IMG/VR virus record: IMGVR_UViG_3300027375_000003
Coordinates: 26,334-90,333 of that record
DNA: 64,000 nt
Source of the DNA: a virus
Reading direction: 5' to 3' (one strand)
Part shown: piece after piece, positions 1 to 64,000 of the stretch
Position numbering within the stretch: position 1 is the first letter of the stretch
How the letters are laid out: each line of letters starts with the position of its first letter
The notes under the pieces: model-generated
The model's input: only the letters and a program-made list of their open reading frames with translations
Database searches by the model: none
Told to the model about the DNA's origin: nothing
Program-made: the position numbers and the translations under genes

Positions 1-58
1 AGACATGGTAGAGCAGTCAGTAAAGGCAATAGAAGATAAGAAAAAAGGATATAATTAA
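1..58 (+). CDS. C-terminal end of an upstream CDS (partial)
   Basis: An open frame entering from the left edge (codons from base 2) ends at TAA 56-58 and gives 18 residues rich in Lys and Glu. Nothing can be said about function. Its last codons contain AAAAAAGGA, the ribosome-binding sequence of the next gene, so the two are probably co-transcribed and closely coupled. Confidence 0.55.
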   Translation, partial: DMVEQSVKAIEDKKKGYN

Positions 59-60
59 AA

Positions 61-495
61 ATGTATAGAGAAAATGGAATGATCTTTTGTGTGATAACAG
101 ATGAGAGATATGGTAATCCAAAGGTAGCTAGAATAATACCAAAAGAGAATGTAGACAATTGGGGTGAGTATATAGAATTAAAAGATAGTGAATGGGAAAG
201 ATTATTGCCTGTCATATCAGAGGAAGTGATAGACAGAGCATTAAGAGGTGATGCGAAAACATTAATGCAGTCGCAGGGATTAAGAGATCCGAAAGGATGT
301 TTAAAGTTAATACCGATAAAGAATAGTGTATGTGCAGATAAGAAAGGATGTCCATCATATACAGTAAAATGTGATTTTAGGAATAAGGATTGTCCTGAGT
401 GTTTTAGTGTAGATGGTGATGTGAGTATGGTAAAGAGGAATTTAATACAAGCATGGCGAATGGGATATATAGTGGTTCGGATGTTAGAATTTTAA
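61..495 (+). CDS. Hypothetical Cys-rich protein (144 aa), probable metal binder
   Basis: The ATG follows AAAAAAGGA at a normal distance and is three bases after the preceding stop, so it belongs to the same transcription unit. I do not recognise the family. The second half carries Cys80, Cys91, Cys97, Cys104, Cys111 and Cys114; the last pair is a CPEC motif, which together suggests one or two zinc sites. The N-terminal half is a mixed alpha/beta-type sequence with no signal peptide or membrane segment. A second in-frame Met at residue 7 is possible but lies farther from the ribosome-binding sequence. A small zinc-binding regulatory or nucleic-acid protein is conceivable; this is inference only. 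Confidence 0.7.
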   Translation: MYRENGMIFCVITDERYGNPKVARIIPKENVDNWGEYIELKDSEWERLLPVISEEVIDRALRGDAKTLMQSQGLRDPKGCLKLIPIKNSVCADKKGCPSYTVKCDFRNKDCPECFSVDGDVSMVKRNLIQAWRMGYIVVRMLEF

Positions 496-566
496 TAATG
501 ATTAAAAGAAATTTGTATAAAGCAAAAACTCATTTTTTTTAATAGAAAAAGAAAGGTCGTAGTAAA

Positions 567-947
567 ATGCTACAACACCAACATATTGTAATCCGTGCTT
601 ATGTAAATAAGCCACCTATGGCAACAGATGTGATTGAATCATGGTTAAAGGATTTGATCCAAGCGATTGACATGAAGATTTTAAGTGGACCCCATGCTGT
701 GTATCTTGACAAGGCAGGCAATAGAGGTTTAACAGCAGTGACTATTATTGAAACATCACATATTGCGATTCATGTGTGGGATGAAGCAGTGCCCGGCTTA
801 ATTCAATTGGATGTATATTCATGCAAGGAATTTGACAAAGAAACAGTGTTTGCAAAGTTTGCACAATTTGAACCTGTGAGTGTGGAATGGTTTATGATGG
901 ATCGTACAGACAAGTTATCTATTACGAATGAGATTGAGAAAATTTAA
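567..947 (+). CDS. speD: SpeD-family pyruvoyl decarboxylase (S-adenosylmethionine decarboxylase-like)
   Basis: This 126-residue protein matches the short bacterial/archaeal class of AdoMet decarboxylase proenzymes in length and motif order. SpeD cleaves itself before a Ser, which becomes the pyruvoyl cofactor; the enzyme makes the aminopropyl donor for spermidine synthesis. The self-cleavage region reads ETSHIAIHVWDE at residues 62-73, so the pyruvoyl Ser would be Ser64, the processing His would be His69, and the catalytic Cys would be Cys86 in the DVYSC segment. Typical SpeD has ESH before IHTWPE; here Thr63 replaces the Glu that normally precedes the Ser. Relatives of SpeD that decarboxylate ornithine or arginine exist, so the substrate is uncertain. 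An A/G-rich sequence (GAAAGGTCG) precedes the ATG. It lies between a Cys-rich gene and a giant helicase, with no other polyamine gene in view. Confidence 0.85.
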   Translation: MLQHQHIVIRAYVNKPPMATDVIESWLKDLIQAIDMKILSGPHAVYLDKAGNRGLTAVTIIETSHIAIHVWDEAVPGLIQLDVYSCKEFDKETVFAKFAQFEPVSVEWFMMDRTDKLSITNEIEKI

Positions 948-1016
948 TATTAAATCTATATTTACAAGCATAATTATAAAAGAGCATATTTTCACTTAAA
1001 ACAAAGGATAAGCAAA

Positions 1017-4000
1017 ATGCCTGTTGTGAAATTGATAAACAATCCAAATCGCAGTGCCAATCCATTTAAATCTAATTTTCTATTAGCTTTTAAAGTTCCA
1101 CAATTGTCTAGTAGAGATACTACTAGAGGCAAGATCGAAGGAAATGGCAATTATGTTTTTAATCACTACCAGCAATTGGTAGAGTTTGAAGATTACTTAA
1201 TCGATTATATTAATGATCGAGTATCACAGGTAGCGAAAGATAAGTCTTTAGTTAAGTGGTCTTTAGATGAAGATATGGAAAAAGCATATCTGTATTATTT
1301 GGGATTTTTCAGAGAAAAAGAACAAGATGAGGAATTGAAAAACCTTTGGATTGACTTGAAAGTAAATATTCAAAAAGTAGATGCTTTCATTGAAACGAAT
1401 TTACAAAAGGTATGGGAAGGATATTTAGAGTTCATTGTGAGACAAGGAAATCCAACAAGTAATTCACAAGAAGAAGTCTTTAAGAAAGCTAAAGTTGTTT
1501 TAATGGCAGGTGCTTTTGATGTGGCAAATCGTTTAGGTAAGCAAGCATTTTTCAAAGAAAGTTTGAAGTCATTATCAGGATGGATTGCTTTAATTTGCAA
1601 AGCAAAAGGTTTGCAATATGAGATCACACAAAAAGTAACAAGCACAGGTGTAAAATACGATGTGTTTAAAGAAGTATCAGGAGCAATACCTGCTGTTGTG
1701 ATTGCAGAAAATGCAAATACGATTAAGAAGAAATATGTTGAGTATGAAAAAGCTCAATTAAAGACTAAGTTATCAGGAATCGGAGCATTTACAGAAGTTA
1801 AATTAGAAGATGGTGATCGTCTTGATTTATATTTAAATGATCCAAAAAATATGCCTACGATTGCAGGTGTTATTAAAAAAAGAAAACTAGACTTTTTACA
1901 GACAATGAATTTGCCTGTTGATTTAGACATTGATACGATGTCGGAAGTCAAAGAAGAAGATTACTTAGTAAAAATGGATCAATTAGCTAAAAAGAAGTTA
2001 AGTGCCAAATTATTAAGTACATCAGTCGTAGGTACAACAGAAGATGTAATTAAAAAGATTTTATCTCAAACAGATATGGATTTGACCTTTGCTAATCTTA
2101 TGGAATATATGATAGCAAAAAACAATATTGTACCAATTGGTCTATCTTTAAAACCATTGATCACAAAATTTAAGCAATTTAAGATTGATAGTAATCTTAA
2201 GCTATCTCAAATTTGCCAAAACTATTTTCTGAGTCAAGGTTGGGATATTGATCAAGATCCATATAAAGAGATGTTTGAAAAATTAGTGTCTTTAGTGGAT
2301 GTGCCTTCATTTAAATATGTTTTAGATGAATATAATATGGAAAAAGAAATTATTGATTCAGATATGCAAATCAATAAGCGAGCAGTAAAGCAATTATATG
2401 GACAGCTTAAAGAACTTGAAAAACCAAATTCTATTGTCAAAGGTAAAACTTTAAAGGTAGCTATCAAAGAAGAACAAAAGAACTTTTTAGATAAAGCACA
2501 TACCATTTATAGTGAAAAGCTAGGTGTGATTGAATCCGAAAATGGTTTATCTGCATATGAAGTTTATCAACAAAAGAAATTTGATGTCCAAATTAAGTCA
2601 AAGGTTTTAAGAGATGCTTTTCCTGAAATCAGAACGATTACAGTAACAAACCAAAATGGTGAAGAAGTACAACAAAAGCAATTAATCTTTAAGCATATCA
2701 AGAGAAGAGTGATTTATGAAAAAGATGAATTAGGAAATGTAATTTTTAAAAATGGTGAGCCTGTACCTAAATATGAAACCAAAAAAGATGGTACACTTAA
2801 ATTTGATGAGATTGGAAATCCTATTCCATTAACAGAAGATTTGGATATGAATATTCCACCTATTGTGATAGATCATTTACCTGATTCAGTAGTAGATGCA
2901 CTTCCGGGCGAAGAAAGAGAAGTAGAATTATCTGATGATACAACACCAAAGGCATCAAATCCTTTAAGATTTGCACATTGGGTCAAAGTAAAGACTACTA
3001 CTATTAAAGGTGTTACTAAAGATATTATCACAAGGGGACCAATGAAAGGTTTCTCTGTGGAAGATTTAGCAAATGCAACAGGAAGATTAACAAGCGAAAA
3101 TAAATGTTATTCTGTTGGAGCAAATGGTAAAATTATTAATATCTATGAAGGTATTAAAGTAGAGAGTGGTGATATTAAGATCAATTATAATGTTTTGGAA
3201 GAACCATATATCACATGGTTTAAAGGCAGGTTTGTAATTGCATTACCAAAAGGTGATGCTTTTAAAGGTGAAAGAGGTGCTTTAAAGAATTTAAAGAAGA
3301 CAAGAGCATCAGTTGAAGAAATTGAAAATATTAGTGGTACAAGAGTAACTTATTATTTTGATGGTGATGATTATGAGTCAATCAAAGATTCTTTAGGATC
3401 TTGTTTGATGACTAGAAAAGCACATGAAGAATTAGAAAAGTATTATGGTATTGTCTTACAGAAAGACAAAGCATTAAATGCACAGAATTTAGAAAAATAT
3501 AAACCTGTATCAATAGGTGGATTTAAAGATAACATTGTATTTAACAATAAGCAAGTTGAGGCATTAGCTTGGTTAGATGCAAATGATTTAAAAGGTGTGA
3601 TGGCATTAGACACAGGTGTAGGTAAAACCTTAGTAGGTGTGACTGCAATGCAATTGGGATCAAAAAAAGAAAAGGATGCAAAGTTTTTAATTGTGGGTCC
3701 TGATGCTTTAAGAGGAAACTTTTTAAGTGAAGTGAGAAAGTTTTTAACAGAAGATGTAGCAGATGGATTAGCTGGGAATGTAGAAAAAAAGATTGATAGT
3801 CGTGCAAAAGAAATTGGATATACCGAATTTGTTAAGATGTACGAAAGCAAGTTTGATTTTGAAAATGAATATTACTGCATGATTTTTGATGAAGTGAATG
3901 AAGCCTTAACAGGAAAGAAAGCACAAGCGATTAGTGGAGTAAAACATAAAAGAAAGATTTTACTAACTGCATCTGCATTAGAAACATCACCTATGGATTT

Positions 4001-6629
4001 ATTTAGATTTGTATCTTTATCTACAGGTAATCCTATTGAACCTGCAAAAGAAAAAGCATTTGCAGATAAATATGCAATCAATATTGGTGGCAAGTTTGTA
4101 GGTATTAAACCTGAAGCAAGACATCAATTTAATATTTGGTTAAAGCAAAATGCTTACTTTGCAGATAAGATGGATGTGGATTACGAGGCAGTAGGTAAAA
4201 AACAACTTAAACCTTTAGTGAAATTAAACACAGCTGTAAATATGCCACCTGAAGTAGGTAAGGCATATGTAGAAGTAGCAAGTGGCATTAAAAACCAGCT
4301 TAAAGAAATGAAAGACAGGTATTCTGCTTTATTGACACAAAATGCTGAAGATATTTCAGTAACCTTGCAAAAAGAAAAAGATATTGCAGTTGGTAATTTA
4401 AAGGATAAGATTGCTTTATTACACTTGTTTAGTTTAAATCCACATAAAGCAATGGCAAAATATAATAAGATGAAAGGCATTGAGCCAAAAACTTATACTT
4501 TTGTAAATCCAAAGGTAGAACAAGCAACAGCTTTAGCTACTAAATTCTTACAGGAATCTAAACGAACAATTTATTTCACAGAAGATAATGATGTAGCAAA
4601 ACAAACAGTCATTTCTATTTCTATGAGACATCGTACAAAAATTCATGCTCTTTGTTTATCTAATATGATTGTGTTTTATCAGGCAGGTGTTCCTTTAAAG
4701 AAAGGTCGTGCTACTAAAAAAACCAATGTAGAGAATTTTAAGATCAATCGTTTAACAGAAGAACAAATTGAAGCGATTGAAAGAGAAAGAATGTCAAAGA
4801 CAGGTGCAGTAGCTAAACCTTCTGTAAAAAATATGTCTGTAGATATGACATGGGCAATTAAGATTGTTAAGAACTTTATTGCAGAAAATGATCAAGTAGT
4901 TACAATGGTATGTAATTCATCTTATGCAAGAGGATTTAATTTACAAAAATTTAAAGCTGTTGTGCATTTAGATAGAGATGGTTGGGATAGTGAAGAAATT
5001 AAGCAAAGAACAGCAAGAGCATTTAGACAAGGACAGGAGAATGAAGTTCTTGAAGTGATGGTAGATGCAGTAGCACCTAATGATGAAAAAGGCAAACCAA
5101 CAGTGTCAATAGATGAATTGAGAGGTCTAGTACATGAAACAGATCAGAAGTTCTTTAATGACATTATTAAAAAAAGTGGTGCTATCAAGTTATCTGAAAA
5201 CTACAGTGCGATTGAACATGGTGTTGTAAGTGATAAAATGACAACACCAAACTTAGAAGAATTTACAAGAGCGATTTTGCCTACAAGAGAAGCATCAAAT
5301 GAAATTGATGAATACTTTAAGAATAAGAAGGAAGATCCTGTTAAGCATACAGTTTTAGATCCAAATCGTTTTAATCATCCATCAATTAAAACTATACTAC
5401 AACAATTAGGCACTACTGTATTGACACCTGAATTGAAAGAAAAGTTAGATGTTTCAGGTATATCAGGTGTTTTGAATGTAACACCTGCTGAAATTACAAG
5501 TAGTGTTTCTGTACCTGATGTAAAGCATATTAGGTTAAAAGGCGATTGGATTGCATCACAAATTAGAGCAGTCAATTCTGATTCAGTAAAAAATTGTGAG
5601 TTTTTTACAACAACTTGTGCCCCAAAGAGTATTGGAAACAAAGCATTGTTTTCTCAATTAGTAGCTTGTAAAAAGGCAGGTAAAAAAGAACTTGTAACAG
5701 ATGGTGGTGGTTCTTTTAATAGCTTTGATCCTGAAACAGGACTTGGTAAAAAAGGTCAAGGACATAATCCTATGATTGGTTATTATATCTGGCCCAAGTT
5801 TGGATATGATGCTACTGTGCTAATACTTACACTACAGTATCCTCCTTTACAACAGAATTTTGATTTGGTATTAAAATTCTTAAATCCAACTAATCTAGTT
5901 TCACCACTACCAGCAGGAAATGATGCACAATCACAATTGGTTTTTCAGGAAGAATTGAAAAACTATATTGAAAAAGTCGAAGAACACAATGCAAGTTTAA
6001 AAACAAAAGCAGTAGATGTAAAAGTAGATAAAGAAAGTGTTTTGGATTTAATTTCAAAACTAAAAAATCCTGATACTAAAGGACTTAATTCTCAACAAAA
6101 ACATCAAATTGTTACTTTCCTTAGAGATGGTGCAGGTTGGTGGCTTTTAAAACTAGCTAAATGTTATTATCTTGTTTCCGAAATGACAGATGTTTACAAG
6201 CAACAAACTTATAGTCTTTTAGATCTTTATGCAATCACTTTTACAGATTCTGAAGGTAATGTTGTTAAAGCAGGTGAAGAACTATGGAAATTCTTTGGTA
6301 GTACTACAAAACTTACTTTATCTTTAGATGACAATTCTAAGTCATATAAGCATTTAACTAAATATGTAGATGCAAAAGTTAAAGAGGCAGGCTTTGAAAC
6401 TTTAGAAGAATATTTATCAGCACCTACAGATCCATTTGATACTAAAAGTACTGAATGTTGGTTTTTGTTCTTTAGAGATCAAATCTTAACACAGTTAACA
6501 AAATCAGAAAAATCTACTCTTGTAAAAACTTATATGAAAGACTTAAAAGAAGTTCTTGTCAAAGCTAATATGAATGAAAGAGTAGCTATTCTAGATAGTT
6601 TAAAAATAATCCTGAACTTTCATCTATGA
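1017..6629 (+). CDS. Giant SNF2-type (superfamily 2) helicase, 1870 aa, possibly DarB-like polyvalent protein
   Basis: A very long ORF with AAAGGATAA before its ATG. The helicase core starts near residue 860 with Walker A (DTGVGKT), has the DEVN form of the DExx box near residue 957 followed by LLTASALE (motif III-like), and has motifs V-VI near residues 1310-1345, including QRTARAFRQGQ. This is the pattern of SNF2/SWI2 ATP-dependent DNA translocases. About 850 residues precede the core with no motif I recognise. After the core, near residues 1530-1610, a stretch ending NPMIGYYIWPKFGYDA resembles small domains attached to large phage or plasmid polyvalent proteins. No methyltransferase motif was seen. 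Phage helicases of this size (P1 DarB is the known example) are packaged and injected to protect DNA from restriction; that role here is inference. It overlaps the next gene by ATGA. Confidence 0.85.
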   Translation: MPVVKLINNPNRSANPFKSNFLLAFKVPQLSSRDTTRGKIEGNGNYVFNHYQQLVEFEDYLIDYINDRVSQVAKDKSLVKWSLDEDMEKAYLYYLGFFREKEQDEELKNLWIDLKVNIQKVDAFIETNLQKVWEGYLEFIVRQGNPTSNSQEEVFKKAKVVLMAGAFDVANRLGKQAFFKESLKSLSGWIALICKAKGLQYEITQKVTSTGVKYDVFKEVSGAIPAVVIAENANTIKKKYVEYEKAQLKTKLSGIGAFTEVKLEDGDRLDLYLNDPKNMPTIAGVIKKRKLDFLQTMNLPVDLDIDTMSEVKEEDYLVKMDQLAKKKLSAKLLSTSVVGTTEDVIKKILSQTDMDLTFANLMEYMIAKNNIVPIGLSLKPLITKFKQFKIDSNLKLSQICQNYFLSQGWDIDQDPYKEMFEKLVSLVDVPSFKYVLDEYNMEKEIIDSDMQINKRAVKQLYGQLKELEKPNSIVKGKTLKVAIKEEQKNFLDKAHTIYSEKLGVIESENGLSAYEVYQQKKFDVQIKSKVLRDAFPEIRTITVTNQNGEEVQQKQLIFKHIKRRVIYEKDELGNVIFKNGEPVPKYETKKDGTLKFDEIGNPIPLTEDLDMNIPPIVIDHLPDSVVDALPGEEREVELSDDTTPKASNPLRFAHWVKVKTTTIKGVTKDIITRGPMKGFSVEDLANATGRLTSENKCYSVGANGKIINIYEGIKVESGDIKINYNVLEEPYITWFKGRFVIALPKGDAFKGERGALKNLKKTRASVEEIENISGTRVTYYFDGDDYESIKDSLGSCLMTRKAHEELEKYYGIVLQKDKALNAQNLEKYKPVSIGGFKDNIVFNNKQVEALAWLDANDLKGVMALDTGVGKTLVGVTAMQLGSKKEKDAKFLIVGPDALRGNFLSEVRKFLTEDVADGLAGNVEKKIDSRAKEIGYTEFVKMYESKFDFENEYYCMIFDEVNEALTGKKAQAISGVKHKRKILLTASALETSPMDLFRFVSLSTGNPIEPAKEKAFADKYAINIGGKFVGIKPEARHQFNIWLKQNAYFADKMDVDYEAVGKKQLKPLVKLNTAVNMPPEVGKAYVEVASGIKNQLKEMKDRYSALLTQNAEDISVTLQKEKDIAVGNLKDKIALLHLFSLNPHKAMAKYNKMKGIEPKTYTFVNPKVEQATALATKFLQESKRTIYFTEDNDVAKQTVISISMRHRTKIHALCLSNMIVFYQAGVPLKKGRATKKTNVENFKINRLTEEQIEAIERERMSKTGAVAKPSVKNMSVDMTWAIKIVKNFIAENDQVVTMVCNSSYARGFNLQKFKAVVHLDRDGWDSEEIKQRTARAFRQGQENEVLEVMVDAVAPNDEKGKPTVSIDELRGLVHETDQKFFNDIIKKSGAIKLSENYSAIEHGVVSDKMTTPNLEEFTRAILPTREASNEIDEYFKNKKEDPVKHTVLDPNRFNHPSIKTILQQLGTTVLTPELKEKLDVSGISGVLNVTPAEITSSVSVPDVKHIRLKGDWIASQIRAVNSDSVKNCEFFTTTCAPKSIGNKALFSQLVACKKAGKKELVTDGGGSFNSFDPETGLGKKGQGHNPMIGYYIWPKFGYDATVLILTLQYPPLQQNFDLVLKFLNPTNLVSPLPAGNDAQSQLVFQEELKNYIEKVEEHNASLKTKAVDVKVDKESVLDLISKLKNPDTKGLNSQQKHQIVTFLRDGAGWWLLKLAKCYYLVSEMTDVYKQQTYSLLDLYAITFTDSEGNVVKAGEELWKFFGSTTKLTLSLDDNSKSYKHLTKYVDAKVKEAGFETLEEYLSAPTDPFDTKSTECWFLFFRDQILTQLTKSEKSTLVKTYMKDLKEVLVKANMNERVAILDSLKIILNFHL

Positions 6630-6850
6630 AATTAGCATCTAAAAAGTATGCAGATGAAGATCAAGAAGTATCATCTGAAAGTTTAATGGGAATGTTAGCA
6701 GTACAAGACGATGCTCTTTTTACTACTATTACTAAAGAACTAGAAAATGAAAAAACTTTAGAAAATACACAAAAAGAAATTGCAGTATTGAGAGGTGATT
6801 TGAAACCTGTTTTAAATCCTTTTGATCTAAGCAAGAAAGGCAATAAATAA
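6626..6850 (+). CDS. Hypothetical small acidic protein (74 aa)
   Basis: The start overlaps the helicase stop in an ATGA arrangement, so translation is probably coupled to the giant helicase. The product is short and highly charged, with no membrane segment. It starts MKLASKKYA, which resembles the LAS-containing basic N-termini of several other genes in the window, and continues as an acidic, predicted helical sequence. I do not recognise a family. Tight coupling suggests that it is made in proportion to the helicase or works with it, which is inference. Confidence 0.6.
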   Translation: MKLASKKYADEDQEVSSESLMGMLAVQDDALFTTITKELENEKTLENTQKEIAVLRGDLKPVLNPFDLSKKGNK

Positions 6851-6852
6851 AA

Positions 6853-7125
6853 ATGGAAGATCCAAAGACACTAAAAGAATGGATTTTGTATGTATCACAA
6901 ATTTCAGATGAAGATTTAATTGTGCAAGCTAAATATGCAGGCACTCAAGTTTTTATCAATATGCTTACAGAAGATGGATATTCAAGTGATGATATTTTTA
7001 AGATTCACAAAGCATTTGCTTTAAGATTTCAAGAAGATGGTCGCAGGATTCCTATGTATGATGGGATTTTAGTAGATTATAAGTCTATCCTTAATCCTAC
7101 AAGTTTGCCTGATGATGCTACTTAG
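6853..7125 (+). CDS. Hypothetical small protein (90 aa)
   Basis: It begins two bases after the preceding stop, in the same helicase operon. The sequence is soluble and probably mostly helical: it opens with a charged helix containing LKEWILYVSQ and has an EDGYSSDDIFKIHKAF stretch that looks like a helix-turn-helix-sized unit but has no clear DNA-binding signature. The gene converges with the minus-strand gene at 7118, overlapping it by eight bases, which marks the end of this leftmost plus-strand block. Function unknown. Confidence 0.6.
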   Translation: MEDPKTLKEWILYVSQISDEDLIVQAKYAGTQVFINMLTEDGYSSDDIFKIHKAFALRFQEDGRRIPMYDGILVDYKSILNPTSLPDDAT

Positions 7126-7339
7126 TTTGCACGAATTGATTTAATTTATCAGCAACAGATAAAATTTCTTCAATTGTATTGGCAGGTGCATTTAGCTTGG
7201 CTAAATCTTCTAAAGACTTTGCCATATGTAATTTTGCTTCAAATAATTTAAGCTGTGTTTGAGATTGTTCTTCTACAATACGAGTTGCTAAATGTAAAAG
7301 ATCTGTACGAATTTGATAACCATTTACTTTGTCAGACAT
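7118..7339 (-). CDS. Hypothetical small helical protein (73 aa)
   Basis: The ATG at 7339 is preceded on the minus strand by ATAGGAATAATGATC, a fair ribosome-binding sequence; a longer reading up to 7387 would cross a CA-dinucleotide run and is less likely. The protein opens MSDKVNGYQIRTDLLHLA and is strongly alpha-helical, with Gln- and Glu-rich heptad-like spacing and no membrane segment. It lies directly downstream of the sliding clamp gene, about 80 bases away, so it may share its transcript. I do not recognise a characterised family. Confidence 0.65.
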   Translation of the reverse strand: MSDKVNGYQIRTDLLHLATRIVEEQSQTQLKLFEAKLHMAKSLEDLAKLNAPANTIEEILSVADKLNQFVQTK

Positions 7340-7418
7340 GATCATTATTCCTATAAAAAAGTGTGTGTGTGTTTTAATAAGCAACATTGCCTATCTTTTT
7401 ATATTATACCATCACTTT

Positions 7419-8468
7419 TTAAACTTTTGTAGGCATCAATAAGATTTTAACATTATCTTTTGTAAATAAGAATGGTGCAGATGAAAAGTTTCTAGGATTG
7501 CAGTAAATGTTTTCAGTTAAAGCTAGAACTTGAGTGAGGTTGTTAATATTGAAATTAACAGATCGTTCTTTACCTTGAAATTCATTCTCTTGCCATACAT
7601 ATTGACTTTCTGTATTGGTCAATCTCAATGTGGATCTTTCATCTACATCTATTTTCATAATAGGTGTATCAATCACTTTTTCGCTTTCATATAATGCTTG
7701 TTTGCCACGAGCAGAGATATTGATCTTTTCAAGATCAGCATCTTTAGGCATGACATTTAAGTAGTTTGGAAAACTTTCATTCACCAGCAAAATTGAATAT
7801 CTTGTAGTCGCATTTTGGATATTCAAATGACAATCCTTAACACTAGCATGAGCATTAATAAGGTTATCAGCAAGAATAGGAATAGCATCAGCAGGGATCA
7901 AAGCCTTTTGATTGACAAATTCAAATGTTAGCTTTTGAGTAAAGAGTTTAGTACCATCAGTAGATACGATATTACGATTGGTTGGATCATAATAAACACC
8001 TGTGATTTTATTCTTTCCTTCTTCTTTGGATAAGAAACGAACAGCATTTTTAAGAGCATATCCGAGTTCAATCGCTTGTGCTTGATTGATCTTTTTACCT
8101 GTAAAGGTTTCAAAATCATCTTCTTTGCTAGTAAATTCTAATTGAGTAAACTCAACAGTTTCAATATCACCTTGAGAGAAAAGACCATCAGGTTCTTCAC
8201 CATAAGAGATGCGATCATCTTTTAAAATGATAGTAGATGATCTCATAGCTTTATCTAAAACATCAGTAGGTAAAAAGACAATACCATCATCATAGATAGA
8301 TCCGTCTAAAATACATGACAAGATGAAATCATTATTTGTAGCAGTTGCTTTAATGGTGTTATTAAAACATTCAAATTTTACTGCACGAGATGTTTTATTT
8401 TTTTTAGACAAACTGATCAATGATCTTAAATGTTGTCTGTTTTGTTTAACATGAAAATGGACTTCCAT
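7419..8468 (-). CDS. dnaN: DNA polymerase III beta-type sliding clamp
   Basis: A 349-residue protein, near the size of bacterial DnaN (about 370). DnaN forms a ring that holds a polymerase on DNA. Visible hallmarks are STDGTKL at residues 169-175 (equivalent to the A-T-D-G-H-R-L turn), FPNYLNVMP at 233-241 (equivalent to FPDYxxVIP), and a terminal MPTKV that matches the usual MPMRL ending near the peptide-binding pocket. The N-terminal third is less conserved but has the expected length for domain 1. Most T4-like phages use a gp45 clamp of a different family, so a bacterial-type clamp beside a family A polymerase (at 53666) is notable. The ribosome-binding sequence AAAAGGAAA lies in a short hairpin (8477-8493). 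Confidence 0.85.
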   Translation of the reverse strand: MEVHFHVKQNRQHLRSLISLSKKNKTSRAVKFECFNNTIKATATNNDFILSCILDGSIYDDGIVFLPTDVLDKAMRSSTIILKDDRISYGEEPDGLFSQGDIETVEFTQLEFTSKEDDFETFTGKKINQAQAIELGYALKNAVRFLSKEEGKNKITGVYYDPTNRNIVSTDGTKLFTQKLTFEFVNQKALIPADAIPILADNLINAHASVKDCHLNIQNATTRYSILLVNESFPNYLNVMPKDADLEKINISARGKQALYESEKVIDTPIMKIDVDERSTLRLTNTESQYVWQENEFQGKERSVNFNINNLTQVLALTENIYCNPRNFSSAPFLFTKDNVKILLMPTKV

Positions 8469-8476
8469 TTGTTTTT

Positions 8477-8493
8477 TCCTTTTGACAAAAGAA
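8477..8493 (-). promoter_or_regulatory. Short hairpin covering the dnaN ribosome-binding site
   Basis: On the minus strand TTCTTTT and AAAAGGA (seven pairs, one a G-U pair, loop GTC) enclose the AAAAGGA that serves the clamp gene. It is a shorter example of the arrangement seen more clearly at 11170, 41587, 45065 and 52844. Because the loop is only three bases and the stem is A/T-rich, it may be chance. Confidence 0.35.
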
Positions 8494-8548
8494 GAGTTTT
8501 GTTGTCCATTTACTTATATTATTAAGGATTTGATTTACTTAAAAAATG

Positions 8549-9421
8549 CTATTCTAATTTTAAAACTTCACTTTCAATTAGATTACCTTTTTCATCTATT
8601 AAATGCCTGCGATACAGATAATAAAATTGAGCACCCATAGCAGGTATTATTAAAGCATTCCATCCTATCTTCAAAGAGGATGCAATCATTCCACTTGGGA
8701 TAAAAGGACAAAATACTTGAATAAGTAAACCTAAACCTGTTTCAGGTAAAGTACGAATAAGATCACCCCATGACATTAAACCTAAAAATCCTTTAGTGAT
8801 ATCTGTAACCTTCCAACTTATTTCTGTTACATTTGTCCAAACTAACCAAAATACATATGCTTTAGCAGGCATAGACATGACATCAAAAACAGGATGATGA
8901 TCAAAAAAATCTTCAATAATTTCTGCAAAGGTATTAAAACCACCATTGTATTTTTTAAATGCCTGCATGATAATTTGCTTTTCTTCACTATCTACTCTTT
9001 CAAGTAAATAGTTTATTGAACTTGTTACTGTTGGTGCTTTATCTGCATATAAGAACATAAAGTACAAATACTTATTTTTTTCCGATAGCTGTTGTTTATG
9101 CTTATTGACCCATTCTTTACCTTGTTCAAGATATCCTGCTAATTTATCATTAAGCTGGTGATATAGAGAAACATTATCTATAGCATTAATACCTAAAGTC
9201 TTTTTAAAAAGATTCCACATCTGTGGTTGCTCTTGGTACTTTTCATAAATATCTTTGAGTTTACTTGTTAGTCCAAAAAGAGAACCATGTTTAACAATTT
9301 GGTTAGCAAAAGGTATTAAGGTAGTCGCATTAAGTTCTTTTCTAACTTGATATGCACTAGCTGTCCTTATCTTTTTACTTTCTTTTATTGCTTGTATGCA
9401 GGCAAGTTTTATATATTTCAT
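8549..9421 (-). CDS. Paralogue 1 of a three-gene family, hydrophobic C-terminal half (290 aa)
   Basis: The last of three tandem related genes. It overlaps the gene before it by ATGA (9418-9421), so the two are translationally coupled. The N-terminus is basic, with MKYIKLACIQAIKESKK followed by RTAS. The middle is helical and charged. The C-terminal 110 residues contain two hydrophobic segments, around AYVFWLVW and the GLGLLIQVFCPFIPSG region, then a conserved block with SLKIGWNALIIPAMG and FYYLY. These could be membrane-inserting helices. It is closely similar to the next gene throughout. The function is unknown; a virion-internal or membrane-penetrating protein is possible. Confidence 0.75.
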   Translation of the reverse strand: MKYIKLACIQAIKESKKIRTASAYQVRKELNATTLIPFANQIVKHGSLFGLTSKLKDIYEKYQEQPQMWNLFKKTLGINAIDNVSLYHQLNDKLAGYLEQGKEWVNKHKQQLSEKNKYLYFMFLYADKAPTVTSSINYLLERVDSEEKQIIMQAFKKYNGGFNTFAEIIEDFFDHHPVFDVMSMPAKAYVFWLVWTNVTEISWKVTDITKGFLGLMSWGDLIRTLPETGLGLLIQVFCPFIPSGMIASSLKIGWNALIIPAMGAQFYYLYRRHLIDEKGNLIESEVLKLE

Positions 9422-10293
9422 GTTAGTTTCTCTACTTCACTTTCAATCAGTTTACCATGTTCATCTATTAAGTGTTGTTGATACAGATAATAAAATTGTA
9501 TACCCATAGCAGGGATGATCAGTGCATTCCAACCTATCTTTAAAGAAGATGCAACCATGCCACTTGGGATGAAAGGCATAAAGATTTGGATAAGAAAACC
9601 TAAACCACTTTCAGGTAGTGATTCTAAAAGATCACCCCATGAGATTTGACCTAGAAAACCTTTAATAATATCTGTGATTTTCCAACTGACTTCAGCTACA
9701 TTGACCCAAATGATCCAAAATAAATATGCTTTAGCAGGAATACTGATTGTATGTAGAACAGGATGTTTTTTAAAGAACTCATCTATTGTGTCTTTTAGGT
9801 TTCCAAATCCATCTGATAATTGTTTAAGTTTTTTAGACAGCTTAGATGAATTATCAGGATTGATCTTTTCAAGTAGTGTTTTTATAGAACCTGTTATTGT
9901 AGGTGCATTCTCTGCATATAAGAACATAAAATAAATTAGCTTGTTTTCTTTTGCTAGTTTCTGTTTATGTCCATCAATCCATTTTTTACCTTCTTCAAGA
10001 TATTCAGATAACTTTTCATTAAGTTGCTTATATAGAGAAACAACATTAGTCGCAGTGATACCTAATTTTTCTTTAAACTTTTCCCAAAGGTTTGGCATCT
10101 TTTGAAAACCTTCATAGATTTGTTTAATTTTACCAACAAGACCTTTAATAGAACCATACTTAACAATTTGATTGCCAAAAGGTATTAAAGTAGTCGCATT
10201 AAGTTCTTGTCTTAAATGTGATGCAGTTTTATATTTAATGCTTTTATGTACTGCTATTTGACAGGCAAGTTTTATTAAAATTTCTCTTTTCAT
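9418..10293 (-). CDS. Paralogue 2 of a three-gene family (291 aa)
   Basis: Clearly homologous to the gene at 8549 over its full length. Shared landmarks include ELNATTLIPF near residue 30, the GxFMFLYA-like segment near residue 120, SWGDL, FIPSG, and SLKIGWNALIIPAMG near the C-terminus. The two hydrophobic segments are kept. It starts MKREILIKLACQIAVHKS with the same basic, amphipathic character and a KTAS element near residue 21. It begins two bases after the stop of paralogue 3 and overlaps the start of paralogue 1, so all three come from one message. Function not recognised. Confidence 0.75.
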   Translation of the reverse strand: MKREILIKLACQIAVHKSIKYKTASHLRQELNATTLIPFGNQIVKYGSIKGLVGKIKQIYEGFQKMPNLWEKFKEKLGITATNVVSLYKQLNEKLSEYLEEGKKWIDGHKQKLAKENKLIYFMFLYAENAPTITGSIKTLLEKINPDNSSKLSKKLKQLSDGFGNLKDTIDEFFKKHPVLHTISIPAKAYLFWIIWVNVAEVSWKITDIIKGFLGQISWGDLLESLPESGLGFLIQIFMPFIPSGMVASSLKIGWNALIIPAMGIQFYYLYQQHLIDEHGKLIESEVEKLT

Positions 10294-10295
10294 TC

Positions 10296-11168
10296 CTAAT
10301 GTCCTTTCAATATTCTTAGTTCTTCATCTAAATATCCTTCTTGATAAAGGAAATAAATCTGAAAAGGTAAAGTCTTATATTTCACAATATCTTCAATATC
10401 TATGAAATCCTCTAAAAGAGCAGATATGAAATCACTTAACTTATCCATAGGTAAATCATCTAGTATCTGATCACTATCTAATTTGCCTGTTAGTCCTGAT
10501 ACTAGATTTTTCTTTGCAAAGGTATCATCATCTATTTTTCTTGAAATACCTAAATAGACTAAAAACACAGCTATGTTTACTGCTTTGTTATCTGTCTTTT
10601 TAATTTTTTCTTTTAATAAATCCCAAATCTTTCCTAACCAATCCTTAACAGATGTAGCCATATTTTTAAGTTTATCTATACCTTGTTGGATTTTAGCAGG
10701 TAGTTTAGCATATAAGTTCTCTAACCATTGTTTCGCTTGTGTATATTCTAATTTAGACACTTTATACATGATGTTTAAGAAAGGTATATCTTTAATAACA
10801 CTTTCTAACCACTTGCCAAAATTGGATTTAAAATTAGGCAAGTCCATTAGCATAGAACCAATATTTTTAGGATCGAGATTTAAGGTTTTTTTAATTTCTT
10901 CCCATTTGTTTGGTTTCTTTTGTATTTCTTCATAGATATGGATTAAAGAATTTTTAGTGTTTTCATATAAAGAAGTAATGTCTTTAATAAAAGCAGTCTT
11001 ATAGAAAAGATGATTGCCTAAAACTTCTAAAACTTCAGGTGTGATTTCAGAACGAACATATCCAGCACTAGCTGTTTTATATTTTTTACTTTCACGAATA
11101 GCATCAATAGATGCTAAACGAATGATATGTCTTTTGACTACATTATTTATTAAAACTTGTCTACTCAT
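10296..11168 (-). CDS. Paralogue 3, diverged founder or relative of the family (290 aa)
   Basis: First gene of the trio. Its N-terminus has the RLASIDAIRESKKYKTASAG pattern that aligns with the basic openings of the two downstream genes, and its C-terminus ends in a similar YFLYQEGYLDEELRI block. The middle has diverged and its hydrophobic stretch (NIAVFLVYLGIS) is shorter, so the pair downstream probably arose by a later duplication. The ATG at 11168 is preceded by AAGGGA, which lies inside a 12-base perfect inverted repeat (11170-11208), so translation of the whole trio may be gated there. Function unknown. Confidence 0.7.
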   Translation of the reverse strand: MSRQVLINNVVKRHIIRLASIDAIRESKKYKTASAGYVRSEITPEVLEVLGNHLFYKTAFIKDITSLYENTKNSLIHIYEEIQKKPNKWEEIKKTLNLDPKNIGSMLMDLPNFKSNFGKWLESVIKDIPFLNIMYKVSKLEYTQAKQWLENLYAKLPAKIQQGIDKLKNMATSVKDWLGKIWDLLKEKIKKTDNKAVNIAVFLVYLGISRKIDDDTFAKKNLVSGLTGKLDSDQILDDLPMDKLSDFISALLEDFIDIEDIVKYKTLPFQIYFLYQEGYLDEELRILKGH

Positions 11169-11169
11169 C

Positions 11170-11208
11170 TGATATTCCCTTTTTATTTTATAATAGAAGG
11201 GAATATCA
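11170..11208 (-). promoter_or_regulatory. Twelve-base inverted repeat hiding a ribosome-binding site
   Basis: TGATATTCCCTT (11170-11181) and AAGGGAATATCA (11197-11208) are perfect complements with a 15-base A/T-rich loop. On the minus strand the 3' arm holds AAGGGA, seven bases before the ATG at 11168. A TAAAAT sequence lies just upstream of the 5' arm. Read-through RNA from the gene at 11612 would fold and hide the site. The hairpin could also act as a terminator for that gene, but there is no clean T-run after it. Confidence 0.65.
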
Positions 11209-11213
11209 AAATT

Positions 11214-11612
11214 TTATTGAAGGTAGCCTTTTTGCCAAGAGAGTTTAAACATCTTTACAATATAACCTACGAGTTCTTGTTCAATTTCATCAGATGTAAG
11301 ATTGCTTTCTTTACCATCCCAAACCTTTGAAAATCCTGCGATTTCCCAAGAGATGGCATAACCATTAATTTTAGGACTTTCTAACATCAATCTAAAAACT
11401 AATGCAAGTTCTTGATCATCTTTATAAATAACAATACTTTCTGCATCATCATCCACAGCTACTTTATATTCTGATTTTTTAATCACAGGATTAGACTTCA
11501 ATTGCTTTTCTACAGTCTTAAAAAAAATCTCACTAAAAAGACCACCTGCAATCTTTTCAACACCTGCTATTTTATTTAAACGATTCTTTAAAGATGAAAT
11601 AAGATACTTCAT
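11214..11612 (-). CDS. Hypothetical protein (132 aa) with basic amphipathic N-terminus
   Basis: The ATG is preceded by GAAAGGTAATC. The protein opens MKYLISSLKNRLNKIAGVEK, a basic amphipathic start that resembles the openings of several putative virion proteins here. The remainder is a soluble alpha/beta-type sequence with two Trp residues and no cysteine or membrane segment. It lies between the primase gene upstream and the three-paralogue operon downstream, separated from the latter by the inverted repeat at 11170-11208. I do not recognise the family. Confidence 0.65.
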   Translation of the reverse strand: MKYLISSLKNRLNKIAGVEKIAGGLFSEIFFKTVEKQLKSNPVIKKSEYKVAVDDDAESIVIYKDDQELALVFRLMLESPKINGYAISWEIAGFSKVWDGKESNLTSDEIEQELVGYIVKMFKLSWQKGYLQ

Positions 11613-11667
11613 TTTGATTACCTTTCATATTGTGTTCATATCTAAATATAATAAGATAAAAGAATTA

Positions 11668-12345
11668 TTAAAATAGGAAGTATCTTTTTAGACCTGCATC
11701 TCCTTGCATCGTCCATAATTCATTTGGATCTTTGCCACGATATTTACATTCCACAGCACGAATACCTAACTTTTTGAATTTATAAATAGCATCACTAGAT
11801 TTCAATCTACCTGTGTTGTCATTATCGTATGCCATATAAATAGTACTGATCTTATTAGCAAACCTTTGGATTAAAGAGATTGTTAATTCATCTACACCTG
11901 CTCTCATAGTACAGCCTACTGCATTGGGATATGAGATAACCTTTTTAAGAGCAACCATATCAAAGACACCTTCAACAAAATAAACATCACCATTAGACCA
12001 TAATGATTCAGCTACTTCATGTCCATTAAGTAAAGAAGGTATCCATTGACTGCGATCTAGCATATATTTAAAAACTTTTTTATTACCATTTGCATCCCAA
12101 GACCTTGCTTCAAATCCATAGGTTTCACCTTTTGGACAGGTAGCAGGGATGATTAAACAGTCTTTTAATTTTTCACCTGCTTTGCCAAAGGTTGCTTTAA
12201 ATCGATCACACGGAATGTTAAAGTTTACCATATCAAAGGTTTTAAAATTAACATTAGTGTTTTGATCCACACCTCTTTTATTTAAGTAGTTTTGATGCTC
12301 TGTGCTTAAAGGCAGGATTGAGATAAAATCATCTAGCCAATTCAT
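11668..12345 (-). CDS. DnaG-type primase core (Toprim domain), no N-terminal zinc domain
   Basis: A 225-residue protein corresponding to the catalytic core of DnaG primases, which make RNA primers for replication. Residues 60-100 resemble the DnaG N-terminal core subdomain (the LIIPATCPKGETYGFEAR region). The Toprim fold follows: Glu125 in VEGVFDM, the metal-binding Asp174-x-Asp176 in YDNDNTGR, and KDPNEL at 205-210. Bacterial DnaG is about 600 residues; here both the zinc-binding domain and the helicase-binding C-terminus are absent. The start overlaps by ATGA a 55-residue zinc-finger gene (12342-12509), which may supply the missing zinc domain as a separate polypeptide. Toprim proteins are also used in other nucleases, but the core subdomain favours primase. 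Confidence 0.75.
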   Translation of the reverse strand: MNWLDDFISILPLSTEHQNYLNKRGVDQNTNVNFKTFDMVNFNIPCDRFKATFGKAGEKLKDCLIIPATCPKGETYGFEARSWDANGNKKVFKYMLDRSQWIPSLLNGHEVAESLWSNGDVYFVEGVFDMVALKKVISYPNAVGCTMRAGVDELTISLIQRFANKISTIYMAYDNDNTGRLKSSDAIYKFKKLGIRAVECKYRGKDPNELWTMQGDAGLKRYFLF

Positions 12346-12509
12346 TTTTTAGCTTTCTTATTTTCATGTGTAATGAAATGTTCATGGTATTTGCCAAAGG
12401 TTTTTCTAAGTCTATGTACACAAGGTTCACAAGCACCACCATCTCTTTCAGTCCATTTGATAGCATTAGGCAGGTCGTGGTATTTTTTGCCACAGATCGT
12501 GCAATTCAT
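12342..12509 (-). CDS. Small four-Cys zinc-finger protein (55 aa), possible split primase zinc domain
   Basis: A short gene on the minus strand with AAAGGAGT before ATG at 12509. The product opens MNCTICGKKYHD and has Cys3-x2-Cys6 and Cys27-x2-Cys30, a classical four-cysteine zinc site, followed by a basic tail with several His residues and KKAKK at the end. Its TGA overlaps the start of the Toprim primase gene in an ATGA junction, which implies coupled translation and roughly equal amounts. DnaG-family primases normally carry an N-terminal zinc domain; the spacing here differs from the canonical CHC2 pattern, so a role as the separated zinc domain is inference. It could instead be an unrelated regulatory zinc finger. 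Confidence 0.7.
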   Translation of the reverse strand: MNCTICGKKYHDLPNAIKWTERDGGACEPCVHRLRKTFGKYHEHFITHENKKAKK

Positions 12510-12547
12510 TTTTAAGTACTCCTTTATAAAAATTCAAATTCATTATA

Positions 12548-13093
12548 TTAAAGACAGGTTTCTATTACTTTCTTAATTTCAGAATGATCAATATTTTTAG
12601 ATTTCTTTAAAAACTCTACTGCTTTAAGTCTTGCATTTTTATGATTACTTGCATAGGTTTCAGATGCTTTATCATCACATCTATTGCCACTAAAGTAATG
12701 ACAGATGGTTTTATCTAGTTTGCCATCCCATCTTTCTTTTATGTATTTCAATTGATCTAATGCCTCTTTGGTTGCTCTAGTAGGATGTAAAAGATCAACA
12801 CAATCAAATTTATTCATGCTTAATTTATCTGTCTGTTGAAACACACCACAAGCCTCACCATAGTAGTTTGGTGTGATATGATCTGTATCAAAAGAAAATC
12901 TAGTTTCATTCCATGCAAGTGCAATTAAATGTTGCACAGATTGCTCTTGAGTAAAGTATGTGTTCTCTACACTATAGGAATAGATAACATTTGAGAGTTG
13001 GTTTAGTTTACAGATTTCATCTGTATCTAAGACAGGTGTTTCGGTGTTTAACATAGATAAGAGAGTAAAGAGAATATCGATTGACTTGATCAT
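12548..13093 (-). CDS. Lysozyme/lytic transglycosylase-like protein with hydrophobic N-terminus
   Basis: A 181-residue protein with the layout of goose-lysozyme/SLT-fold murein hydrolases, which cut the glycan strands of peptidoglycan. The candidate catalytic Glu is Glu63 in AWNETRF, followed by GVFQQ at 83-87 (equivalent to the usual G-L-x-Q-I). Later come a Trp-containing helix and CHYFSGNRC at 131-139, whose two Cys could form a disulphide, then a YASNH segment. The first 15 residues are hydrophobic after one Lys and may act as an export signal or anchor. It could be the endolysin or a virion-associated hydrolase; its position among replication genes does not decide this. Ribosome-binding sequence: ATAAGGAC. 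Confidence 0.7.
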   Translation of the reverse strand: MIKSIDILFTLLSMLNTETPVLDTDEICKLNQLSNVIYSYSVENTYFTQEQSVQHLIALAWNETRFSFDTDHITPNYYGEACGVFQQTDKLSMNKFDCVDLLHPTRATKEALDQLKYIKERWDGKLDKTICHYFSGNRCDDKASETYASNHKNARLKAVEFLKKSKNIDHSEIKKVIETCL

Positions 13094-13104
13094 TTTTTTT
13101 GTCC

Positions 13105-13374
13105 TTATAGGTTAGAGAAAAAAGTTTTAAGGTCTTGTGCAATATCATCAGATGTATCATAAGACTTATGATACACTTGATACATATCATCATTTTCACT
13201 GTCATCTACATCTAAAGAGATTTCGATTTTGTTATTATCAGATATATAACTGTAAAGGTAAAAACTACCTTTATCACAGTAAAGAAGACTTTCTAGTTCA
13301 GTATCGGAACAGTCAAGTACATCAATAGAAGAGATTAGATCAACAGATTTGATTTGATTTAAGATAGTGTTCAT
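13105..13374 (-). CDS. Hypothetical small acidic protein (89 aa) under the TTGCAA promoter motif
   Basis: ATG 13374 has AAAAAGGAGTTCTT just upstream, so it is preferred over the longer reading from 13413. The product opens MNTILNQIKSVDLISSID, is strongly acidic in its middle (DVDDSENDD) and ends with a short helix (AQDLKTFF). The order of elements and size resemble the plus-strand proteins at 39895 and 40200, which also open with an I-L-N-Q or T-L-N-Q helix and end in an S-x-x-x-x-x-x-L-K-x-L-L-like helix. The shared promoter motif (13398-13437) supports membership in the same regulon. Function unknown. Confidence 0.65.
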   Translation of the reverse strand: MNTILNQIKSVDLISSIDVLDCSDTELESLLYCDKGSFYLYSYISDNNKIEISLDVDDSENDDMYQVYHKSYDTSDDIAQDLKTFFSNL

Positions 13375-13397
13375 AAGAACTCCTTTTTGTTTAGGTT

Positions 13398-13437
13398 TGT
13401 ACTTATATAACACTTTGCATAAGATATTATTGCAAGT
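13398..13437 (-). promoter_or_regulatory. TTGCAA...TGTTAT bipartite promoter motif, minus strand
   Basis: On the minus strand GAACTTGCAATAA is followed 17 bases after TTGCAA by TGTTAT and then ATAAGTAC. This is the only copy on this strand; it points at the small gene starting at 13374. It matches the plus-strand copies in sequence, spacing and distance to the start codon. Confidence 0.7.
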
Positions 13438-13441
13438 TCAT

Positions 13442-13804
13442 TTAAATTTCTAAAATTTTTTTAATCCTTTCTCTTAAGACATCCTGTTTCCAAAAGTAAT
13501 AGTCATCTGCATTATGAATATGAGAAATTTCATTCACTTCAAAGTTTTCAAGTGGAAAACCAACAGACACAATAGGATGCTTAACATTAATAATGTCATG
13601 TTGATATTCTTTAATCCATAGCACCAAGTAATCTTCAAAGTCGTCTTTTTTCACTACAATATAAGTTTGTCCATCACGATCTTCTTTTGTTTCATTATTA
13701 GAAACGAAAGGTCTTACAGGTTCTTCGAGTTCTAAGAAGATTTGATGCAGGTCTTGTAGGATTGCATTTTGAACTTGTATTGCTTTACGAGTTTTTAAAG
13801 CCAT
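13442..13804 (-). CDS. Hypothetical protein (120 aa)
   Basis: The start is supported by AAAGGAAAAGAAA before ATG 13804. The protein is soluble, rich in charged residues, and begins with a helix (MALKTRKAIQVQNAILQDL) followed by an acidic alpha/beta part with several aromatic residues. No motif or family is recognised. Upstream on the minus strand is TATAGTATAAGAT, a -10-like sequence that also occurs before the gene at 52878. It is the first gene of the large minus-strand replication block and faces away from the structural genes at 13894. Confidence 0.6.
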   Translation of the reverse strand: MALKTRKAIQVQNAILQDLHQIFLELEEPVRPFVSNNETKEDRDGQTYIVVKKDDFEDYLVLWIKEYQHDIINVKHPIVSVGFPLENFEVNEISHIHNADDYYFWKQDVLRERIKKILEI

Positions 13805-13893
13805 TTTCTTTTCCTTTATTTAAAAGAGATATGTATCTTATACTATATTTGTTTTATTAAATGTTCTTTATGTGAAAAAAGGTGAGATTAAAA

Positions 13894-14079
13894 ATGACAG
13901 AATGGAAAAGCAAGATCAATCCAGATCAAGAAAAAGTTAAATCCTTTACAGATCAGTTAGAAAGTTTAAAGCAGATGTTTCAATCTATGCTGGATAAAGA
14001 CTTAATGGAATTAAGTAAAGCACAAATGGAATTAGAAAGATTAGAAGCACAAAAAAGAAATCAAAGAGAGAAAAAATAA
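13894..14079 (+). CDS. Small coiled-coil protein (61 aa)
   Basis: ATG 13894 follows AAAAAAGGTGAGATTAAAA; an in-frame GTG at 13882 lies inside that sequence and is unlikely. The product is almost entirely helical and charged (Lys, Glu, Gln), with heptad-like Leu spacing through SLKQMFQSMLDKDLMELSK, so a coiled coil is likely. Its stop directly abuts the ATG of the 826-residue structural protein, implying coupled expression. Both proteins open with a Met-x-Glu-Trp sequence. A chaperone or accessory role for that protein is possible but unproven. Confidence 0.65.
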   Translation: MTEWKSKINPDQEKVKSFTDQLESLKQMFQSMLDKDLMELSKAQMELERLEAQKRNQREKK

Positions 14080-16560
14080 ATGGCAGAATGGTCAATTATT
14101 AAAACACCTAAAATACCTGACATCTTTAAAGAAGTTAGACCAATTGTAGATAACATCTTTGCTACTCTTAATATCTTTCTTACCTTTCTTAATAATGTGT
14201 TAGAATTTGTGAAAGCCTTTCTAATAGATTTCAGTAATCCTTTGTTATTGCTTTTGAAAGAGCTTATTGCACTTATTAAAAATATCATTTCAGATCTTCA
14301 AAACTTAGGTCTTTATTTAACTACCGATTTGGATATGTTGCCAAGAGTTTTTGATGAAGGCTATAAAGTGTATGCTGGTGGATATCAAGCATTTGAGCAA
14401 AGGATGGTAAACAAGTTTACTAATCCAGCTGATACAACAAGACCTGTTATCAGTAAAGATAGTGTTGTGCTTGGTATTTTTCAATTCGCAGGTTCTAATA
14501 TAGAAGGGATTTTAAGACTCATCAAAATATTTAATGATTTGAAAAAGCTATTTACAGGAATTTTAGAAGATAGTGGTTTGCCAGTCGCATCCAATGTTAA
14601 AGCAACACTTGTTTCAAAGTTCGGAGTTCCTTTCTCTAATTCAAAACTTAAAACACCTGAAGGTTTAAAAATCTCTTGGGAATTAACACCACCTTCTAAT
14701 AGTCAAGACAGTTTTTTTCCATCTTTTGTAGTACCACCTGATGCTTTCTTAGTAAATATAAGTACTATGCCTGTGAAAGTAGGTTTATTAAGAAGAACTA
14801 AATCTGCACAGACAACTACTAATATTGAACTTGCACAAGAAATAGGTGCAAGTTTATATAAGCCTGTTACTGTAAATGGAAAGTCATTTACATTATTAAG
14901 TAGTCCAACACTCATTCAAGATAGTCGTGTAATACCTTATTTTGAAAACTTTATTGATGACATTATTAAAAAAGGTTATCCCTTTAGTTATCAGTATTTT
15001 TTTAATGATAAAGTGATCCTGCCACAAGACTTGGTAGAAAAGACAAATAAATCTTTTTACTACAATCCTTTCGCAGTAGGTGCTTTCTTAACAGGTAATT
15101 CATATAGCTTAACCATACCATATAAAGATTTGCCTAAAAAAATCACATATTCAAGTAAACCATATGAAGTAGATGGCAATACAACAAATGGCATCACTGT
15201 TATTGATAAACAAACTGAAAGTGAAGCAGAAGATTTATATGTAGAAGTTTTATCTTTAAGTTCAGATTTAGGTTTTAGTGATAGTGATCTTGTAGAAAAT
15301 CTTCCTTTATACTTATGGAACTCTATTGTTTCTAATGGGATTGTTACAGGTTTGGTTTCTACTAATTCTAATGCTATCTCAACCAAGCTACCTAAATATG
15401 ATCGTGTAGATTATATCAATGCTTTAAGAGAGGCATTAGCTATTTTCATTTTAGGTGATTATTTAAATGAAAAGAATTATTTGAATGGTCAAGAGGCTGG
15501 TGTAAAAAGTGCTGAGTTTGCCAAATCATATTTATATGGTACAAGTAAGTTTCATTTTTTCAATTTGCCATCACAAGTGAAATTCAATCTTATGGCATAT
15601 GCCAATAGACAGGCAAATGCCACCAGCTTTGTGAAATTTGATCAAGATGCGAATAGCTTTAGATCAGATGTTTTAGCTGTCATTCAGAACATAGTAAATA
15701 AATTACCTTTTCCAACAGAAGCACAACTGATAGCATTGCAAGAGCCAATTGAATTTCTTTCTGAAAAAAGAATAGATGTTAAAGTAGGCGATCAAATTCA
15801 AAAGAAAAGTTTTTATGATTTCTTAATAGAAGATAATATGTATGGTGTGCATGGGAATGCTAATAATTATGGTAGCTTTGGCGATACTTCTTTTGATGAA
15901 GTTCTAAAGGCAAATAAACCTCGTGTTGAAGGATCTGCATTTAATAACATCATCTACTTAACTACAGGTCTTGAAAGAAGAATCGAACCTTTGTTTCCTA
16001 CTGCATACACAGAAAAGAAATTAGGTGTTTCAGAAAAAGAACAAGTAAAGACTACTGCTAAACTTTCTCTTATGTATGATTTGGTAGATCAAGATATTGT
16101 AGATAATGCTAGACGGATGCTTACTTCTTTACCACAGAAGGTATTAAATGAAACAGGTGCTTGGTTTAATGTGAAATTCTTTATTGATGGCTTTCCTGAT
16201 TTCACAGCTTATTTAAATGAAATTATTGCTTTTGTAGAAACCTTAACTTTAGGTTTAGAAGGTCTTATTAAAGCGATTAAAGATTTTATTGAAGTCTTGC
16301 AAAAGAGAATACAAGAAATTCAAAGAATCATTGCTAAACTAAAAGCATTTATAGATGCTATCTTAAATTTCGCTTTAGATCTAGGTGCAACTGTCGGTAT
16401 GCTTTTTGTTGTTTCACAAGGTACAGATGGTTTACTTGCTGATTTCTTATCTGCTACTAAAAAACCTAATGCTCCTTCTTTAGGTATTGGTCAATGTGTT
16501 GTCATCCCCGGTCCACCACAAATTGTTATTGATCTTTTCTCTGCTATCTTTGGAGGATAA
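14080..16560 (+). CDS. Large putative virion/tail structural protein (826 aa)
   Basis: The start directly follows the stop of the coiled-coil gene. The first 80 residues are hydrophobic and helical, with LNIFLTFLNNVLEFVKAFL and LLLLLKELIALIKNII, which could be amphipathic or membrane-associating helices. A central part from about residue 195 looks beta-rich, with a fibronectin-like GLKISWELTPPSN stretch. The C-terminal 120 residues return to long helices (LIKAIKDFIEVLQKRIQEI) and end in a hydrophobic, Pro-rich tail. I do not recognise a named family. The size, domain mix and pairing with the next gene suggest a baseplate or tail component; helical ends around a beta core would also fit a tail tip or injected protein. 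Confidence 0.65.
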   Translation: MAEWSIIKTPKIPDIFKEVRPIVDNIFATLNIFLTFLNNVLEFVKAFLIDFSNPLLLLLKELIALIKNIISDLQNLGLYLTTDLDMLPRVFDEGYKVYAGGYQAFEQRMVNKFTNPADTTRPVISKDSVVLGIFQFAGSNIEGILRLIKIFNDLKKLFTGILEDSGLPVASNVKATLVSKFGVPFSNSKLKTPEGLKISWELTPPSNSQDSFFPSFVVPPDAFLVNISTMPVKVGLLRRTKSAQTTTNIELAQEIGASLYKPVTVNGKSFTLLSSPTLIQDSRVIPYFENFIDDIIKKGYPFSYQYFFNDKVILPQDLVEKTNKSFYYNPFAVGAFLTGNSYSLTIPYKDLPKKITYSSKPYEVDGNTTNGITVIDKQTESEAEDLYVEVLSLSSDLGFSDSDLVENLPLYLWNSIVSNGIVTGLVSTNSNAISTKLPKYDRVDYINALREALAIFILGDYLNEKNYLNGQEAGVKSAEFAKSYLYGTSKFHFFNLPSQVKFNLMAYANRQANATSFVKFDQDANSFRSDVLAVIQNIVNKLPFPTEAQLIALQEPIEFLSEKRIDVKVGDQIQKKSFYDFLIEDNMYGVHGNANNYGSFGDTSFDEVLKANKPRVEGSAFNNIIYLTTGLERRIEPLFPTAYTEKKLGVSEKEQVKTTAKLSLMYDLVDQDIVDNARRMLTSLPQKVLNETGAWFNVKFFIDGFPDFTAYLNEIIAFVETLTLGLEGLIKAIKDFIEVLQKRIQEIQRIIAKLKAFIDAILNFALDLGATVGMLFVVSQGTDGLLADFLSATKKPNAPSLGIGQCVVIPGPPQIVIDLFSAIFGG

Positions 16561-16565
16561 TAAAA

Positions 16566-17402
16566 ATGTCTTTTGCTTGGTCTGTTTATTTTAGAGAAGG
16601 TAGTTGGTATGAGTTCAGAAACTTTGCTTTAAACCAAAGAAGAAATGTCGAAGCACGATTGAAAGTTATTAACAATGAACTTTCACAAATAGGATATATC
16701 CGTGTATCTTTTTTAAAAGATGGTTCTACAAGTAAAATGACAGAAAGAAGAATAGGATTTGAAGTCAATAAAGGATCAAGCCTGCATAAACTCATTATTG
16801 CTTATGTTGTGCAAGGTGGAAATCCTTTTGATATTTCTATGTTCTTAAAACCAGATTCATATTTTTACAGTGATGAACAAATTATTGAAACACAGCCTTA
16901 CACGGGTATCATTGCACCACAGCCAGATAAAAATCCACAAACAGGTACATTAAGTACAGGTGGTTGGTTGCCATTATGGAAATTTCCACCTAGAAAGTTT
17001 GGCAAGAATTTAAATATGTATGACTTTGGCAAAGAGATTAGTGATGCAGTCGAATCAGCTAAAAGATGGTTGCCACAGGAAATTAAAGAATTGAGAAATG
17101 ATCTTGAGGCAAGAATTATTAAGCTATGCGATTTAAGAGAACAGCTGGTCAAAGAAAGAGATGAAATCTTATTAGGTGCAGTAGGTGGTGTCACACCAAG
17201 TCTTTTATTTGATAGTGAATCATATTCAGATACACATCATTTAAGTTTCATTGTAAATAACATAGACAATATTGTTTATCCTAATTTAGATACAAATCTA
17301 AGCAGGGATTTTAATAATCCACGAATAACAACAGTAGAAAGTGCTTTTCCTACATTAGTAGATAATGCACCTAATAATGAAGAGAAATGGACAGCTTTGT
17401 AA
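16566..17402 (+). CDS. Putative virion structural protein (278 aa)
   Basis: It begins five bases after the preceding gene, with GGAGGATAA at that gene's end acting as the ribosome-binding sequence, so the pair form an operon. The product is soluble, with a helical N-terminus, an aromatic middle (the GGWLPLWKFPPRKFG segment) and a charged helix near residues 175-200 that could be a coiled coil. There is no catalytic motif. Context suggests that it works with the 826-residue protein in the tail or baseplate. The family is not recognised. Confidence 0.65.
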   Translation: MSFAWSVYFREGSWYEFRNFALNQRRNVEARLKVINNELSQIGYIRVSFLKDGSTSKMTERRIGFEVNKGSSLHKLIIAYVVQGGNPFDISMFLKPDSYFYSDEQIIETQPYTGIIAPQPDKNPQTGTLSTGGWLPLWKFPPRKFGKNLNMYDFGKEISDAVESAKRWLPQEIKELRNDLEARIIKLCDLREQLVKERDEILLGAVGGVTPSLLFDSESYSDTHHLSFIVNNIDNIVYPNLDTNLSRDFNNPRITTVESAFPTLVDNAPNNEEKWTAL

Positions 17403-17403
17403 A

Positions 17404-17526
17404 ATGATTAAGCATCTTTTAATTTGTTTAGCTTTATTCTTTTTAAGTAAAGAGGCATTATTTATATATCTAGTAGGTTTGCTTGGCTCTTATATAGAAA
17501 GCCACCATGAATCTAATGCACCATAA
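17404..17526 (+). CDS. Possible small membrane protein (40 aa)
   Basis: A short ORF starts at the base after the stop of the gene at 16566. It encodes one strongly hydrophobic segment (LLICLALFFLSK, then LFIYLVGLLG), typical of a phage small membrane protein or holin-like peptide. There is no clear ribosome-binding sequence, and its 3' end overlaps the minus-strand gene at 17490 by 37 bases, so it may be a chance reading. Translation could be by re-initiation after the preceding stop. Confidence 0.3.
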   Translation: MIKHLLICLALFFLSKEALFIYLVGLLGSYIESHHESNAP

Positions 17527-17834
17527 GGTATCTGTTCATATATCTCAACAGGCAGTGAGCCAACACATTTATAGGAAAACCATTCACCTTTTTCTCTAAA
17601 CTTTTTCAATTCTTTATGCAGTGGTCTTTCTACATTGCCATATCCTTTAAAGACATGAATCAATCTTAATTCTACAGCATTGCCTGTCTGTAATTGCTTT
17701 ATACGAGCATCACAATCTTTAGCTACACCTATTTTAATAGAACCTGATCCTTTAGCTTGGATCAAATACATATCCTGTTCGGAATAAGGCACTTTTATCA
17801 AATCTTGTGTAAAAGGTAAGTAAAGTTTAATCAA
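17490..17834 (-). CDS. T5orf172/MUG113-type GIY-YIG-related protein (114 aa)
   Basis: The sequence shows the short version of the GIY-YIG nuclease fold: a first strand with MYLIQAKGSGSIKIGVA (residues 22-38), Arg44 in the DARIKQLQTG helix, HVFKGYGNVERPLHKEL with Glu69, and KGEWF at 82-86. The usual pairs of Tyr in GIY and YIG are replaced by YLI and KIG, as in MUG113/T5orf172 proteins, which are common in phages but poorly characterised. The likely start is the TTG at 17834, with CAGGTG five bases before it; the next ATG at residue 22 would cut into the domain. It stands alone on this strand between two plus-strand operons, as inserted morons often do. Confidence 0.7.
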   Translation of the reverse strand: MIKLYLPFTQDLIKVPYSEQDMYLIQAKGSGSIKIGVAKDCDARIKQLQTGNAVELRLIHVFKGYGNVERPLHKELKKFREKGEWFSYKCVGSLPVEIYEQIPYGALDSWWLSI

Positions 17835-17878
17835 TTAAACACCTGCTTTCTTTTTTTTCTTATAATCTTTTTTATCTG

Positions 17879-17918
17879 ACTTGCAATAAATCTTAATCTT
17901 AAGTGTTTAAGTAGTATC
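17879..17918 (+). promoter_or_regulatory. TTGCAA...TGTTTA bipartite promoter motif
   Basis: ACTTGCAATAA (TTGCAA at 17881-17886), a 17-base spacer and TGTTTA at 17904-17909, followed by AGTAGTATCAA. It lies about 40 bases before the gene at 17952 and so should drive that gene and ligA behind it. Confidence 0.75.
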
Positions 17919-17951
17919 AATAAGACAAAACCACTTTTCAAAAAAAGGAAA

Positions 17952-18350
17952 ATGAAAATGGCAAGAAGATCAAAAGGTATTACTGTTCTCAAGGAAAAGA
18001 CATACATCAAAGAAAGATTGACCATGAAAGGTTTAAACTTCTCAATCAAAAAGAATGAAGTAATTCTTCATGATTTTGTAGCAATGGGATTTGAAAGTAT
18101 CACCATTAGGACAACAGAAGATGGTAAATATGTCACAGGTCTAGTAGTCAATCACAAAAATTTATTATCCTTCACAGAAAATGATAATAATTATCCTCTT
18201 TTCACAGATGGTAAATTTGTGACAAGTGATATAGATTTCATCCTATCTTACTTATCATGGGAATGTAGAAACAATCCTAGCGATAAAGTACCTGATGGAT
18301 TACAAATAAAAAGACTAACAAAAATGAGTGTCAATCAAGTAGATTGTTAA
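17952..18350 (+). CDS. Hypothetical protein (132 aa), first gene before ligA
   Basis: AAAAGGAAA precedes two close in-frame ATGs (17952 and 17958); either could be used. The N-terminus is basic (MARRSKGITVLKEK), and the rest is a soluble alpha/beta-type sequence with a single Cys pair far apart. No family is recognised. It is the first gene behind the promoter-like motif at 17879 and is followed after 15 bases by the DNA ligase, so it is probably expressed with the replication functions. Confidence 0.65.
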   Translation: MKMARRSKGITVLKEKTYIKERLTMKGLNFSIKKNEVILHDFVAMGFESITIRTTEDGKYVTGLVVNHKNLLSFTENDNNYPLFTDGKFVTSDIDFILSYLSWECRNNPSDKVPDGLQIKRLTKMSVNQVDC

Positions 18351-18365
18351 AAAACGAAAGGACGA

Positions 18366-20198
18366 ATGAAAATGTTATCTATCACAGAACTTGAAAATCT
18401 AGTTAAGAAACACAATTCTCTTTATTGGGATTTGAATGCACCTGAAATCTCTGATGTAGAGTATGATGCACTTGTAGAGCAATTAAGAGCAGTTGCACCT
18501 ACATCACCTGTCTTAAGCAGTTTAGGCACATTCGCAGAAATTGGTATGGAAGTACAACATTCTAAACCTATGTTGTCATTAGACAAGTGTTATAATGAAG
18601 ATGACTTAAAGAAATGGTCTAGGTCTTTTTCATCTTATGTATGCACACCTAAAATTGATGGTATGGCTTGCAGTATCAAATATGAAAATGGCATTTTGGT
18701 ACAAGGTGCAACAAGAGGTGATGGCAATATAGGTGAAGATATTACACAAAACATTATCAACATCGTACCAAAGCAAATTAGCATAACAACACCTGTAGAA
18801 ATTCGTGGTGAATTATATATGCCTATTTCTGTATTTAATACTCAAAAGGATATCTTTGCAAATCCTAGAAATGCAGTAGCAGGTATTATTAAGAGAAAAG
18901 ATGGCAATGTACAAGGCATCAAGTTTCTTGCATACGATTTCATAGGCAGTGAGTTTAATCTATTTTCTGATAAAATAGATGCACTTAAAGCATTAGGTTT
19001 TGAAATCCCATTTTATACTGTCTTTAATGGTATTGATCATCTACAAGCAGGTTATGATCATATCCTAAACATTAAAGATAGTTTGGACTATGAACTAGAT
19101 GGTGTTGTTTATCGTGTAAATGATAATCAAGCATATGAAAATGCAGGATATACATCACATCACCCTAAAGGAGCAATAGCATATAAATTTCAAGGTGAGT
19201 TTGGTACAACTAAACTTTTAAATGTTGAATGGCAAATTAGCAGATCAGGTATCTTAACACCTGTAGCAATCGTCCAACCTGTGAAATTAAGTGGTGCAAT
19301 GGTAGGCAGGATTACTTTGCATCATGCAGGTATGATTAAGACAAAAGGTTTAACTCTTAATGCAGATGTTTTGGCAATAAGAAGAGGTGGTGTTATTCCA
19401 CACCTTGAAAAAGTCATTAATGCAGGTGATACATCTATTGAAATTCCTGTATGTTGTCCATTCTGTTCATCAGCAACAGAACAAAAAGAAGATTTTCTAT
19501 ATTGCACAGCGAATTGTAGTTTATCTACAAAGGTAAGTTACTTTATGGAAAAAGTAGGTATTGAAGGCATAGGCAATGTATGGATTGAAAAGTTAATAGA
19601 AGAAGGTCTTGTCAATAACTTTGCTGATCTATATAGACTTAAAAGAGAAGATTTATTAAAGATTGAAAGTGTTGGTGAAACTAGAGCAGATAATTGGTTA
19701 TCTAGCATTACCAAAAGCACTAGATTATCTTTAGATAAGTTTTTAATATCTCTTGGCATTCACAGTTTAGGTAAAAAAGCAAGTGATGTTTTAACAAGTC
19801 AATTTAAAACCTTAGATGCAGTTTTAGCATTAAAGACATCTGATATTGAAAAACTAGATGGTTTTGGCAGTATCACAGCACAGGATATTGTTAATGGTCT
19901 TAAAGCAAATGTAAATGTTATTACTGATCTTTTGCAATATATCCAAATTGACAATGGCAGTGAAAAGACAGGTATCTTTAAAAACAAATCATTTCTTTTC
20001 ACAGGTACATTGACTACCTTAAAGAGAAATGATGCAGAAGCAAAGGTATTAGAGTTAGGTGGCAATGTAGCATCATCAGTAAGCAAGAATTTAAGTTATC
20101 TTGTAGCAGGTGAAAAAGCTGGCAGTAAACTAGATAAAGCAAATGCACTTGGCATTAAGGTTATCACAGAACAAGAATTTTTAAATATGTGTAAATGA
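18366..20198 (+). CDS. ligA: NAD-dependent DNA ligase
   Basis: A complete 610-residue LigA, slightly shorter than the usual 670. It seals nicks in DNA using NAD. The N-terminal Ia-like region includes LYWDLNAPEISDVEYDAL. The adenylation Lys is Lys96 in KIDG, followed by RGELYMP, the AVAGIIKRKDG segment and LDGVVYRV. Then come the OB domain, a four-Cys zinc finger around residues 363-384 (CPFC and CTANC), helix-hairpin-helix repeats (GIGNVWIEKL, SVGETRADNWL, LDGFGSITAQDIV) and a C-terminal BRCT domain with LFTGTL and LGGNVASSVSKNLSYLVAG. All key elements look intact. GAAAGGACGA precedes the ATG. Most phage ligases are ATP-dependent, so this resembles a bacterial acquisition, shared with some large phages. 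Confidence 0.95.
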   Translation: MKMLSITELENLVKKHNSLYWDLNAPEISDVEYDALVEQLRAVAPTSPVLSSLGTFAEIGMEVQHSKPMLSLDKCYNEDDLKKWSRSFSSYVCTPKIDGMACSIKYENGILVQGATRGDGNIGEDITQNIINIVPKQISITTPVEIRGELYMPISVFNTQKDIFANPRNAVAGIIKRKDGNVQGIKFLAYDFIGSEFNLFSDKIDALKALGFEIPFYTVFNGIDHLQAGYDHILNIKDSLDYELDGVVYRVNDNQAYENAGYTSHHPKGAIAYKFQGEFGTTKLLNVEWQISRSGILTPVAIVQPVKLSGAMVGRITLHHAGMIKTKGLTLNADVLAIRRGGVIPHLEKVINAGDTSIEIPVCCPFCSSATEQKEDFLYCTANCSLSTKVSYFMEKVGIEGIGNVWIEKLIEEGLVNNFADLYRLKREDLLKIESVGETRADNWLSSITKSTRLSLDKFLISLGIHSLGKKASDVLTSQFKTLDAVLALKTSDIEKLDGFGSITAQDIVNGLKANVNVITDLLQYIQIDNGSEKTGIFKNKSFLFTGTLTTLKRNDAEAKVLELGGNVASSVSKNLSYLVAGEKAGSKLDKANALGIKVITEQEFLNMCK

Positions 20199-20240
20199 AC
20201 TTGCAATAAAAATTTATCTTTAGTGTTTAGGTATATGTAG
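20198..20240 (+). promoter_or_regulatory. TTGCAA...TGTTTA bipartite promoter motif
   Basis: It starts at the last base of the ligA stop codon: GAACTTGCAATAA (TTGCAA 20201-20206), 17 bases, TGTTTA 20224-20229, then GGTATATGTAGACAA. The leader after it contains AGTTCTTTGAGAACT, a small hairpin also partly kept behind the motif at 61057. It serves the SspB-like gene. Confidence 0.75.
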
Positions 20241-20289
20241 ACAATAAGTTCTTTGAGAACTCAAACTTCAATAACGAAGGAAAATACAA

Positions 20290-20718
20290 ATGGATAGAAA
20301 GCAAATCCTTTTAGATCACTTAGCAATAGCAAAAACCACTGTTGCAATTAATCCTACCTATGAAGGTGTTAAATTACCAAAAGATTTAATGAGTAAAGAT
20401 AATGTACGATTAAATCTTTCAAATCACTTTTCATATCCTATGCAGTTTAGAGATGATAAAGTCGTGGCAACTTTATCCTTTGGTGGTGTACCTTTTGAAT
20501 GTCATATTCCATACAATGCAATCTTTGCAGTTTTCATTGCAGGTGCATCACTTGAAGATGCAGTTCTTTTTGATGATGCAATTCCTGATTCCACAAAGAG
20601 ATTGATTCCTTTAATTGAATTAGGTGATATTGATGCAATGAAATTTATTTCAGATTTACAAAAACAATTTGAAAGAGATGATATTACTGTTGGTCAATAT
20701 AATGACAAACCACAATGA
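20290..20718 (+). CDS. SspB-like ClpXP adaptor protein
   Basis: The 142 residues align with stringent starvation protein B, the adaptor that hands ssrA-tagged proteins to the ClpXP protease. The signature is clear: GVKLP at 26-30, LNLSNHF at 41-47, the strand pair ending FGGVP at 64-68, and HIPYNAIFAVF at 72-82, matching GV-P, LNIAP, FGGIP and VPLAAVLAIY in E. coli SspB; LSFGGVP is also the alphaproteobacterial form. SspB ends in a short ClpX-binding peptide (RPALRVV in E. coli); the tail here (after residue 110) shows no such peptide. The protein could therefore bind tagged substrates without delivering them, or use a different tail. AACGAAGGAAAATACAA precedes ATG, and the gene has its own promoter motif. 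Confidence 0.8.
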   Translation: MDRKQILLDHLAIAKTTVAINPTYEGVKLPKDLMSKDNVRLNLSNHFSYPMQFRDDKVVATLSFGGVPFECHIPYNAIFAVFIAGASLEDAVLFDDAIPDSTKRLIPLIELGDIDAMKFISDLQKQFERDDITVGQYNDKPQ

Positions 20719-20719
20719 T

Positions 20720-20744
20720 CATTTACTTTGTTACCTTGTAAATG
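20720..20744. terminator. Possible bidirectional hairpin between convergent genes
   Basis: CATTTAC (20720-20726) and GTAAATG (20738-20744) could pair across an 11-base loop, lying between the ends of the SspB-like gene and the minus-strand 1714-residue gene. The stem is weak and there is no long T-run, so a terminator role is only a suggestion. Confidence 0.25.
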
Positions 20745-23700
20745 GTGCAGGACTAATTGTTAAATCAGGTTTCTGAATTTTATTCTTAATCACAGGTCTA
20801 CCTTTAATATTAAATCTATCTGCACTTGCATATCCTTCACCATATCCACTTGGTGAAATACTACCTTGTAAAGTAATTGCCTGATTCACATCTGATCTGT
20901 AAATTGCCTGTGTAATGATAACTAATTGTAATTCACTACCATAAGATACTTCATCATCTGTAGTAAATGCAGTTTCATCAAAGTTTTGAACGAGCATAGC
21001 TTTACAAGCTAAAACACCACCTTTAAGGACAGGTTGTACACTTGTAGGAAAGCTAGTGACAACATAAGAAACAGCACCACCTTTAACTTTACCTGATGCT
21101 CCAAATAAAACAGCACCACGATGTGTTCTATAGGTTTTAGTACCTGATGGACTAAGATCAGTAAAAGCAATATATGTATCATTTACTGCTTCACTCATAA
21201 TAAGAGCATCACCAGCAACACCATTCACTTTAGAATAAGCAAGACCATTGCTACCAATAGGTAAAGAGATATTAGCAGTCTTAACACTACCTAAAGTAGA
21301 TTGTAAATAGCTTGATCCATCATTAAGAATATCTTCACATAAGAAATCATAATCATTTACAAGTAAACCTAATGGCAATCGAGATGTTAAGCCTATTAAA
21401 GATGAGTCAAGTGATCCATTGCCTGCATTATTTTGAATACCTGTGCCACCTGTCATATACACTTTTGTTGTGGCATATAAAGTATCTACACCTAATTTAT
21501 ATGTGAACTTATTTTGATTTACAGGGAAGGTAAAATAAATAGAGATTTGAGCTTGATTCCCAATCACACCTTTTTCCATATATGTAAACACAATTCTATT
21601 TACATAAAGATCTATTGTATATGATCCACTAATAATGTAGTCAGATAAAATGCCTACTGTGTCAATAATGGTAGATGCTAAACTCTCATCTGTGAAAACA
21701 TTAGTGATCGCAAAGTCATCTGATTTAATTGTACCATTAGGCAATGTGATTGTAATATAGCAATGGTTTACTTGTAAGACACCATCTACAATTTTATTTT
21801 TTACATAAACTAAAGTAGCAGTAGCATTTGTTAATCCAATTTCTTTTCCATTAAAGGCTTTTGCTTTGATATGGATCAATTCTTGATTTAAGGCAGTTGG
21901 TGGTGTATGTGTAGATTCATATCCAATATCTGTTACTGTGTTCTCATAAAGAGTACCACCGATATTACCTGTACCTAATGTCAAATAAAAATCCATAGAT
22001 GCAAGCACTGCAAATCCTCTTGGATTAGTGATTGTAATAGCTGATGAACCATCTGTATTAAATTGTTTTCTTGTAAGTCCACCATAATAGTGATCATTTG
22101 GATTAAGTTGTCCTTGTCTAATAACTTCATCATTATAATTTGCAACTGATCCTCCTCTTGTATGGTAAATATCACCTTGATATGCTGTTCTTGAATACTC
22201 TACATAAAGTTCATCTGCTGATCCAAAAGGTGAAGGGATAACAACATCCACATTTTGTAATTCTGTTGGTAAGGTAGTGAGATTTACATTCTCAACACCA
22301 GCACCATCATATTTACGAATGAGAATAAAGCTATTCTTATTAATAAATCCATTTGCAAAGCCAAAGACACAGCATTCTACTACATAATCAAAATCTGCAA
22401 ATTCATCGCCTGCTACATAAGTAGGAATTTTACGAATATCAAGAGAATGTTCTGTTAAGATATAAGTATGACTGCCTGTTGTGTCTGCTACATCACTTGC
22501 ACCATCTTGTCTAATAAACATAGTGTATTTAGTAGCATCTGTTCTTAATAAATTAATAGGTGGATTTGCAATAGGAGTAACACGATCTGATTCATGTCCA
22601 CCAGCTACAGATGAACCTACTTTAGCAAGGTAATCTGTTTTTTCATATACACCATAAACACGAGCAAGACCATGATAAGGTGGCAGTTCAATACCATTTA
22701 AGATATTGCCAAAGTCTGTACTTGGGATTTCAAGAGAAACTTTTCTAGCACCTAAAGATGGATGACCTGTAGTAATATCATCACTTGTACCATAATCAAT
22801 AGCAGTGTAGAAAAGCATAGGCTCAACACCAGCTGAACCCTCATTACTATCACCACCAATGATATTATAGACATCATCTGTATTTGTATTAGTGTCAATA
22901 AAGAGATGATGTAAACCATTTAAGAAAGGATCACCTAAACCTGTGTTTGTATGGAAAGGAATATCCTGTCTACCAAATTTAGGTAGGTGCATAGGTGGAA
23001 ATTCAAAATAATCTTGAGGCAATCCAGCACCTGTGAAGATGCCTGCACCATCTTTATCAGTGACACCATCTTGATAATATTGACTTAAAAGCAAATCAGT
23101 AGATGTACTTGCACGGAAGGATTGCAATAATAGATTATGTTGCTTAAAAGGTTTAAGAATTAAAGTTTTAGAATTTGGATCAGCAAAGATTTCATTATTA
23201 CGATCAATATCTGCACCACCAATAACACTGCCACCAAAAGTATTAAGATTACCTGTAGGACTAGGATCAGCATTTTTAGATGCTAAAGCATTCCATAATT
23301 GAATATGAGTATTGGCATCATATTTAACAAGGTCTGTTTCAAAAATAGTTTGAGTAGCATCAAGATCACTAATAGCATTTCTAAGATAAGCTGTGCTTTT
23401 ATTTCTTAAAGACACATTATGGATTTGATCAGGTGAACGAGCAAGACCACTGTGACCGGGTGCATATTGTAAAGTAGCATTAATTAAAAGTTTAGATGTA
23501 GAGTATGTGCCTTCAGTAGCATAAATTTGAGATACTGCATTATTTTCATAAACAGTATGATAAGGCAAGACGATACATAAAGAAGGATCAGTAGCAGTAG
23601 TACCATCAAAAGCATAAGTTCTTCTAGTTCTGATTTCTACTGTTAAAGTATTGCCATCTGTATCTTCTGTCCAATTAGAGAAAGCACCATTTAAACGAAG

Positions 23701-25875
23701 TAAGCGAATGGTAGAATTTGTATTTAAACCACTAGCATCAGTTTCACTAGAAGTTAAACCATCTTTTCCCATGCCTATAATTTGAAAGGATTGGTTGTTT
23801 TGTGTTTTAGGTGATCCATAAACAATAGCAAATAATTCAGAACTAAAGCCTGTATTATCTTTACCATAGTTTGTAAGAAGATCAGCTACTGATTCATTAC
23901 CTAAAACTTTAGTAGTACCATCAAGTAAACTTGCAAGATTTACACCTAAATCAATTTCATAATAATATTCAAGATTGACATCTGCACTATTAGAAATTCT
24001 TTTAATTTGAAGATCAGCTAAGACTGTTGAAATACCTGTAACTTTTAAAGATGAGTGTACAAGACCACCAAAGATTTCTACTTTAGATGGATAACCTGCA
24101 AAAGTTGATAGTACAGGCAAAAGAGTTTTTTTGGTGAATGGATCGGTATATCCATTATCATTAATAAGATATAGCTTTAAATCTTCCTCTGATTCAGTTA
24201 AGAAACGAACTGCTTTTTGATTATTCTTAAAACCTTTTCTTGCACCACTTTGACCATCAAGACCACCTAAGTTTAAGAAAATGACAGCACCACTTGACCA
24301 TGCTTGTTGATATGTACCACCACCAATATCTACACTAGGCATAAAACCTGTTGGTTTTAAATCTGCACTAATCGTCCAATTGTCTGTTAAGCCACTATCA
24401 AAATATCCAACAGTAGTACCATCATCATTTAAAGCTGTAGCTGGATCAATAATGATATTTACATTTTTCTCAACCACTGCACTATCTGACCATACTGTTC
24501 TAATACCATTTGGAGCATCTAAAATTTCAGTATATGGTCTTGTTGTATTAGGATTACCAATAACATCCACTTGAGCCAAAGTAATACCTTTACTATCACT
24601 GCCTGTAGCACTTGATTTCCAAGTTGTTCTTAAATTATTTGTGATCAAGTCATTTACTGCATTTTGCAATAGCTGTGAATAATCAAATCCTGTTAAAGAA
24701 ATGCTATTCATCAAATCTAAAATATCTTGTTCATGAATTTGATCTGCATATAAACCATCAGGTCTTGCATTATATAAACTCACTTGTGTAGATGCTAGAT
24801 GAGATTTAGCTTGAGTACCTAATTGACCACGAACAATAACAATAGCACCTGTGCCTACATTCACACTAGAGATCAAAACAATCTCTTTATTAATGCCTGT
24901 GTTTAAAACTAGATAATCACCTACAGAATTACCTTCATCTAAACCACTGCCTACAATAGAACTGCCTAAATTTAAAGTAGTAGCAGATGAAGTCAAACTT
25001 GCAGATAAAATAGCTTGTGTTAAGGTTTTAGGTGTAGATGATGATCTTACAGATGCACCATTATGTGTAGGTGATGAACCATTAAGAACAGCAATATAAG
25101 AAGAAGTAGATCGTCTAAAGACAGCACAAATAGGAATAGCATAGGAATAATTATCTGTTGATTCAAAATCAACAGATGATGCTTTCCAGCAGGATGGATC
25201 ACCTTCGCTTGCCATATTAGTATATACTGCACTTGTCACAGGATTAATAGAATTACCTTGACCAAAAACAGATGGATCACCTAAGCCTTGTGGATAAGTG
25301 TCAATATCAATATTAGTTTCTACTCTTAAACGATATTGAATTTGAACTCGTTTAGTGGTTTCAAATCCTATGTCATTATCAATAAGATCATCTGTAATAT
25401 TAGTACCACCAAATTGAGTGTTGCCATATTTATAGAAAGTAATAGCACTAGGTTTATAATCAGTAGAAGGATTTGGACTAACTAAAGATCGCCAAACTTC
25501 TAAGAAAACAAAATCTACACGATTGCCTGTGGCAGGTGGTGCAGATAATTTAATGATGTTAGAGGTTTCACTATTCGTATTACAGCCACGAATACGAATA
25601 GGCATACCATTAACAATAGCATCAATAGAATTTAATCTGAACTGATTGCTATCTAAAGGATTACATTCAAAATCAATCGCACTAATAGGATCAGCAAGAA
25701 AACCACTAGGTGTAGTTTGTTTAATTGCATCAATTAAAGAATCATTGGCAAGCTGTCCAACAAAGTTTAATTCAGAATCCAAAGGTGGTTTACCTGATTG
25801 CCAAATGAGATGTGTAAATTTAGTGTTTTGATTATTGAGAACTCTACTGACTTCTGTTCCAAAATTATCAGCCAT
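20731..25875 (-). CDS. Giant baseplate/tail-fibre-type structural protein (1714 aa)
   Basis: The last and longest gene of the eight-gene minus-strand tail block, preceded by TAGGAGATAATTAAC. Its first 400 residues are homologous to the protein at 29528: both have W/FQ-(S/T)-GKP-LDSELN near the start, FVFLE(V/I)W, TKR-Q-QYR-R, and RPDGL(Y/F)AD. The remainder is beta-rich and low in Cys, with many Gly/Asn/Thr/Ser turns, as in fibres and baseplate peripheral proteins. No enzymatic motif was seen. A tail-periphery role (fibre base or baseplate arm, anchored through the shared N-terminal domain) is inferred from context. Confidence 0.75.
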   Translation of the reverse strand: MADNFGTEVSRVLNNQNTKFTHLIWQSGKPPLDSELNFVGQLANDSLIDAIKQTTPSGFLADPISAIDFECNPLDSNQFRLNSIDAIVNGMPIRIRGCNTNSETSNIIKLSAPPATGNRVDFVFLEVWRSLVSPNPSTDYKPSAITFYKYGNTQFGGTNITDDLIDNDIGFETTKRVQIQYRLRVETNIDIDTYPQGLGDPSVFGQGNSINPVTSAVYTNMASEGDPSCWKASSVDFESTDNYSYAIPICAVFRRSTSSYIAVLNGSSPTHNGASVRSSSTPKTLTQAILSASLTSSATTLNLGSSIVGSGLDEGNSVGDYLVLNTGINKEIVLISSVNVGTGAIVIVRGQLGTQAKSHLASTQVSLYNARPDGLYADQIHEQDILDLMNSISLTGFDYSQLLQNAVNDLITNNLRTTWKSSATGSDSKGITLAQVDVIGNPNTTRPYTEILDAPNGIRTVWSDSAVVEKNVNIIIDPATALNDDGTTVGYFDSGLTDNWTISADLKPTGFMPSVDIGGGTYQQAWSSGAVIFLNLGGLDGQSGARKGFKNNQKAVRFLTESEEDLKLYLINDNGYTDPFTKKTLLPVLSTFAGYPSKVEIFGGLVHSSLKVTGISTVLADLQIKRISNSADVNLEYYYEIDLGVNLASLLDGTTKVLGNESVADLLTNYGKDNTGFSSELFAIVYGSPKTQNNQSFQIIGMGKDGLTSSETDASGLNTNSTIRLLRLNGAFSNWTEDTDGNTLTVEIRTRRTYAFDGTTATDPSLCIVLPYHTVYENNAVSQIYATEGTYSTSKLLINATLQYAPGHSGLARSPDQIHNVSLRNKSTAYLRNAISDLDATQTIFETDLVKYDANTHIQLWNALASKNADPSPTGNLNTFGGSVIGGADIDRNNEIFADPNSKTLILKPFKQHNLLLQSFRASTSTDLLLSQYYQDGVTDKDGAGIFTGAGLPQDYFEFPPMHLPKFGRQDIPFHTNTGLGDPFLNGLHHLFIDTNTNTDDVYNIIGGDSNEGSAGVEPMLFYTAIDYGTSDDITTGHPSLGARKVSLEIPSTDFGNILNGIELPPYHGLARVYGVYEKTDYLAKVGSSVAGGHESDRVTPIANPPINLLRTDATKYTMFIRQDGASDVADTTGSHTYILTEHSLDIRKIPTYVAGDEFADFDYVVECCVFGFANGFINKNSFILIRKYDGAGVENVNLTTLPTELQNVDVVIPSPFGSADELYVEYSRTAYQGDIYHTRGGSVANYNDEVIRQGQLNPNDHYYGGLTRKQFNTDGSSAITITNPRGFAVLASMDFYLTLGTGNIGGTLYENTVTDIGYESTHTPPTALNQELIHIKAKAFNGKEIGLTNATATLVYVKNKIVDGVLQVNHCYITITLPNGTIKSDDFAITNVFTDESLASTIIDTVGILSDYIISGSYTIDLYVNRIVFTYMEKGVIGNQAQISIYFTFPVNQNKFTYKLGVDTLYATTKVYMTGGTGIQNNAGNGSLDSSLIGLTSRLPLGLLVNDYDFLCEDILNDGSSYLQSTLGSVKTANISLPIGSNGLAYSKVNGVAGDALIMSEAVNDTYIAFTDLSPSGTKTYRTHRGAVLFGASGKVKGGAVSYVVTSFPTSVQPVLKGGVLACKAMLVQNFDETAFTTDDEVSYGSELQLVIITQAIYRSDVNQAITLQGSISPSGYGEGYASADRFNIKGRPVIKNKIQKPDLTISPAPFTR

Positions 25876-25887
25876 GTTAATTATCTC

Positions 25888-26523
25888 CTAGTAAAGTATT
25901 GCATATCCTAATAAGTGTATTTTATTTAATGAATTATTGATAAATGCTAGTCTTAGAGTAGTGGATGCACTCGGAAAACTCACAGGTGTCAAATAATTCG
26001 CCTCTGTATAAGATACACCGTCATCATTAGAAATATACACTTGAATATCACTAGGTTCTAAAATTTCATATGTCATTGTGCTTGGTACATTTACATTTAC
26101 TGATTGCTCTTGACCATAGCTAACAATAGCAACCTTCCAATAGACAAGGAATTTATCTTTACTTGTAGTAGTGATTGTATCTGTGATAAGCACACCATAA
26201 GCATTAGTGTTTTCATTTTTAGGTAAAATAGCACAGGTATTATAATCACTACCTAACTGACATCTTGATGGATAAGTAGTATATAAAGCACTAGCATCAA
26301 AATCGGATTGCACAGGTAAAGATTTAAAGGTTATATCTGTGTAATCTGGATAAAGAGCAAGGAAGCTATCTTGAATATCGGATTGGATGGTAGGAATAGA
26401 ATTAGCTAAAGAAACTTTAGTGGTTTCAGGTTCATCTAAAAGGTATTTGCCATTCATATCTGTGATTGTGATTTCACTAGACCTTTGGATGATTTTATCA
26501 TCTTTTCTGTTTACGATTATCAT
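25888..26523 (-). CDS. Putative tail structural protein (211 aa)
   Basis: A mid-size beta-rich protein between the two largest fibre-like genes, separated by 12 and 16 bases from its neighbours. It begins MIIVNRKDDKIIQRSSEITI; the rest alternates short strands and Asn/Ser/Thr-rich turns. A stretch around residues 140-175 (LVYWKVAIVSYGQEQ) suggests a beta-sandwich. No family is recognised. Context places it in the tail fibre or baseplate assembly. Confidence 0.65.
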   Translation of the reverse strand: MIIVNRKDDKIIQRSSEITITDMNGKYLLDEPETTKVSLANSIPTIQSDIQDSFLALYPDYTDITFKSLPVQSDFDASALYTTYPSRCQLGSDYNTCAILPKNENTNAYGVLITDTITTTSKDKFLVYWKVAIVSYGQEQSVNVNVPSTMTYEILEPSDIQVYISNDDGVSYTEANYLTPVSFPSASTTLRLAFINNSLNKIHLLGYAILY

Positions 26524-26539
26524 TTTATACTTTCATTTT

Positions 26540-29521
26540 TTAAGGGACTGTGGTTATGCCGACATTGCCATACATACTAGAAACCCACCAGCTAGTACCA
26601 TAATAATATATACTTAAACCTTTTGCATCTGAATTGAAGGTGATTGTATTATGTGTACCTTCAATACCACTATTTGCAGTAGTGATTGTAGTGGTTTGAT
26701 TAGATCTAGATCTAAATGTAAGTTGTGTACCATTAGGTGCAACACCTAAAGTTAAAGCAATAGTACCTGCAGGATTGCAGTGATAGGTCTTGCCATTAAA
26801 AATAGTAATAGCACCACTAGCAGTGATATAATCTATCATATCTGAATTAGATATAGCTGTGACATACCAATCTTTAACACCACCTACAATATGAGATATT
26901 AATTGAACAGAACTATATCCACTTAAAATAAAAGCATCTGATGGTGAGTATATAGTACCACCATGTCTAATATTTTGTCCTGTACCACCTGTGTAAATCT
27001 CTGCATAGTTTGCATTTTTGACTGCAATATTAATAACTCTTCCACCTATTGTATCATCATTTAAATTAGGAAGATTCATTTGGAAAACAGCACTACCTAA
27101 AGCACCATTTTCTATAACTACAAAAGACACATCTGAGGTGATATTAGTTGGTGTAGAGGATATTCTTTGTACTTTATAGAATAGACTATTATTTAAACTT
27201 AAAGGCTTATAGGTATAAATAAAAGAAGTATCTGTTAGTAAAGTAGTATTTGAAGATGAATCTAAAACTTTAAGATCATTGAATATTTCCCATCTGTCAT
27301 TTGTTTCATCCCATTTAATATAGCTGTTAGTACTTGTACCCCTCTCTACTTCAATTTGTACACTTTTTGTAGGTGATCCTGTTTCATCACTATTTAATAA
27401 GATAGCAGTAGTAGATTGATTTTCTTTTTTAGAGTGTATTCTAAGAGGTATGGTATCAATATCATCTACTGTGGTTGCACCATTCATTGTACTAATTTCT
27501 ACTGTACCATTATCTACTCTACGAACTATATTATTGCCATTCCATTGAGCATTGGTAATTAGAGTATAAACAATATTTGCCGAAGTAGTAGTGCTTGAAC
27601 TAAAACCACTCAATACAAGTGCATAAGAAGGTAATTCTCCTGATCCTAATTCTGTTGTACTTACATAAGCATAAAAATCAGGCACTAAAGATTCAATATC
27701 AGTACTGTCCATATTAAAATAATAAGTTTTATTTGGATCTAAATAAGCAATAGCATTTACAGTAGGTGTAGGTGTTGTGTTATTATATGTTGAACCTGCA
27801 CTTGCAATATAACGATAATAACCAGCACCTGTGTTTTCGGAAAGATGATCTAAATTAGATAAACGAACAACATCTCTTGTAATACCATTGTCATCTGTAC
27901 TAAAAATATAAAAATACTCACTATCACCTAAAGATAAAGAATTATACTTAACATAAATATAAACAGGGAAATGATTGTTTTCAATCTCAATTTGTTCTGT
28001 TGTAATGTTATTAGCATCTAACATATTTATTGTAGTAGTAGTAGCATCTAAAGTATCTGTTGCGAAAGATGTAGAAAAAGAACTTGGTTCTATATCCCAT
28101 CTTTGATTTTCTTCATTCCATTCAATATAACTATTAGTGCCTATCCCTCTCTCTACTTCGAGAGCAATGACATTTGAACCATCTACATTAGGATTGCCTG
28201 TGTAATCACTATTTAATAAAATTGCATTTTTACCTTTTTGGATTTTTAAAGAAGTCTTAGCTTGAATATCACTCACAGAAGTAGGACTACTTATATCAGA
28301 AACATCTATAAATCCAAATCCACCTAAAATCCCTGCTTTGTAAACAACATCACTTTCTTTCCAAGTAGAACCTCTGACAAATGTATATGTTACGATAGCA
28401 GTTGTAGTATTTACATCATATCCGTCAAATACTTTCCAATATGTTGGAGCATATCCTAAAATAGAATTACTTGCATAAATTTGAAAATCTAAATTAGACA
28501 AGTCTATTGCATCACTCACCATATGAAAATAATAAGTTTTATTTGGATTAATATAGACAATACCATTGATAGTAGGTGGTGTGGTGTTATTATATGTTGA
28601 TGCTGAATATGCAATATAACGATTATATCCAGCACTTTGATTTAATTTTAGTTTTGGCGAACTAAAATTAACTTTTATCGGAATGACTTCTCTTGTAAGA
28701 CCATTATCGTCTGTACTAAAGATATAAAAATACTCATTGTCTGTAAAGGATGTAGCATTATACTTAACATAAATATAGACAGGAATGAGATTATTTGAGA
28801 TAGTGGTTTCAGAAAGAATTGTTAAATCTTTTGTATCATCACTGCCTATTGTCAAATTTTCAGAAAAATAAACATTGGAATTAAAATCCCACCAATCATT
28901 TGTTTCATCCCATTTAATTTTAGCATTTGTTAATGCACCTCTCTCTACTTCAAGAGCAATAATATCTGCTTGTTGTCCATTACCTGTTCTATCTGCATTT
29001 AATAAAATAGCAGGTGTAGTAGAAGTGTCTGTTGGTTTTTTAATTGAAACTTGACCATCTGTTGTTAAAGATAGACCATTTGAAGTAACTACACCTGTAA
29101 AGGTAGCAGATGATCCACTAAAAATACCTGCTTTTAAAGTAGAATATGTTTTTGTAAGACTTGTGAAATTTGTTGTTGCACTCGTTGCACCTGCTACTGT
29201 TGCAAGTTCAAATTGATTTAAAGTTTCATTCCAAATAAAAACAGCAGGATTTTCTGTACTTCCTCTTTGTAAAAACAAGCCTGCATCTGTACTAGCAGTA
29301 GGATTAAGATTAGCATTTTTAGCTAATGTAATCACAGGATCTTCTATTGTCAAAGTAACACTATCTATTGTTGTAGTTGTACCATTAACAGTCAAATTTC
29401 CATCTATTGTTATATACCCATCAAATGTAGTATTGCCTTTATCTTGAACATAAATCACATTATTTACATTCTTATTTGTACCACTACCTGCATTGCCACC
29501 TGTAAATGAACTTGTAGGCAT
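26540..29521 (-). CDS. Tail fibre protein with internal repeats (993 aa)
   Basis: The N-terminal region contains DGNLTVNGTTTTIDSVTLT followed by IEDPVITLAKN, a pattern found widely in myovirus fibres. The body has internal repeats: AILLN-D-TG...(VE-ERG)...I-W-E-N--W occurs three times, with a degenerate copy near residue 100, and PVYIYVKYN...DxEYFYIFSTDDNG occurs twice, near residues 240 and 535. The C-terminal 80 residues (NPAGTIALTLGVAPNG, then TFRSRSNQTTTITTA) look like a terminal beta domain that could bind the receptor. GGAGTAAAGAAAA precedes ATG. Repeats of this type let fibres change length by recombination. Confidence 0.8.
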   Translation of the reverse strand: MPTSSFTGGNAGSGTNKNVNNVIYVQDKGNTTFDGYITIDGNLTVNGTTTTIDSVTLTIEDPVITLAKNANLNPTASTDAGLFLQRGSTENPAVFIWNETLNQFELATVAGATSATTNFTSLTKTYSTLKAGIFSGSSATFTGVVTSNGLSLTTDGQVSIKKPTDTSTTPAILLNADRTGNGQQADIIALEVERGALTNAKIKWDETNDWWDFNSNVYFSENLTIGSDDTKDLTILSETTISNNLIPVYIYVKYNATSFTDNEYFYIFSTDDNGLTREVIPIKVNFSSPKLKLNQSAGYNRYIAYSASTYNNTTPPTINGIVYINPNKTYYFHMVSDAIDLSNLDFQIYASNSILGYAPTYWKVFDGYDVNTTTAIVTYTFVRGSTWKESDVVYKAGILGGFGFIDVSDISSPTSVSDIQAKTSLKIQKGKNAILLNSDYTGNPNVDGSNVIALEVERGIGTNSYIEWNEENQRWDIEPSSFSTSFATDTLDATTTTINMLDANNITTEQIEIENNHFPVYIYVKYNSLSLGDSEYFYIFSTDDNGITRDVVRLSNLDHLSENTGAGYYRYIASAGSTYNNTTPTPTVNAIAYLDPNKTYYFNMDSTDIESLVPDFYAYVSTTELGSGELPSYALVLSGFSSSTTTSANIVYTLITNAQWNGNNIVRRVDNGTVEISTMNGATTVDDIDTIPLRIHSKKENQSTTAILLNSDETGSPTKSVQIEVERGTSTNSYIKWDETNDRWEIFNDLKVLDSSSNTTLLTDTSFIYTYKPLSLNNSLFYKVQRISSTPTNITSDVSFVVIENGALGSAVFQMNLPNLNDDTIGGRVINIAVKNANYAEIYTGGTGQNIRHGGTIYSPSDAFILSGYSSVQLISHIVGGVKDWYVTAISNSDMIDYITASGAITIFNGKTYHCNPAGTIALTLGVAPNGTQLTFRSRSNQTTTITTANSGIEGTHNTITFNSDAKGLSIYYYGTSWWVSSMYGNVGITTVP

Positions 29522-29527
29522 TTTTCT

Positions 29528-32422
29528 TTACTCCATCATCAATCTGTTTTTAGTGTTGTAGATACTTGCAATCGTGTAATTACTACCTAATGTAATTTTA
29601 TTCTCACTATCCAATTCTGCATATCTACTAATCAAAACCAAAAGCACTTCACCTTTTCTGAAATATAAAGTGTTTGATTTCGCTTTACATAATAAAGGTA
29701 ATACATTTTTATGACTTACTTCACTAGAGAAAGGTGATGAATAAGTGACAGGTAAATATCCTGAACCACCTTCATAAATTGTATTGCCTTGTGAGTCTGT
29801 TGTCTTGCTTGTAAAAGTCAAATCCGTGTTAATATCAATAGGCATAAAGTTATTAAGACTTAACATACCAGCATCAATATTAAAATCACTAATAGAGATC
29901 TGTGCATTTGCTCTTAAATCCCATTCGTCTAAGTCAAAATCACTATGGATACCTACCATGTCACTTGCACTCGGATAAGGATAAGATACACTTAAACTGC
30001 CTTTGCTTGTTTGAATAGCATACATAGATTTAGAAATATAAATAGGCTCAACATCAATCGTTAATCCTGATGGGATTGTAGTTTGAGATGCTAGGTATCT
30101 ATAATAGACCATCGTTCTAGCTTTGTTTGCTAGTAAAGGATAATATTTTAAGCTAACTAAAGTTTGACCTGCATTTGTTAAAGCATTTACCAAAACACTC
30201 GCATCGGATTTATTGTAATCAGATGTATTAAGTACATCTGAATATCCAGCACCTACTTCTTGATCTTCATATTGCACAAAATAAGTAATGCCATCACCAT
30301 AGAATTTAAAAGGAGTTAAGATTTCTGTGGCAGACTTACTTACAAGTTCTATTGTCTGTATTTTCTTAACATACTCTAAAGCAATTTCTCTATTCGTATC
30401 ATTAAAAGATGCTAAAACACCATCTTCAAATTCTGAAAAGAAAAGACTAGATTCGTTAATAACACTACCTTGTGGATAAACACTTGAATCAGGATTTAAT
30501 AAAATAGGTGTTGCACTTAAACCATTACCTTCAGGATAACATAAAGCAAGTTCAATAAAGATATTTCTAGGACTGCCTACATCACCATCTGTAGTATTGC
30601 CTGTCATTTGGTAATTACTTGTAGCAGATAGACCACCATTTACAGTGAAGTCATTTTTATCTAAGATTAAAGAAACCTTTGTTGCAGAGATAAATTCTAT
30701 TTTCTTAAATTGAATATTTTGACTAACTGCTGTAGTTGTGTGTCCATCATCATGCCATGCTCTTAAGACATCAATGATTTTTGTACTTGTTGGGAATGAA
30801 TCAGTAACAGGATTAAAAAAGCCTGCATTATAATAGTTGCCAAAGTCTAAAATGATCTCATCATTTTCATACCAATTAAAAGTACCTACTACTTTATCTA
30901 CATAAGCAAAAGCTGTCGGATCATCATCTGAAATTGTTATTGTTGCGATTACTTTCTCTACATTTGGATAGCCTGAAAATCTTCGTCTTAAACCATCTGC
31001 ATATCCGATTAAATTGCCATAGGTATTTGGTTGAGTAACACCATAATATTCAATCGCATCACAAACCAAAGGTTCTGTACTGCGATCACCATCTGTAATT
31101 TGATTGCCTATATAAAATCTATTTCTACCATCTCTTTGAACTGTCTTAATGTTATTGTCAAAAAGATAATGTGTTTGCTCTGTTAATAGCTTTTCACTGT
31201 CTAAAATATCAATCACTTTCTTTCTCATGTCTGTGATATCCACATCAGATATTAAATCAGCAAATAAACCATCAGGTCTGTCGCTTAATCCAGCAGGAAT
31301 AATAATAGGATCAAGATCTAGCCAATTTTCTGTTGCACCTGTATGTGTAGATAATAAAGCACCATTAGGATTAACAGGATTAAAACCACCACTATTTCTA
31401 CGATTGACAAAACAAATAGGTAAAGCATATACATATCCATCTACAGTACCTAAATCAGTAGCAGATGCTTCATTACCTGAGCCTGCAATCCATAAGCCAT
31501 TATCTGTTGAGCTTGCACTAAAAGAATAAGAAGTAGGTGATCCATTAGTACCTTGTGCTTTAACATTAGTAGTATCTGAAAAACCATCTTGATATGTATC
31601 TACTGCAAAGTTATCTACTGTTCGGAAACGATATTGATATTGTATTCTCTTAGTGGACTCTGCATTTAAAGTAGTATCATAAATATCATCATCTAACCAA
31701 GCACCTGTTAAAGATTGCACATTGCCATAAATGTATATCTTATTATTCGCAGGAATATTTAAACCACTTGATTCACCTGTGGCAGGTGTTACAGTAATAG
31801 CAAGTGATGTTGTACTAATGGAAACAGTAGTATCTAAAGTTAAGAAAATAAAATCTGTACCTTTGCTATCTGAACTGACTACATTAGATAAGCTACTTAA
31901 AGCAGTAGCAATATTTAAAGCAGTGACATATTTATCAGCACCTAAGACAAAATCCACACCACAAGTAATTGTATCTGTATCAATGGTAATCGTATCACCA
32001 TTGGCAACATTATCACCTATTCTTAATCTAGCATTAGGTAAAGTAGCAGGACTAACTAATGCTTTCCAAATTTCTAAAAAGACAAAGGTTGTAGATTTTT
32101 GAGTAGCTGGTGGACTAGATAAAGAGATTTTATTTGAGCCTGTGTTATCATTTGCATAAGCAATTCTAATGACTTTATTTTTAACACGGACATCAAAAGC
32201 ACTTAAAGTTAAGGTATTTGGAGTAGTGTTAAAAACATAATCAGAAAAGATGTCTTTTTTATTTGAAATGATGCCACTAGGTTTGGAATTGACTAGACTA
32301 ATATCTTGAACTAAGTTTAATTCGCTATCAAGTAAAGGTTTGCCTGTTTGAAAGACAACACTCTCATAATTTGTTAAACTAGGATCAAGGTTTCTGGATG
32401 TAGTAGTAATATATTTTGCCAT
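29528..32422 (-). CDS. Baseplate/fibre structural protein (964 aa), paralogue of the 1714-aa protein
   Basis: The N-terminal 400 residues share a set of landmarks with the protein at 20731: VFQTGKPLLDSELNLV, FVFLEIWKALVSP, ESTKRIQYQYRFR, DTYQDGFSD and RPDGLFADLISDVDI. The C-terminal 550 residues differ, so the two proteins seem to use a common attachment domain with different distal parts. Beta-rich, no Cys cluster, no enzymatic motif. Six bases separate it from the fibre gene downstream; AAAAGGTAGATAAGTAAA precedes ATG. Confidence 0.75.
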   Translation of the reverse strand: MAKYITTTSRNLDPSLTNYESVVFQTGKPLLDSELNLVQDISLVNSKPSGIISNKKDIFSDYVFNTTPNTLTLSAFDVRVKNKVIRIAYANDNTGSNKISLSSPPATQKSTTFVFLEIWKALVSPATLPNARLRIGDNVANGDTITIDTDTITCGVDFVLGADKYVTALNIATALSSLSNVVSSDSKGTDFIFLTLDTTVSISTTSLAITVTPATGESSGLNIPANNKIYIYGNVQSLTGAWLDDDIYDTTLNAESTKRIQYQYRFRTVDNFAVDTYQDGFSDTTNVKAQGTNGSPTSYSFSASSTDNGLWIAGSGNEASATDLGTVDGYVYALPICFVNRRNSGGFNPVNPNGALLSTHTGATENWLDLDPIIIPAGLSDRPDGLFADLISDVDITDMRKKVIDILDSEKLLTEQTHYLFDNNIKTVQRDGRNRFYIGNQITDGDRSTEPLVCDAIEYYGVTQPNTYGNLIGYADGLRRRFSGYPNVEKVIATITISDDDPTAFAYVDKVVGTFNWYENDEIILDFGNYYNAGFFNPVTDSFPTSTKIIDVLRAWHDDGHTTTAVSQNIQFKKIEFISATKVSLILDKNDFTVNGGLSATSNYQMTGNTTDGDVGSPRNIFIELALCYPEGNGLSATPILLNPDSSVYPQGSVINESSLFFSEFEDGVLASFNDTNREIALEYVKKIQTIELVSKSATEILTPFKFYGDGITYFVQYEDQEVGAGYSDVLNTSDYNKSDASVLVNALTNAGQTLVSLKYYPLLANKARTMVYYRYLASQTTIPSGLTIDVEPIYISKSMYAIQTSKGSLSVSYPYPSASDMVGIHSDFDLDEWDLRANAQISISDFNIDAGMLSLNNFMPIDINTDLTFTSKTTDSQGNTIYEGGSGYLPVTYSSPFSSEVSHKNVLPLLCKAKSNTLYFRKGEVLLVLISRYAELDSENKITLGSNYTIASIYNTKNRLMME

Positions 32423-32438
32423 TTTACTTATCTACCTT

Positions 32439-33062
32439 TTAAAAAGTCAATCGCCAAGTAATTGCTAAAACAGAATTAGATGGCTTATTGATCACAGGGA
32501 AAGTCAAATAGTTAATCAGAATGTCATAATTCGTAACATCTAAAGTAGTATCATAATCAGGAAAACTAACAGGATCACCATTACCATCTAATAAAGGATA
32601 ATTAGATAAAGGACTTGCATCATAAGGACTAACCAATCCCATTTCATTTAAAGCACCTACTGCTTCACCCTCATTATAAACAGTTGTGAAATCTACAACA
32701 TTCGTAGGAATTGTACTGACTGCAAATGTTGTAGGATTTCTAAATAAGACAGATGCAAATTCTTTACGAGCAATTTCAGTATTTAATCTTCTTTGTCTTT
32801 GATCTGCAACACTAGGTACTAAACTTGTACCTGTTGCACCTGTACCTACTGCTAACATTGTAATAGGTGATCGTGTTGGATATAATCCTGAAAAGAGAAT
32901 AGATGCAAGCAAGCTACCATCTAAAGTGTAAACATTATTTACTTTAATCTCTTGATCATCCAGCTTAATAAACACTTCACCTTTTACACGGTATGTAGTT
33001 TCATTAAATCCAAATCCAAAAGCTACTGAACTTTGTGGTCTTTTAATATTTTCACTAATCAT
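32439..33062 (-). CDS. Putative baseplate-associated protein (207 aa)
   Basis: AAAGGATAGATAAG precedes ATG. The sequence starts MISENIKRPQSSVAFGFGFN and contains a Gly/Thr-rich AVGTGATGTSL segment followed by basic RQRRLNTEIARKEF, then a beta-rich C-terminus ending in TWRLTF. I do not know a named family. Its place between a large wedge-like protein and the fibre-anchor protein suggests a connector or fibre adaptor. Confidence 0.65.
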   Translation of the reverse strand: MISENIKRPQSSVAFGFGFNETTYRVKGEVFIKLDDQEIKVNNVYTLDGSLLASILFSGLYPTRSPITMLAVGTGATGTSLVPSVADQRQRRLNTEIARKEFASVLFRNPTTFAVSTIPTNVVDFTTVYNEGEAVGALNEMGLVSPYDASPLSNYPLLDGNGDPVSFPDYDTTLDVTNYDILINYLTFPVINKPSNSVLAITWRLTF

Positions 33063-33079
33063 TTTTTCTTATCTATCCT

Positions 33080-35446
33080 TTAAAGCGATATGAGTATTAT
33101 TTCAACACTTGCAGTACCATCATATATAACTTGAGTGTTATTATTTAATACATATTGCTCAAGATTTAAGATGCCATTATTTAATAAGAAAGGTGCATTA
33201 TTTACACCACTGCTCTTAAACACAGGACAAACATCCTCAAAAACAAAGGTTTGCTCTAAGCCTATCCACTCATCTTTAAAAAAACTAAACTCACTAGCTA
33301 AACCACTATTGTCTGTTACTGTATCTTTAATTTTAGTTTGTCTAGGCTTTTCAGGTGGATTTGCATTGCCTAATGGATTTGCCATAAATTCATCCACATT
33401 AAAAGCAACCTGCTTAACAATATTCTTAAATGGTATCATGCCTTCATTTAAATCATCAGGTCTAAACCAATCACCACTTTGACTAACTGAACGATTTGTT
33501 AAGCATACAACATCTATCACTATGCCATCTGCTATGCCATTAAAAGTAATTGCATTGCCATTTACTTTATATGCAGTGATATTTGTCAATCCTTGCTTAA
33601 CAGATATCATTCGTTTCACATGAAAAGGTAAAATCACTTTACCATCTAAGACAGATACACTTGCACTAGCAGGTGCTAATACTCTATGCACAGCATTAAT
33701 AACATTGTGTCTGTTTAATTTATTTTTAGAATTTAAAAGCAAAGATGAGTTATTAAGAGTATCTGTATTACTATGTGCATAAAATGATCTTACCCATTCT
33801 TTTACTAATGGATATGTATTCTTATGGTGAAATAAGACCTGTGCATTTCTTTTTTCAATTCTATTCGCAGGCAAAAGATTTGTTGTTGGTCTTTGGTTTC
33901 TAGGTCTATATGAATTAAGCACAAAGCTAGTATCATTTAAAGCAGTGAAACATACTTGATCTGTTTCATCATAAGGATAAGTGATTTCAATTTCAGTAGT
34001 GGATGTACTTAAAGAAATAACACGAGTAAATGGATTGTATTCTGTAATTTCTACACTGCTAGTAAAATCACTTGGTAGGATAGGCATACCATAAATTGTA
34101 TATGGTGTAGAAAAAGGTAAAGTAAATTGACTTGTTAAGACAGGGAAAGTTTGACTATATGTTTTATATCTCAATGGTCTTGTCTTAAAAGAAGATTGTA
34201 GATTTTCTAATAGATATAAGTTAGCTGTGGTAGCAGTCAAAGGTCTATCCAAAGTGAAAACCTGTGCAGATAATTTATATGTATAAGGATTTACTTTTAA
34301 GATGAAATAAGCAGATGCACCTATTAAGACTAATTCACCTTCTTGCATAACTAACATAGATGCAATTAAGCAATGGTTTACAATAGAACCTGTGCCTGTT
34401 AAGTTAAGTCTTGGTACAGAATAAGAAACACTAGGTGCATCATCTGCCAAAACAGTATTAATGGCAACAATCTTTCTCTCTTGATTATTTACACGGATAC
34501 GATCATTTATCCTAAAACCACTATCATACACTCTTAGGAATTTAGAGTTTGTAAGAGTATATCCATAAACACTAGATAAATAAATGCCTTGATCTGTCTT
34601 TCTTAAATCCTCTTGAAACATTAAACCAGCAGTCAAAGAAAAATCAAAGGTAGGTTTATTAATAACTTCTTTAAATAAAGTACTTGGTCTATTACCTATA
34701 TTGACATGAGCAGGTTTAGTTTTTAAGAGTAGCTTATATAAATTATCCTGTAGTGTAATCACATCCTGTTGAAAACCATATAAGACTTCATGTGTATGTC
34801 CACTAGCAGTTTGAACGATGCCATCTAAAACATCATGTTGGTGTAGATCATCACCCCATTTATATCCTATAGGTGCAGATGTTTTACCTAAACCTAAAAT
34901 AGGTGCATATACATAATGTTTATGTCCATTCACTTCTGTTGTCAAAGCATAAGATGAGATAAGACAGTCAATTAAAAAATCACCTATTTCTGAAATCTCA
35001 ACAAGACTATTCGCTTGAACTTTATTAAGAAGATATAAAATAGCTTTACCTGTGCTACCTTGTAATAATGCTTGGATAAGATTTAAAATCGTATATCTCA
35101 ATTCTGTTTCATTATTAAAAGAAGGTCTATCTACAGATTTAGGAAAAAGTAGTCCATAAAGTCTATCATTAAAAAACTCAGGTCTAATTTGAGAGTAGTC
35201 CACTTCATTTACAAGGTCTAAGCAATCTAATAAAAGACTAGAAAGAGTTTTACCTAGACCTTCATATAAAATTCTATTATTGCTACCATATTCGGAAAGG
35301 TAGTTAGATGCTAAAGAACCTGAAAGAGCATTAGCATAAGCGACTACAAGTGAATCCTGTAATGCTTTTTTTTCTTCACTTTTACTGCCAATCGGATCTG
35401 TATTGGCAATTGGGAAATCAGGATAAAAAGGAATTTTATCACTCAT
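33080..35446 (-). CDS. Putative baseplate wedge/structural protein (788 aa) with three HxH motifs
   Basis: The start is four bases after the baseplate-J gene, and both lie in the same operon. The first 170 residues are helical. They are followed by three His-x-His pairs within 45 residues: HKH at 175-177, HQH at 202-204 and HTH at 217-219, which look like a metal-binding cluster. The rest is beta-rich. T4-like wedges pair a J-type protein with a large partner (gp6 with gp7), and this gene has the right position for the partner, but sequence similarity to gp7 is not evident. Confidence 0.65.
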   Translation of the reverse strand: MSDKIPFYPDFPIANTDPIGSKSEEKKALQDSLVVAYANALSGSLASNYLSEYGSNNRILYEGLGKTLSSLLLDCLDLVNEVDYSQIRPEFFNDRLYGLLFPKSVDRPSFNNETELRYTILNLIQALLQGSTGKAILYLLNKVQANSLVEISEIGDFLIDCLISSYALTTEVNGHKHYVYAPILGLGKTSAPIGYKWGDDLHQHDVLDGIVQTASGHTHEVLYGFQQDVITLQDNLYKLLLKTKPAHVNIGNRPSTLFKEVINKPTFDFSLTAGLMFQEDLRKTDQGIYLSSVYGYTLTNSKFLRVYDSGFRINDRIRVNNQERKIVAINTVLADDAPSVSYSVPRLNLTGTGSIVNHCLIASMLVMQEGELVLIGASAYFILKVNPYTYKLSAQVFTLDRPLTATTANLYLLENLQSSFKTRPLRYKTYSQTFPVLTSQFTLPFSTPYTIYGMPILPSDFTSSVEITEYNPFTRVISLSTSTTEIEITYPYDETDQVCFTALNDTSFVLNSYRPRNQRPTTNLLPANRIEKRNAQVLFHHKNTYPLVKEWVRSFYAHSNTDTLNNSSLLLNSKNKLNRHNVINAVHRVLAPASASVSVLDGKVILPFHVKRMISVKQGLTNITAYKVNGNAITFNGIADGIVIDVVCLTNRSVSQSGDWFRPDDLNEGMIPFKNIVKQVAFNVDEFMANPLGNANPPEKPRQTKIKDTVTDNSGLASEFSFFKDEWIGLEQTFVFEDVCPVFKSSGVNNAPFLLNNGILNLEQYVLNNNTQVIYDGTASVEIILISL

Positions 35447-35450
35447 GTTT

Positions 35451-38400
35451 TTACTCTGCTCTGTAAGTGAAGTTTAAGTTGCCAACAGTGAAATAAGAGA
35501 ATGGATTTAAGGATAAGTTATTAACAAAGCCTGAGCCATCTGCTGTTTGGTAATTTACATGAAAGGTGTAATCACTTGGTGATTTACCAATAGGCAAAGC
35601 AACAAGGATTTTATTTTTACTGTTTGTAATAGGATTGCCACCTATTACAAGATCAGTATTGCCTATAATGCAAACACTATTTGGTTTATTCCCCAAAGTA
35701 GTGATCAGTGATTGGGAAACTAGATTAAATTCTAAACCATTGCCATAAACACGACCTATTTCACCACCATCTGTAGATGCAGGTTGTGCTAGGTTTACAT
35801 CAATAAGCCATGCGACTGCAACACCTGTAGTTAAAGATACAATTTGAGTGTATGAGTTATTAGGTATGATTTCTTCTCTAATGACAAGAGTATTTACTGA
35901 AAAAGAAAGCTGTGTTAAAGGCAAGTCAATAAAAGCAACACCATCTGCATTATCCAGCACTCTTACAATATCACTCACTCTTAGGTTAGCACCTAGATTA
36001 AGATAAGAAATATAATTTTGTACATTGTTTCTAATAGCAAGATCGATTTGGCTAACTTGATAGCCTTTTCGGATAACAATATTTGCTTTTACATCTATAG
36101 GACAGGGAATGCACTGTTTAACAAGTATATCAGCAGTCAAATGTTTTGAGTTATTAATTTGAGATTGAACATTTTGCAGTACTTGATTATATGAATAAGT
36201 GACTTCAAGATTTAAGAGATAGCTATAATTGACTTTGACTGTGACATTTTCAGGGATGTCAGAATTAGATGTTCTAGTTAAAGTAGTATATCCTTCATCT
36301 GTAGTTTCAATAATGAAATCAGGATTAGCAACATAAGATGAATTATAGAAAGTATAGCCTGTTTCACCATCACCACTCGAATCAAGTCTAAGCTGGATGC
36401 TTAAAGCATCTACACCTTTTTTAGTCAATTGATATGGATAAAAACCAATAAAGCTAAACACTTCGCTTGTGGAATAGAAATCAGAAGTGATAGCACCATT
36501 ATTGATTAAGATATTATCTTTAGCTTTGGTGGAATATCCTTCAAGTAAAGGATCTTGTGTTTTCTTAAAAAGATAATCAGTACCTTGTGCATATTCTACA
36601 TTATTTTCATCTATTAAAGTAGAGATGCTTTCAACAGGCTGTCTAGTGAGATAAATGATTTCACTAATATTTTCTTGCCAATCACCTATGATAACATCTG
36701 TGATATTGTAATCAGGCTGTGTTAAGCTAGTATCTAAAATAACAATATTGTCATTTGTTATAGTATGGTTAGTGAGATCAAACCATTCACCTGTTGTGGC
36801 ATTTTTTAAACCATATCCTAATGTTTGGTTATCTATCATTTTATATAAAGACAAATTGAGATCACCTAATTTAAATTGATAGATGCCTTCAGCAATAGGA
36901 ATGAAAAGACTATCTTTATGTGTTTGGAAATTTGGAGCATATAAATCAGTAGCAGTAGCTAAAGACACACCACGAATCCACACATCAACTTTGCCATCAC
37001 CTCTAAATTGATAAGGTGATTCAGCACCTGCGACAAAAACTTCAGTAACACCAGCAGTTGCACTAGCTATTCTTTCAATACCTGATTTAGTACCTGTATC
37101 TACACTAGCAAGAGTATTAATTGCTCTTGAACTTAAATCTAAATTTGATTCTACTTCTGATCCACCAAAGGTAGGATTTTCATTATTCACAGAAAGACCA
37201 TTAATAGAAGAGTTTCTGATTTGGTTGCTAGTGACATTGCCTGCAATACCTATATTTAATGCTTGCACAGGTACATAAACTGCATATCTATCTTTAACAG
37301 GATCATAAAAAGAAGATAATGTATCTATTGAAATTCTAGCGAATTGTGTAGTTTGAAAAGGAATACTGCCTGCATAAATCGTAGTGTATGAAGGAATATT
37401 GATAGTTCTAGTAGGAGCAGTCTTAACAAAGAAAACTACTTCACCAATTGCACGACTACCTAATCTTCTTTTAATGCCAAAGTTATATGCAAGTTTATCA
37501 AAGGCTGAATCAATAACTGCTTGTACTCTATTTTGTTCACTAAAGAAAAGAGCTTGTCCAAGAGCAGTTTTATAATTTGAATTACTGACTGCAATACTTT
37601 TACCTGTGTTTCTAGGATCATCAATAGTGAGTAAAGTAGTAAAAGACATAGCACGGTAGGTAAAGTCTAATAAGAATCTAGTTCTTTCCATTTCATTAAC
37701 AAAAGGATCAATAATGACATCTCTAGTAACAGAGCCCGGGTTCACTAAAGCATCAGGTTGTAATTTATGGATGGTAGTAATCATTTCTGTAGTTAAGGTT
37801 TGACGATTGACTACAGGTAAAGAAACATTAGATTGATTAATATTGACAGGCTTGCCTACTACTTCTAAAGAATATGCACTTTCAATTTCAGTACCATTAA
37901 CAACTTTAACAGCAGTGGCAACATAGTAAAGAACATTTTCATTAGAAAGAGAAGCGAAAGCACCAAATTGAATAGTAGGTGGTGTAGAATTTTGAGTAGC
38001 TTGTCTATTATGTTTAAAGACGATTTCAGTTTGGATATCAATAGCAGATAAAGTAGCAGTCAATCTCAATCGTTTAATAGCTTCACTGACTTCACTATTA
38101 AAAATGACATCGCTGGCTAAATTAGTAGAACCATCAGTTTGGATGAAATTTAATTTAGCATATAAAGGATCAGCAGTTTGAGTATTTGCATTAAAGGTTT
38201 CATCTGCAATGGTAGTTAAAACTTCTTTACCTATGCCATAGCTAATAGGATCTAAAGGTTCAAAGTTAATTTTTTGATAACCATTGATGCCACCACCTGA
38301 AGAAACACTAGCATACAAGTTATAATATTTGACTTCACTGTCTGTATGTTGGAATTTAATAAGAACATCTTGTGCAAGTCTTTCAATATAGATGCCTTGT

Positions 38401-38720
38401 GGTTGAGCAGGTGGTTGGTAGAGATTGACGATAGGTTGGATAACATTAAGATAAAAGGTTTCAGTAGTAGAAAGATTAAGAATAAGATTGTTATTACCAT
38501 TATAGAGAATAAGACCATCAGGACTAAGAGCAGGATTAGGAAAGGTAAAGTAATTACCATCAAAGAAAATATCCATGCCTGTATAGGTTTGGTTTTCAAT
38601 AGTGATACTAAGATTGCTTGGATCATCAGTAATACCTTTAATAAAGATAGCTTTTTGAGTAGTGGAATAGTTAGCAGGACTATCTAGTAAAGAACCACTA
38701 GGTGAAATAATTTGGATCAT
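35451..38720 (-). CDS. Baseplate J/gp6-type baseplate wedge protein (1089 aa)
   Basis: The central region has the hallmarks of the baseplate J family, which form the wedge ring of contractile tails: a GEVVFFVKTAPTRTINIPSYT strand region, then VQALNIGIAGNVTSNQI, GGSEVESNLDLSSRAI and IERIASATAGVTEVFVAGAE, matching the usual G-x-x-G-N-v, G-G-x-(D/E)-x-E-S-x-x-x-L-x-x-R order around residues 430-560. A later segment with a VKANIVIRKGYQ strand fits the C-terminal J domain. An N-terminal extension of about 300 residues includes fibronectin-like sequence (IERLAQDVLIKFQHTDSEV). The family assignment is good; the exact position in the wedge is inferred. Confidence 0.8.
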   Translation of the reverse strand: MIQIISPSGSLLDSPANYSTTQKAIFIKGITDDPSNLSITIENQTYTGMDIFFDGNYFTFPNPALSPDGLILYNGNNNLILNLSTTETFYLNVIQPIVNLYQPPAQPQGIYIERLAQDVLIKFQHTDSEVKYYNLYASVSSGGGINGYQKINFEPLDPISYGIGKEVLTTIADETFNANTQTADPLYAKLNFIQTDGSTNLASDVIFNSEVSEAIKRLRLTATLSAIDIQTEIVFKHNRQATQNSTPPTIQFGAFASLSNENVLYYVATAVKVVNGTEIESAYSLEVVGKPVNINQSNVSLPVVNRQTLTTEMITTIHKLQPDALVNPGSVTRDVIIDPFVNEMERTRFLLDFTYRAMSFTTLLTIDDPRNTGKSIAVSNSNYKTALGQALFFSEQNRVQAVIDSAFDKLAYNFGIKRRLGSRAIGEVVFFVKTAPTRTINIPSYTTIYAGSIPFQTTQFARISIDTLSSFYDPVKDRYAVYVPVQALNIGIAGNVTSNQIRNSSINGLSVNNENPTFGGSEVESNLDLSSRAINTLASVDTGTKSGIERIASATAGVTEVFVAGAESPYQFRGDGKVDVWIRGVSLATATDLYAPNFQTHKDSLFIPIAEGIYQFKLGDLNLSLYKMIDNQTLGYGLKNATTGEWFDLTNHTITNDNIVILDTSLTQPDYNITDVIIGDWQENISEIIYLTRQPVESISTLIDENNVEYAQGTDYLFKKTQDPLLEGYSTKAKDNILINNGAITSDFYSTSEVFSFIGFYPYQLTKKGVDALSIQLRLDSSGDGETGYTFYNSSYVANPDFIIETTDEGYTTLTRTSNSDIPENVTVKVNYSYLLNLEVTYSYNQVLQNVQSQINNSKHLTADILVKQCIPCPIDVKANIVIRKGYQVSQIDLAIRNNVQNYISYLNLGANLRVSDIVRVLDNADGVAFIDLPLTQLSFSVNTLVIREEIIPNNSYTQIVSLTTGVAVAWLIDVNLAQPASTDGGEIGRVYGNGLEFNLVSQSLITTLGNKPNSVCIIGNTDLVIGGNPITNSKNKILVALPIGKSPSDYTFHVNYQTADGSGFVNNLSLNPFSYFTVGNLNFTYRAE

Positions 38721-38733
38721 TTTATTTTATCTT

Positions 38734-39762
38734 TCAATTTGTTAAGTCAATAGAGCCGGGGACTGCAAACACAATGTTAAGATTAACAGGTGTATTTGCT
38801 CTGCTAACAAGACCAATATCAACAAGGTAGGCATTATTAGTATTAGGAACTTGTTGCACATCAATTTTCCGAACAGATGCAATTTGTTCTTCTAAAGATA
38901 GCTTTTGTATTTTACCAACTTGATTTTGAATATTGATATGCTGATTGAGTGCTTGTCTTACAGATTCTTGAATGCTAAGTTTAGCTAGGTTGCCTTGTTT
39001 AGCACCTACAAAATCAAAAGCATTAGTACCATACCAAGAGTGTTGAGGATTAGTATTAATTTTAGTAAGGCAAACTTTGGCAACCTGCTGATAAAGTAGA
39101 TCGTGTTTTTCCACTTGTTTAATTTCACCATACTCATTAAATCTTAAATCATTTTCAATGCCTGTGCTTGCACATCGATTACAATAATTCTTTTCTGTAG
39201 TGTATGAAATAAGATAATTACCTTTTACATTTTCATTAAAGCGAATGAAATAGCCTAAGCCATCATCTCTTTTAAAAAGTTTCCAGCCTGTATGCACTTG
39301 TTTACCTTGTGCTTTAAATTTCTCATAAGTAAATCCAAACTTATTTAAATCACCTTGTATTTCTAGTCTTGAAGATAGACCTGTGGATTTATCTTTTATC
39401 TGAATAGATTGGTTTACAAGATTGACTTCTACTTTATTCATAGGCAGGTATTTAATAAGAGTGTTTTGGATTTGAGATGCAGATAAAAGACCTGTATCAA
39501 ATTTCACAGGATAAGATACATTTTGATAAACAAAAGTGTAGTTAGGATTTAGGATTTTATATGGAGCATTAGCAGGGAAGATAATTTCAGCAGGTGAGTA
39601 AAGACCTTCTTGGTTTATGGTAATATTATTTTTAGTGATGGTAAAAAGACTAGAACCATTGATAGGTGATCTAGTGACAACATCAGTGATATTATCTAAA
39701 GTATAGGATTCAAACCTAATGTAATGTGGACATTGGTGTGAAACATGAATGTCTTTACTCAT
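38734..39762 (-). CDS. Putative baseplate protein (gp25-like context), 342 aa
   Basis: First gene of the minus-strand tail operon. ATG 39762 has GAAAGGCATACAG before it and is preferred over GTG 39777. The C-terminal half contains CNRCASTGIEND (a Cys-x2-Cys pair), then LLYQQVAKVCLTKINTNP, SWYGTNAFDFVGAK and ESVRQALNQHINIQ, an order seen in phage virion proteins related to the gp25/W baseplate family, where a helix is followed by the T-x-x-G-x-x-x-x-P-x-x-G-x-x-L element. The N-terminal half is beta-rich. The gp25 relationship is tentative. A TATAAATG sequence upstream on the minus strand resembles a T4-type late promoter. Confidence 0.65.
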   Translation of the reverse strand: MSKDIHVSHQCPHYIRFESYTLDNITDVVTRSPINGSSLFTITKNNITINQEGLYSPAEIIFPANAPYKILNPNYTFVYQNVSYPVKFDTGLLSASQIQNTLIKYLPMNKVEVNLVNQSIQIKDKSTGLSSRLEIQGDLNKFGFTYEKFKAQGKQVHTGWKLFKRDDGLGYFIRFNENVKGNYLISYTTEKNYCNRCASTGIENDLRFNEYGEIKQVEKHDLLYQQVAKVCLTKINTNPQHSWYGTNAFDFVGAKQGNLAKLSIQESVRQALNQHINIQNQVGKIQKLSLEEQIASVRKIDVQQVPNTNNAYLVDIGLVSRANTPVNLNIVFAVPGSIDLTN

Positions 39763-39830
39763 CTGTATGCCTTTCACATAATAAGTTTAGCTACAAAGAA
39801 CATTTATATTTAAAATAAAAAATTTAATGA

Positions 39831-39870
39831 ACTTGCAATAAGTTTTAATCTTAAGTGTTTATCTATTACA
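39831..39870 (+). promoter_or_regulatory. TTGCAA...TGTTTA bipartite promoter motif
   Basis: GAACTTGCAATAA (TTGCAA 39833-39838), 17 bases, TGTTTA 39856-39861, then TCTATTACAACAA. It lies in the divergent gap between the minus-strand tail operon and the small-gene island beginning at 39895. Confidence 0.75.
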
Positions 39871-39894
39871 ACAACAAACCAAAGGATAAAAAAA

Positions 39895-40188
39895 ATGATC
39901 CACTTTTCTACACTAAACCAAATCATCTCTACTAAATACAGCAACCTCGAAATCACATCCGTGTGTAGTTTCGATGGTTATATCTTTACTTGTGAGTACA
40001 CAGGTAAACACAAAGACCAAACAAGAGTAAATCTTATTTACAGAACACCTGTAAATAAAGCAATCTGCACCTTTACTTTATCTATCTATGATAAAGATGG
40101 CATTCAAATCGAAGATAGATTTGAGTCCTGCAAATCAGAAGATAGTCAAAAAGTCATCACCAAACTTTTACCAAAAAACATCAAATAA
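39895..40188 (+). CDS. Hypothetical small protein (97 aa), promoter-motif regulon
   Basis: AAAGGATAAAAAAA precedes ATG. The product opens MIHFSTLNQIISTKYSNLEI and ends with a short helix (SQKVITKLLPKNIK). Its middle is beta-strand-like with two nearby Cys (IFTCEYTG and AICTFTLS). Its size, the opening L-N-Q helix, the beta centre and the closing helix resemble the next gene and the minus-strand gene at 13105, so the three may form a divergent family. Function unknown. Confidence 0.65.
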   Translation: MIHFSTLNQIISTKYSNLEITSVCSFDGYIFTCEYTGKHKDQTRVNLIYRTPVNKAICTFTLSIYDKDGIQIEDRFESCKSEDSQKVITKLLPKNIK

Positions 40189-40199
40189 GGAGTATTACT

Positions 40200-40490
40200 A
40201 TGTTAACTCAAATTTTAAATCAATCCATCATCTCTACTCTTTCTTCTGTCTATGCAGATATCAAATCTGATATTTTGCAGAATGGCAGTATTGACATTCA
40301 CTTGGATGTTAATACCAAAATCCACATACATGGGATGAAACAAATCCAAAAAGGTAAAACCTATATCCTTGTGCAAGTCATTCAAATAAATGGTGACTTT
40401 ACAAAGTCTAGGACTTTCTACATTGACCAGACTGATCCTGATTCAGTAAAACCAAAACTCAAATTTTTGTTGAGCAAGAAGGGATGGTAA
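40200..40490 (+). CDS. Hypothetical small protein (96 aa), likely relative of its neighbour
   Basis: AAGGAGTATTACT precedes ATG, 12 bases after the previous stop. It opens MLTQILNQSIISTLSSVYAD, has a beta-type centre with alternating hydrophobic residues (IDIHLDVNTKIHIHGM) and ends in KPKLKFLLSKKGW. The layout parallels the gene at 39895. Its stop overlaps the next start (TAATG), so the three genes at 39895, 40200 and 40490 probably make one message. Function not recognised. Confidence 0.65.
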   Translation: MLTQILNQSIISTLSSVYADIKSDILQNGSIDIHLDVNTKIHIHGMKQIQKGKTYILVQVIQINGDFTKSRTFYIDQTDPDSVKPKLKFLLSKKGW

Positions 40491-40630
40491 TGTTAAACGA
40501 AGTATATCGTTTGTTATATACTTGTAAAAATTCTCAAATCCGAATGGAAGTTGAATTGGTTCTAGTTAAAAACAAACTCAGCATAAAAACCTTGACTGCT
40601 TTAAAGACAAAACTTTTAAAGCACCAATAA
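40490..40630 (+). CDS. Small hypothetical protein (46 aa)
   Basis: A short ORF starts within the stop of the previous gene (TAATG), with AAGAAGGGATGG upstream as its ribosome-binding sequence. The product opens MLNEVYRLLYTCKNSQIRME and ends in a basic helix (LKTKLLKHQ), so it is a small basic helical protein. Overlap and ribosome-binding sequence support it as real despite its length. Function unknown. Confidence 0.5.
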   Translation: MLNEVYRLLYTCKNSQIRMEVELVLVKNKLSIKTLTALKTKLLKHQ

Positions 40631-40639
40631 ATATAAGTG

Positions 40640-40680
40640 AACTTGCAATAAACCTTTAGAGCAAGTGTTTAGGTAGTATC
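40640..40680 (+). promoter_or_regulatory. TTGCAA...TGTTTA bipartite promoter motif
   Basis: GAACTTGCAATAA (TTGCAA 40643-40648), 17 bases, TGTTTA 40666-40671, then GGTAGTATCAA. It begins just after the stop of the 46-residue gene and precedes the two repeat-module genes at 40707 and 41146. Confidence 0.75.
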
Positions 40681-40706
40681 AACAAACCAACCATAGGAGT
40701 AAAAAA

Positions 40707-41144
40707 ATGGCAGACCAAGCCTTTTTAAACAATGCAAAAGCATTAATCATGATCACCACAGATGAATGGACTAAAGGTTTCGTAAGTTCTCTTATTGAGC
40801 AAGTGAACTCAGGTAGAACATTATCTGAAAAACAAATGACTATTTTTAATGCAAAATTAGATGCAGTCTTAAATCCACCTGCACCTGTAGAGATTGATCC
40901 TGAATTTGTTACTAAACTTGAAACTTTAAGAAAAAAGACCAAATCCGAATGGTTATTAGGTTTCTTAGAAAGTTTAGAAAAACAAATGAAAGCAGGCAAA
41001 GCATTAACAGAAAAACAAAAAGATTGTTTTCAAAGCAAATATGACAGATTAGTTTTGAAAATTAAACCTAAAAAAGTAGAACAGGATGAAGATGTTGAAG
41101 GTATTGATTTTGAATCTTGGGTTTCTTTGGATGATATAAATTAA
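40707..41144 (+). CDS. Protein with two L-(S/T)-E-K-Q repeat modules (145 aa)
   Basis: ATAGGAGTAAAAAA precedes ATG. Two copies of a helical module are visible: EWTKGFVSSLIEQVNSGRTL then SEKQMTIFNAKLDAVL (about residues 20-56), and EWLLGFLESLEKQMKAGKAL then TEKQKDCFQSKYDRLVL (about 82-119). This short L-S-x-K-Q helix pair occurs in many phage proteins, often next to DNA-binding parts, but its role is unknown to me. The tail is acidic (EQDEDVEGIDFESW). The next gene carries a diverged version, so the unit seems to have been duplicated within and between genes. Confidence 0.7.
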   Translation: MADQAFLNNAKALIMITTDEWTKGFVSSLIEQVNSGRTLSEKQMTIFNAKLDAVLNPPAPVEIDPEFVTKLETLRKKTKSEWLLGFLESLEKQMKAGKALTEKQKDCFQSKYDRLVLKIKPKKVEQDEDVEGIDFESWVSLDDIN

Positions 41145-41145
41145 T

Positions 41146-41571
41146 ATGGATATACAGTCCTTTATCAATAATGCAAAATCTATTTTGATATGCAGTACTT
41201 CTATATGGACTAAAAATAAAGTTGAGCATTTATTAAATCGTGTTCTAGCAGGCAAGTTTTTAGATCAAACTGAAATTCATTTATTTGAATACCTTTTAAA
41301 TCGTGTCTTTCATCCACCACAGATCACAATAGAACTTAACTTTTATACAATAACAGATTTGATGCAGTCAAATCTTGATACACCTAGTACATTTCAATCA
41401 TGGTGTTTTATTTTTCTATCTGAATTAAGAAAAAACTTATTAGGAAAACAAGACATCTCTTACAATAAACACTACATCTTTGATGTCTTATATAGACAGC
41501 TTGTCTTAAAACAAAAAACCTTAGAAGATGGTCTTGCAGATCAAATCTTATTTGAGATGGCTAACGAATAA
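41146..41571 (+). CDS. Diverged repeat-module protein (141 aa)
   Basis: It starts one base after the previous stop. The N-terminal 55 residues (FINNAKSILICSTSIWTKNK then FLDQTEIHLFEYLLNRVFHPP) align with the N-terminal module of the gene at 40707 (FLNNAKALIMITTDEWTKGF then LSEKQMTIFNAKLDAVLNPP). The second half has a weaker module around SWCFIFLSELRKNLLGKQDI. Key Glu-Lys-Gln residues are changed, so it probably arose by tandem duplication and has drifted. Function unknown. Confidence 0.65.
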   Translation: MDIQSFINNAKSILICSTSIWTKNKVEHLLNRVLAGKFLDQTEIHLFEYLLNRVFHPPQITIELNFYTITDLMQSNLDTPSTFQSWCFIFLSELRKNLLGKQDISYNKHYIFDVLYRQLVLKQKTLEDGLADQILFEMANE

Positions 41572-41586
41572 AATATTTATATCTAA

Positions 41587-41615
41587 ATCCTTTATATATG
41601 CTCTAAATAAAGGAT
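41587..41615 (+). promoter_or_regulatory. Nine-base inverted repeat hiding a ribosome-binding site
   Basis: ATCCTTTAT (41587-41595) and ATAAAGGAT (41607-41615) are perfect complements with an 11-base loop. The 3' arm contains AAAGGA, eight bases before the ATG at 41623. A TATTTATAT sequence lies just upstream of the 5' arm and could be a promoter whose transcript would lack most of that arm. Confidence 0.65.
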
Positions 41616-41622
41616 ACATATC

Positions 41623-42990
41623 ATGCCAGCAGGTTGGGAATATTCAAGATCACCTTATCCTATGCCACCTAGAAACACATCAGCTAATTCACCTTTTCTT
41701 AAAGGTGCAATAGATTTAAGATGGGATAGTCCTTCTTTCATTCATGAAAATGAAGGCTGGATCATTCGTGGTGTTAATATATATAGATCAAATACATCAG
41801 ATCGGGGACCTTACCAAAGAATAAATCAACAGCCTATATCTGCTACCTTTTATAGAGATACAAATATCACAGAAATGATCTATGATGAAGTGATTACAAA
41901 TTGGATAAGCAAAGGCAGTAATGCAGATGGTTCATATCGTTTTAGAACAGCTAGACCAATAGCTAGAATAGGCAGTGCGATTGAGCCTTCTACTTCATAT
42001 AGAGATGTGGTTGTTAAAATAGATGGACAAGTAGCATATCCTGCTAGTGTCTTTGGTCAAACAGGTGATATTGTATTAAGACAAGGTGCAACCACAAATG
42101 TTATTACTTTAATGAATGACATCCAGCTTGCCTTTGATCCGAATACAAGTGTTGTTACTTGTTCTTATTTATCTTATTTACCTGAAGGCATAATTAGTTC
42201 TATTATAGATAAAAAGACATATTATAGAGTAACAACAGTGGCAGAAGATCCATTAACAAGTGCATTGCATGAAAGTCCATTAGATTATACACAGCCATTT
42301 AGTGATATTGAGATTGAGAAAGTAGATTGGATGTGGAGGGAAGGTGTGAGAAGAAATCAATGGGCATTAGAGCAAGGTGGTGAACGAGTAAGATTATTCT
42401 TAAAGAAAGTAGTAGGACAGCCATGCGAGTGTGGAGCATTTAATAGGTTTACATTAGAATATGGAAAGCAACCTGATTCAAGATGTATTAGGTGCTTTGG
42501 CACAGGATTAATAGGTGGATATGATGGACCCTATGATATTATTGTTGCACCTGATGATGCAGAAAGAAGAATAAGTCAAGCAACTCAAGGTAGGAAAAAA
42601 GAGCATTCATATGAAGTGTATATTGGACCCTCACCTATTGTATCTCAAAGGGATTTTATAGTTAAGCAAAATAATGACAGGTATTCAATAGGACCGGTAA
42701 GAAGACCAAATGCAAGAGGAAATGTATTACAACAGCATTTTAATTTGGGATATTTTGAGCCAGCAGATATTAGATATTCAGTACCTATGGATGGTGTGCC
42801 TGTGTTATGGCATAAGACAAAATACACATATCAAACAATTAGAGATACATATTCAGCTAGAAATGATGCACCATATTCAACACAGCCTGATTCAGCGATA
42901 CCAATGATGAGTGAGAAAGATAGTGTATCTGCAAATCATGAATTAAGAGGCAGGACAGCAGTATGGGAAAATCACAATCATGGAGGATGA
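41623..42990 (+). CDS. Putative virion structural protein with Cys zinc site (455 aa)
   Basis: The first 60 residues include a fibronectin-III-like strand pattern (GAIDLRWDSPSF, then GWIIRGVNIYRS and GPYQRIN). Around residues 270-300 there are C-x-C and C-x2-C pairs (GQPCECGAFNRF and SRCIRCFGTG), a zinc-knuckle-like site. The C-terminal 150 residues are polar with many Tyr and Pro, ending in HNHGG. I do not know a named family, but its size and position next to neck/tail genes fit a structural protein. The ribosome-binding sequence is inside the hairpin at 41587-41615, suggesting late-only translation. Confidence 0.7.
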   Translation: MPAGWEYSRSPYPMPPRNTSANSPFLKGAIDLRWDSPSFIHENEGWIIRGVNIYRSNTSDRGPYQRINQQPISATFYRDTNITEMIYDEVITNWISKGSNADGSYRFRTARPIARIGSAIEPSTSYRDVVVKIDGQVAYPASVFGQTGDIVLRQGATTNVITLMNDIQLAFDPNTSVVTCSYLSYLPEGIISSIIDKKTYYRVTTVAEDPLTSALHESPLDYTQPFSDIEIEKVDWMWREGVRRNQWALEQGGERVRLFLKKVVGQPCECGAFNRFTLEYGKQPDSRCIRCFGTGLIGGYDGPYDIIVAPDDAERRISQATQGRKKEHSYEVYIGPSPIVSQRDFIVKQNNDRYSIGPVRRPNARGNVLQQHFNLGYFEPADIRYSVPMDGVPVLWHKTKYTYQTIRDTYSARNDAPYSTQPDSAIPMMSEKDSVSANHELRGRTAVWENHNHGG

Positions 42991-42992
42991 GA

Positions 42993-43487
42993 TTAATCTT
43001 CATGCACAGTCAAATGAAATTGATGTAGCCAATGATCAAGTGTATATTCTACAAAATGTTCTATACTTTCATGAATAGCAATTTGGATGGGACCTTCTGA
43101 TTCTCTAACAACATCATCAGCTTCTAAACTATCGTCAAAATTGAATTGACCATCATCAATATAAGCAGAGTACTGAATTAAAATTTCATCTTCTTCTTTT
43201 TGGGAAAGATGGAATTTTACTGTTACTAATTCTTTGTTGTGTTCACCTGTGTGTTCATCATATACAATAACATCAAATGTACCTGAAGGATATGCTCTAT
43301 GATAACGATATCGATCATGAGCATATCTTTCTACAAAATGTTCAAGGTGTTTATGGATCATTTCAAGATGTGGCATAATAAAAAAAGCACCAACATCATC
43401 ATCATCATCATCACCCCAATATGCTTTTTTGGTATTTAAACTAGCCAAGCGAACTTTAAGAGATGCAAGTTTATTTCTTCTTAACAT
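42993..43487 (-). CDS. Acidic/His-rich protein with basic LAS-type N-terminus (164 aa)
   Basis: AAAGGATTATATATC precedes ATG. It opens MLRRNKLASLKVRLASLNTK, a basic amphipathic start shared in style with other genes here, and then has WGDDDDDDVG, encoded by a run of GAT codons. The body is rich in His, Glu and Asp and likely binds metal or cations. The stop lies two bases from that of the convergent structural gene. A virion-internal protein targeted by its N-terminus is a reasonable guess only. Confidence 0.65.
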   Translation of the reverse strand: MLRRNKLASLKVRLASLNTKKAYWGDDDDDDVGAFFIMPHLEMIHKHLEHFVERYAHDRYRYHRAYPSGTFDVIVYDEHTGEHNKELVTVKFHLSQKEEDEILIQYSAYIDDGQFNFDDSLEADDVVRESEGPIQIAIHESIEHFVEYTLDHWLHQFHLTVHED

Positions 43488-43551
43488 GATATATAATCCT
43501 TTGTGTTTAAGAATGTTTTTCTATTAAAACATTTTTATAAATAGCTTATTG

Positions 43552-43594
43552 AACTTGCAATGAAAGCTAATAGACAAGTGTTATATATATGTAA
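43552..43594 (+). promoter_or_regulatory. TTGCAA...TGTTAT promoter motif (18-base spacer)
   Basis: GAACTTGCAATGA (TTGCAA 43555-43560), 18 bases, TGTTAT 43579-43584, then ATATATGTAAG. It is in the divergent gap between 43487 (-) and 43638 (+) and points at the latter. Confidence 0.65.
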
Positions 43595-43637
43595 GAAATG
43601 ATTGATTACAAAACACTTTAAAAAAAGGAAAAAGCAA

Positions 43638-43958
43638 ATGAGTAGCGAACTTATTAAAGCAATGGAATGGTTATCATGGCAACTTGGCATGATGTATTCT
43701 CTATCAGAACATAACTCAACATCATTTGATGTTGATGGTAGTCAAAGTCACTGTTCTGTAGAATATAACAGACATGAAGAAACTGTCTATGTGGAAATCA
43801 CAAACACAGTTGAAGATTGGGATGATGATGCAGATGATTATATTGAAACAACAACACAACAAGTTGAAAAATGGGATATTCGCAGTGATGAAGAAAATGA
43901 AGATTTATTGATGAGTGAAATGGAAAGCATCTTAAGATGGATCAGAAGAGAAATGTAA
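43638..43958 (+). CDS. Small acidic protein (106 aa), promoter-motif regulon
   Basis: ATG 43638 has AAAAAAAGGAAAAAGCAA before it; a longer in-frame reading from 43602 lacks such a site. The product opens MSSELIKAMEWLSWQLGMMY and is very acidic in its second half (EDWDDDADDYIETT and SDEENEDLLMSEMES). Such acidic small proteins are common among phage host-takeover genes, including DNA mimics, but nothing here proves that role. Preceded by the motif at 43552. It converges with the minus-strand gene at 43966. Confidence 0.65.
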   Translation: MSSELIKAMEWLSWQLGMMYSLSEHNSTSFDVDGSQSHCSVEYNRHEETVYVEITNTVEDWDDDADDYIETTTQQVEKWDIRSDEENEDLLMSEMESILRWIRREM

Positions 43959-43965
43959 ATTTAGT

Positions 43966-44784
43966 TTAGGAAAGGTATGGTCTAACCAAGAACTCAACAT
44001 CTCTAATATTTGGATATCTATTTTTGTATTCTCTTACAAGCATAAAGAAATTTCTAGTTTTCTTAGAAATATTTTTAGGTGGATTTCTTTTAAAATCTTC
44101 CAACACAGCATCAAACTCTTTATCGCTTAACAATTGTAATTCTCTAACATTTAACTGTTTTTCATCATCTGATGCAGGTGTGAAAGATTCTCTAATTCCT
44201 GAAAAATCAGCCACAATGTCCATTGTAATTTTCATGGCAACACCAACCATATGAAAATTAGGATCTTCAACTACTTCAAAAGTAGCATCTCTATAATTAG
44301 TAATGGTGCAAGTAGGTATTTGAGAGGAATTTTTTCTAGGCATAAAAACAAGCTCTTTAAAGTATTTTAAAAAGAAATTTTTTAAGTGTGCAGTAATTTT
44401 AGGTTTGCCATCAATCCAAACACATTTACTTGGTGGACAGTTATATGTTACTCGCTCAAAACCTCTTAATCTTCTACCCTCTTCTGTAGGTGAAACATAT
44501 AAACCTAATTCAGCTGAGATAGAAAATTTTCTTAAATCACCTGTCTGAGTTGGATCAAATTCCACTACTTCAACATTACGAATATTCTTAGCTTCAAGTA
44601 GATCTTCCAAAGTCCAAAAAAGATTACCCCATGTTGTACCTAAAGGTACAGATGGCAAAAGACTTCTTGAATCATCTCTATAGGATCTACCAAAAGAGTT
44701 ATCAATAAAAAATGGTCTAATCGTATTTGCTTTCTTTAAATTAGCAAGACGAGAACGAATGAATGATAGTTTATAATTAAACAT
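43966..44784 (-). CDS. Hypothetical protein with basic RLANLKKA N-terminus (272 aa)
   Basis: ATG 44784 has AAAAGGATAAACATT before it and is preferred over the longer reading from 44847. It opens MFNYKLSFIRSRLANLKKAN, another basic amphipathic start like those at 42993 and 11214. The rest is soluble and mixed, with FERVTYNCPPSKCVWIDG containing two Cys, and ends in VEFLVRPYLS. No enzymatic motif was recognised. Upstream on the minus strand is CATATAAATTT, a T4-type late promoter look-alike. A virion or head-internal protein is inferred from the N-terminus and context. Confidence 0.65.
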   Translation of the reverse strand: MFNYKLSFIRSRLANLKKANTIRPFFIDNSFGRSYRDDSRSLLPSVPLGTTWGNLFWTLEDLLEAKNIRNVEVVEFDPTQTGDLRKFSISAELGLYVSPTEEGRRLRGFERVTYNCPPSKCVWIDGKPKITAHLKNFFLKYFKELVFMPRKNSSQIPTCTITNYRDATFEVVEDPNFHMVGVAMKITMDIVADFSGIRESFTPASDDEKQLNVRELQLLSDKEFDAVLEDFKRNPPKNISKKTRNFFMLVREYKNRYPNIRDVEFLVRPYLS

Positions 44785-44840
44785 AATGTTTATCCTTTTG
44801 TTTATAATCAAAATAAAAAAACATATAAAAAGATTATCAA

Positions 44841-44876
44841 TATGCAATAAATTTATATGGTTTTGGTTTACATATA
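44841..44876 (+). promoter_or_regulatory. Degenerate copy of the TTGCAA promoter motif
   Basis: ATGCAATAA (44842-44850) is followed 17 bases after ATGCAA by GGTTTA and then CATATATACAACAA. It has two mismatches in the core boxes compared with the other copies, but the position before a small gene and the downstream TA-rich sequence are kept. Confidence 0.4.
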
Positions 44877-44905
44877 TACAACAACAACAAAAAGGATTTT
44901 TTAAT

Positions 44906-45058
44906 ATGGAAAAGCATATTCAAACCTACCAAAATGAAACCACTTGGACAGCAATCGTAACCTTTTCAGAAGATGGACACATCATCTATGAAATTGAACT
45001 TGAAGGTTATGGTACAGAAGATGAAGCATATTGGGATGCAGAGTCTTTTGAACCATAA
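44906..45058 (+). CDS. Small acidic protein (50 aa)
   Basis: ATG 44906 is preceded by AAAAAGGATTTTTTAAT; the in-frame upstream Met at 44786 lies in the promoter region and is rejected. The product opens MEKHIQTYQNETTWTAIVTF and is acidic at its end (TEDEAYWDAESFEP). Downstream of a degenerate promoter motif and upstream of a hairpin-gated gene. Function unknown. Confidence 0.55.
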   Translation: MEKHIQTYQNETTWTAIVTFSEDGHIIYEIELEGYGTEDEAYWDAESFEP

Positions 45059-45064
45059 GGTCAT

Positions 45065-45100
45065 AATCCTTTTATATCGGATTGCTTATATAAAAGGATT
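45065..45100 (+). promoter_or_regulatory. Thirteen-base perfect inverted repeat hiding a ribosome-binding site
   Basis: AATCCTTTTATAT (45065-45077) and ATATAAAAGGATT (45088-45100) are perfect complements with a 10-base loop, the strongest hairpin in the window. The 3' arm contains AAAGGA, eight bases before the ATG at 45107. CATAAT overlaps the start of the 5' arm and could be a -10 box whose transcript would begin inside that arm and so avoid folding. Confidence 0.75.
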
Positions 45101-45106
45101 GAGAAA

Positions 45107-45691
45107 ATGGATAGATTAAAAAAGCAATTTGTCTTTAGACAGCCTTTAAAAGACAAGACTAAAAAAGAAATAAAATTTATTGCAGAAATGATCTTAAATG
45201 AAGTAAGGGAAGAGGCAAAAAGAGCAGGTCAAATATTTGATGCAGTACCTAAAACACAAGAATTTATTTACTCATTCGGTACAACAATAAAAGAGAATGG
45301 TGATATAGTTTTATATTCTACATGGCAACATATCAAATACCATTTAAAAAATAAGCCTGCATATCCAATGACATGGTTAAAGACAGATAGAAATAGACCA
45401 AGACAAGCAATACCTGTAAAAAATAAACAAGGTGAAATAGAATTTAGAACACTACCATTAGTAACAGATAAGTCATGGATTCATCCAGCGATTGTAAAAT
45501 ACTCTTGGATAGAAAAAGCAATAGATCGTGCAGTCATGCAAGCTACTGCTATTCTAGCTTATGAGAAAATGACAGGTCAAGAAATGCTTGATCGTAAAAA
45601 GATAATGCTACAAGCTAAAAGAAAACAAGCTAGATTTAAAGCAATGACTACAAGGAGTAATAATAAAAATGGTAGACAAGATAATAGATGA
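45107..45691 (+). CDS. Putative neck/tail-completion structural protein (194 aa)
   Basis: The product opens MDRLKKQFVFRQPLKDKTKK; the N-terminal helix is followed by a beta-type middle (YSFGTTIKENGDIVLYSTW) and a basic helical C-terminus rich in Lys and Arg. The layout (helix, strands, helix) and position before sheath genes recall small neck or tail-completion proteins such as HK97 gp10, but I see no diagnostic motif. It is translated from a site inside the hairpin at 45065-45100 and is followed by three further structural genes. Confidence 0.6.
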   Translation: MDRLKKQFVFRQPLKDKTKKEIKFIAEMILNEVREEAKRAGQIFDAVPKTQEFIYSFGTTIKENGDIVLYSTWQHIKYHLKNKPAYPMTWLKTDRNRPRQAIPVKNKQGEIEFRTLPLVTDKSWIHPAIVKYSWIEKAIDRAVMQATAILAYEKMTGQEMLDRKKIMLQAKRKQARFKAMTTRSNNKNGRQDNR

Positions 45692-45725
45692 AGTTATTAA
45701 AAGTATCTTTAAAAGGAGCAAATAA
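45669..45725 (+). CDS. Possible 18-residue leader peptide or coupling ORF
   Basis: ACAAGGAGTAATAATAAAA precedes an ATG that opens an 18-codon reading frame overlapping the end of the gene at 45107. Its last codons contain AAAAGGAGCAAATAA, which is the ribosome-binding sequence of the gene at 45729, whose ATG follows after three bases. It could couple translation of the two neighbours. It could equally be chance. Confidence 0.35.
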   Translation: MVDKIIDEVIKSIFKRSK

Positions 45726-45728
45726 GAA

Positions 45729-46838
45729 ATGTTTCATTACTTAACATTAGAAGTTCGCAATCTCATGATAGAAGAACTAAGAAAATATTGGTCAGATCAT
45801 CCTAGATATCCTGAATTGGCAAATAATATACAAGGTAAATATAGCTTTGACCAAAGACCACAATTTGGCATGGTGATTAAGACAGGTGGAGCAAATAATG
45901 TAGTGATGAGTGCAGATAATTACTTAACAACAGTAAGAGGATATGTTTATCTAGCTAAAACAAAAAAGCTACAATATGGATCTATTGAGTGGGTCAAAGA
46001 AAATCCAAAATTCCGTGCAGATGAAGGTATTTATATTTTAGATATTACTCAAATAGAAGATCAATATGAAACTTATCGTATAGACATCACTAAATATAAA
46101 AGAGTAAAAGAAACAGAACCTGTGTTTATTAGTCCAACAGAAATCCAATTGTTAGGTACACCTGTGGAAAATAGTTTAAGGATTATTGAGAAACCATCAT
46201 ATATGCGATATGTAGAAGGTGTAGACTATACTTTAAATGGTGATGTGATAGAATTAGCTAATGAATTATTAAATGGTTTAAATATAGAGATCACATATAC
46301 AGAATTGCAGGTAGGTGTGATTGAGCCAAAATATGTAAGACCTGATCAAGTCTATCATAAGATTATCCCCGGGGTTTTAATTTATTTTGGTCGCAGGTTA
46401 AGAGGTGGTGATCAGCAAGCGATTGTTGTTTTAGATGAACCTGATGATATTTATAAAGAGTATGGTGGCAGATGGGATGTTTCTGTAGAAATAGAAATTA
46501 TAGCAAGAGATGTCCATTCGCAAGCAGATTTGGCTGATAGAACAACAGTGTGGATGTGGGCAGTATTAAAAGATCAGCTGGCTACAAGAGGCATCAATAT
46601 GAATGAAGTGAGTTTAGGTGGTGAATCAGAAGAGGTGTATGATGAAAATGGTGATGATTATTTTTACACAGCGAGTGTATCTACAACCTTGCAGGTGGAT
46701 TGGTTTATGCACATTCCATTGATAGAACCATTAATGTCTTATGGGAAATCATTAAGTTTAGAAAAGGAATTGCCTGATGCAGAAAATCAAGTAGGCTACA
46801 CAGGTTTGGTGAAATATAAAATCCAAGATCTTAAATAA
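45729..46838 (+). CDS. Putative virion structural protein (369 aa)
   Basis: AAAAGGAGCAAATAAGAA precedes ATG. The sequence is soluble, with a helical opening (MFHYLTLEVRNLMIEELRKY), a long beta-rich middle that includes GGANNVVMSADNYLTT, and a later region (VYHKIIPGVLIYFGRRLRGG, then WDVSVEIEIIARD) resembling neck or tail-terminator-like folds. No named family is recognised. Immediately upstream of the zinc-ribbon protein and sheath, so a connector or tail-terminator role is likely but inferred. Confidence 0.65.
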   Translation: MFHYLTLEVRNLMIEELRKYWSDHPRYPELANNIQGKYSFDQRPQFGMVIKTGGANNVVMSADNYLTTVRGYVYLAKTKKLQYGSIEWVKENPKFRADEGIYILDITQIEDQYETYRIDITKYKRVKETEPVFISPTEIQLLGTPVENSLRIIEKPSYMRYVEGVDYTLNGDVIELANELLNGLNIEITYTELQVGVIEPKYVRPDQVYHKIIPGVLIYFGRRLRGGDQQAIVVLDEPDDIYKEYGGRWDVSVEIEIIARDVHSQADLADRTTVWMWAVLKDQLATRGINMNEVSLGGESEEVYDENGDDYFYTASVSTTLQVDWFMHIPLIEPLMSYGKSLSLEKELPDAENQVGYTGLVKYKIQDLK

Positions 46839-46883
46839 TTTATTTATTAAATCAATGTTATTAGACAAAGAGGAGTAATCTTA

Positions 46884-47309
46884 ATGCCTATCTTAAAATT
46901 CCAATGTAGATCATGTGGTTTATCTTTTAGTAAAAGAGTAGCTACTGATGTCAATTCTCAATCTTGTACATCCTGTGGAAAAGAAGCCTTTTCTGCATTA
47001 CAAGGTACAAAGAGTATTGGATATAATGCAATTCAAGTAGAAGAAGTAAAACCACAATCAACAGGTGTTGAGAGTTTGGATACGAACTTTGAAAGAGTAT
47101 TGATGCAAGATTCTATTAGAAAATGGGAAATTGCAAAGATGAGATATAAAGACAAAGTAAAGCTACTTGAAGAAACAAAAGGCAATCCATTAGATATTGT
47201 TGTTGGATATGACAATGAATATGTAATGGATAAGCATTATCATGAAACTCAAAGAGATATAAAAAACCAAGTCAGAAAAGAAATTGGATGTAATTTCCAA
47301 CAAAAATAG
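46884..47309 (+). CDS. FmdB-type zinc-ribbon protein (141 aa)
   Basis: AAAGAGGAGTAATCTTA precedes ATG. The N-terminus has a clear zinc ribbon: Cys8-x2-Cys11 and Cys28-x2-Cys31 in MPILKFQCRSCG and SCTSCG, the FmdB pattern that is common among phage virion-assembly and regulatory genes. After it come a short linker and a charged helical C-terminus (RKWEIAKMRYKDKVKLLEE). The next gene is the tail sheath 12 bases away. An assembly or regulatory role is inferred. Confidence 0.7.
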   Translation: MPILKFQCRSCGLSFSKRVATDVNSQSCTSCGKEAFSALQGTKSIGYNAIQVEEVKPQSTGVESLDTNFERVLMQDSIRKWEIAKMRYKDKVKLLEETKGNPLDIVVGYDNEYVMDKHYHETQRDIKNQVRKEIGCNFQQK

Positions 47310-47321
47310 GAGCAAAAGATT

Positions 47322-50300
47322 ATGGCTATTCAAGGTGGCTATGCACCGCCCGGTGTATATACTCAAACAGTTTTTGATTCACCTTTACCATCTAGCAATT
47401 TCACAGGTCAAATACCTTTATTGCTAGGTGCAGGTAAAGAAACTATTCAATCTGTTGGAGTTCAAATGATTCGTGGATCTTCTTCATCTGTAGATCAACG
47501 AATTGTAAATGAAAATATGAGTGGTCGTGCAGTATTAGGATTTAATCCTGATGGTACACCAATTTTAGGTAATTTCAATGGAACTGCAACTAAAGTGCAA
47601 GTTCAAAAATTTCCTATGGTTGATGGTACGGGTGGTGGTGTAGTCGCTACTGATAGTTCTAGTGTCACTGCTTATGTCAATGGTCAAGTTACTGTTGTTT
47701 TAAGTGTAGATGGTGCTAAAGGTATTGTTGAACTTGCATCTACACCAGCTATCACAGATACTGTTTTAGTTTCTTATTTTTTTAAGAGAACAGATACTTT
47801 AATTGAGAATGAAGATATTTCATCTCAAATCACTACTACTCAAGCTGAAATCATTGGCTCAAATGGTAGCTTTGATTTTGATGCTTTAAGTAATGTTTTT
47901 GTTTTCTTAGTAGATGGTGTTCAATATTCTATTTCTTTGCCAACAGTTTCAACAGGCAATAGAGAAGATGATCTTAATAGAGTAGTTGCTATTATTAATT
48001 CAGGATCTTATGGTTCTTTAGAGGCATCTACATACACAGATAACTTTAATCAAGAAAACTTACAATTAAATGCTAATGGCTCTATTGTTATTGGTAGTGG
48101 ATCTGCTAATGCTAAACTTGGTCTTGTCGTTAATCAAGCTACTTCAAGAAACAAGACTTTCTTTACAAGTCATTATCCTATTGTCGATGGTACTAATGGT
48201 GGTATTACTACTACTGATATTACTGATGTTGTAGTTAAACTTAATGGCAGTACAATTTCACCTGCAAGTGTAGATGGTACTAATGGTAGCATTACTTTGA
48301 AAGATGCTCCAGCTACTGATGCTACTTTAACAGTAACTTATTACTTTAATAGCTTTAGAGATCAATTTGATTACATTCCAAGCACAGGTGTTGTTAGTGT
48401 TGAATCTGTTTCTCTTGTTGCTGATGGATCAGGTGGTGCATCTTCTAATTTTATCGAAGGTGTTTCATGGGTTCTTAAAGATGATAAGATTGTTTGGGGT
48501 ACTTCTGTTCTTGTTGAAGCAGGTGAAACCTCAACAGGTGCAACAGCATTTAATGACAGCCAAATCACAGCATCTTTAAAAGATGATAAGGTTTATCTTG
48601 TTAAATGTGAAAGAGTAATTGACACAAGTGTTGTACCACCTAGACCTTTACCAAGCACATTTAAATTGCCATACCAACCTGTCGATGGTACAGGTTCAGG
48701 CACACCTACTTCAAGAGCAGATTTAGTTCAAGTCAAAGTAGGATATAATTTTACCGATGCGATTGAGAAAGCTGATTCAGTAGTCGTTCGTGTTAATCCT
48801 GTTGATTCCACAATCGTCTTATCTGAAGAAGTAGAAGAAGGCAAAGAAGTATTTGCTACTTTCTATTATAACACTTTGACTGATTCTACTATTGGTGGAA
48901 ATAATCAATATCAATTTGTTTGTATTTCAGATGGTGCAAGTGGATCAGGTAAATATCAAGTTTTAAAGCAAGGTAGTGCTTTATATGATGTTACTTTAGG
49001 TACAAAAGGATCATCTTTAAATGGTGTAGATTTGTCTTTCCCAAGTGGCAGTGAATTACTACCTGATGCTCGTATCACAACAGGCACACCTATTAATGAA
49101 ACAGTGACTGTTAAATTTGCATCTAGCAATCCTACAAGTGCTTTATATATTAGTGGTGGAGCAAGTCCATATTTCACCATTAAAGATACAAGCGATCAAA
49201 TCAATTTAGCTATTGATGAAGCAACTATCACAGGTGGTGTAAGTTTATCAGCACCAACAGGTGCAGGTCGTTTTGGAGCGATTGCACATATCGTAGGTGA
49301 TGTGTTGCCATATACAGTAGAAAGTGGATTGGAAGATTTAGGTACAATTAGTGCAGGTAATGACAGCATTCAATTAAAGCTGGATAATCAAGATGTAGTA
49401 GTGAACATTGGCACAGTCGCAAATTGTACTGCTACAGATATTGCAAATGCTATTAATATTGCTTGTAATTCTGTATCTGCTCAATACCAAACCATGACTA
49501 CCTTAAATGGTGGTGTAGAGATTATTGCAAACAGCCATGATACTTTATCTTTCCAATTTGTAGGTAATGTAAATGGAACAGTAGGCGAAATTTCAATCAC
49601 TTTAAATGATGCTGTTTATTCTACTGCTACTGCTTTGGCAACAGAACTTGAAACACAAATCAATAGTGCATTAGTAGATGCTTTACTTCAATATGAAGTA
49701 GATGGTGTTACTGAAGGTGTGATTATTTCTGTTACTGCAAATTCACAAGGGCGTTTGATTTTTAGCTTAGATCAATTAGGCAAGAAATTTGAAATTGTAG
49801 ATGCTCAAGATATTGTAGATGGTGATACCTATGTTATTTTAACAGTAGGTGGTACAGACTATACAATGGTAGGTAGTGCAGATAATAATATTGGTACTGT
49901 CTTTACTGCTAACAATAATGGATTTTTCTTAGGTGGTACAGGCACAGTAGTCCACATTCTAGCTGATGAAGATACCTATGGTTACCTTGAATTTATTAGC
50001 CAAGCTGATCCTGAAGATGATTTTGCTATCATTGCAGGTATTGATACAGATGATGCAGATGGTACACAAACTAAATTTGGTCTTTTACCTGTTGCACAAG
50101 TTGCTACTACTTCACTAGGTGGTGGTGCTTTAAAAGAAAGATTGATTTTGAGAAATCGTTTCTTTCAAGGCAATACATATTTCTTACCAAGTGGTGAGTT
50201 AGGTATCCGTGTAGTAGCAGGTAGCTTATTAACAAAGGCAGGATTAAAAGCAAGTTTTGCATCTGCTCTTAAAGGTGCAGTCGTTCAACAACCTACATTA

Positions 50301-52370
50301 AAGTTATTAACAGGTTGGACAGAACAAAAGACAGCAGACAGTCAACCAGCTGTGAAATTCTATAATGGTACTAATAACTCATATCCAGCTAATAATACTT
50401 TATTGCTTGATGTGAATGGAACTATTGTAAGTGTAGAATTTACATCTAGTGGCACAGGCACTTTAACTTGTGTAGGTGAGAGTATTGTAGATGGTTTGAT
50501 CTTGATCTCTAATTCTATTGTAGATCAAATCAATAATGCTTTTGCTGATGCTGGTGTAGATGCTATTGTAGTAGCTACTCAAGAAGGTGCAGGCATTCGT
50601 ATTGTAGGTGGTGGATCTTTTGTAAATAGTTATCTTAAAGTTTTAAATGGTAGTGCAAATGAAACTTTAGGTTTAACTGCAAATCAAACCTCTACATCAT
50701 CTAGTGTAAATGCAAGTCAAATTGTAAGTGCATTAATGAGCCATCAATCAAATACATTAACAGATTTGCTTTTTGGTGAAACTCTTGCAAATGACTATTT
50801 CAAATCAAAGGCTGTTGCTTTTGTACATATTAGTGCAACTAACAAGCAATATCTAGCGATTGAAAGTTTAAGCACAGGTGTAGGATCTATTGTAGATTTC
50901 ACAGGTGGCAATGCGATTACAACCAAAGGCACAGGATTAAAGATTACAAATTTAGATGGTGCAGTTGGTGAAGATGCTAAACAAGGTTTCTATGTAAAAT
51001 CAAGTGTATCTAATGGATCAGGTTCAGCTAATACTTCTATTTTCAATAGTGGTCTTGGTCAAGATGGTTATATTGGTCAAACCTATGTAGATGCTGTAAC
51101 AGGATTAACATTCACTATTTTGCCAAGAGATGGTGGTGTAGATTATCCCCAAGATGCAAATGCTTTCTTTAAATGGAATGTAAGTCAAAACATCACTTGT
51201 AATGCAAATATTCCAAAGAACTTTGTTAATGGTGTATCTGTAATCGTATCAAATACAACAGGTGTTTCAGTAGGTGATACAGCTAATCTTGAAACCTTTG
51301 ACAAAGGTGGCAGTGAACCTGATATTGGTCAAGTTTATTATATCTCTTATACACAAGAGAAAGTAGACTATACAACAAAGGTATTTAATAGCATTGCAGA
51401 TGTTGTATCTGAATATGGTGAAGTATCTACACAAAATCCTATGTCATTAGGTGCTTATCTTGCAATCTTGAATGGTGCAGGTACAATTGCTTGTAAACAA
51501 ATTAAGAGATTAGCAGGTAGTGCTGAAATCACAGAAACACAAATGATTGAAGCGATTGATTCTATTGAAGGTGGCATTACAGCAGTTTTGACACCATCAG
51601 TAATTTTGCCATTGATCCCTGCAAGTGAAAGTTTGTTAAGTCATATTAGCAAGCATTGTGATTTACAAAGTTCATTAAGATTTAGATCTGAAAGAACAGC
51701 GATTTTAGGTTTTGCAAGTGGTACTATTCCAAAAGAAGCAGGTCGTTTGGCAAATCTTACAGGTTCAAGTCGTGTTCGTGTTATTTATCCAGATATTGCA
51801 AGTTTAACTATCACAAATGCAACAGGTAATCCTGTTACTTATATTGTAGATGGTCGCTATTTAGCTTGTGCAGTAGCTGGTACAACAACATCTATTAATA
51901 TTGATGTTGCTACCCCATGGGAATCAAGACAAGTAAATGGCTTTAATGGTGTATTGAGAAATCTAACACCTGTTGAGGCAAATGCAACAGCAGTTAAAGG
52001 TGTTTCTATTCTTGAGAATGCAGGCACAACCATTAAGATTAGACATGGTTTAACAACCAATATGTCATCTGTATTGACAAAGACACCTACAATCATTCAA
52101 ATTGCAGATCAAGTTCAAAGAACAATGAGAGGTGTTTTGGATGGATTTATTGGTGTTAAGAATTTACCTGTGATTCAAACACAGGTTTTATTAGCAGTCA
52201 ATAATGAATTTCAAAGACTTGTTTTGAGTGGCATCATTGAATCATATACAGGTTTGGCAGTGGTACAAGATCCTGAAGATGCGACAGGATTATTGATCAA
52301 TGCTTTCTACAAGCCAGTATTCCCATTATTGTATATTCAATTTACATTTAATGTTCGTTCAAATGGATAA
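47322..52370 (+). CDS. Giant tail sheath protein (1682 aa)
   Basis: Starts MAIQGGYAPPGVYTQT, where the P-P-G-V-Y opening is a hallmark of contractile tail sheaths, and ends with a core-like C-terminus (NEFQRLVLSGIIESYTGLAV, then INAFYKPVFPLLYIQFTFNV). T4 gp18 is about 660 residues; this one is two and a half times longer. The extra mass is beta-rich and includes three related domains starting near residues 95, 286 and 449, each with VDGT(G/N)-G...(D--V-V-(V/L)-N) then V-YF/Y. They look like repeated surface Ig-like insertions. GGAGCAAAAGATT precedes ATG. Assembly of the sheath around the tube drives tail contraction. Confidence 0.85.
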   Translation: MAIQGGYAPPGVYTQTVFDSPLPSSNFTGQIPLLLGAGKETIQSVGVQMIRGSSSSVDQRIVNENMSGRAVLGFNPDGTPILGNFNGTATKVQVQKFPMVDGTGGGVVATDSSSVTAYVNGQVTVVLSVDGAKGIVELASTPAITDTVLVSYFFKRTDTLIENEDISSQITTTQAEIIGSNGSFDFDALSNVFVFLVDGVQYSISLPTVSTGNREDDLNRVVAIINSGSYGSLEASTYTDNFNQENLQLNANGSIVIGSGSANAKLGLVVNQATSRNKTFFTSHYPIVDGTNGGITTTDITDVVVKLNGSTISPASVDGTNGSITLKDAPATDATLTVTYYFNSFRDQFDYIPSTGVVSVESVSLVADGSGGASSNFIEGVSWVLKDDKIVWGTSVLVEAGETSTGATAFNDSQITASLKDDKVYLVKCERVIDTSVVPPRPLPSTFKLPYQPVDGTGSGTPTSRADLVQVKVGYNFTDAIEKADSVVVRVNPVDSTIVLSEEVEEGKEVFATFYYNTLTDSTIGGNNQYQFVCISDGASGSGKYQVLKQGSALYDVTLGTKGSSLNGVDLSFPSGSELLPDARITTGTPINETVTVKFASSNPTSALYISGGASPYFTIKDTSDQINLAIDEATITGGVSLSAPTGAGRFGAIAHIVGDVLPYTVESGLEDLGTISAGNDSIQLKLDNQDVVVNIGTVANCTATDIANAINIACNSVSAQYQTMTTLNGGVEIIANSHDTLSFQFVGNVNGTVGEISITLNDAVYSTATALATELETQINSALVDALLQYEVDGVTEGVIISVTANSQGRLIFSLDQLGKKFEIVDAQDIVDGDTYVILTVGGTDYTMVGSADNNIGTVFTANNNGFFLGGTGTVVHILADEDTYGYLEFISQADPEDDFAIIAGIDTDDADGTQTKFGLLPVAQVATTSLGGGALKERLILRNRFFQGNTYFLPSGELGIRVVAGSLLTKAGLKASFASALKGAVVQQPTLKLLTGWTEQKTADSQPAVKFYNGTNNSYPANNTLLLDVNGTIVSVEFTSSGTGTLTCVGESIVDGLILISNSIVDQINNAFADAGVDAIVVATQEGAGIRIVGGGSFVNSYLKVLNGSANETLGLTANQTSTSSSVNASQIVSALMSHQSNTLTDLLFGETLANDYFKSKAVAFVHISATNKQYLAIESLSTGVGSIVDFTGGNAITTKGTGLKITNLDGAVGEDAKQGFYVKSSVSNGSGSANTSIFNSGLGQDGYIGQTYVDAVTGLTFTILPRDGGVDYPQDANAFFKWNVSQNITCNANIPKNFVNGVSVIVSNTTGVSVGDTANLETFDKGGSEPDIGQVYYISYTQEKVDYTTKVFNSIADVVSEYGEVSTQNPMSLGAYLAILNGAGTIACKQIKRLAGSAEITETQMIEAIDSIEGGITAVLTPSVILPLIPASESLLSHISKHCDLQSSLRFRSERTAILGFASGTIPKEAGRLANLTGSSRVRVIYPDIASLTITNATGNPVTYIVDGRYLACAVAGTTTSINIDVATPWESRQVNGFNGVLRNLTPVEANATAVKGVSILENAGTTIKIRHGLTTNMSSVLTKTPTIIQIADQVQRTMRGVLDGFIGVKNLPVIQTQVLLAVNNEFQRLVLSGIIESYTGLAVVQDPEDATGLLINAFYKPVFPLLYIQFTFNVRSNG

Positions 52371-52383
52371 AATATTTTAATAA

Positions 52384-52425
52384 AGTTGCAATCTTTTTAA
52401 GTGTCTTAGTGTTTATCTAATATCA
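52384..52425 (+). promoter_or_regulatory. TTGCAA...TGTTTA promoter motif (18-base spacer)
   Basis: AGTTGCAAT (TTGCAA 52386-52391), 18 bases, TGTTTA 52410-52415, then TCTAATATCATTAACA. It lies just after the sheath stop and points at the gene at 52455. Confidence 0.65.
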
Positions 52426-52454
52426 TTAACACAACCTTAAAAAGGAAAAGTCAA

Positions 52455-52811
52455 ATGGACTTAAATCAAAAAATTCAAGACCTTAATAACATCGATTGGG
52501 AAATTGAAGGCAATGAAGATTATTGTATCGAGGGTGCACAAATTCTTTGTGATGTTCTTAACTCTTTTGATGATCTTCAAGTGAAATATAAACTTAAAGC
52601 AAAGAGTTTCATTTGTGAAGACAATAGAATTTATTTCGGTAGAAATTTTAAACTTCAAATTGTGATCACTGAAGAAAAAATAGCAGATGTTGGAAGAAAT
52701 GATGGTACTTATTCATATAGTGAATTTTCAAGTCATTCATTTAAATGGTATAACTTAGTATCCAAACCTGAATTTTTAAAGAAAGTGATTTTGCATTATA
52801 TCAATCAATAA
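52455..52811 (+). CDS. Hypothetical protein (118 aa), promoter-motif regulon
   Basis: AAAAGGAAAAGTCAA precedes ATG. The product opens MDLNQKIQDLNNIDWEIEGN, with a soluble alpha/beta sequence containing three Cys at scattered positions and an aromatic C-terminus (EFLKKVILHYINQ). No family is recognised. It follows its own promoter motif at 52384 and lies between the sheath and a hairpin-gated gene. Confidence 0.65.
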   Translation: MDLNQKIQDLNNIDWEIEGNEDYCIEGAQILCDVLNSFDDLQVKYKLKAKSFICEDNRIYFGRNFKLQIVITEEKIADVGRNDGTYSYSEFSSHSFKWYNLVSKPEFLKKVILHYINQ

Positions 52812-52843
52812 AGGTGTGTTTTTTATAATTATTCTATAGTATG

Positions 52844-52872
52844 ATCCTTTGTATTGATAAAACACAAAGGAT
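52844..52872 (+). promoter_or_regulatory. Nine-base inverted repeat hiding a ribosome-binding site
   Basis: ATCCTTTGT (52844-52852) and ACAAAGGAT (52864-52872) are perfect complements with an 11-base loop. The 3' arm contains AAAGGA, seven bases before the ATG at 52878. CTATAGTATGA lies just upstream of the 5' arm, a -10-like sequence also found before the gene at 13804. Confidence 0.65.
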
Positions 52873-52877
52873 TTAAA

Positions 52878-53609
52878 ATGAAGTATTCATATATCAGTAA
52901 GTATGCTAGTCCAACATCTATTGTCAAATTAGCTTTTAGCAATCTCTTTAATTTAATTCCAATCGATAAAGAAAAGATTGTAGCAGATGCTTTAATCACA
53001 GCTTTGGCAGATGCGATTATGAATTTAAAAGTATATGCTACTAAATCACTAACACCATTAGAATATTTAAAAGGTATGGTAACTTTAACAAGACCAAGTT
53101 TATTACACAGTGGTGAATATGAACTTGAAGGTGTTATTGGTGCAAGAATGTTCTTTCAAGGAAATATCTTGCATACAGACATGGCAAAAAAGTTATTAAA
53201 GGCTGTTAAGAATTATGGTAATCAAGCTGATCTTTTGACTGCTCTTAAATCAGATCTTTCTACTGATGCAGGTAAAAATGAACTGATGAAAGAAATTCAA
53301 AATCAAATCATTGGTTTTGAAGAAGAAGATGAAGATGACAGTTGGGATGAAAGTGAAGAAGGATTTTTTGATGATGAAAAGATTGAAGATTTTATAGATG
53401 AAGTTTTTCAATCAAATATTGATTTAAGAAAAGAAAACATAGATAATATCCCCGGGGAAGGTCAATTAGTTATTGATGAACAAAAAATTGATCAAACACA
53501 TTTAGAAAAGATTGTCATGTCTTTTGAAGTCAATCGTTTAAATGTAGGTATTGAGATGTGCTGTCAATATAATCTTAAAGCACATAGATACACGGATGAA
53601 AATACTTAG
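52878..53609 (+). CDS. Hypothetical protein, basic N-terminus and acidic patch (243 aa)
   Basis: ATG 52878 has AAAGGATTTAAA before it; an upstream TTG frame at 52854 lies within the hairpin and is rejected. It opens MKYSYISKYASPTSIVKLAF, similar in style to the openings at 8549 and 11214. A hydrophobic-helical middle is followed by a strongly acidic patch (FEEEDEDDSWDESEEGFFDD). No motif is recognised. The hairpin and N-terminus put it with other probable virion-internal proteins, and it is followed at once by the DNA polymerase. Confidence 0.65.
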   Translation: MKYSYISKYASPTSIVKLAFSNLFNLIPIDKEKIVADALITALADAIMNLKVYATKSLTPLEYLKGMVTLTRPSLLHSGEYELEGVIGARMFFQGNILHTDMAKKLLKAVKNYGNQADLLTALKSDLSTDAGKNELMKEIQNQIIGFEEEDEDDSWDESEEGFFDDEKIEDFIDEVFQSNIDLRKENIDNIPGEGQLVIDEQKIDQTHLEKIVMSFEVNRLNVGIEMCCQYNLKAHRYTDENT

Positions 53610-53634
53610 AAAAAAGATTTAATATAATATAATA

Positions 53635-53666
53635 TGATTGAACTCTTTTTATTAAAAGGACAATCA
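53635..53666 (+). promoter_or_regulatory. Two-part hairpin over the polymerase ribosome-binding site, with TATAAT boxes
   Basis: TGATTG (53635-53640) pairs with CAATCA (53661-53666), and CTTTT (53645-53649) with AAAAG (53654-53658); the AAAGGA and the first base of the start codon are inside. Two overlapping TATAAT boxes (53623-53628 and 53628-53633) end directly before the 5' arm, so a transcript started from the second would lack that arm. Confidence 0.5.
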
Positions 53667-56266
53667 TGTTTTCAGATTTCTTTGAATCACTACAAAGACC
53701 AGATGTTAAACCTAAAAAATGGATGAAAGAAGTTGATCTCATTTTAGGTACTAAAGATAATATTAAACAAGCTATTGATGAATGTTTGGCATCTAGTCAT
53801 TATGGCATAGACTTAGAAACAACAGGTTTAGATAATCGTGTTTTTCATGGTAGAACAAGAGCATCTATTGTAGGTATTTCTATTGCTCCGAATGAAAAGA
53901 AAGCATATTACTTTCCTATTAGACACAGTGCAGGTACAGAACATAATGTTTCATGGTCAATCATAGATAGAGAATTTAGTCGCTTGCTTAATGTAAATGC
54001 TACTGCTATTCCTATATTCCATAATGGTGCTTTTGATCAAGAGTTTTTAGAATATAATGGCGAAACTCTTTTAGGTAAAGAAAGATTTGAAAATCCAAAG
54101 CTATGGGAAGATAACTATATTATGGCTTGTCTTATGAACAGTCGTGATAAAGGTGGTCGTGGTCTTAAAGATATGTCTAAAGATAAATTAGGTTGGGAAA
54201 TGATTGAACTTGATGAACTCATTCCTAAATCTAAAATTAAAGATTATTCTACTCTTGATCCGTCTTGGGATGCTTGTGTATGGTATGCAGGTGCTGATGC
54301 TTTATGTACTCTTAAACTTTATAATATCTTAAAAGACATCTTTCCTAAAGAAATGATTAGTCTTTATATGATAGAAAAGAAATGCAATACATCAGTTAGG
54401 TGGATGCACAGAAACAGAGTTTATATTGATCAAAAGAAAACACAAGAGTTTATTAAGATTGGTCAAAAGGAATGGATGGACAGCCTTATTGAAGTATATG
54501 AAGGAGCAAATGAATTACTTGGTAGAGATGTTATGCCAGCATACATTAAAATCATGAAAGGCGATTTAAAAGGTGTTAATAAGTTTAATACAGATAATAC
54601 AGATAGCTTTAAAGATTGCATAGACGAGGCAAGAAAAGAAGCTGATCGTATGTATCCACATTTAGATATGGCAGGTGAAGATTTTGTAGCTAGAAAAATG
54701 GTAGCATCTTTAACTAATCCTAAACAAAAAGAAGAAGTAGTCTTTGAATATAAATATGATATTTTATCTTCTCAACAATTAGGCATGATGTTTAGAGAAT
54801 TAGAAGTACCTAATTTACAAACTACTGCAAGTGGTCAAGTGGCAACAGGTGCTGATGTTTTAGATGAAGTAATTGAAGAGGCATCCGATACTTTTCCATT
54901 TGTGAGAAAGATTAAAAGATTAAGAGAACTAGCTAAAGCATTAGGTCAATATCTCATACCTATGAAAGAAGATATTGCAGATGATGGTACATTAAAACCA
55001 AAGTTTAATCAGTTCGGAGCAGATACAGGTCGTTTTAGTTGTGGTACTACAAGTAGACCATGGGAGACAAAAGATGGTGGTTGTAGAGTACCTTTTCAAG
55101 GTATTCCATCAGGATATGATCCGAAAAGACCAATGATTACTTCAAGATTAAGAGAGTGTATTGCAGTAAGAAATCCTGATCATTATTTAGTAGCAATTGA
55201 CTATGCAGGTGTTGAGTTAAGAATTGTAACAAACATTAGTCAAGAGCCTTTATGGATTGAAGAATTTTTTAGATGTTCATCATGCAATCGTAAATATACT
55301 AAAGAACGAGGCGAAGATGGATTTCCTATTATACCACCAGCTATCTGTATATGTGGATCAGATAAAATAGGTGATTTGCATACATTGACAGCAGTTGCTT
55401 TTTATGGTGAAGAGGCAAAGAAAAGACCTGATTGGAAAGCATTAAGAGGCAATGCGAAAGGTGTTAATTTTGCTTTATGTTATGGTGGTACAGGTAAAGC
55501 AGTAGTTAGAACTATTAGTTGTACTCAAGAAGAAGGTGATGAGAAATATCAAACCTTTACAAAGACATATAAAGGTTTAACAAAGTGGTGGAAAAAGGAA
55601 GTGGATTTTGCCAAAGAAAATGGATATGTATTAACAGCTTTTGGTCGAAGAATGTTAATGCCTGATATTAAATCTAAAGAGTTTTCTTTGAGATCAAAGG
55701 ATGAGAGAAAGGCAGTAAATTCACCTGTGCAAGGTACGAGTGCAGATATTACTAAGATTGCAATGAGTTTAATTTATGAGAATGTTAAAAAGAGAAATTG
55801 GTTTGATAAGCTAATGATGATTTTAACAGTGCATGATGAAATTGTGTTTGAAATCCATAAAGACATTATAGGTGAAGCGATACCTTTGTTATGTGATATT
55901 ATGGTTAGGAATAAAGCATTGCAAAATAAGAATTGGATTGTACCATTAACAGTGGATGTTGAGATAGGAAAAGATTGGTCTGTGCCTTATGACTTGAAAG
56001 AGTTAAGGGAAGGCAAAGGTGAAGATGAGTTTTTAGTAAATGCTTTTAAAGTAGATCATAGTGGACAGCCAAAGCCAAAGGTATTAAATGAAACAACCTT
56101 AAGCACGGAGCAAGAGGAAAAAGCAAAGCATTATGAGATTTATGAGTTGAGTGAGTTATCTCATAGTGAAACAGACAGGTTAAGCGAATGGATTAAGAAT
56201 AATGCAGGTAAAGACATTAAGATTATGTATCAAGGTAGAGATGTATCTATCTTATTAAAGGAATAA
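53666..56266 (+). CDS. polA: Family A DNA polymerase (PolA type) with 3'-5' exonuclease and a Cys insertion
   Basis: An 866-residue polymerase. A DnaQ-type 3'-5' exonuclease comes first, with DLETTGLD near residue 50, HNGAFDQEF near residue 120 and a YAGADALCTLKL segment (ExoIII) near 210. The polymerase domain has motif A DYAGVELR near residue 511, motif B RGNAKGVNFALCYGG near 590-605 and motif C TVHDEIVFE near 720. No 5'-3' exonuclease domain is present. Between motifs A and B, near residues 533-572, is an inserted CSSC...CIC cluster that is not part of standard PolA and looks like a small zinc site. The product presumably replicates the phage genome together with the clamp at 7419 and the Toprim primase at 11668. 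Confidence 0.92.
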   Translation: MFSDFFESLQRPDVKPKKWMKEVDLILGTKDNIKQAIDECLASSHYGIDLETTGLDNRVFHGRTRASIVGISIAPNEKKAYYFPIRHSAGTEHNVSWSIIDREFSRLLNVNATAIPIFHNGAFDQEFLEYNGETLLGKERFENPKLWEDNYIMACLMNSRDKGGRGLKDMSKDKLGWEMIELDELIPKSKIKDYSTLDPSWDACVWYAGADALCTLKLYNILKDIFPKEMISLYMIEKKCNTSVRWMHRNRVYIDQKKTQEFIKIGQKEWMDSLIEVYEGANELLGRDVMPAYIKIMKGDLKGVNKFNTDNTDSFKDCIDEARKEADRMYPHLDMAGEDFVARKMVASLTNPKQKEEVVFEYKYDILSSQQLGMMFRELEVPNLQTTASGQVATGADVLDEVIEEASDTFPFVRKIKRLRELAKALGQYLIPMKEDIADDGTLKPKFNQFGADTGRFSCGTTSRPWETKDGGCRVPFQGIPSGYDPKRPMITSRLRECIAVRNPDHYLVAIDYAGVELRIVTNISQEPLWIEEFFRCSSCNRKYTKERGEDGFPIIPPAICICGSDKIGDLHTLTAVAFYGEEAKKRPDWKALRGNAKGVNFALCYGGTGKAVVRTISCTQEEGDEKYQTFTKTYKGLTKWWKKEVDFAKENGYVLTAFGRRMLMPDIKSKEFSLRSKDERKAVNSPVQGTSADITKIAMSLIYENVKKRNWFDKLMMILTVHDEIVFEIHKDIIGEAIPLLCDIMVRNKALQNKNWIVPLTVDVEIGKDWSVPYDLKELREGKGEDEFLVNAFKVDHSGQPKPKVLNETTLSTEQEEKAKHYEIYELSELSHSETDRLSEWIKNNAGKDIKIMYQGRDVSILLKE

Positions 56267-56272
56267 ATTAAA

Positions 56273-56506
56273 ATGATCTGTTATTTTAATAATCGTGGTG
56301 GTTGTGTATGTCATAATCATTGGCAAGTAGCATTATTTAGTAGTGCATATCACAATCAACATGGTTTCTATATAAGAAAAGATAATTTTAGGAAGTCAAT
56401 TTCTTTATATATAGGAAGGTCTTTACCTAAACATACTTGGATGAATGATCCTGATGTGTATTTGGCATTATCAGTGGAAAGAACAAAAAATGATCTGTTG
56501 GTTTAA
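56273..56506 (+). CDS. Array paralogue 1 (77 aa)
   Basis: First of seven tandem related genes after the polymerase. It opens MICYFNNRGG, with HGFYIRKDNFRKSISLYIGR in the centre and TWMNDPDVYLAL near the end. The shared pattern is M-I-C-W/Y-F, an N-rich turn, a Phe/Ile-Ser-Ser strand, G-x-x-I, N-F-R-x-S, an A/G-R pair, and W-(M/I)-N-D-x-D-V-Y. It has an additional C-V-C pair near residue 11. Its 3' end overlaps the second gene by 17 bases. Ribosome-binding sequence AAAGGAATAAATTAAA. Function unknown; no membrane segment, signal peptide or known motif. Confidence 0.7.
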   Translation: MICYFNNRGGCVCHNHWQVALFSSAYHNQHGFYIRKDNFRKSISLYIGRSLPKHTWMNDPDVYLALSVERTKNDLLV

Positions 56507-56711
56507 TAATAATGGCAATAATGTGCAGTTCAATCCTTTACTTGTATGTTTTATTTCATCTAAATTATCATCTAATGTTAGTGGAATGTATCCTAGAAAT
56601 AAAGAATCGTTTAGAAATACAATAGGTTTATTTATAGCTAGGACTTTACCTGAAAATACATGGATGAACGATCCTGATGTATATTTAGCACCATGTAAGA
56701 AAGATAAGTAA
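56490..56711 (+). CDS. Array paralogue 2 (73 aa)
   Basis: ATG 56490 is internal to the end of paralogue 1; an upstream in-frame Met at 56445 would add a sequence unlike the family and is rejected. It opens MICWFNNNGNNVQFNPL, the cleanest family N-terminus, and contains ESFRNTIGLFIARTL and TWMNDPDVYLAPCKKDK. The ending A-P-C-K-x-D-K is repeated in paralogue 3. Ends in GATAAGTAAAATGATCTG, the junction also used at 56934 and 57163. Confidence 0.7.
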   Translation: MICWFNNNGNNVQFNPLLVCFISSKLSSNVSGMYPRNKESFRNTIGLFIARTLPENTWMNDPDVYLAPCKKDK

Positions 56712-56712
56712 A

Positions 56713-56934
56713 ATGATCTGTTGGTTTCACTCACATGGAAATTTAGTAAGATACAATAAAGAGTTAGTATTCTTAGTAAATAACTATCAAGGTGCAGGAT
56801 TTCATATAAGGGAGGGAAACTCATTTAGGAAGAGTATAGCTTTCTTTAATGTTAGAGCATTAGTCCAGCCTAATGGTAGAAATTGGTATCAAGATTGTGA
56901 TGTGCATTTAGCACCATGTAAGAGAGATAAGTAA
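56713..56934 (+). CDS. Array paralogue 3 (73 aa)
   Basis: It opens MICWFHSHGNLVRYNKEL. The centre VNNYQGAGFHIREGNSFRKS is closest to paralogue 7 (INNYEGAGLVI). The end is DCDVHLAPCKRDK. It begins one base after the preceding stop. The near-identical junction on both sides suggests recent duplication of a unit that includes the ribosome-binding sequence. Confidence 0.7.
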   Translation: MICWFHSHGNLVRYNKELVFLVNNYQGAGFHIREGNSFRKSIAFFNVRALVQPNGRNWYQDCDVHLAPCKRDK

Positions 56935-56935
56935 A

Positions 56936-57163
56936 ATGATTTTTAGTTTTGAGATGTCAGCGAATGAAGTGAAAAGAAATACTCGATTTGTGTTAATCAC
57001 TTCAAGTTCTTTTGGAAACACAGGATTACCTATAAAAGAAACTAATTTTAGAGATGCTTTAGCTTTCTATATTGTGAGAACAGGTTATCTTATGGATTCT
57101 AGGAAATATGAGAATTGGCATCGTGCTAATGATATGTATTTTAAACCTACTATAGAAAGATAA
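56936..57163 (+). CDS. Array paralogue 4, divergent (75 aa)
   Basis: The most diverged copy. It opens MIFSFEMSANEVKRNT, without the Cys-Trp pair, and keeps TNFRDALAFYIVR and NWHRANDMYFKP. It is followed by GAAAGATAAGTAAAATGAT, as at the other junctions. The retained reading frame and stop placement argue that it is still a gene. Confidence 0.65.
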   Translation: MIFSFEMSANEVKRNTRFVLITSSSFGNTGLPIKETNFRDALAFYIVRTGYLMDSRKYENWHRANDMYFKPTIER

Positions 57164-57168
57164 GTAAA

Positions 57169-57396
57169 ATGATTTGTTGGTTTGAAAATTCAAATAATGA
57201 CATCACATCTATTGATTCTCATGTCTTCTTTTTATCAAGTGTATCTAGTAGACATTCAGGATATTACATAGATCAGAAAAACTTTAGATTAAATATGTCT
57301 ATCTATGTAGCAAGAGGAAGAGATGTTATAAATAGAACTTGGATAAATAATTGTGATAGATATTATGCTCCTATTATTAAGGATGAAGAGAAATGA
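57169..57396 (+). CDS. Array paralogue 5 (75 aa)
   Basis: It opens MICWFENSNNDITSID and has HSGYYIDQKNFRLNMSIYVAR and TWINNCDRYYAPI. Its stop overlaps the start of paralogue 6 by four bases (ATGA), so the two are translationally coupled. The central YxIxxxNFR core is the most conserved part of the family. Confidence 0.7.
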   Translation: MICWFENSNNDITSIDSHVFFLSSVSSRHSGYYIDQKNFRLNMSIYVARGRDVINRTWINNCDRYYAPIIKDEEK

Positions 57397-57629
57397 TTTG
57401 TTGGTTAGAATTATCATCAAATGATGTAATGCACTCATCACAATATAAGTATTTTATTAGTTCTATTACTTCAAAAGCTAGTAGAGATGATTGTGGCAAA
57501 CAAGGTTTCTTTTTACAGCCTTATTATTTTAGAGATAGCATAGCATTAAGTGTATCTAAATCTTTAATAAAACATACTTGGATAAATCAAGCAGATGTGT
57601 ATTTAGCACCTAAGAAAGAATGTAGATAA
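57393..57629 (+). CDS. Array paralogue 6, longest loop (78 aa)
   Basis: It opens MICWLELSSNDVMHSS. An insertion of several residues (SRDDCGKQGFFLQPYYFRDS) precedes the FRDS core, so the NFR is YFR here. It ends TWINQADVYLAPKKECR. ATGA overlap with the previous gene; one base separates it from paralogue 7. Confidence 0.7.
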   Translation: MICWLELSSNDVMHSSQYKYFISSITSKASRDDCGKQGFFLQPYYFRDSIALSVSKSLIKHTWINQADVYLAPKKECR

Positions 57630-57630
57630 A

Positions 57631-57849
57631 ATGTTATATTGGTTTCATCATGGTGGCAATAGGTTTCAATATAATGAAAAGCTATGTCATTATATAAACA
57701 ATTATGAAGGAGCTGGACTTGTGATTACAAAAGATAATTTTAGAAGGTGTATGGCATTATCGATTGCAAGAGCAAGAGAAATCGTAGGCAGAAATAATTG
57801 GATTGTAGATTCTGATTTATATATCTCACCAAAGAAAGAAGATAAATAA
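57631..57849 (+). CDS. Array paralogue 7 (72 aa)
   Basis: Last copy, opening MLYWFHHGGNRFQYNEK. It has INNYEGAGLVITKDNFRRCM and NWIVDSDLYISPKKEDK. It has Leu-Tyr instead of Ile-Cys at positions 2-3, so the Cys is not strictly required across the family. The next gene starts one base after its stop and is unrelated. Confidence 0.7.
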   Translation: MLYWFHHGGNRFQYNEKLCHYINNYEGAGLVITKDNFRRCMALSIARAREIVGRNNWIVDSDLYISPKKEDK

Positions 57850-57850
57850 A

Positions 57851-58336
57851 ATGAAAGATTTATTATTTGAATGTAATAATCAAGGCATGACAGAAAAAGA
57901 CTTTACTGAAATGTTTTGCAAGGTTTGTAAAAATAGAAAATGTGAAAGAGCAAGCTGGGCATTTTCTACTTGGGATGAAAGAATTATTACTCAAGTCGAT
58001 AGGTTTTTTAATACACCTACAATAAAGCAATCTGAAGCATCTCAATATAAAGGCATCAGTGATTTTGAAGAATACCATATCAATCCAGCTATTGATGTAT
58101 GGACACCAGCTAGTTTAGATTTTAATAAAACACAGCCTAAACATTATAAGATAGGACAGATTGAAAAACCTGTTGTCATATCTCAAAATGATGAGATAAA
58201 CACACCTGTGCAAAATCTATATTTTGTAGGTAATCCACAAGACCTTAAACCACAACAACCTGTCATTCAACAAGACGAATGGTCTTTGCCACCTAAAACT
58301 TTAAAAGTAGGTGGCAAATTTCAAATGGGAAAATAA
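57851..58336 (+). CDS. Hypothetical protein with Cys cluster (161 aa)
   Basis: It closes the array operon, starting one base after paralogue 7. The N-terminal part carries Cys residues in FCKVCKNRKCERASW, then FSTWDERIITQVDRFFNTP, a Cys-x2-Cys-x4-Cys arrangement I have the impression is shared by other large-phage proteins. The rest is Pro/Gln-rich and probably disordered (QNDEINTPVQ and PQQPVIQQDEW) with a basic end (KVGGKFQMGK). Function unknown; a metal-binding linker protein is plausible. Confidence 0.65.
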   Translation: MKDLLFECNNQGMTEKDFTEMFCKVCKNRKCERASWAFSTWDERIITQVDRFFNTPTIKQSEASQYKGISDFEEYHINPAIDVWTPASLDFNKTQPKHYKIGQIEKPVVISQNDEINTPVQNLYFVGNPQDLKPQQPVIQQDEWSLPPKTLKVGGKFQMGK

Positions 58337-58338
58337 AA

Positions 58339-58551
58339 ATGTTAAACTCAACAATCATCCAAGCCATTAGTGATGGCTATCAAGTCGTATTGCCATTGGC
58401 AGTAAAAAAAGATTTAAAGATCGAGTTAAAGTTTTATAACTTGATCATCACTACCAAAGAAGAAGTAATCAACAAAGAAAAGTTAATTTTCTTGAAATGG
58501 GAAGATGCGAATGAACTTGAAAGATTATCTTGGAAACAATTTTTACTTTAA
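58339..58551 (+). CDS. Hypothetical small protein (70 aa)
   Basis: It starts two bases after the previous stop, with AAATGGGAAAATAAAA upstream. The product opens MLNSTIIQAISDGYQVVLPL and has alternating hydrophobic residues (LKIELKFYNLIITTKEE) followed by a charged helical end containing LERLSWKQFLL. Overlaps the next gene by 41 or 47 bases, depending on the start used. No family is recognised. Confidence 0.55.
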   Translation: MLNSTIIQAISDGYQVVLPLAVKKDLKIELKFYNLIITTKEEVINKEKLIFLKWEDANELERLSWKQFLL

Positions 58552-58879
58552 GAGGTGGATTGATCCTGTGTTGGTTTTGCCACCTGATCTTATACCTAAA
58601 GTAAATAAGAAACAAAAAAGAGCAATGAGAGAAGCAGAAGCATGGGTTTTAAAATATGGCAGTACTATCTTATATCTTAAAGGACTAATCCGAAAAGATG
58701 AGTTTGTATATATGGAAGAAAATCATGTTTTTGTAAACACGATTATTAAACCTACGATGCAGGAATTGATAGACATAGCAAAGATCTGTGGTGAAGAGCA
58801 ATTTCAGACAGTGATAAAAATGACATCACATAAAAAAATTGTGGAATACCTTAGACCTTTTTATTGTATTATAAAATAA
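58511..58879 (+). CDS. Hypothetical protein (122 aa)
   Basis: Two close starts, ATG 58505 and ATG 58511; the second has GGGAAGATGCGA before it and is chosen. The sequence opens MNLKDYLGNNFYFKRWIDP and is rich in Lys and aromatic residues, with a charged helix around NKKQKRAMREAEAWVLKYG. The overlap with the previous gene implies coupling. No motif is recognised. Confidence 0.6.
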   Translation: MNLKDYLGNNFYFKRWIDPVLVLPPDLIPKVNKKQKRAMREAEAWVLKYGSTILYLKGLIRKDEFVYMEENHVFVNTIIKPTMQELIDIAKICGEEQFQTVIKMTSHKKIVEYLRPFYCIIK

Positions 58880-58906
58880 ACCAATCAAAACAAAGGAAAT
58901 GTTCAA

Positions 58907-59164
58907 ATGACATTATCATTAAAGTTATCCGAAGCGATTGCACAATTACAAGCAGTTGTAGCTGATGTAGAATCAGCAGAAAAAGGCAAACTCAAGCCAA
59001 GTGTGCGAGCAAGAAAAGAACTTCTAACAATTTCTAAATCTTTAAATGGTTTAAGAAAAGAATTGTTAGAAATCTCTAAAGCAGAAAAAGCAAAGAGAAA
59101 AGCAGAAAAAGAAGCAAATCCAAAAAAGAAGTATGCAACAGGCTTTGCCATTAAGAAAGCCTAA
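58907..59164 (+). CDS. Small basic helical protein (85 aa), possible DNA-binding protein
   Basis: AAAGGAAATGTTCAA precedes ATG. The product opens MTLSLKLSEAIAQLQAVVAD, then has KPSVRARKELLTISKSL and a Lys/Ala/Glu-rich tail (AEKAKRKAEKEANPKKKY). This pattern, a long helix followed by a basic Lys-rich end, is seen in small phage histone-like proteins, but sequence alone does not settle it. A coiled-coil role is possible. Confidence 0.6.
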   Translation: MTLSLKLSEAIAQLQAVVADVESAEKGKLKPSVRARKELLTISKSLNGLRKELLEISKAEKAKRKAEKEANPKKKYATGFAIKKA

Positions 59165-59177
59165 ACATTAAATATAT

Positions 59178-59204
59178 CTTATCTTGATAAAGTCTCTTGA
59201 TAAG
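59178..59204 (+). promoter_or_regulatory. Short inverted repeat hiding a ribosome-binding site
   Basis: CTTATC (59178-59183) and GATAAG (59199-59204) pair across 15 bases, with AAGG, the ribosome-binding sequence for ATG 59212, partly in the 3' arm. ATTAAATATAT lies directly upstream. Weaker than the other cases. Confidence 0.35.
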
Positions 59205-59211
59205 GTATTTG

Positions 59212-59424
59212 ATGTTAATAATATGGTTAGCTTTATGGTTTCTATGTTATATAAAAGTAAGCATCATATTATTTAAAAGCGAATTGGCAGTACAAGAGAA
59301 GGTAGTTTGGTATGTAAAAATATCAGGCTACCTTTTTTTATTTTGGTCTTTAGAGATATTAGATTATATGGTAGATAAAGACCTGTGGACAATCAAATGG
59401 TATTTAAGATTTAGGACTATATAG
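59212..59424 (+). CDS. Small membrane protein with two hydrophobic segments (70 aa), holin-like
   Basis: ATG 59212 has GATAAGGTATTTG before it; the in-frame TTG 59197 is less likely. It opens with a hydrophobic segment (MLIIWLALWFLCYI), has a short basic and acidic loop, a second hydrophobic segment (YVKISGYLFLFWSLEIL) and a charged C-terminus (MVDKDLWTIKWYLRFRTI). Two-helix small proteins are typical of holins and other phage membrane peptides, but no partner endolysin is adjacent. Its end overlaps the minus-strand gene at 59404 by 21 bases. Confidence 0.55.
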   Translation: MLIIWLALWFLCYIKVSIILFKSELAVQEKVVWYVKISGYLFLFWSLEILDYMVDKDLWTIKWYLRFRTI

Positions 59425-60414
59425 CATATAGCTTGCTACATCCATAATGTTTTGATGTGCATGAGCAAGTTTACTTTCAACCCAATCTTCTAATGGTGTA
59501 TCTGAATTAATCATATCAGCAAGAGTAGAAAGTTGAGTAATCATTTGTTCGATATGAGAAACAGACATATAAGAACCATCTGAATCAGCTTGAATATCCA
59601 TAATAGCATTAGCTTTCTTACCTAGCTTTCTAGCTTCTTTTCTTTTCTTTTTTGCAGTAGCTTTAAGAGTTCTCACAGCTTTCTTAACAAGTTCTTCAGC
59701 ACTTTTAATAATATCAAAAGACGATGCTAGTTTATCATGTAGATCAGCTGGAATAACATTTGATTTCTTAAGGTATGTCAAATCATGTTTAGACCATGCA
59801 GTTTTATATTCTTTAGCTTTTTCATCAGCTTTATCAGCATCAGCTAAAAGATCATTCATTTCAGATTCAATAGATGCTACTAGCATTCTAGCAGTTCTAT
59901 TAAGAAACTTATTTTGAGTATTGTTAGCATTAATAAACTTATTAGCTACTCTTGATGCTAGTTTAACATTCAATTCTTTTTCGCAGGACTCTTGAGATTT
60001 AGGTGCTTGACCTGTAATAGTACCACCATACATACAGGTGTTTACTTTCCATTCATCTTCAAAGTCTTGTTCTTTAATCCATTTGCTCCATTCTTTTTTA
60101 CCTTTGGGTCCTGAATGAAATCTTGACTGTCTTTCCAAATCAGCTTTTTTAAACTGATCTTTATATTTATCAGTGTTTTCTTTCCATTCATCTTGAAAAT
60201 CTTCAGGTTGATCTTCAAACCATTCTTTAAATTCTTTCTTGCCTTGGGGACCTTCATGAAATCTAGATTCTTTATCAAAATCAGCAAACATATCATTTGC
60301 TTCAATGCTACCATAATCTCTTCTCATCATTAAAGGTTGAGATAATTCTTGTTGAGAATCATCACCATTACAGCCACAGGCAGTAAAACGATTAAATCTA
60401 TTTCTTTTTAACAT
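59404..60414 (-). CDS. Putative virion protein with internal repeat and basic N-terminus (336 aa)
   Basis: Opens MLKRNRFNRFTACGCNGDD. Two copies of an acidic repeat follow: SRFHEGPQGKKEFKEWFED with FQDEWKENTDKYKD (residues 50-86) and SRFHSGPKGKKEWSKW with FEDEWKVNTCMYGG (97-130). Then comes KLASRVANKFINANN, an LAS-type basic helix inside the protein, and long helices rich in Lys. It ends PLEDWVESKLAHAHQNIMDV then ASYMLYSPKS, a phrase I have seen in phage virion proteins of uncertain role. Four bases upstream of it ends a C39-like peptidase, so it may be the peptidase's substrate. Ribosome-binding sequence AAAAGGATTTTAATAAA. Confidence 0.65.
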   Translation of the reverse strand: MLKRNRFNRFTACGCNGDDSQQELSQPLMMRRDYGSIEANDMFADFDKESRFHEGPQGKKEFKEWFEDQPEDFQDEWKENTDKYKDQFKKADLERQSRFHSGPKGKKEWSKWIKEQDFEDEWKVNTCMYGGTITGQAPKSQESCEKELNVKLASRVANKFINANNTQNKFLNRTARMLVASIESEMNDLLADADKADEKAKEYKTAWSKHDLTYLKKSNVIPADLHDKLASSFDIIKSAEELVKKAVRTLKATAKKKRKEARKLGKKANAIMDIQADSDGSYMSVSHIEQMITQLSTLADMINSDTPLEDWVESKLAHAHQNIMDVASYMLYSPKS

Positions 60415-60418
60415 TTTA

Positions 60419-60979
60419 TTAAAATCCTTTTCTTTTTCTTAGAGATGCCATCACTTGACGACCTTCTGAGTTTACTTCACGATCAACCATAAGAGCAGGT
60501 CTACGAACCATGTAATTGGGCCATTTCTCTGCCCATTTAGAATAGAAAGTACTTGAATCTACAATCCTAACAGTTTGATCAGGATCAGGGATATTTGGAT
60601 CAGCAACATAAACATCCATAGTACCATCAGGTTTTTCTACTACATCAAAAATTAAACTTGCATGACTCCATTCTCTACCTTCAGGATTCCAAGAGATGAG
60701 AACAGGCTTGCCTAGATCTGTCCAGCCTTTAACTTGCTTTAAAGTAGAAGGTACAACTAAAGTACCTCTACAGCCATAATGTTGCAGGCAGGCTAAAACT
60801 TCTTCCCATCTAGCACCTTGCATAGGTTTAGCACCAATTACTTTTTGAACTTCATCTTCTGATGTGTCAAAACCTAAAGCATTTAATGCCATAGCAGTAG
60901 ATGCAGATACACAAGAGTATTGTGTTCTTTGCCTAACAGGATTTACATTAGCTTTGGCAATACGATTTTTAAAAAACAT
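60419..60979 (-). CDS. C39-family/papain-like cysteine peptidase (186 aa)
   Basis: Residue order matches papain-like C39 peptidases: Gln17 (oxyanion) in RQRTQYSC, catalytic Cys23, His106 in EWSHASLIFDVV and Asp127 in VADPN. Such enzymes cut leader peptides at double-Gly or similar sites, and related phage proteins may mature virion proteins. The start MFFKNRIAKANVNPVRQRT (ATG 60979, with AAAGGTTTTAATCCT before it) is chosen over ATG 60997, because it keeps a basic opening like those of its neighbours. The C-terminus is basic (ASLRKRKGF). It is first in a two-gene minus-strand operon with 59404. Confidence 0.75.
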   Translation of the reverse strand: MFFKNRIAKANVNPVRQRTQYSCVSASTAMALNALGFDTSEDEVQKVIGAKPMQGARWEEVLACLQHYGCRGTLVVPSTLKQVKGWTDLGKPVLISWNPEGREWSHASLIFDVVEKPDGTMDVYVADPNIPDPDQTVRIVDSSTFYSKWAEKWPNYMVRRPALMVDREVNSEGRQVMASLRKRKGF

Positions 60980-61052
60980 AGGATTAAAACCTTTCATCTT
61001 TATATGTATGAAAGATAGATAGAATATAAAAAGAATATGAAAAAACTTAAAT

Positions 61053-61095
61053 GAACTTGCAATTTAAATTGAGCATAAGTGTTTATATGATACGA
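61053..61095 (+). promoter_or_regulatory. TTGCAA...TGTTTA bipartite promoter motif
   Basis: ATGAACTTGCAAT (TTGCAA 61057-61062), 17 bases, TGTTTA 61080-61085, then TATGATACGAAA. The leader contains AAGCTCTTTGAAAACTC, partly shared with the leader of the SspB-like gene. It lies in the divergent gap upstream of 61185. Confidence 0.75.
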
Positions 61096-61184
61096 AATGA
61101 AAAAATCGTAAGCTCTTTGAAAACTCTAGTTCTTTTTACTCTGTGCTACTTTACTTGTAGGTGGCAGAAAGAAGTGTTGCTATT

Positions 61185-61571
61185 ATGGCTACATTTACAA
61201 ATTCCGAAGTGATTTCATCCTTCCTCTCTAATCAGGTATCATTATGGTTGAATGATGGTATCCGTAGTAAATCTTTGGTGGCATTCCAAAGAACACTTTG
61301 GTTTATTGATAGCGATGGTAAAGAAATTATCATGGCAAAGGTCAAATCCGAAGATCACAAAGGTATTAACTATACGATAGTGATTAATAAAATCGAGCAT
61401 CTGAGTCCTAGTTTCAATAAACTAAGAAATGAAATGGTCTTTGAATTTTTAACTAAATTCCATGATCCGACAGCAGAAGATTGGTCTGAAAAAATAAGAA
61501 ATTTTAAACTTGTTGAGTTCAGACCACTACATGAAAACGATGGATTACAATCGTATATCCTAGTTGAATAA
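61185..61571 (+). CDS. Hypothetical protein (128 aa), promoter-motif regulon
   Basis: Start uncertain: ATG 61185 has GAAAGAAGTGTTGCT upstream (distance long but usable), and the in-frame GTG 61161 has a weaker site. The ATG is chosen. The product opens MATFTNSEVISSFLSNQVSL and has a soluble alpha/beta sequence with SWL-type Trp residues and no Cys motif. No family is recognised. Confidence 0.6.
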   Translation: MATFTNSEVISSFLSNQVSLWLNDGIRSKSLVAFQRTLWFIDSDGKEIIMAKVKSEDHKGINYTIVINKIEHLSPSFNKLRNEMVFEFLTKFHDPTAEDWSEKIRNFKLVEFRPLHENDGLQSYILVE

Positions 61572-61584
61572 AAAAACTTAAATG

Positions 61585-61625
61585 AACTTGCAATAAGTTC
61601 TGATCTTAAGTGTTTACCTATTACC
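61585..61625 (+). promoter_or_regulatory. TTGCAA...TGTTTA bipartite promoter motif
   Basis: ATGAACTTGCAATAA (TTGCAA 61588-61593), 17 bases, TGTTTA 61611-61616, then CCTATTACCAAA. It lies directly after the stop of the gene at 61185 and before the TTG-start gene at 61656. Confidence 0.75.
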
Positions 61626-61655
61626 AAACAAACCAACCACTCAAAAGGATCAAAA

Positions 61656-62207
61656 TTGAAGAAGTCATCTTTAATCCTAAATATTTTCAAAGGTCTTCAA
61701 GACCTACACAGTAAACATGACAATGACTTTGCAGGTCTTGAGGCAGATTTCAAGGCATTCGTTGTCAAAGCAGTAGCAGTTAACTATACAGATAGTACAT
61801 TGTCTAAACAGCATGATCTCTATCAAGCGAATGATGAGATTGAAGAAGTGATTTGTAGCATCATGAGAGATGCAGAAGATGCAAGTGAAGTCTATGCAAA
61901 CTTTAAGATTTGTGAAAAGACAGTTAGCAAGTTAAGAGGTTTACTTGAAGAAGTGGCAACAGAAACTGAATTTCACAGTCTTGAAAAGACAATGAGATCA
62001 AAGATATTCAATACACTTGGTACTTTGACAGAACCATTTGAACTCATAGTAGAACATAACGAATATTCCGATATGTCAGATTTGACAGGTGAACTTTTCG
62101 GTATCTATGAAAGTTATGAAGAGCAAAAAGAAAAAGGTTTTGAAGATACAGGCAGTCATAGAACATTAAGTGATTTAAGAGAAGTCTTAGAAAAGATAAT
62201 GTTCTAA
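61656..62207 (+). CDS. Hypothetical helical protein with TTG start (183 aa)
   Basis: The best start is TTG 61656, with CAAAAGGATCAAAA placed at ideal distance; there is no ATG nearby that fits. The product is almost wholly helical and charged (KGLQDLHSKHDNDFAGLEAD; VSKLRGLLEEVATETEFHSL) with three Cys scattered through it, and no membrane segment. No family is recognised. Low initiation at TTG may keep the amount small. Confidence 0.65.
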   Translation: MKKSSLILNIFKGLQDLHSKHDNDFAGLEADFKAFVVKAVAVNYTDSTLSKQHDLYQANDEIEEVICSIMRDAEDASEVYANFKICEKTVSKLRGLLEEVATETEFHSLEKTMRSKIFNTLGTLTEPFELIVEHNEYSDMSDLTGELFGIYESYEEQKEKGFEDTGSHRTLSDLREVLEKIMF

Positions 62208-62215
62208 ATGCAGGT

Positions 62216-62234
62216 GATCACAAAAAAAGTGATC
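62216..62234 (+). other. Small hairpin after the gene at 61656
   Basis: GATCAC (62216-62221) and GTGATC (62229-62234) pair across seven adenines. No U-tract follows, so it is not a classical terminator. It may slow the ribosome or polymerase, or protect the RNA 3' end. Nothing else is visible in the gap to 62305. Confidence 0.3.
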
Positions 62235-62304
62235 TAAAAATGTAAAATTTAATTTTAAATACTTTAAGAATAAAAACCAAACAGTCAACAAAGGAAAACT
62301 TTAA

Positions 62305-63639
62305 ATGACAACAAGCATACCATTACCAACAGATGGCAAAAAAATTAAAGCATTATTTGATAATCCAAATAGCTTTCAAATCACTAATGACAATCTCAAT
62401 TTTCCATTTCAATGCTACTTTGTAGGTGGCAGGTTGGAAAACATTAAAGATGTGATTTTACCTGCATTGAGAAAAGAACTAGGCATGAATTTTATGTTTG
62501 GTGGACATAAAGATCCAACCAAAAAGTCTTTTCCAATCATTCCATTTACTACAATGCTTGTCTTTCATTTAAAAGATATGTCAGGACATCCTATAAGAGA
62601 ATGGGCAAAAAAAGAAGCAGATGATTTAGGCATACCATTTATTGAGATTGTGCAAAAAATCAAACCTACGATTGAAACCATTCAAAAACACTATCCAAAC
62701 TTTTGGGAAATATCACAAAGGTTTAAAATGTTAAGATCTCTATTACCAGCAGAGGACTGCAAACAAGAAAGTGACTTTTTTGTGTTCACAGTTGAAAATT
62801 TTATTAAAACAATCATTCAAAAAGAAGATTGGTTAGTGATTGAAAAAAACTGTATGGATAAACCATATCGTTTACTACCTGTGAATGTGCATAATGAAAA
62901 TCCTGTAGATTTTTACAGAAAATGTATCAGAGAAAACATTAACAATTTCTTAAATGGTCTTGAAAATCCTTTGGATATGACTACAAGCACACCTTTACCA
63001 CCAAGAGTAGAATCTTGGTATGAACAAGGTGCGATCTTATTAACAGATCATGTTTTATCTGTAATACAAGGTAAATCAGAACGATACAGCAAAGAACAGT
63101 ATCTTGAAATCAAAAGACAATGGCTGATTGATATGGTTACTGATCCTGTTCTTGATAAAGAATGGACTAAAAACTTCCATAAGATTGATCAAGCATTTAA
63201 AGGCATTTTTGGTTGTGGCATTCCATCTGTACTTAAAACAGAAGTAAAAGACATGATGGAAATGAAATACCAAGATGATTTTAAACATCTTTTAGATAAC
63301 CAACCTACCATTGTAGAGCAACCTGCAACCATTGTAGAACAACCAACCATTATAGAACAACCAACCATTATAGAACAACCAACCATTATAGAGCAACCTA
63401 TAGTAGAGCAACCACCTATAGAAAAGGATATACCTGTTATGAAAACAGATACTATTAAAACAGAAACCAAAGTGTTTAAGAGTGCAGGCATCAATGGAAT
63501 GAAATTCCAAATGACAGAAGGTGCAACCTTAATCATTGAAAATATCCAAATCAATGATTTAGATTTAAAGGAATGCAGTCAAGTAGTCATTAAAAATGTA
63601 AATGGAAATCAAGTAGGTGAAATGAAGATTACCTTTTAA
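62305..63639 (+). CDS. Protein with DUF2325-like domain and Glu-Gln-Pro repeats (444 aa)
   Basis: CAAAGGAAAACTTTAA precedes ATG. Residues about 30-125 look like the DUF2325-type fold: FQCYFVGGRLENIKDVILPA, then FHLKDMSGHPIREWAKKEAD and LGIPFIEI, with G-G, the S-x-H pattern and the following helix in the expected order. A central helical region follows. Around residues 333-370 the sequence becomes a repeat of Q-P-T-I-I-E (three perfect units and three imperfect), then a short beta-type C-terminal domain (GINGMKFQMTEGATLIIENI) resembling right-handed-turn repeats. Function unknown; DUF2325 is a poorly characterised domain found in bacteria. Confidence 0.6.
   Translation: MTTSIPLPTDGKKIKALFDNPNSFQITNDNLNFPFQCYFVGGRLENIKDVILPALRKELGMNFMFGGHKDPTKKSFPIIPFTTMLVFHLKDMSGHPIREWAKKEADDLGIPFIEIVQKIKPTIETIQKHYPNFWEISQRFKMLRSLLPAEDCKQESDFFVFTVENFIKTIIQKEDWLVIEKNCMDKPYRLLPVNVHNENPVDFYRKCIRENINNFLNGLENPLDMTTSTPLPPRVESWYEQGAILLTDHVLSVIQGKSERYSKEQYLEIKRQWLIDMVTDPVLDKEWTKNFHKIDQAFKGIFGCGIPSVLKTEVKDMMEMKYQDDFKHLLDNQPTIVEQPATIVEQPTIIEQPTIIEQPTIIEQPIVEQPPIEKDIPVMKTDTIKTETKVFKSAGINGMKFQMTEGATLIIENIQINDLDLKECSQVVIKNVNGNQVGEMKITF
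63299..63420 (+). repeat. In-frame tandem repeat, 18-base unit
   Basis: The unit CAACCAACCATTATAGAA occurs three times in perfect copies between flanking imperfect ones (with CTACC, TTGTAG or GAGCAA changes). It encodes a Gln-Pro-Thr-Ile-Ile-Glu repeat in the gene at 62305. In-frame length means copy number can change without a frameshift. Confidence 0.85.
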
Positions 63640-64000
63640 TTAAAATGGAACTTCTTGTGTTTCAAATTGAACTTTATTAAAAAACTTACCAATCAAAAAT
63701 TTATTAACACCTTTTGAAAATAATAGCTTTTCAATCTGCATTTCTGTTCTAGGATTAAAAGAACTCATTACATATTCCTGTGTAAGATCAAATAAAACAT
63801 CATCATCTAGTAAATCAAGTTTAGTGATTTGTTCAAGATATTTAATGCTTTCATCAATAGCATCCATAAGCATTTCTTTTACAGCACCTGCATATTTGAA
63901 ACTTGCTGTTTTACCTGTAAAATATTCACTTGGATCTTTTGTGCAATGTGCTTTATCGTTGGGATTTTTATATTTACAATAAATGCTCCAAGCTGTACTA
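63640..64000 (-). CDS. Hypothetical protein, 5' end outside window (partial)
   Basis: The frame is open on the minus strand from the right edge to TAA 63640-63642. No stop occurs between the edge and the Met at 63873, so the gene extends beyond the window. The visible part includes a Cys-containing stretch (SIYCKYKNPNDKAHCTKDP), a helical segment (MDAIDESIKYLEQITKLDLL) and ends GKFFNKVQFETQEVPF. It meets the plus-strand gene end to end (63639/63640). Function unknown. Confidence 0.65.
   Translation of the reverse strand, partial: STAWSIYCKYKNPNDKAHCTKDPSEYFTGKTASFKYAGAVKEMLMDAIDESIKYLEQITKLDLLDDDVLFDLTQEYVMSSFNPRTEMQIEKLLFSKGVNKFLIGKFFNKVQFETQEVPF

Follow-up and report, generated by a model that had tools for sequence, protein, structure and literature searches.

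The window analysed here, a stretch of 64,000 nucleotides taken from a virus record of 90,333 bases (G000, bases 26334-90333), carries a gene for an SspB homologue that has kept the SspB core and has no canonical ClpX-docking (XB) tail. SspB sets which ssrA-tagged and regulatory proteins are destroyed first by ClpXP; judging from its sequence, a tail-less phage version may hide or divert tagged proteins rather than deliver them. The reading best supported by our results, to which we give a probability of roughly 0.4, is that of a decoy which keeps SspB-type substrates undelivered, uncoupled from ClpX, its main rival being an adaptor fitted with a different docking end.

The gene and its surroundings

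The sspB-like gene, at 20290-20718 on the plus strand, is real (Table 1). Its protein was found with 100% identity in two further contigs and its tail is nearly colinear with that of a 64% identical relative, which makes a sequencing frameshift unlikely. A frameshift or assembly error concealing an XB tail was likewise considered and rejected, no LRVV-like end being present near the stop in either of the other frames. The neighbours of the gene are the DNA ligase gene and a large convergent ORF of 1714 aa that ends at 20731, with no proteolysis genes. A small MUG113/T5orf172 gene, which we take to be GIY-YIG-like, lies upstream of the ligase at 17490-17834 on the minus strand. In the jumbo Pseudomonas phage pPa_SNUABM_DT01 (L265, 524-1030) the SspB gene is one gene away from a NAD-dependent DNA ligase, an arrangement to be compared with the ligase/sspB adjacency of the window.

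Table 1. Features of the sspB-like gene and of the DNA upstream of it (window coordinates).
Feature	Position	Strand	Basis or remark
NAD-dependent DNA ligase	18366..20198	+	Directly upstream of the sspB-like gene; PF01653 E 2.6e-56, phrog_3869 E 1.2e-161
Repeated promoter-like element CTTGCAA-N-AGTGTTTA	20200..20229	+	Ends 60 nt upstream of the sspB-like ATG
Ribosome-binding-site-like GAAGGA	20276..20281	+	Sequence reading; about 8 nt upstream of the sspB-like ATG
sspB-like gene	20290..20718	+	ATG ORF, 142 aa, stop at 20716-20718; sequence and fold evidence
SspB fold core (SspB peptide-binding domain), residues 1-95	20290..20574	+	pLDDT, VIA-align, 73% identity to G003
Variable linker, residues 96-114	20575..20631	+	22% identical to G003
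Conserved non-XB C-terminal segment, residues 115-135 (DAMKFISDLQKQFERDDITVG)	20632..20694	+	67% identical to G003
Last residues 136-142 (QYNDKPQ), place of the XB motif in other SspBs	20695..20715	+	No XB pattern in the last 16 residues

The preliminary description had given the gene a regulon promoter of its own. A repeated element does stand ahead of the ATG: the pattern CTTGCAA-N(11-16)-AGTGTTWW occurs at eight sites in the window, where 0.03 would be expected (13407-13436, 17880-17909, 20200-20229, 39832-39861, 40642-40671, 43554-43584, 61056-61085 and 61587-61616), and seven of these sites lie 32-99 nt upstream of ATG ORFs of at least 50 aa. The promoter role itself is what we infer from these sequences, and it is plausible that the sspB-like gene belongs to a regulon. 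Sixteen scanned stretches of three related records described below (G001, G002 and G003) held 33 copies of the element, some of them the same sites as those of the window or of each other, with none in the four stretches scanned from G003. By eye, the element was not seen within 130 nt upstream of the SspB start in G003 or in the syntenic gene G004a, and a diverged version lies upstream of the paralogue G004b.

The phage and its relatives

Two overlapping records extend the view of this phage. G002 (195,689 bases) matches G000 at 99.76-100%, and G001 (146,708 bases) runs 30,138 bases past the end of G002, thus giving a phage of at least about 226 kb. Among its relatives, G003 (72,399 bases) encodes the 64% identical SspB, and G004 (316,221 bases), with a DNA polymerase 90% and a ligase 84% identical to those of the window phage, has two SspB-like genes, one near the ligase gene (G004a, 176 aa) and one elsewhere (G004b, 135 aa). 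The phage relatives of the window SspB are therefore one that is 64% identical and two in a single 316-kb phage, and together with the window protein they form the four-member family used below. Three scans of viral contigs, each with a single relative, returned nothing but the query, and three more, run with the window protein or with alignments of the family, gave no further members, by a method that reaches close relatives. The closest named relative by polymerase (47.5%) is a 485-kb uncultured phage that carries no annotation; neither SspB nor ClpP was found in it.

An SspB core by sequence and fold

The signature motifs reported earlier are found as LNLSN (41-45), FGGVP (64-68) and IPYNAI (73-78). 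Pfam SspB matched the window protein with an E value of 4.9e-5 (23.8 bits) and was the sole Pfam family at E <= 1. This match falls below the curated score of PF04386 (23.8 vs 27 bits), as do the matches in five of the 117 control genomes with SspB, and the best of the NCBIfam PRK11798-type models reached 29.2 vs 191. When phmmer was run against the PDB, all chains at E <= 1 were SspB, with that of Haemophilus influenzae the best (E 2.1e-4); the one titled merely "hypothetical protein" is the Caulobacter SspB ortholog 2qas. With a profile of the four-member family the match to H. influenzae SspB improved to 1.1e-6, and only one of the 14 matches at E <= 1 was not an SspB (0.78); the same profile matched cellular SspBs with E values down to 3e-25 in a small custom database. 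The PHROG SspB profile phrog_8945 gave an E of 0.033 (residues 18-82). Moreover, the near-invariant bacterial residues F76 (117/117), P86 (116/117) and G78 (101/117) are kept in all four family members.

A structure model was built with AlphaFold2 on the four-member alignment. Its mean pLDDT was 71.1, with residues 1-100 at 72-91 per ten-residue block and the remainder at 56 or less. Foldseek against the PDB gave 19 matches at E <= 0.001, every one an SspB or a relative of it from Caulobacter or Agrobacterium; the match that followed these stood at 0.62. In VIA-align, the 1-96 range of the model superposed on 1ou8_A with a Z of 12.3 (rmsd 2.3, 93 aligned residues), the best unrelated chain scoring 5.9; resemblances to Hfq, WYL and YaeO (Z under 6) were set aside as a common small-barrel arrangement. 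In the viral structure library the best match was A0A6J5NMQ6, the "SspB" of an uncultured phage (E 2.3e-10), followed by phiKZ-like and other phage proteins. SspB homodimerises through its N-terminal helix, and a helix at 3-13 is predicted in the monomer model.

Residues 1-96 are thus SspB by sequence and by fold. The homology had been proposed from the letters, to be given up if no structural match appeared; Pfam, the PDB sequence matches, a Foldseek search returning SspB only and the VIA-align score now support it, with a clear structural match. In the comparison with G003, residues 1-95 showed dN 0.18, dS 0.66 and dN/dS of about 0.27, so that by these substitution estimates the core is under purifying selection.

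The substrate groove was approached through the positions changed in PDB variants (1twb, 1zsz_C), marked in our alignments. The two positions that we take to belong to the groove, Y45 and A74 of E. coli SspB, are both Leu in the window protein. Loss of ssrA binding through a mutated groove (Y45 to L, A74 to L) was entertained and withdrawn, Leu being the most frequent residue in bacteria at both positions (58 and 65 of 117); as read from the alignments, the groove residues are uninformative and neither favour nor oppose peptide binding.

A C-terminus devoid of the ClpX-docking motif

The C-terminus of the window protein (...RDDITVGQYNDKPQ) matches neither of the two strict XB patterns, LRVVK-type and VVSLDxFRKK-type, that we sought within the last 16 residues. 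None of the four family members does, whereas one or the other is present in 113 of the 117 bacterial SspBs (115 when judged by eye) and in 14 of the 18 further SspBs taken from phage records; as background, 5 of 120 ORFs matched in G002 (six-frame translation, minimum 150 aa). A first, looser pattern had wrongly scored G004b (LKKLKS) as positive, and the stricter ones were substituted for it. The absence of a canonical docking tail claimed in the preliminary description is therefore borne out, and it is unusual by comparison with the controls.

The bacterial control consisted of 120 genomes drawn evenly from the phylum of E. coli, 117 of which had SspB, and all 117 proteins were read. Their tails comprised 83 of LRVVK-type and 30 of VVSLDxFRKK-type, the four misses being two LKRVK ends and two proteins (L212 and L219) with no clear terminal motif. 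The phage control held 18 SspBs, about one per kind: 13 were chosen among the matches listed by tblastn (79 phage records at E <= 0.05, 99 at E <= 10), and five belong to phages that the fold search had pointed to. Of the 18, that from "Acinetobacter phage MD-2021a" adjoins sspA and resembles host DNA; leaving that record out, the phage count becomes 13 of 17. The phage SspBs that miss the strict patterns are those of LucasX, Vibrio D69, Vibrio 150E35-1 and 201phi2-1, with variants visible by eye in LucasX, 150E35-1 and 201phi2-1.

Kinship among the SspBs was judged by profile ranking. The 21 cellular SspBs ranking highest with the family profile all have an LRVVK-type tail (E values from 3e-25 to 8e-19, the set being small and custom-made), with E. 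coli SspB at 5e-6. Since these nearest cellular proteins all keep XB, the sequences make it likely, although not certain, that the tail was lost or replaced within the phage lineage. L219, lacking a clear terminal XB, ranks 22nd for the family profile, second for G003 and fourth for G004b, a closeness by which the tail was possibly already absent in the donor. Both L219 and L212 are among the twelve best matches of at least two family members.

An internal motif resembling xVI[DE]GG was seen past residue 90 in 33 of the 117 bacterial SspBs, 32 of which also have a terminal XB. It resembles the LTVIKGG end of phiKZ-like SspBs and is possibly a second docking site.

Candidate partners in proteolysis

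A ClpP-like peptidase is encoded in G001 and G004; genes for it in this phage group lie at L006, 1391-2047, and L041, 1498-2118, both on the minus strand. Its Ser, His and Asp stretches read as in ClpP, and a nearby gene we take to be MazG-like. The peptidase was not found in G000, G002 and G003, records that need not cover that region. Such a phage peptidase could join host ClpX or ClpA.

As for unfoldases, AAA_2 gave no match in the fragment records G001-G003. PF00004 (AAA) gave six matches in G001, G002 and G004. Of the three that were read, one is DnaX-like and two are MoxR-like; a fourth corresponds in G001 to one of these, and the other two are weak (E about 0.003). No Clp-type unfoldase was found with AAA_2 or among the PF00004 matches read. 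Nor was a tmRNA found in G000-G003, which are fragment records. A phage-encoded Clp unfoldase or tmRNA as the partner of this SspB was therefore dropped within this scope, and any target tag or machine would most likely be that of the host.

Possible modes of action

If the protein is a decoy, its substrate-binding core, of proteobacterial SspB origin, would have become uncoupled from ClpX by loss or replacement of its docking tail. The core would still bind SspB-type peptide tags, on tmRNA/ssrA-tagged proteins or on a RseA/MucA-like regulator, and the bound proteins would not be delivered, the XB tail for the ClpX N-domain being gone. The net effect would be to keep tagged proteins from ClpXP during infection, in competition with host SspB. 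The core fold and the absence of the canonical tail from the window protein and its three relatives argue for a decoy, and the core is under purifying selection, whereas the conservation of residues 115-135 in the sole close pair is something that a pure decoy would not need. In the available part of a study of Pseudomonas aeruginosa SspB, changing tail residues 128-135 to alanine weakened ClpX binding, the Kd going from 27 nM to 179 nM (PMC13251409). The XB tail matters by this measure, but the mutant still binds ClpX at 179 nM, and an SspB without its tail may keep some coupling.

The segment at 115-135 bears directly on the main rival of the decoy, namely that the core takes up substrates and a new end docks elsewhere (on ClpX at another site, on a different AAA+ protease of the host or on a phage protein), sending them to a different destination, a reading that we hold tentatively. 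Between 39 and 78 residues follow the core in the family, so that no tail is simply trimmed. Identity to G003 is 73% in the core, 22% in the linker and 67% in the end, which mirrors the SspB layout of core, disordered linker and XB; the contrast between linker and end comes from one pair, with boundaries chosen after viewing the alignment (Fisher p 0.0096). Seen in the sequence, a core followed by a variable linker and a conserved non-XB end is an adaptor layout equally compatible with a replaced tail and with a decoy. The two SspB genes of G004 carry quite different tails, and the same 316-kb genome also encodes the ClpP-like peptidase. On the other side, the single close pair was divided post hoc, dS is also low in 115-135 (0.32 vs 0.66 in the core), and the tail, including a helix at 116-127, is modelled with low confidence (48 and 49 as block means). 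The idea that the tails of the window protein, G004a and G004b share a helix lacks support, 61 of 120 shuffles scoring as well at width 13; at width 10 the best block was a different stretch, reached by 5 of 120 shuffles, to which we attach no claim.

A bolder proposal, and a rather doubtful one, is that the phage lineage swapped its ClpX tail for another docking module (115-135) and so turned SspB into the adaptor of a different machine, perhaps in combination with the phage ClpP-like peptidase and with the differing paralogue tails of the 316-kb relative. Were this so, the swap would amount to a natural modular rewiring of tagged-protein destruction in infected cells.

That the protein is an ordinary ClpXP adaptor, with a docking motif diverged past recognition or with docking through the core alone, seems unlikely. 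An overlooked tail had been named from the start as what could undo the claim of absence: no canonical XB was found in this frame or the others, although ITVG at 132-135 may represent a docking motif in degenerate form. This hydrophobic-x-hydrophobic stretch near the end recurs as IVIG in G003. Other phage SspBs also miss the strict patterns (4 of 18, three with visible variants), and the tail-mutated P. aeruginosa protein retains some ClpX binding in the part of that study available. However, ITVG and IVIG are preceded by an acidic DD and lack the second hydrophobic residue of L-x-V-V, whereas most LRVVK-type tails are preceded, by eye, by a basic, Pro or Gly-His context, and nothing like ITVG is present in G004b. 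Use of the SspB fold in a peptide-binding or structural phage role unrelated to ClpXP, as the low identity to known SspBs (18-24% in structural alignments) and the position between DNA ligase and the large convergent ORF, away from proteolysis genes, might suggest, is most improbable given that F76, P86 and G78 are kept in 4/4 members and the profile matches cellular SspBs down to E 3e-25.

Comparison with known systems

If the decoy reading is right, the outcome would be shared with that of IraP, IraD and IraM, the ClpXP anti-adaptors that act on RssB by binding the adaptor: a substrate is spared from ClpXP. The window protein is itself a tail-less adaptor fold. Such a lineage offers a direct test of whether phages protect or re-route tagged proteins, and a possible natural module for targeted degradation.

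Bacterial SspBs (PF04386/PRK11798; E. coli, H. influenzae 1OU8, C. crescentus 2QAS) resemble the window protein in the fold of residues 1-96 (Z 10.5-12.3) and in the LN-S, FGG and IP-x-x-A-I motifs. The window protein differs from them in having neither an LRVVK-type nor a VVSLDxFRKK-type end, in a structural identity of 18-24% and in a score under the Pfam gathering threshold. A host SspB is present in a table in the available part of a study on Churi gp335 (PMC11849849).

In the open-licence PMC literature we found no paper on a phage SspB lacking the ClpX tail. An SspB in a large phage genome has been described as gp18 of Pseudomonas phage pf16; the portion of that report available to us states that its authors found no tmRNA, that they already propose competitive inhibition by gp18, at RseA, and that what they stress is a deleted acidic stretch of the linker, not a missing tail (PMC5587285). 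Unlike the window protein, gp18 has an intact XB-like end (PTLRVVK), and in the part that matched, its identity to E. coli SspB is 53%.

SspB homologues are also present in jumbo phages, among them Erwinia phage RAY gp039, the SspB-like protein of Ea35-70 and phiKZ gp232. For RAY gp039 a diffuse cytoplasmic location, outside the phage nucleus, is reported (PMC10299810). PHIKZ232 was one of six proteins in a test of association with the shell, most of which were diffuse outside it, and is not named SspB in the available part of that paper (PMC10449902). In our searches phiKZ gp232 (AF399011, 229329-229625) and its phiKZ-like orthologues matched E. coli SspB with an E of about 4e-7; fnug_270 (L254, 1171-2079) is annotated as an orthologue of phiKZ gp232, and genes of this type are called hypothetical in most records among the matches listed. 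XB-like ends are present in the Ea35-70 protein (TLTVVK) and in the fnug gp232 orthologue (PKLTVIKGGKK), unlike in the window protein. Phage SspBs were thus already known from pf16 and RAY, with phiKZ gp232 another that has an XB-like tail, and that of the window is not the first. Most of the phage SspBs read here keep the ClpX tail and so look like working adaptors; the window lineage, with its core and no such tail, is one in which the two halves of the adaptor have been parted naturally.
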